From NCBI GenBank assembly GCA_024409185.1, contig JAKSUD010000004.1, positions 1 to 16,462 of the forward strand: a stretch of 16,462 bases of DNA, in the 5' to 3' direction. The notes beneath the pieces were generated by a model. That model saw only the letters and a list, made by a program, of their open reading frames with translations, had not been told where the DNA came from and made no database searches. Source of the DNA: an archaeon (GTDB lineage Archaea > Methanobacteriota > Methanobacteria > Methanobacteriales > Methanobacteriaceae). Both the position numbers and the translations under genes were made by a program. Position 1 is the first letter of the stretch; every line of letters starts with the position of its first letter. Below are positions 1-16,462 of the stretch, piece by piece.

Positions 1-262
1 CAAATTATATTTATTTATTATAGTAAATCTAAACACAAAATAAGAGTATTATTAATTTCTAAAATGATATTTATTAAGGACAACTAAAAATATAAAATAT
101 AAAAAATGGAAAATTAAAAAAGTATATATAAAAAGAGGAATATATTAAGGTGGAATATCAAAAAATATTTTCATTTTTTTATTACGTTGTTTTACTAGTT
201 CACTCTAAATTTAATAATAATTAATATATTTATAATTAATAATTTTGCTCCTTTTTCCAATT
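1..262 (-). terminator. Downstream flank / presumed 3' untranslated region
   Basis: The 262 bases after the stop codon are non-coding and very AT-rich. On the coding strand AATAAA occurs at 183-178, about 80 bases after the stop, and again at 19-14. Either could be a polyadenylation signal, but this hexamer is expected often in such sequence. I see no other gene or RNA here. Confidence 0.25.
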
Positions 263-3200
263 TTACTCTTTTGTGCAACTCTTTCTACAAATTGAATCAC
301 TACATAAATCAGCTCCATGACCACATGATGTTTTGTCTGCACAGCTTGGATTATCATGAGCACATTCAAGATTTGCACATAGATAACCTAATTCACCATC
401 ACATTTTGGTAATGTAGTACATTCTATTTCATTCTTTACACATGTACCATCTGGGCAAGCTTTATATAAAGGATTTTTGCATGCATAAGTAGAAGGACAA
501 AGGTCATTTGAAACTTTACATTGTTGGTTAATACATCTTATAGAATCAGCTGGGCATGGATTTGGTGGTACATAACAATCATAATATGAGTCTCTACAAC
601 TTAAATCTGCACATAAAACTTTACCCATTGGGCAAACTAATTGATTTGGATCATGTTCATCTGGTGTTCTGCAAATACCATCTACGAAAACTATATATGT
701 TTGTACAAATGTATCTTTTGAACAAGTTTTGTTTGTTGTAATTACTTCTGGACACATATCACCTTTTCTTTCTTCTGGAACACAATAATGTTGCCAACCG
801 CATCTATAGAAACCTGGTGGACAGTCGCAATCTTTTTGAGATTCTACACATTTTGTTTCACCACCAACTAGACAACTAAATGGTTTATCTCTTGTACATG
901 GTTCTGGGATTTCATAACAATCAGAAATCTTTTCTACACATTTTCCTGAATCTTGACATTTTATACTCTTTTCTCCAAAGCATGGTTCTGTCTCTAAGTT
1001 AATATGTACATCATCTCCAAATCTTTCACCTCTAAGATATACTGTTATATAATAATCACCTTCTAATTTAGGAATAAAGTTAACATTATATGAACCGTCA
1101 TTATTATCTACAATAGTTGTTTCTAATTTAGTTTGTCCTTGTTTCAAAAGCAATAATCTTCCATTAGAAGTGAAATCATCTCCACCATGAGTTATACGAT
1201 TACCCCATTGATCATAGCAAATAACTATGAATGTAGCTGGTTTATTAATACTTACATTAACTAATGGAGATTCATCAATTTCAGTCTTATTTTCAGATGT
1301 ACAATAAGGTTTAGGACCGGATATATTTTGTTCATTGTCAAATATTGATAATGGATGTTCATCAAACATAAAGTATGGTTCAAATTGTCCAGCTTGGAAA
1401 ATTTGAAGAATAACTCTTGTTCCATTTGTTAAATCATAAGGTACAAATCTAAATGGAACTGGAGTACCAGTTGTAGTATTAATTGTTGCTTCAATGTGAT
1501 CTTCAAAGTCATCTACAAATTCGGTATTATTGTAATCATCTACTGCTATAAAGTCGATTATGAATTTACCAGGTTCAGCAGTAACTTCATATTCTTTCCA
1601 TTGAATTTGATCAGGTGTAATAGGTCTTGTTCTGCATATTTGATTGAATTGTTGAATCTTTTTGCCATCAGCATAAATATTTATGGTATAATTACCTTTT
1701 TTGGTGTATTTATCTTTATCTGAAGTTATTATTTGATATTCATTTTGACAGTCTAATAATGGATTTTCGGTCTTTTTAACAGTATATTCTTTTTTAGCAT
1801 TAGGAGCAGTTTCAATTGGACCAATAACTTCAACTTTTAATTTATCACCGTAGTCTACTTTTTCAATACAATTATTACCAATATCATAAAGGTAGAATTT
1901 CATATCTAATATATCTTCTACCATAATTTCTCTACTATTTTTAGAGGAAATTTCTGTTCTTTGATAATCAATTTCTCTCTTTAAGGTTACTTTAATATCT
2001 TGGGTAAATAATCTTCTGCTTCCATTTTCATCTTCATATAAGATATTGATACTTCTATCAACTGGTGGATAATTAGGATTGATAACTATCTTATAAACTT
2101 CTCCTTTTTCTAAAGTTATTTTGCATGAGCTAGTAATATCCTTATTAAAGTCTAATACTCTGAAGTTATCAGTATAATCTGGTCTGTTTTTAATTACATT
2201 ACCAAATTGATCTTTTATTTTAAATTCTACAACATTAGAAGTTTCAGGTTCAATTAATTCTTTAAGTGGAGTTACTAATTCAATAGAAGTTACTTGTGGA
2301 TCAGAAATAACATTATATTTAACAACACCTATTTTTTCAGTTTTTTTAGTTTCATCATCATAATAACTGACAGTCATATTATTCTTTCCACTCTTTTCTG
2401 AAGTAACAGAAATACCATAGAACCCATTATTTTCATTAGTTTTCTTAACTTCATATTTGAATGTTGGATCTTCATCATCTATTTCGACAATAATGTTTTC
2501 TGGATTAATGTCTTTATTATATAGTTTTCCTTCTTTAGTTCTTAATTCTACATTTACTGTTTCATATTCTCCTGCTTTGATATTAAGATTTTCTGGACCA
2601 ACGATACTCTTTGAAACATCAACATCACCATTACCATATTTTTTATCATCTTTACCAGTTACAATATTAACTGGATAAGTGAATGTTTCATCTTCTTCTT
2701 TGGTGTCAACATCAAATGTGAATTTATATTTACCACTGACTAAATCAGAATAAATATCCATAAGTGTTTCATTACCAGCGAAATCTAATTTAATTTCACT
2801 TTTACCTGGAATAGGTTCTAATCTTATAGTTTCCATTTCATTACCTTCTAATCTAGCATTAATAACTTTAACATCATCTGGAATATCATCTATTGGATTA
2901 CCATATTCATCATAGAATTTAACACTCATTTCTGGTATTTCAGTTGTAGAAATAGTAAAGGTTTCATTTTGCTTGTATTTTTTCAATTCTGAACTACCTT
3001 TTTTACCATATACAATTAATTCAAGATTCTTAAGATCTGGAGAGCCTGGTACAACAAGTATTGGTTTTTCTGGAGTTGGAATAATATCAGTTTTATTGTA
3101 TACTATTTCATAGGTAGTATATCCAGAAGGAGTTATTTTTTCTTCAGTAGTAATTACAGCACCACCATCTTCTCTAATTTCATCGATTTTAGTTTTATAT

Positions 3201-6200
3201 GTTTTTTTGTTTACATCTACGAATGTTATATTATATCCATTGATAACTTGTTTATCAGTGATTAAATTACCATATGTATCATATGAATAAATAACGAGTT
3301 GACCTTTATCACCAGCTTCAATATTATCTGATATTTCTCTAACAATAGTTTTTGAAGTATCTATTTTACTACCAGGTTTAACTTCAAATTTAGCATTATA
3401 AGGTAAATAATTCTTTCCAGATAAAGGATTCAAATTAGATGAGACAGTATAAGTACCAGCAATTGGAGTAAATGCTATATATTTTTCACTACCATCATTT
3501 TGAGGAATAAATGATAATTCTGTTTCTTTTCCATCAATAGTTACTTTAATTCCTATTACTTTTTGGTCAGCTGGAACTAAGTTACCATATTGATCATATG
3601 CTTTTATTTCGAAAGGATATTCATATTTATCAGCATCACCATCAAGCATTACGTGATTCTTTTCATCTTTAAAGTATTTAGATAATATTTCTGCAGTATA
3701 TATTGGACCAGGAGTAACAATCATTAATGGATGGAAGTTTTTAAGTTCTTCACCTTCAATAAATACTTTTAATGGGCATTGAATTAATTCAGGGAAAGTA
3801 GTTGGTTTTTCAGAAGTTACAGTTACTATAAATTGACCTTTTACTCCACTATGTTCTACTTTATATTTAAATGTTTTATCATCTTTTCTACATGATTCTA
3901 CAGTTATTTTTGAATTTTCCCAAGCAGATGAACGTAAGTTATCATTTGTTCTTAATTCAAGATGCATTTCACCAGAATCACCGGCTTCAAATACTATACT
4001 AGCTTCATTAATAATTGTTTTTTGTCTTGCTATTTCAGTGTTTTCTTCAGTTTGAGTAATTTTAGCGATAGTGACATTTTTCTTGATTGTACCATCATTG
4101 TTCTTAATGATTACATCATAGGTACCTGGTGGGAGTTCAGTATATTTATCATCAGTTACTAATTCTACTGTTGAACCTTCTTCACCTGGAATAACTCTTG
4201 TTACAAGTTCATATTTAACTTCAGGATTAGTTTGGGAAACTAATTCTGCTTTCAAATCTCCGAATTTTGTACCTGGTGGGAAATTAACAACTCTATTACC
4301 AAATTGATCTCTTGGTTCTATTTTATAAATAGCTCTAACGTTATAGTTGTTTTGAACATCACCTTCTTTTAATGGTACAAATTCATTGGAAGTTGGAACA
4401 TAAACAGAAATTTCAGAATTTTTGAAGTCTGGAATTTGTTCAACTTTAACATCAACAACGCATGATTTTCCGCATGAAAGTGGTTCTTCTTCATAGCTTC
4501 CATAAATATAATTCATTTCTGGATTAGTGAAATTAGCTTTATATACTAATACATATTTATCTCCTCTTTTTTCAATAGCATGATATGGAATGACTTCTTT
4601 TTTATAGTCTTTAATATAATAAATTTCTGGTGGGATTTCAATAGTTGTATTTTTAGGATTAATATAATTACCATATTGATCACGTAGTAAAACAGTAATA
4701 TTTACATCTTTTCCTACAGTAACATTTTGATTTTCTACTTCAATTATAGTTTTTTCTGATCTTATTTCACCTGGTATGAATGTGATTTTGAATTCATCTT
4801 TTGGATACTTTTTGTTTTTAATAATGCATGTAATTGCAGTCTTTGAAGTTAAGGTTAAAAGAACATCTCCAGTTGCTCTGGTAGTTACTTTTAATACACA
4901 GCTTTCATCTGAGTCTACTCCGTCTTGTTTGATTACTTCATAAGTAGTTTCATCTATTGGAATATCAGCTGGGTTAGCTTTATTTCCATATATGTCATTA
5001 AATTGTTGTACTATGTAATAAGTTTTATCTACACTAATATAATCTACAAGCTTGTTAATTGGTTCATCATATATAGTTTTTGTTATTGGTTTTTCTGGGG
5101 TTGTTGGTTTTACAATTAATTTAATTGTTTTACTTTCCTTACATTTAAGTTCTATTTCTTTTGTTATTTCTGATTCTGATGGAGATTGAACTTTACATCT
5201 AATAACAGTATAAGTAATTTTTGAACTTGAAGGTATTGTTACTATATATTTTGAACTAGAAGATCCTGAAGGTCTCCATAAATGTTGTTCAGTATTTGCA
5301 TCTATTGATTTAGCTACTACGGTACCAGCCCAATTTCCACCTGGCATATTAACATGTGCATATGGTGCAATTAATAAACCTTTGAATTGTGAATTGAATG
5401 TTCCTTTGATTGTTCCATATCCTAAATAGACATATATTAATTTATCACTAAGATAATTAATTTGACTATCACCATTGTATGCATGATAAGGATCTTTATT
5501 AAAGTATTGCTCAAGTTCCCATTCGTTTTTGATTTCATGGGCTAACCCTTTTTCTACTAATCTTTTTGCAACAGCAACCCAATAATTAGTCATATCTGTA
5601 GCTGAGTCATAAAGTTTTTTCTTTCTAGCGCTGAATACTCCATTTCCTCTTCCGGAAGTACCATCGACACCGGAAGAACTACCTTTTACATAGGATTGAG
5701 TTTGTATAACTACAACTGAATTATCTCTGGTGTCATCAATACCTCCTCCACCGAGAATATCTCCATTTACACATACTGATCCTCTAGTATGACCATAACA
5801 ACCCAAATTACCGTCTAAAGTAATAAAGTTAAATTCGAAAACATTATTCCAATTACAAGTAATAGATTTTAATCCACTAGTTATTGAAGAATCAACAAAT
5901 GTTCCTCCAGTTTTTTCTTCAGTTATAATATTTTCACCATATCCTTTACTTTTTGCGTAATTAACAGCTTCAGTTCTACTATAATAGACAGTTGTTTCTC
6001 CTTGTGTCTTTGCTTCATTTTTAATTATATCCTTTAATTCATATCCTTGTTGAGTTGCCCAACTTCTTCCTTGAGATTCACTATCAAATAATTTTGGATC
6101 TTCACATAAAACATTGTTTTTACATCTAGTAACTTTATATTTAGCTCCATAACCATCTACGGTGACTTTCCATATGACTGTAGCTTTTTTCTCAGTTCTT

Positions 6201-9200
6201 ATTGGTGCCCAAGCATGTGCTTCTGCATCAGAATCTATTGATTTAGCAACAATTGAGCCAGACCAATTGCAAGCAGGAACGACAACTTTAGCTTTTGGTG
6301 CAATTAAAATTCCTTTAAAGCTGACTTCATTAGGAATATATAAAGTTGCTGTACCAGTATATACAAATATTAAGTTATCTTCAATTTTTCTAATTGCTGA
6401 ATCAGAACCTTTTGCAGTATAAGGATTCTTTCTAATATATGATAAAAGAGAATTAGCATCTTTAACTTGAATTCCAATTTGTTTACTAATTAATAAGTTA
6501 GCTACATTATTCCAATAATTAGTGATAGTAGATGTTGAGTCTGTTAGTTTTTGTTTTCTATCCATAAACATACCAATTCCTCTACCCCAGGAATAATCTG
6601 CATCAGTAGAAGTACCTTTAACATAGGAAGTTGTTTGTGCAACAACTAAATTGTTATCTCTAGTATCATCGATACCAGCAGCTCCACCATAAATATTTCC
6701 ATTTACATAAACTGATCCTCTTGTATGAGTACCTAATTTTAGATCACCATCTAAAGTGACATAATTATATTCATTCAAATTATTCCAATTAACAGTTACT
6801 CCATTAGTATTTAGTTGTGTTATTTCAGAAAGTGCATAGTTTGCTATAGTTTCTGTTTCTATTTCAGATACATCTGTATTATATTTTTTAGCAAATTCTA
6901 CTGCTTTTTCACGTGTATCAAATTGATAGGTTCCTGAGTCTTGACCTTTAATTATTTCAACATCTCCTTTTATAATATATCCTATATCATTAGCCCAACT
7001 AAAGGCTTCATTATATGAGCTAAATGTTTTTGGTTCATCACATACTATATTGGATTTTATTGTAGTACAAATTCTATTTGCTGTATAACTTCTATCAACT
7101 CTTGTAATACAATAAGTATAAACGTCTTCTTCTCTCCATACAGTTTGTTCTTGTCCACCAACATTTACATCTATTTTATTTCTTGGAGCCCAAGGATGTG
7201 CTTCACCATTAGATTCTATTGATTTAGCAACAATTGTACCACACCAATTACACCAAGGAACATAAACATGTGCATTTGGAGCAAATAAAACACCTTGGAA
7301 GCTATACCAATTAGATATATCAAAGTTATCAGTACCTAAATAGACATATACTAAAGAGTCATCAATAGATCTTATGGCTGAATCAGAACCTTCAGCTTGA
7401 TATTTATGATATTGCATATATTTATCTCTGAGTTCATCTGAATTTCTAACTTGTTTAGCTAAACCTCTATCCAATAATTGTTGAATAACAGTTGACCAAT
7501 AATTCTTAATATCATTTGTTGAATCTTGTAATTTTTTTTTTCTATTTTTGAATATTGTAAGACCATTTCTTCCAGATGTACCATCAACTTCATTAGATGT
7601 ACCTTTTACATAGGAAGTAGTTTGTATAGGTATTCCATGATCATAGGTATCATCAATACCAGCTCCTCCTCCATAAATATTTCCATTTACATAAACGGAT
7701 CCTCTTGTATGAGTACCTAATTTTAGATCACCATCAATAGTAATATAATTATACTCATGTAAATTAGCCCATCCAACTGATATTTCTTTTACAACACCTT
7801 CAGTAATTGTTTTATCTTCAAATTTTCTAACACCATTCTTTTTTTGTTGTATTAAACCTCTATCATATCCATTCTTTGAGGCCCATGAAACTGCATCTTG
7901 ATTTGTATCGAAGCATATATCGGAACCTTGGGTTTCTTTAGTTTCTATTTGACCATCTAATACACATGGTTGTTGAACTGCCCAATTATAAGCCTCATTA
8001 TATGTCTTAAATGTTTCAGTTTCTTTATTTTTTTCTTCAATATTACTTTCCTTTAATTCATTTTTAACAGTTTGTGTTGTCTTTTTGATAGTTGATGTTT
8101 CGACTTTGACATATATTAAGTTATCTTCTCTTGCTTTACTGCATTTAACTTTAATATTATAGATTCCTGGAATATTAGATCTTTCAATTCTATGACTACA
8201 AGAATCAGCATCTTTTGAAAATTTAATATCAACAACACTATCAACATTATCTAACCAACCATTTTTACGATTACCATTATCATCTTTAAGCTCCATTTTA
8301 ATAATTTTTTCTACACCTGCAACTAATGTCAAAGTAGTTGGTGAGAATTCTGTTTTACATAAACTCATTTCACCTGAAGAACCATCTACTCCATCATTTA
8401 CTATAATTGAATAATCAACTTTAACTCCTCCAAAGTCTAAGGTTAAAGCTCTTAAACCATTAGTAGTAGTATACCATTTATCTACTTGATCTGGGCATAC
8501 TGTTATAACTTTTGTATTTAGTTTATTAGTAGCACATAATTTAATATCTACACCTTCAATATTATAAGTGAAATCTACATTTCTGACTGTATCTGTATGA
8601 GTAATAATATTACCATAACGGTCCTTGAAAACAACCTCAAATTCAGGAACGGAACCAGCTTTAACATAGACAGGTTTACCAGAAATTTCTTCTTCAGTGT
8701 TTAGATATCTAACCTCTGTTTTAGTAAAATCTATTTCACCTTCTTTAACATAGAAACGACATGATTCACAGAAAACATCCATATTTTTATATAGTACACG
8801 ATAAAATAGATTTCCTGCAGTTTCTACGTAATAGATACATTCAATTATGCTATATTCATCTTGATAAACTATAGTACATTTATCTGATATATCTAATCCT
8901 TTTTCAGTAGGTCTTTTATTTTCATCATCAGGAGTTTCATAAGTGACTTTGAAATCTTTGAGAGTATTACTATCTAAATTATCTACAGGGTTTCCATATA
9001 CATCTTTTGGATAAATATCTAGTACATAATAGTCTCCAATATTAGTTGATCTACCATTTCTTACTTCAGCAGTTGTTCTATATGCAGAAATTGGACCACT
9101 TAAAAGCTTATATTTTATTTCTTCTTGTTTTCCTTCATTGTCGAAATATTTGGAAGTTACTGTTACTGTTGTACTTTTCATTGATTGATATTCTATATAA

Positions 9201-12200
9201 ATATAGTCATTGTCAGCATAAACATATGGATAAAGTTTTTCTCCATCACTATTTGTTGCATTAGTAAGCTCTACTAATTGAATAGTATTTACTTGATTAT
9301 TTTGAGTAGTCCATTGATTACCATATTTGTCAGTAGCAGTAAATTTAAGAGTTGGTGGTTCTAAAACAGTTCCATCTTTTGGTTGAGTTACTAAATTTAA
9401 TTTTCCAACTTCTCCGCATCTAATATATAAATGTATAGGATCAATAACTTTATAATTTCCATATTGAATATTTACTATGTTAGGAGTGTCCATTGATACT
9501 TTATTTTGAGTAATAGAAATAATAACTTGACCTTTTTCTTTTCCTAAGTATGCGATTGCTTTGAATTGTGTACTAGGTAGATTGAGTTTATTTGAGAAAA
9601 TAAAGTCATTAAGACTAGGAACGTTATTCCATCTAAGACCATCACTTGCTCTGAATTCTAAAGTAATGTTAATAGGTACACCAGCAGTTCCATATATTAC
9701 TGTGTCACTAAGAGTTGTTTTAGATATATCAATTTTAGAAGAACTAGAGTATTGTTTAGTTACAGAATCTCCGAATAAATTCAAAATATATGTTCTTTCT
9801 TCTCCATCAACATTTAAGACTAAATTATATTTACCAGCCTTTAATGATGTAAAGTCTCTTTTGTCTTTATCTTGGAAGTCTATAGTGACATAATTATCTG
9901 ATTTTGTGACAACCAAATCTCTCTTGGATTCTTGGTCTTGAGTTAATTTACAAGTTATTTTAATATTTTTATCATAATTTTTAATTTGTTCTCCTTTTTC
10001 AGTAGCTAAATAGTATCTAAATGAAATAGCTCCTTTAGTATTATCTATATTATTTTGTTTATTAGGAGATAAAGTATATTCTTCTTTTCCTCTTACGAAA
10101 GTTAAAACATTACTATCTATTGCATATTTTTGGTTTGAAATAATAAGTTTATTACTTCCATCTGGTGTTAATTTTTGTCCATTATAAGTAGCTTCAACTA
10201 CATAGCTTCCAGTAGAAGGATACATTGCTTTATATACTAATTGATTTTCGACTGTAGTATCATATTCATAATTAACTTTTTCGGTTCCTTTAATACCTGA
10301 AACAACAATTTGTTTTCTAATATTTTTTATTTGGTCTTCATCTTTAATTTCAACACTATATCTATCTCTAAGAGCTATTAAGACATAAGAAGTTTGTTCA
10401 ATTAGCATTTCATTTATATTTAAATAATAGTATGAGTTTTCTGCTACAGGTTTTCCTGGTAGTCTCTTATAAGCAAATGTAGCTCTTGAACCTCTGCAAA
10501 TTACAGTCCATGAATGTTCACCAATAGCTTCATAAATTTTTTCTTTGACTGTATATACTCCATTACTATTAGTAATAGTATATTTAGATTCATCATTTCC
10601 ATATCCACTAGAGTAAATATAAGCTTCAACTTTGCTTAATGGTAAATCGTTAAGATAATTTCCAAATTGATCTTTAAGTTTAAATGAGAATTGAATATTT
10701 TCATCATTTGTTGGATTAGTTTTTAATACATATCTTCCTAAAGTTTCATCATATTTTTCTGGATTTTGTACTTCAATAGTATAAGCTGGTGCTGCTTTAA
10801 CATGAATTGATAATTTTTGATTAATCTTTGTACCATTAAATGAAACATAGAATGAATTTTCAGCTTTTTGAGTGCAAGAAATTTGAATATAATATTGACC
10901 TGGTAATGAAGCTTGAAGTACATTATAATCACAATAATCAGGTTCAGTGAAATCTAATTTAATATCATCTTTAAAGTCAGGATACCAAGAATTTTTACGA
11001 AGACCATCTACAGCACGTAATTCCATTAATACAATAAGTTTTTCTCCTGCAACTAAGTCAAATTCTGATGGATTGAAGTAAGTTTTAGATAAATCTAATG
11101 CAGCTGAAGAACCACTACCACTATTATTTGTGATAAGTAATTTAGTTTCTACTTTATCACTTCCTTTGTAAACAGTAATTGTATATTCTTTGTTATTTAA
11201 ATATAAGAATTTATTGTAATTATCATCACCATTTGGTTGGCAAACAGTTATAGTTTTTTTACCATCAACATCATATACACATAGTTTTACATCTGTTCCT
11301 TCTAATTTAGCTTCAACTTCATAGCTTTCTATTTCTTCATTATTATCAATTTTATTATTATAATCGTCATATAATTCCATTTCAAATGTTGGAATTCCTG
11401 TAGTATAGTAAGGATTAGTATTGTAAATTTGAGTTTTTTTGAAACTAATTTCTCCTGGTTTTATGTTGGTAGTACAAGAAGTACATTCAATATTTTTTTT
11501 ACCGAATTTTACATTGAAAGTAACAGGTCCGGCAGTAATAACTTTTGATTTACAGTCGAAACTATATCTGTCATCGGCTAATTTGCAATCTTTAGTAATA
11601 TCTATTTCTTCTGAAGTAGGTGTTTTATAATAGATTCTAAAGTTTTCCATGTCTTCATCAGTTACTGCAACTTTATTTGAATAAGGATCTCTGGCATCTA
11701 CTCTTATTGTATATTCACTTCCTGCTGTTTGTCCAGTTTTTTCTATTATTTTTGCGAATGTTTTATCTGGATCTATATTACCTCCATTAATTGTAAGAGT
11801 ATATTTTTCTTTGAAATATGGAGAGGTTACATCAACTTTAGTTGGTGAAGTGGCTTTATATTGAACATATAAATATTTTCCATCAGATACCCAATTATCT
11901 GGATATATATATACATCATTTTGAGGTTCTCCTAATACGAGTCCATTTAAGTATTCTTTTTTCCATATGGATGGATCGAATAAATCAGTGTAAAGATTGC
12001 CATATTTATCATAAGGAATGAATTGAAGATAAGGTAAATTATCTACTGTTCCTTCTAAGACTTTTTTATTTAATTCTAATTTACCTAATTCTCCGCATTT
12101 AACAGTTAATGCTACTTTAGTTGGAATTTCTTTTTTATCATAATAAATTGTAATGATATTTTCTTGACCTTTTTCAGTTACTTTGTAAGGAGTCATATAA

Positions 12201-15200
12201 ATTAAGAATTGACCTGGTACAGTACCTTTTTCAGCATTGAACTTTAAGTCTTTTTCTGTTAATCCAAGACTATTTTTATAAGTGAATTTAGACGGATCAC
12301 CATCATTATTCCATCTTAAATTATCGGCTGCTCTAAAGTCTAATGTAATTGTATAAGTTAAACCGGCAATAGCATCAAGACGTGATAAACCAAGGTCTGT
12401 TTTGTCTATATCATAATCATCTGGAGAAAATTCATTACTTTCTTCTCCACCAGTTAAATATACTTGATTTTTAATAGTTTTTGGACCTACTTTATATTCA
12501 AATGTATAATAACCTTTTTTAGCTTTTGAGAATTTATCTGCCAATTTGTCATCGAATTTGCAAGTAATAAAGCTATCTTCTTTTGTTACATCTAGTACTA
12601 TTTTTTCTCCATCAATATCAAATACACATTTGAAATCGATACTTTTATCATATTTAGTTACTACATCTCCATCTGAGTTGATTAAAGTATAGTTGAAAAT
12701 TGGAGTTGTGATTGTATTGTCTACTTTAAATTGGGAACCTGGTATTAATTCAGTAGTTTTATCTGTGGTTACATACATTTTGCTTTTTTCATCTGAAATA
12801 TAATCTTGTTTTATATTAATTGTAGTTTCATCTTCACTTGGTATATCTTTATCATTATAAGTTACTACAACTTTATATTCTCCTTCGTTATAGAATGGTT
12901 TTTTATATCTTATTTTACCATCTCCAGTAATTGTCTCATATTCTAATGGGATAGTTTTTTTATCACTTTTTGCTTCAACTTTTATTTTGTTGAGTGCTTC
13001 TTTTATTTTTTTTTCATCTGTTCCAATATTTGTTCCATTATCATCTTTTAAGATAACATCAACGTAACCAGTTTCATTGACATAAATATTTGGTGTGAGA
13101 ATTTCATATCTAGATTTATCTGTTGAGACATCTCCAGGAACTTTTTTATATTCGAAGTAATATTTACGATTGCAATCTTTAAGATTAATAACCCAAGTGA
13201 ATTTTCCAGTTGGTTGTTCAATTACATCATCGAAGGTATAAGTTTTTTTTGTTGTTGAATATTTAATAGTAAAATCACCTTCTTGTTTAGTTTCTTCACT
13301 TACTTCGGTATTAGTTAATTTATAGTCTGGTTGAGAGATTTCTTTGTGGTTTGCATCATATAATTTGAAATCGAAGTTAAGATTTTCTGGATTAGAATCG
13401 ATAAGAGTATAAGTGTTATCGTTGATTTTGAATAAATCACTGTTTACTGGTTCTAAATAGCAGGCTGCATTATTTACGGAAACAGTAATATCAATATCTT
13501 GTTTAAGTTTTTCATCATTTATATAGACACTAACTTTATTTCCGCTAGTTACATCTCCATAAATTGTATATGTACCTAAAATAGTTTCTGGGATAACAGT
13601 GAAATTACCTCCATTTTTTTCATCAACCATTACTTTAATTTTATCTTTTCCAATATCATAATTGTATAAGTATCCGTCTTCTGTAGTAAGTTCAATACTT
13701 AGGAAAGCAGTTGGGTCACCAGCTACAAGATCTTTGTTTAAAACTGTGACTTTTGTTTTACTAATATCAAGGTCATGGAAGCATGTAGTACGATCACCGA
13801 TTGTAAGAGGATTGGGGAAAACATAATTTATGGGAATTCTCTCTTCTTCATCATTGAAAGTAAGTACAATTTCATATGGGAAACTGGATTTTTTGAGAGT
13901 TTCATTCATATATATACCAAGATATTGTTTTCCATCTTTTTGAACTCTACTAATTGATAAATCTTGGAATTTGTAATCTGGGTCATGTGGTGAAGTCAAA
14001 ACGGCTTTTACTTTTTTTAAATCAAATGATTGAGGATATCCTCCTTTAGAGCTAGAAATTAAAGTTTTATGGTCTGATTCGGTCATATCAAATGCAGTGA
14101 CAAATCCTTTGTCTACACCTCTGAAGTTAAATTCTGCTTGACTATAAGGGACCCATTGTCCATTATTTGGATTATATACATATCCACCCTTTAAAGATTT
14201 TGGATATGGATAAGCAACGAATGAATAAATTGTACCTGCAACTTCTTCTCTTTGAGTTTCATTTTTTTTCTTTTTCATATATCCATGGAATGAATAATCT
14301 CCCATTGAATCAATTTCATATTTGCATGAGAAATAGTCTCCTTTTGGTACAGGTTCTAATTTAATAGTAGCAGCTTCTGGGGTTTTTCTTTCTATTTCAC
14401 AAGAAAATTCATAATCATAACTATCCATATCTTCGGCTTTTACTGGATTTTGTAAAGCATTTTTAAAGTAGCATCTATATTCAACAGTTTGTTTTTGATT
14501 TAATGCTGGAGTTGAATTATATGGAACAGAATTTTCTCCTACCATTTCACATATTGAAGAATGGAGATCAGGACCACTTTCAGTAACAATAACTTCGTAA
14601 GAACTATATTCTTTACCATCTATAGTAAGATTCATATATTTACCTGGGTTTATTTGGTAAGTTCCTGGTTTTGTTGCAACGAAGGTAAATTGGTAATGAT
14701 CTTGATATTTTTTCATAGAAACTCTTACTCCAGGATTAGCCAATTCTAATTTGCTTTTTTGAAGAATATAAGTTGAGTCATTTTCTAAGTCAATTATATT
14801 ACCATATTTATCGGTAATACTAAAGTCTAAAACAAATGAAACATTATTTTCTTTTATGGGGAAGTTTCCATCAGCTCCTTTTCCGTATTTAAGGATAATA
14901 CCATTTGTTTTTGTGTCATATTCTTGGTTTATTTCTCCAATTTTTCCATCATGTCCAATTAAGGTTACATAAGCTATGTCACCAGGAATAACTGTATAAT
15001 ATTTAGCTGAACCAAAACCTTTAGTTTCTTCCCAAAGACGTAATTTATAAGATCCAACTTTTGAGCAGGCATGTGTATTTACTTGTAAAGTGTAGTCATC
15101 TAAAACATAAAATTTAGCTGATTCATTAGCGGAACAATCAAATGAGGCACTAAGATTGTAATTCCAAATATTTAGTCCATAATAATGAGGAATCTTTTGT

Positions 15201-16057
15201 CCTTTACTATTGTAGAAAGTAAATCTATATTTGATTGGGGAATCAGTTTGATATGAATAGGTATCGAATGCTTCTCCTCTAACATAGAATTTACCATCTG
15301 TTTTTGTGAGGTCCATGTTATCTTCGCAAACGAAAGTTCCAGACAAGCTTAATTCTCTTCTGTTTCCATTCATATAGCCAGTAAAACCAACATAAATAAG
15401 GTCAGTACCAAATTTTTCTTTAAGGTCAACATCATAAGAGAAGAGGATATCAGAAGAACCAGAATAGACATTTAATTTTTTGTCTTCATAAACTACTCTG
15501 AAGTCCCAACTCATAGGTTTGCTAGGATCATATCTTTGATTAAGTAAATTTCCAGTTTTAATTGCAGAAGTATCATCTCCATCACAATCATTATCACAAT
15601 ATTTGAGAGAAAAGCCATTAGCTTCTTTATCTACTAAGTTTTTATTGAAATCGAATTCAATTACATAGCTTTTGGTAAATCCGTAATAACCAATATGTTC
15701 TCCTGAACCTTCACCAATAGTATTATTGGATTTAGATAAGACTATAGTAAATCCTTCAAAATTTCTTTCACCGGGCTCTTCTATTATTTCTACTGGATCC
15801 ATACTAGCCTTAAAATGTATTTCAAATCTTGGATCAATTCTCATTTTTCTTCTATACCATAGAGCTCCACTTCCTTCTCCAAAGTTTAAAGATAAAGGAA
15901 TTAGCCTTGCAGCTTTATAGGCACTAGCAGTTGTTTCATCGAGATAAGTTTTGATCATACCCGACGAGCATGTTTCATCAGCAAAGACTGATTGGAGTGA
16001 TAAAAGGAAGCAAGCTACAAAAAACATAAAAACTAAATTAGTTTTTTTATTTTTCAT
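263..16057 (-). CDS. Giant secreted multidomain surface/matrix protein (L-type lectin, filamin/Ig repeats, triple choice-of-anchor-A, Cys-rich tail)
   Basis: The frame is open for 5,264 codons from ATG at 16057-16055 to a TAA stop at 265-263. An in-frame TAA at 16069-16067, nine bases upstream, makes this the first possible Met, and a typical signal peptide follows at once. Order of parts: signal peptide 1-26, L-type lectin-like 32-244, filamin/Ig-like domains 248-2658, three choice-of-anchor-A-like units 2659-3640, filamin/Ig-like domains 3641-5025, Cys-rich modules 5026-5264. No hydrophobic segment is seen after the signal peptide, so the protein is predicted to be soluble and secreted, or retained on the surface by binding or disulfides. 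No intron is needed over 15.8 kb. Codon choice is AT-rich throughout (AGA for Arg, TTA for Leu, GGA/GGT for Gly). I know no named gene with this architecture. An adhesin or extracellular matrix role is an inference from lectin plus Ig-like stalk plus adhesin-type domains. Confidence 0.96.
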   Translation of the reverse strand: MKNKKTNLVFMFFVACFLLSLQSVFADETCSSGMIKTYLDETTASAYKAARLIPLSLNFGEGSGALWYRRKMRIDPRFEIHFKASMDPVEIIEEPGERNFEGFTIVLSKSNNTIGEGSGEHIGYYGFTKSYVIEFDFNKNLVDKEANGFSLKYCDNDCDGDDTSAIKTGNLLNQRYDPSKPMSWDFRVVYEDKKLNVYSGSSDILFSYDVDLKEKFGTDLIYVGFTGYMNGNRRELSLSGTFVCEDNMDLTKTDGKFYVRGEAFDTYSYQTDSPIKYRFTFYNSKGQKIPHYYGLNIWNYNLSASFDCSANESAKFYVLDDYTLQVNTHACSKVGSYKLRLWEETKGFGSAKYYTVIPGDIAYVTLIGHDGKIGEINQEYDTKTNGIILKYGKGADGNFPIKENNVSFVLDFSITDKYGNIIDLENDSTYILQKSKLELANPGVRVSMKKYQDHYQFTFVATKPGTYQINPGKYMNLTIDGKEYSSYEVIVTESGPDLHSSICEMVGENSVPYNSTPALNQKQTVEYRCYFKNALQNPVKAEDMDSYDYEFSCEIERKTPEAATIKLEPVPKGDYFSCKYEIDSMGDYSFHGYMKKKKNETQREEVAGTIYSFVAYPYPKSLKGGYVYNPNNGQWVPYSQAEFNFRGVDKGFVTAFDMTESDHKTLISSSKGGYPQSFDLKKVKAVLTSPHDPDYKFQDLSISRVQKDGKQYLGIYMNETLKKSSFPYEIVLTFNDEEERIPINYVFPNPLTIGDRTTCFHDLDISKTKVTVLNKDLVAGDPTAFLSIELTTEDGYLYNYDIGKDKIKVMVDEKNGGNFTVIPETILGTYTIYGDVTSGNKVSVYINDEKLKQDIDITVSVNNAACYLEPVNSDLFKINDNTYTLIDSNPENLNFDFKLYDANHKEISQPDYKLTNTEVSEETKQEGDFTIKYSTTKKTYTFDDVIEQPTGKFTWVINLKDCNRKYYFEYKKVPGDVSTDKSRYEILTPNIYVNETGYVDVILKDDNGTNIGTDEKKIKEALNKIKVEAKSDKKTIPLEYETITGDGKIRYKKPFYNEGEYKVVVTYNDKDIPSEDETTINIKQDYISDEKSKMYVTTDKTTELIPGSQFKVDNTITTPIFNYTLINSDGDVVTKYDKSIDFKCVFDIDGEKIVLDVTKEDSFITCKFDDKLADKFSKAKKGYYTFEYKVGPKTIKNQVYLTGGEESNEFSPDDYDIDKTDLGLSRLDAIAGLTYTITLDFRAADNLRWNNDGDPSKFTYKNSLGLTEKDLKFNAEKGTVPGQFLIYMTPYKVTEKGQENIITIYYDKKEIPTKVALTVKCGELGKLELNKKVLEGTVDNLPYLQFIPYDKYGNLYTDLFDPSIWKKEYLNGLVLGEPQNDVYIYPDNWVSDGKYLYVQYKATSPTKVDVTSPYFKEKYTLTINGGNIDPDKTFAKIIEKTGQTAGSEYTIRVDARDPYSNKVAVTDEDMENFRIYYKTPTSEEIDITKDCKLADDRYSFDCKSKVITAGPVTFNVKFGKKNIECTSCTTNIKPGEISFKKTQIYNTNPYYTTGIPTFEMELYDDYNNKIDNNEEIESYEVEAKLEGTDVKLCVYDVDGKKTITVCQPNGDDNYNKFLYLNNKEYTITVYKGSDKVETKLLITNNSGSGSSAALDLSKTYFNPSEFDLVAGEKLIVLMELRAVDGLRKNSWYPDFKDDIKLDFTEPDYCDYNVLQASLPGQYYIQISCTQKAENSFYVSFNGTKINQKLSIHVKAAPAYTIEVQNPEKYDETLGRYVLKTNPTNDENIQFSFKLKDQFGNYLNDLPLSKVEAYIYSSGYGNDESKYTITNSNGVYTVKEKIYEAIGEHSWTVICRGSRATFAYKRLPGKPVAENSYYYLNINEMLIEQTSYVLIALRDRYSVEIKDEDQIKNIRKQIVVSGIKGTEKVNYEYDTTVENQLVYKAMYPSTGSYVVEATYNGQKLTPDGSNKLIISNQKYAIDSNVLTFVRGKEEYTLSPNKQNNIDNTKGAISFRYYLATEKGEQIKNYDKNIKITCKLTQDQESKRDLVVTKSDNYVTIDFQDKDKRDFTSLKAGKYNLVLNVDGEERTYILNLFGDSVTKQYSSSSKIDISKTTLSDTVIYGTAGVPINITLEFRASDGLRWNNVPSLNDFIFSNKLNLPSTQFKAIAYLGKEKGQVIISITQNKVSMDTPNIVNIQYGNYKVIDPIHLYIRCGEVGKLNLVTQPKDGTVLEPPTLKFTATDKYGNQWTTQNNQVNTIQLVELTNATNSDGEKLYPYVYADNDYIYIEYQSMKSTTVTVTSKYFDNEGKQEEIKYKLLSGPISAYRTTAEVRNGRSTNIGDYYVLDIYPKDVYGNPVDNLDSNTLKDFKVTYETPDDENKRPTEKGLDISDKCTIVYQDEYSIIECIYYVETAGNLFYRVLYKNMDVFCESCRFYVKEGEIDFTKTEVRYLNTEEEISGKPVYVKAGSVPEFEVVFKDRYGNIITHTDTVRNVDFTYNIEGVDIKLCATNKLNTKVITVCPDQVDKWYTTTNGLRALTLDFGGVKVDYSIIVNDGVDGSSGEMSLCKTEFSPTTLTLVAGVEKIIKMELKDDNGNRKNGWLDNVDSVVDIKFSKDADSCSHRIERSNIPGIYNIKVKCSKAREDNLIYVKVETSTIKKTTQTVKNELKESNIEEKNKETETFKTYNEAYNWAVQQPCVLDGQIETKETQGSDICFDTNQDAVSWASKNGYDRGLIQQKKNGVRKFEDKTITEGVVKEISVGWANLHEYNYITIDGDLKLGTHTRGSVYVNGNIYGGGAGIDDTYDHGIPIQTTSYVKGTSNEVDGTSGRNGLTIFKNRKKKLQDSTNDIKNYWSTVIQQLLDRGLAKQVRNSDELRDKYMQYHKYQAEGSDSAIRSIDDSLVYVYLGTDNFDISNWYSFQGVLFAPNAHVYVPWCNWCGTIVAKSIESNGEAHPWAPRNKIDVNVGGQEQTVWREEDVYTYCITRVDRSYTANRICTTIKSNIVCDEPKTFSSYNEAFSWANDIGYIIKGDVEIIKGQDSGTYQFDTREKAVEFAKKYNTDVSEIETETIANYALSEITQLNTNGVTVNWNNLNEYNYVTLDGDLKLGTHTRGSVYVNGNIYGGAAGIDDTRDNNLVVAQTTSYVKGTSTDADYSWGRGIGMFMDRKQKLTDSTSTITNYWNNVANLLISKQIGIQVKDANSLLSYIRKNPYTAKGSDSAIRKIEDNLIFVYTGTATLYIPNEVSFKGILIAPKAKVVVPACNWSGSIVAKSIDSDAEAHAWAPIRTEKKATVIWKVTVDGYGAKYKVTRCKNNVLCEDPKLFDSESQGRSWATQQGYELKDIIKNEAKTQGETTVYYSRTEAVNYAKSKGYGENIITEEKTGGTFVDSSITSGLKSITCNWNNVFEFNFITLDGNLGCYGHTRGSVCVNGDILGGGGIDDTRDNSVVVIQTQSYVKGSSSGVDGTSGRGNGVFSARKKKLYDSATDMTNYWVAVAKRLVEKGLAHEIKNEWELEQYFNKDPYHAYNGDSQINYLSDKLIYVYLGYGTIKGTFNSQFKGLLIAPYAHVNMPGGNWAGTVVAKSIDANTEQHLWRPSGSSSSKYIVTIPSSSKITYTVIRCKVQSPSESEITKEIELKCKESKTIKLIVKPTTPEKPITKTIYDEPINKLVDYISVDKTYYIVQQFNDIYGNKANPADIPIDETTYEVIKQDGVDSDESCVLKVTTRATGDVLLTLTSKTAITCIIKNKKYPKDEFKITFIPGEIRSEKTIIEVENQNVTVGKDVNITVLLRDQYGNYINPKNTTIEIPPEIYYIKDYKKEVIPYHAIEKRGDKYVLVYKANFTNPEMNYIYGSYEEEPLSCGKSCVVDVKVEQIPDFKNSEISVYVPTSNEFVPLKEGDVQNNYNVRAIYKIEPRDQFGNRVVNFPPGTKFGDLKAELVSQTNPEVKYELVTRVIPGEEGSTVELVTDDKYTELPPGTYDVIIKNNDGTIKKNVTIAKITQTEENTEIARQKTIINEASIVFEAGDSGEMHLELRTNDNLRSSAWENSKITVESCRKDDKTFKYKVEHSGVKGQFIVTVTSEKPTTFPELIQCPLKVFIEGEELKNFHPLMIVTPGPIYTAEILSKYFKDEKNHVMLDGDADKYEYPFEIKAYDQYGNLVPADQKVIGIKVTIDGKETELSFIPQNDGSEKYIAFTPIAGTYTVSSNLNPLSGKNYLPYNAKFEVKPGSKIDTSKTIVREISDNIEAGDKGQLVIYSYDTYGNLITDKQVINGYNITFVDVNKKTYKTKIDEIREDGGAVITTEEKITPSGYTTYEIVYNKTDIIPTPEKPILVVPGSPDLKNLELIVYGKKGSSELKKYKQNETFTISTTEIPEMSVKFYDEYGNPIDDIPDDVKVINARLEGNEMETIRLEPIPGKSEIKLDFAGNETLMDIYSDLVSGKYKFTFDVDTKEEDETFTYPVNIVTGKDDKKYGNGDVDVSKSIVGPENLNIKAGEYETVNVELRTKEGKLYNKDINPENIIVEIDDEDPTFKYEVKKTNENNGFYGISVTSEKSGKNNMTVSYYDDETKKTEKIGVVKYNVISDPQVTSIELVTPLKELIEPETSNVVEFKIKDQFGNVIKNRPDYTDNFRVLDFNKDITSSCKITLEKGEVYKIVINPNYPPVDRSINILYEDENGSRRLFTQDIKVTLKREIDYQRTEISSKNSREIMVEDILDMKFYLYDIGNNCIEKVDYGDKLKVEVIGPIETAPNAKKEYTVKKTENPLLDCQNEYQIITSDKDKYTKKGNYTINIYADGKKIQQFNQICRTRPITPDQIQWKEYEVTAEPGKFIIDFIAVDDYNNTEFVDDFEDHIEATINTTTGTPVPFRFVPYDLTNGTRVILQIFQAGQFEPYFMFDEHPLSIFDNEQNISGPKPYCTSENKTEIDESPLVNVSINKPATFIVICYDQWGNRITHGGDDFTSNGRLLLLKQGQTKLETTIVDNNDGSYNVNFIPKLEGDYYITVYLRGERFGDDVHINLETEPCFGEKSIKCQDSGKCVEKISDCYEIPEPCTRDKPFSCLVGGETKCVESQKDCDCPPGFYRCGWQHYCVPEERKGDMCPEVITTNKTCSKDTFVQTYIVFVDGICRTPDEHDPNQLVCPMGKVLCADLSCRDSYYDCYVPPNPCPADSIRCINQQCKVSNDLCPSTYACKNPLYKACPDGTCVKNEIECTTLPKCDGELGYLCANLECAHDNPSCADKTSCGHGADLCSDSICRKSCTKE
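266..982 (-). other. Cys-rich C-terminal tail, eight four-cysteine modules (residues 5026-5264)
   Basis: The last 239 residues contain 34 cysteines. They fall into eight modules of the form C-x(6-8)-C-x(4-6)-C-x(5-8)-C, for example CPMGKVLCADLSCRDSYYDC and CPADSIRCINQQCKVSNDLC. Two further cysteines lie in a spacer (TCSKDTF ... DGICR) between the third and fourth modules. The pattern 'CP.g...C.dg.C.....C' suggests small disulfide-knotted modules like those of many secreted eukaryotic proteins. I cannot assign a named family. The protein ends SCTKE with no hydrophobic or GPI-type tail. Confidence 0.78.
983..2623 (-). repeat. Filamin/Ig-like quartet Q7 plus a final domain (residues 4479-5025)
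   Basis: The block opens VDVSKS with IKAGEYETVNVELRTKEG. The following domains start near VISDPQVTSIEL (with KDQFGNVI), near LKREIDYQRTEI and near ITPDQIQW. A fifth domain (about 4911-5025) is the clearest filamin repeat of the protein: ICYDQWGNRITHGGDDF, then NNDGSYNVNFIPKLEGDYYITV, matching the canonical 'D..GN...GGd.F' and 'DGtY.V.y.P...G.Y.i.V' features. It leads directly into the Cys-rich tail. Confidence 0.72.
2624..4033 (-). repeat. Filamin/Ig-like quartet Q6 (residues 4009-4478)
   Basis: The quartet opens IARQKTIINE with FEAGDSGEMHLELRTNDNLRSSAW spread over the first domain's start. The second domain begins near TPGPIYTAEIL and has YDQYGNLV. The third begins KPGSKIDTSKT with AGDKG and YDTYGNLI. 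The fourth begins PGSPDLKNLEL, has YDEYGNPI and ends LVSGKYKFTFDVD. The 'D.YGN' filamin turn is clear in three of the four domains. Confidence 0.7.
4034..5137 (-). repeat. Filamin/Ig-like quartet Q5, remaining three domains (residues 3641-4008)
   Basis: Three domains follow the cassette. The first contains FNDIYGNKANP, the second begins IPGEIRSEKTI with LRDQYGNYI and ends with SCGKSC, and the third begins IPDFKNSEISV with PRDQFGNRV. These match, in order, the second, third and fourth domain types of the other quartets, including the CxxC-like end of the third type. With the first domain at 2564-2658 they complete one quartet of about 463 residues once the cassette is left out. Confidence 0.68.
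5138..6088 (-). repeat. Cassette unit 3: EA..WA doublet + choice-of-anchor-A-like domain + linker (residues 3324-3640)
   Basis: The unit opens with FDSESQGRSWATQQGYE and a second element, YSRTEAVNYAKSKGY. The choice-of-anchor-A-like domain lies at 3390-3596. A Ser-rich spacer (SGSSSSKY), a strand ending YTVIRCK and a Glu/Ser/Lys-rich linker close the cassette before the filamin/Ig-like domains resume near residue 3641. It is the most diverged unit of the three. Confidence 0.78.
5270..5890 (-). other. Choice-of-anchor-A-like domain 3 (residues 3390-3596)
   Basis: The domain has FNFITLDGNL, then GHTRGSVCVNGDILGGG and GIDDTRDN. The C-terminal block reads FKGLLIAPYAHVNMP, then NWAGTVVAKSIDANTEQH. 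The Glu-x-His end is kept (EQH instead of EAH). The middle has RKKKLYDSATDMTNYW and GDSQINYLSDKLIYVYLG. Length is about 207 residues. Divergence from domains 1 and 2 is spread over the whole domain, which suggests an older duplication. Confidence 0.75.
6203..6835 (-). other. Choice-of-anchor-A-like domain 2 (residues 3075-3285)
   Basis: The domain has YNYVTLDGDL and the same THTRGSVYVNGNIYGG block as domain 1. The C-terminal block reads FKGILIAPKAKVVVP, then NWSGSIVAKSIDSDAEAH. The middle has RKQKLTDSTSTITNYW and GSDSAIRKIEDNLIFVYTG. Length is about 211 residues. It lacks the cysteines around NW that domain 1 has (WCNWC becomes ACNWS), so a disulfide there is not a general feature. Confidence 0.75.
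6687..6751 (-). repeat. 65-base near-identical direct repeat, copy 2 (cassette unit 2)
   Basis: This is the partner of 7671-7735, 984 bases away, with 64 of 65 bases identical. The corresponding part of unit 3 encodes a related but changed segment (GHTRGSVCVNGDILGG) and does not share the DNA identity. Confidence 0.9.
7181..7807 (-). other. Choice-of-anchor-A-like domain 1 (residues 2751-2959)
   Basis: Choice-of-anchor-A domains are known mainly from bacterial surface proteins. They share an N-terminal 'fN....gd......GrvavgGni' block and a C-terminal 'f.G.llAP.a.v......G.viaks..g.gE.H' block. Both are here: YNYITIDGDL then THTRGSVYVNGNIYGG near the start, and FQGVLFAPNAHVYVP, WCGTIVAKSIESNGEAH near the end. 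Length is about 209 residues. A helical, charged middle (KNRKKKLQDSTNDIKNYW) and GSDSAI..IDDSLVYVYLG also recur in the other copies. The family's function is unproven; surface adhesion is the usual guess. Assignment is from remembered family features, not from a search. Confidence 0.75.
7671..7735 (-). repeat. 65-base near-identical direct repeat, copy 1 (cassette unit 1)
   Basis: These 65 bases match 6687-6751 with one mismatch (G for T at 7697, within ACGGAT versus ACTGAT). They encode the identical stretch GDLKLGTHTRGSVYVNGNIYG within choice-of-anchor-A-like domains 1 and 2. The surrounding sequence of the two units is far less alike. Confidence 0.9.
8084..8368 (-). repeat. Filamin/Ig-like quartet Q5, first domain (residues 2564-2658)
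   Basis: This is a single A-type domain opening MSLCKTEF with LVAGVEK, leading to ELKDDNGNRKNGW, nearest to the first domain of Q3 (LRKNSW). It ends with KVETSTIKK and runs into a charged, low-complexity linker rich in Lys, Glu, Asn and Thr (2659-2682). The rest of this quartet resumes only after the choice-of-anchor cassette. Confidence 0.68.
8369..9733 (-). repeat. Filamin/Ig-like quartet Q4 (residues 2109-2563)
   Basis: This quartet opens with IDISKT and GTAG, leading to EFRASDGLRWNN. The second domain begins IRCGEVGKLNL with ATDKYGNQW. The third begins near SGPISAYRT with KDVYGNPV and ends with CESC. The fourth begins with KEGEIDFTKTEV, has KDRYGNII and a Cys pair (KLC ... ITVC). It is the best internal match to Q2. 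The Q2-to-Q4 anchor spacing is 894 residues, about two quartets. Confidence 0.7.
9734..11098 (-). repeat. Filamin/Ig-like quartet Q3 (residues 1654-2108)
   Basis: This quartet opens with LDLSKT and LVAGEK, leading to MELRAVDGLRKNSW. The second domain starts at AAPAYTIEV and has LKDQFGNYL, a clear filamin-type turn. The third begins LPGKPVAENSYYY. The fourth begins near KYAIDSNVL and ends SLKAGKYNLVLNVDGE, closely like the fourth domain of Q6 (LVSGKYKFTFDVD). It is followed by a short Ser linker. Confidence 0.7.
11099..12415 (-). repeat. Filamin/Ig-like quartet Q2 (residues 1215-1653)
   Basis: This quartet opens with YDIDKT and an AIAG segment leading to DFRAADNLRWNN. The second domain begins with VKCGELGKLEL and has YDKYGNLY. 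The third begins near GGNIDPDKT and ends with a CTSC pair. The fourth begins with KPGEISFKKTQI and contains a Cys pair (KLC ... ITVC). Domain by domain it matches Q4, with shared RWNN, CGE.GKL, CxxC and Cys-pair signatures, so Q2 and Q4 probably arose from one ancestral block. The fourth domain ends in a flexible Ser/Gly/Asn linker (NNSGSGSSAA). Confidence 0.7.
12416..13771 (-). repeat. Filamin/Ig-like quartet Q1 (residues 763-1214)
   Basis: This quartet opens with LDISKT and LVAGD. The first domain contains ELTTEDGYLYNYDI, which closely resembles the first domain of the last quartet (ELRTKEGKLYNKDI). The second domain begins after the NNAACYLEPV segment, the third at VPGDVSTDKS, and the fourth near DYISDEKSK, ending with KKGYYTFEYKVG. 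The domains look like filamin/ABP280-type Ig folds, each of about 110-115 residues, with the 'D..GN' turn partly degenerate. Confidence 0.65.
13772..15316 (-). repeat. Filamin/Ig-like quartet Q0 (residues 248-762), divergent
   Basis: Four beta-sandwich-type domains follow the lectin. The first opens with DLTKT (249-253), resembling the 'LDxSKT' opening of the later quartets. The second starts near IPGDI and carries ITDKYGN, a filamin-style 'D.YGN' turn. The third starts near SGPDL. The fourth contains NPNNGQWVPY. This block is the longest quartet (about 515 residues) and the most diverged, and it lacks the LELR/LR..W signature. Individual domain boundaries are approximate. Confidence 0.6.
15326..15964 (-). 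other. L-type (legume-like) lectin domain, residues about 32-244
   Basis: Seen in order: a first strand with FEIHFKAS (78-85); EGFTIVLS (101-108), matching the family's DGFAF-type strand with Glu in place of Asp; GYYGFTKSYVIEFDFNKN (123-140), matching the lectin core where the family carries a VEFDT..N metal-binding strand; WDFRVVYEDKKLNVY (184-198); and YVGFTGYMNG (222-231), matching the family's 'VGFSA.TG' strand. The stretch 151-163 has Cys154 and Cys158 inside an acidic loop (CDNDCDGDD), and Cys244 closes the domain. L-type lectins bind glycans in a Ca/Mn-dependent way. Whether this copy keeps sugar binding is uncertain because the usual Asp of the DG motif is Glu. Its place at the mature N-terminus suits a glycan-recognising tip. 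Confidence 0.8.
15980..16057 (-). other. Signal peptide (residues 1-26)
   Basis: The N-terminus has the three classic parts: a basic stretch (MKNKK), a hydrophobic core (residues 8-21, rich in F, L, V and M), and a small-residue cleavage site S-V-F-A before D27. Val at -3 and Ala at -1 fit the usual signal peptidase rule. It sends the protein into the secretory pathway. It also supports the chosen start codon, because the core begins only seven residues from this Met. Confidence 0.93.
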
Positions 16058-16462
16058 TAGCTTTTTTTATGATTTGTTTTTTCGTACCCCAATATATATC
16101 AAAAATCTAAATAATAATGAGTAAAAAATAATAATTTTGAAAAATTATTTTAATTTTTTTTTTCTATAGTAATTTATCAAATAATTATTTTTTCAATAAG
16201 ATTTCGAATCATAAAGCAATAAGAATTAAAGTATTGGTATTTTTGAAGAAACACTTGTTTTTAAAACTGAATTAATTAAAGTAATTATAAGTAAAAAACT
16301 TTTTTTATCATTTATTTTGGTATTTTCTTTAATAATATCAAATTATCCAAGAACTTTTTATCATAGAGTTTAATATTAGAAAAATTAAATAAGATAAATT
16401 TAATTGAATGAATTAAGCAAAATAAGTAAAATTAATTATTTTTAAAAAATTTTTATGTTATT
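16058..16462 (-). promoter_or_regulatory. Upstream flank / presumed promoter and 5' leader
   Basis: These 405 bases hold no credible coding frame. They are extremely AT-rich with homopolymer tracts, including ten T's at 16154-16163. A TATATAT stretch at 16093-16099 lies about 36-42 bases before the ATG and could be a TATA-like element, but such strings are common by chance here. No Shine-Dalgarno sequence precedes the ATG (the leader ends AAAAAAAGCTA), which fits a eukaryotic gene. Promoter function is assumed from position only. Confidence 0.3.

Follow-up and report, generated by a model that had tools for sequence, protein, structure and literature searches.

The window analysed here, a stretch of 16,462 nucleotides binned in a Methanobrevibacter MAG, is occupied by one giant, intact gene, which rather likely stems from a rumen eukaryote, with a litostome ciliate as the best candidate, and sits on a misbinned macronuclear contig; it would encode a secreted, lectin-headed filamin rod that resembles fibrillar adhesins. 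The protein appears to arrange familiar domain classes in a novel order and, judged from its sequence, as a whole is unlike anything returned by the searches. The unrecognised architecture claimed in the original prediction holds within the reach of the tools, apart from the N-terminal part, which groups with 18 other database proteins in an unnamed family.

Gene and contig

The gene is a single ORF of 5,264 codons at positions 263..16057 of the minus strand, running from ATG to TAA with no internal stop and covering 96 % of the contig (C196). The same frame had been predicted without its strand being named; the plus-strand reading of 263..16057 contains many stops. Only one further listed frame of at least 100 codons, with a length of 110 codons, is present on the contig. 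The GC content is 29 % in the gene and about 15 % in the flanks, namely 14.6 % in the 405 bases upstream (16058..16462) and 14.9 % in the 262 bases downstream (1..262). Both contig ends lack a telomere array, and CCCCAAT occurs on the contig as three scattered single copies, none of them at the ends, which is equalled in 22 of 200 shuffles. No Shine–Dalgarno-like 4-mer is found at −18..−4 of the gene start; such 4-mers are also missing from 36 of 93 MAG genes and present at 77 of 535 random places. No terminator-like hairpin was detected in the downstream flank, and the whole window contained neither a tRNA nor, at the gathering score, a match to Rfam. Compared with 19 genomes of the genus, the upstream-flank DNA matched every one of them in short AT-rich stretches, and is hence uninformative.

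N-terminal head and its protein family

The protein begins with a hydrophobic N-terminus such as is seen in signal peptides (residues 1–26; 15980..16057, minus strand). This assignment, read from the sequence, is based on a hydrophobicity peak at residue 8 and on the most hydrophobic 19-mers of the entire protein, all of which lie at residues 5–12 (best 2.35, eighth best 1.38).

The following region, residues 27–250 (15308..15979, minus strand), is a probable L-type lectin-like domain, a fold suggested mostly by the order of its motifs, GFTIV, EFDF...D and GFTG. A search with residues 27–420 returned 18 other database proteins with 39–49 % identity, 17 of them with E below 1e-79 and 84–100 % query cover and the remaining one with 3e-36 and 46 % cover. 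The 18-row family alignment comprises the window protein and 17 of these homologues, P0020 being omitted since it starts inside the lectin, while a trimmed 10-row alignment holds the window protein and nine of the 18, the same number that was covered by one Pfam scan of the homologues. EFDF and GFTG are unchanged in all 18 rows. The metal site of concanavalin A follows the pattern E-x-D-x3-N-x4-D; in the comparable stretch of the head E134, D136 and D143 are invariant across the 18 rows, whereas N140 is found in the window protein and five of the 17 other rows, being replaced by G or D in the remainder, and the Asp that comes after D143 in the pattern is E in the window protein. In classical L-type lectins the sugar-binding Asp stands before a Gly. 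With columns matched by eye, this position reads EG in the window protein, EG, QG or KG in clade A and YG or YA in clade B.

Profile scores for the lectin are weak. PF18483 spans almost the whole domain with an E-value of 7e-4 and 19.9 bits, compared with a cut-off of 78.3. Among the 10 trimmed rows PF18483 matched one and PF00139 weakly matched two others (best E 0.0097), while among the 18 untrimmed rows at E≤1 the window protein alone was matched, by PF18483, and none by PF00139. Across 199 relatives PF18483 gave three matches, none above the cut-off; in that search a partial match from an unrelated archaeon reached the same E-value as the window protein (5.8e-4), which illustrates the weakness of the lectin score. 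A PDB search with the 10-row family profile retrieved no lectin. PDB sequence searches, which covered the protein outside residues 1301–2600, gave no meaningful match for the N-terminal piece, the lectin or the cassettes described below. A single-sequence structure model of the domain (pLDDT 40) was too low to use, and hhalign against one archaeal lectin-like piece was uninformative. The predicted L-type lectin is thus retained as probable, on an E-value of 7e-4 and motif order, with a score below the cut-off and no lectin found in the PDB. The sugar-binding tip proposed with it is not upheld, given the sub-cut-off match and the Glu or Tyr at the position of the sugar-binding Asp, and sugar binding by the head is regarded here as putative.

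None of the 18 homologues carries a protein name or taxon. They are colinear with the window protein as far as each runs, at most to residue 1157, and P0012, P0014 and P0016 leave the shared part early, at residues 476, 477 and 356, respectively. Hydropathy indicates one TM-like stretch in P0014, where it is joined to a lysine-rich tail, and four in P0016; in both, to judge from their sequences, a common Cys-containing stretch directly precedes the membrane part. Since some members diverge early and possess TM-like stretches, one lectin-like head seems to have been placed on differing carriers, some of them membrane-anchored. P0007, P0009, P0011 and P0013 show a short, unrelated C-terminal tail where a relative continues, which may reflect introns, frameshifts or assembly errors.

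Ig/filamin-like arrays, choice-of-anchor A cassettes and Cys-rich tail

Most of the protein consists of two Ig/filamin-like arrays, at residues 251–2669 (8051..15307, minus strand) and 3601–5022 (992..5257, minus strand). The filamin repeat PF00630 matches two stretches (E 5e-16, 59.8 bits against a cut-off of 26.9), the best at residues ~4930–5012 in the second array, and its best PDB match is 1wlh, the gelation factor. A repeat profile trained on the protein itself, and hence partly circular, detected 21 repeats, 11 in the first array and 10 in the second, with none in 20 shuffles; most repeats rest on that profile alone, and the gaps between them fit about 12 more. The predicted number of about 33 domains is therefore an estimate, of which PF00630 and the 21 profile repeats are the supported part and the remaining ~12 are derived from gap length. 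Self-BLAST revealed a super-repeat of ~892 residues in the first array (763–1767 against 1654–2679, about 26–32 % identity), in which some eight Ig-like domains were duplicated together in the distant past.

The arrays are separated by three tandem choice-of-anchor A cassettes (TIGR04215/PF20597), located on the minus strand at residues 2670–2963 (7169..8050), 2995–3289 (6191..7075) and 3310–3600 (5258..6130), with a mutual identity of 44–52 %. Both models score above their curated cut-offs: TIGR04215 with E 5e-19 and 69 bits against 29, and PF20597 (pAdhesive_15) with E 8e-21 and 75.5 bits against 23.8. Each cassette is led by a ~70-residue module composed, by eye, of two similar halves (F..S/T...A..W/F-A...); these modules contain no Pfam domain above cut-off, the weak CorC_HlyC match reaching 19.8 bits against 27. 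The modules and the super-repeat of the first array are additions to the original prediction. The cassettes belong to the choice-of-anchor A family and, with moderate confidence as to the fold, are ice-binding-protein-like beta-solenoids, as modelled for the third. The best of five models of that cassette scored 68.5 and the other four 45–57, and in a Foldseek search with it all TM-scores stayed below 0.37 and none of the matches reached E≤0.001. A protein database search with residues 2840–3720 returned nothing beyond the window protein, and hhalign against single sequences or with the three-row cassette alignment was uninformative. No relative was found in viral contigs searched with the cassettes, the cassette profile, the lectin piece and the N-terminal profile, or in a plasmid search.

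The C-terminal region, residues 5023–5264 (266..991, minus strand), is rich in Cys, with 34 in the last 244 residues (5021–5264). The putative signal peptide, the triple cassette and the Cys-rich tail all stand as originally predicted.

Origin of the gene

The source MAG (1.22 Mb in 261 contigs, estimated to be 64 % complete, contamination estimate 0.06) is a methanogen of the genus Methanobrevibacter. It encodes a protein with 81 % identity to one of Methanobrevibacter RUG11657, which is part of a rumen genome series, and the gene content of contigs C240 and C2 fits a methanogen by eye. Searches of the MAG for other eukaryotic contigs with two families gave no match to PF00112 and one sub-cut-off match to PF00069, on contig C255. 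Contig C1 carries frames resembling, by eye, a type III restriction-modification system and a CRISPR-Cas operon. On contig C2, which by eye also carries hydrogenase-like frames, two ORFs (417 and 357 codons) have odd codon usage, at distances of 0.25 and 0.28, which may be due to expression bias or foreign origin.

The synonymous codon distance between the window and the MAG is 0.105, while 1,000 resampled sets of MAG ORFs, each of the size of the window, reached at most 0.073. The distance to a rumen-protozoa codon table, derived from one mixed metatranscriptome, is 0.065, this table being favoured by 242 bits and by 14 of 17 tiles of the window; conversely, 59 of the 61 MAG ORFs of at least 300 codons favour the MAG table. 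Codons were counted in MAG ORFs of at least 150 (107) or at least 300 codons (61) from 22 MAG contigs; six of the 28 non-window contigs fetched, each under 3,000 bases, consist of N throughout and were excluded. Single MAG ORFs reach distances of up to 0.284, so a per-ORF test does not separate the window from the MAG and the codon argument rests on the resampled sets. At adhesin loci of other Methanobrevibacter, all 15 ORFs of at least 1,000 codons were also positive when scored against the table of this MAG, because they are less AT-rich than it is, and they are distant from both tables (0.15–0.41 from the protozoa table, 0.19–0.46 from the MAG table). The window is high in TGC (36/98) and TTC (94/191), low in TAC (40/345) and CAC (3/43), and devoid of CAG (0/148) and GTG (0/371). 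The rumen-protozoa table, in the available part of its source, shares the high TTC and TGC and the low TAC and CAC (PMC7200989).

A contig that carries a single gene between AT-rich ends is compatible with a ciliate. In the accessible portions of the published descriptions, the gut litostome Muniziella has the standard code, a GC content of about 26 %, CCCCAAT telomeres and 0.62 introns per gene (PMC11316547), Entodinium caudatum has 21.5 % GC and two-telomere contigs averaging 2.8 kb, and in Balantidium the GC content is low at the ends of single-gene chromosomes (PMC10978948). The optimal codons of litostomes are reported to be all A/T-ending (PMC10384029), which the TTC share of the window, 0.49, only just fits. 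Against a ciliate stand the length of 16.5 kb, compared with ophryoscolecid chromosomes of about 1.5 kb and the Entodinium mean of 2.8 kb, and the frame without introns, compared with 0.62 per gene in Muniziella, as far as these sources are available. The telomere-free ends and the lack of a named homologue also count against it, although the window may be an incomplete contig. Ciliate origin is therefore a best guess. The contig itself is probably misbinned, since the N-terminal family occurs in none of the 137 other genomes of the archaeal family (taken as Methanobacteriaceae) and the codon usage lies outside the resampled sets and nearer the protozoa table. These two results also support the original hunch to look in AT-rich protists.

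Everything that argues for a non-archaeal, eukaryote-like protein counts equally for another rumen eukaryote, such as an anaerobic fungus, a trichomonad-like flagellate or an amoeba, and the Neocallimastigomycota are likewise very AT-rich. Such a source is nevertheless considered rather unlikely in view of the good codon match to the rumen-protozoa metatranscriptome, the sole eukaryotic table in the comparison. A native, lineage-specific giant adhesin-like protein of this Methanobrevibacter would suit a genus rich in giant Ig-rich adhesins, with Big_1 adhesins in 19 of 19 genomes and open frames of up to 4,836 codons. It would also suit the binning of the contig and the flank GC, which does not separate the window (15 %) from the MAG (median intergenic GC 15.6 %). 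This reading is improbable, because the window protein is missing from the 12 Big_1 matches obtained in its own MAG (best Big_1 score 15.5 bits against a cut-off of 34.9; nearest Big_3_2, 20.7 against 23.3), its codon usage lies beyond all 1,000 resamples, and its Pfam scan at E≤1 shows no beta-helix, transglutaminase or pseudomurein-binding repeat, the parts described for methanogen adhesins in the available text of PMC11532034. Besides the absence of the N-terminal family from all 137 genomes, the cassette region was found in none of 18 other genomes of the genus, and PF20597 in none of 59 relatives.

A contaminant gene of an AT-rich bacterium, encoding a fibrillar adhesin with choice-of-anchor A domains, would accord with the inclusion of TIGR04215 among the NCBI models for naming bacterial and archaeal proteins and with the bacterial plan of an adhesive domain on a stalk, as outlined in the accessible parts of PMC9210967 and PMC8286594. 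Yet two short cassette patterns run over 84,980 prokaryote species genomes matched 55 stretches, none of which was confirmed, and no sortase, secretion-system or S-layer family was found with Pfam or NCBIfam at E≤1. The gene start without a Shine–Dalgarno-like 4-mer, the filamin repeat nearest the gelation factor, and the TM-like stretch and lysine-rich tail of P0014 likewise make a bacterial source hard to credit. A eukaryotic gene transferred into the methanogen genome and resident there draws on the binning and nothing more, the single-gene contig offering no neighbours to read, and is very improbable, as its codon usage is unadapted to the MAG and it is confined to one genome. Misbinning of a rumen-eukaryote gene, with a litostome ciliate as the likeliest source, remains the preferred explanation.

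Proposed function and significance

In the preferred explanation, the product would be exported via the secretory pathway, as the signal peptide suggests, and the approximately 33 Ig/filamin-like domains would form the stalk of a long rod with the probable L-type-lectin-like domain at its N-terminal tip. The three ice-binding-protein-like beta-solenoids in mid-rod may offer further putative ligand-binding faces, and the Cys-rich tail may embed the rod in the wall of a cyst, in a pellicle coat or in a matrix. Searches of the window protein revealed neither a membrane anchor nor a wall-binding family. Secretion, rod shape and adhesion are inferred from sequence; a head, a long Ig stalk, beta-solenoid faces and a Cys-rich end are, by analogy, the layout of a fibrillar adhesin, and the likely role would be that of an extracellular adhesive or structural fibre similar to those of bacteria. 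The very long secreted adhesin- or matrix-like rod originally envisaged fits these findings.

The window protein would belong to a family that places a common head on different carriers, including membrane-anchored ones. It is tentatively suggested that rumen ciliates possess a hitherto undescribed multigene family of lectin-headed extracellular proteins, comprising giant filamin rods with ice-binding-like solenoids as well as membrane-anchored forms, which may serve as a capture or attachment coat, possibly directed towards associated methanogens and plant fibres. If so, such a family would parallel, on the eukaryotic side, the fibrillar adhesins of bacteria. The open-licence literature yielded no description of choice-of-anchor A or L-type lectin/filamin proteins from rumen ciliates or fungi, and to our knowledge few surface molecules of rumen ciliates have been described. 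The attachment of rumen ciliates to prokaryotes, to feed particles and to one another matters in practice for methane formation, and this family offers concrete candidates to test. The family is of specialist interest, and a wholly new principle is not in evidence. Misbinning, if true, would place a 16 kb eukaryotic contig inside an archaeal species genome with a contamination estimate of 0.06, so that annotation could credit the archaeon with a giant 'archaeal adhesin' which is not its own.

Comparison with known systems

The head shares with L-type lectins (PF18483, PF00139; ERGIC-53, legume lectins) the order of its motifs, but it differs in its sub-cut-off PF18483 score and in the Glu, Gln, Lys or Tyr that its own family has at the position of the sugar-binding Asp. 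Filamin and the gelation factor resemble the stalk through the PF00630 score and the match to 1wlh, whereas the window protein would be secreted and shows no actin-binding family in its Pfam scan. The choice-of-anchor A family is represented above its curated cut-offs, yet here by three tandem copies in mid-protein, each behind a ~70-residue module and set within a filamin-type rod. Compared with DUF3494 ice-binding proteins, the cassette has an identity of 9–14 %, and the whole protein gives no match to a Pfam ice-binding family at E≤1; ice binding is unlikely, given the gut habitat. The adhesin-like proteins of Methanobrevibacter, as described in the available part of PMC11532034, are similarly giant, Ig-rich and present in the same MAG and genus, while the window protein has other Ig families and other codon usage, and neither their beta-helix nor their pseudomurein-binding repeat was found in it. 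Bacterial fibrillar adhesins, as portrayed in the accessible parts of PMC9210967 and PMC8286594, likewise present an adhesive domain on a long repeat stalk and are very long and secreted. The window protein differs in that no bacterial anchor or secretion family was found in it, its stalk is filamin-like, its head is L-type-lectin-like and its source is most likely a eukaryote.
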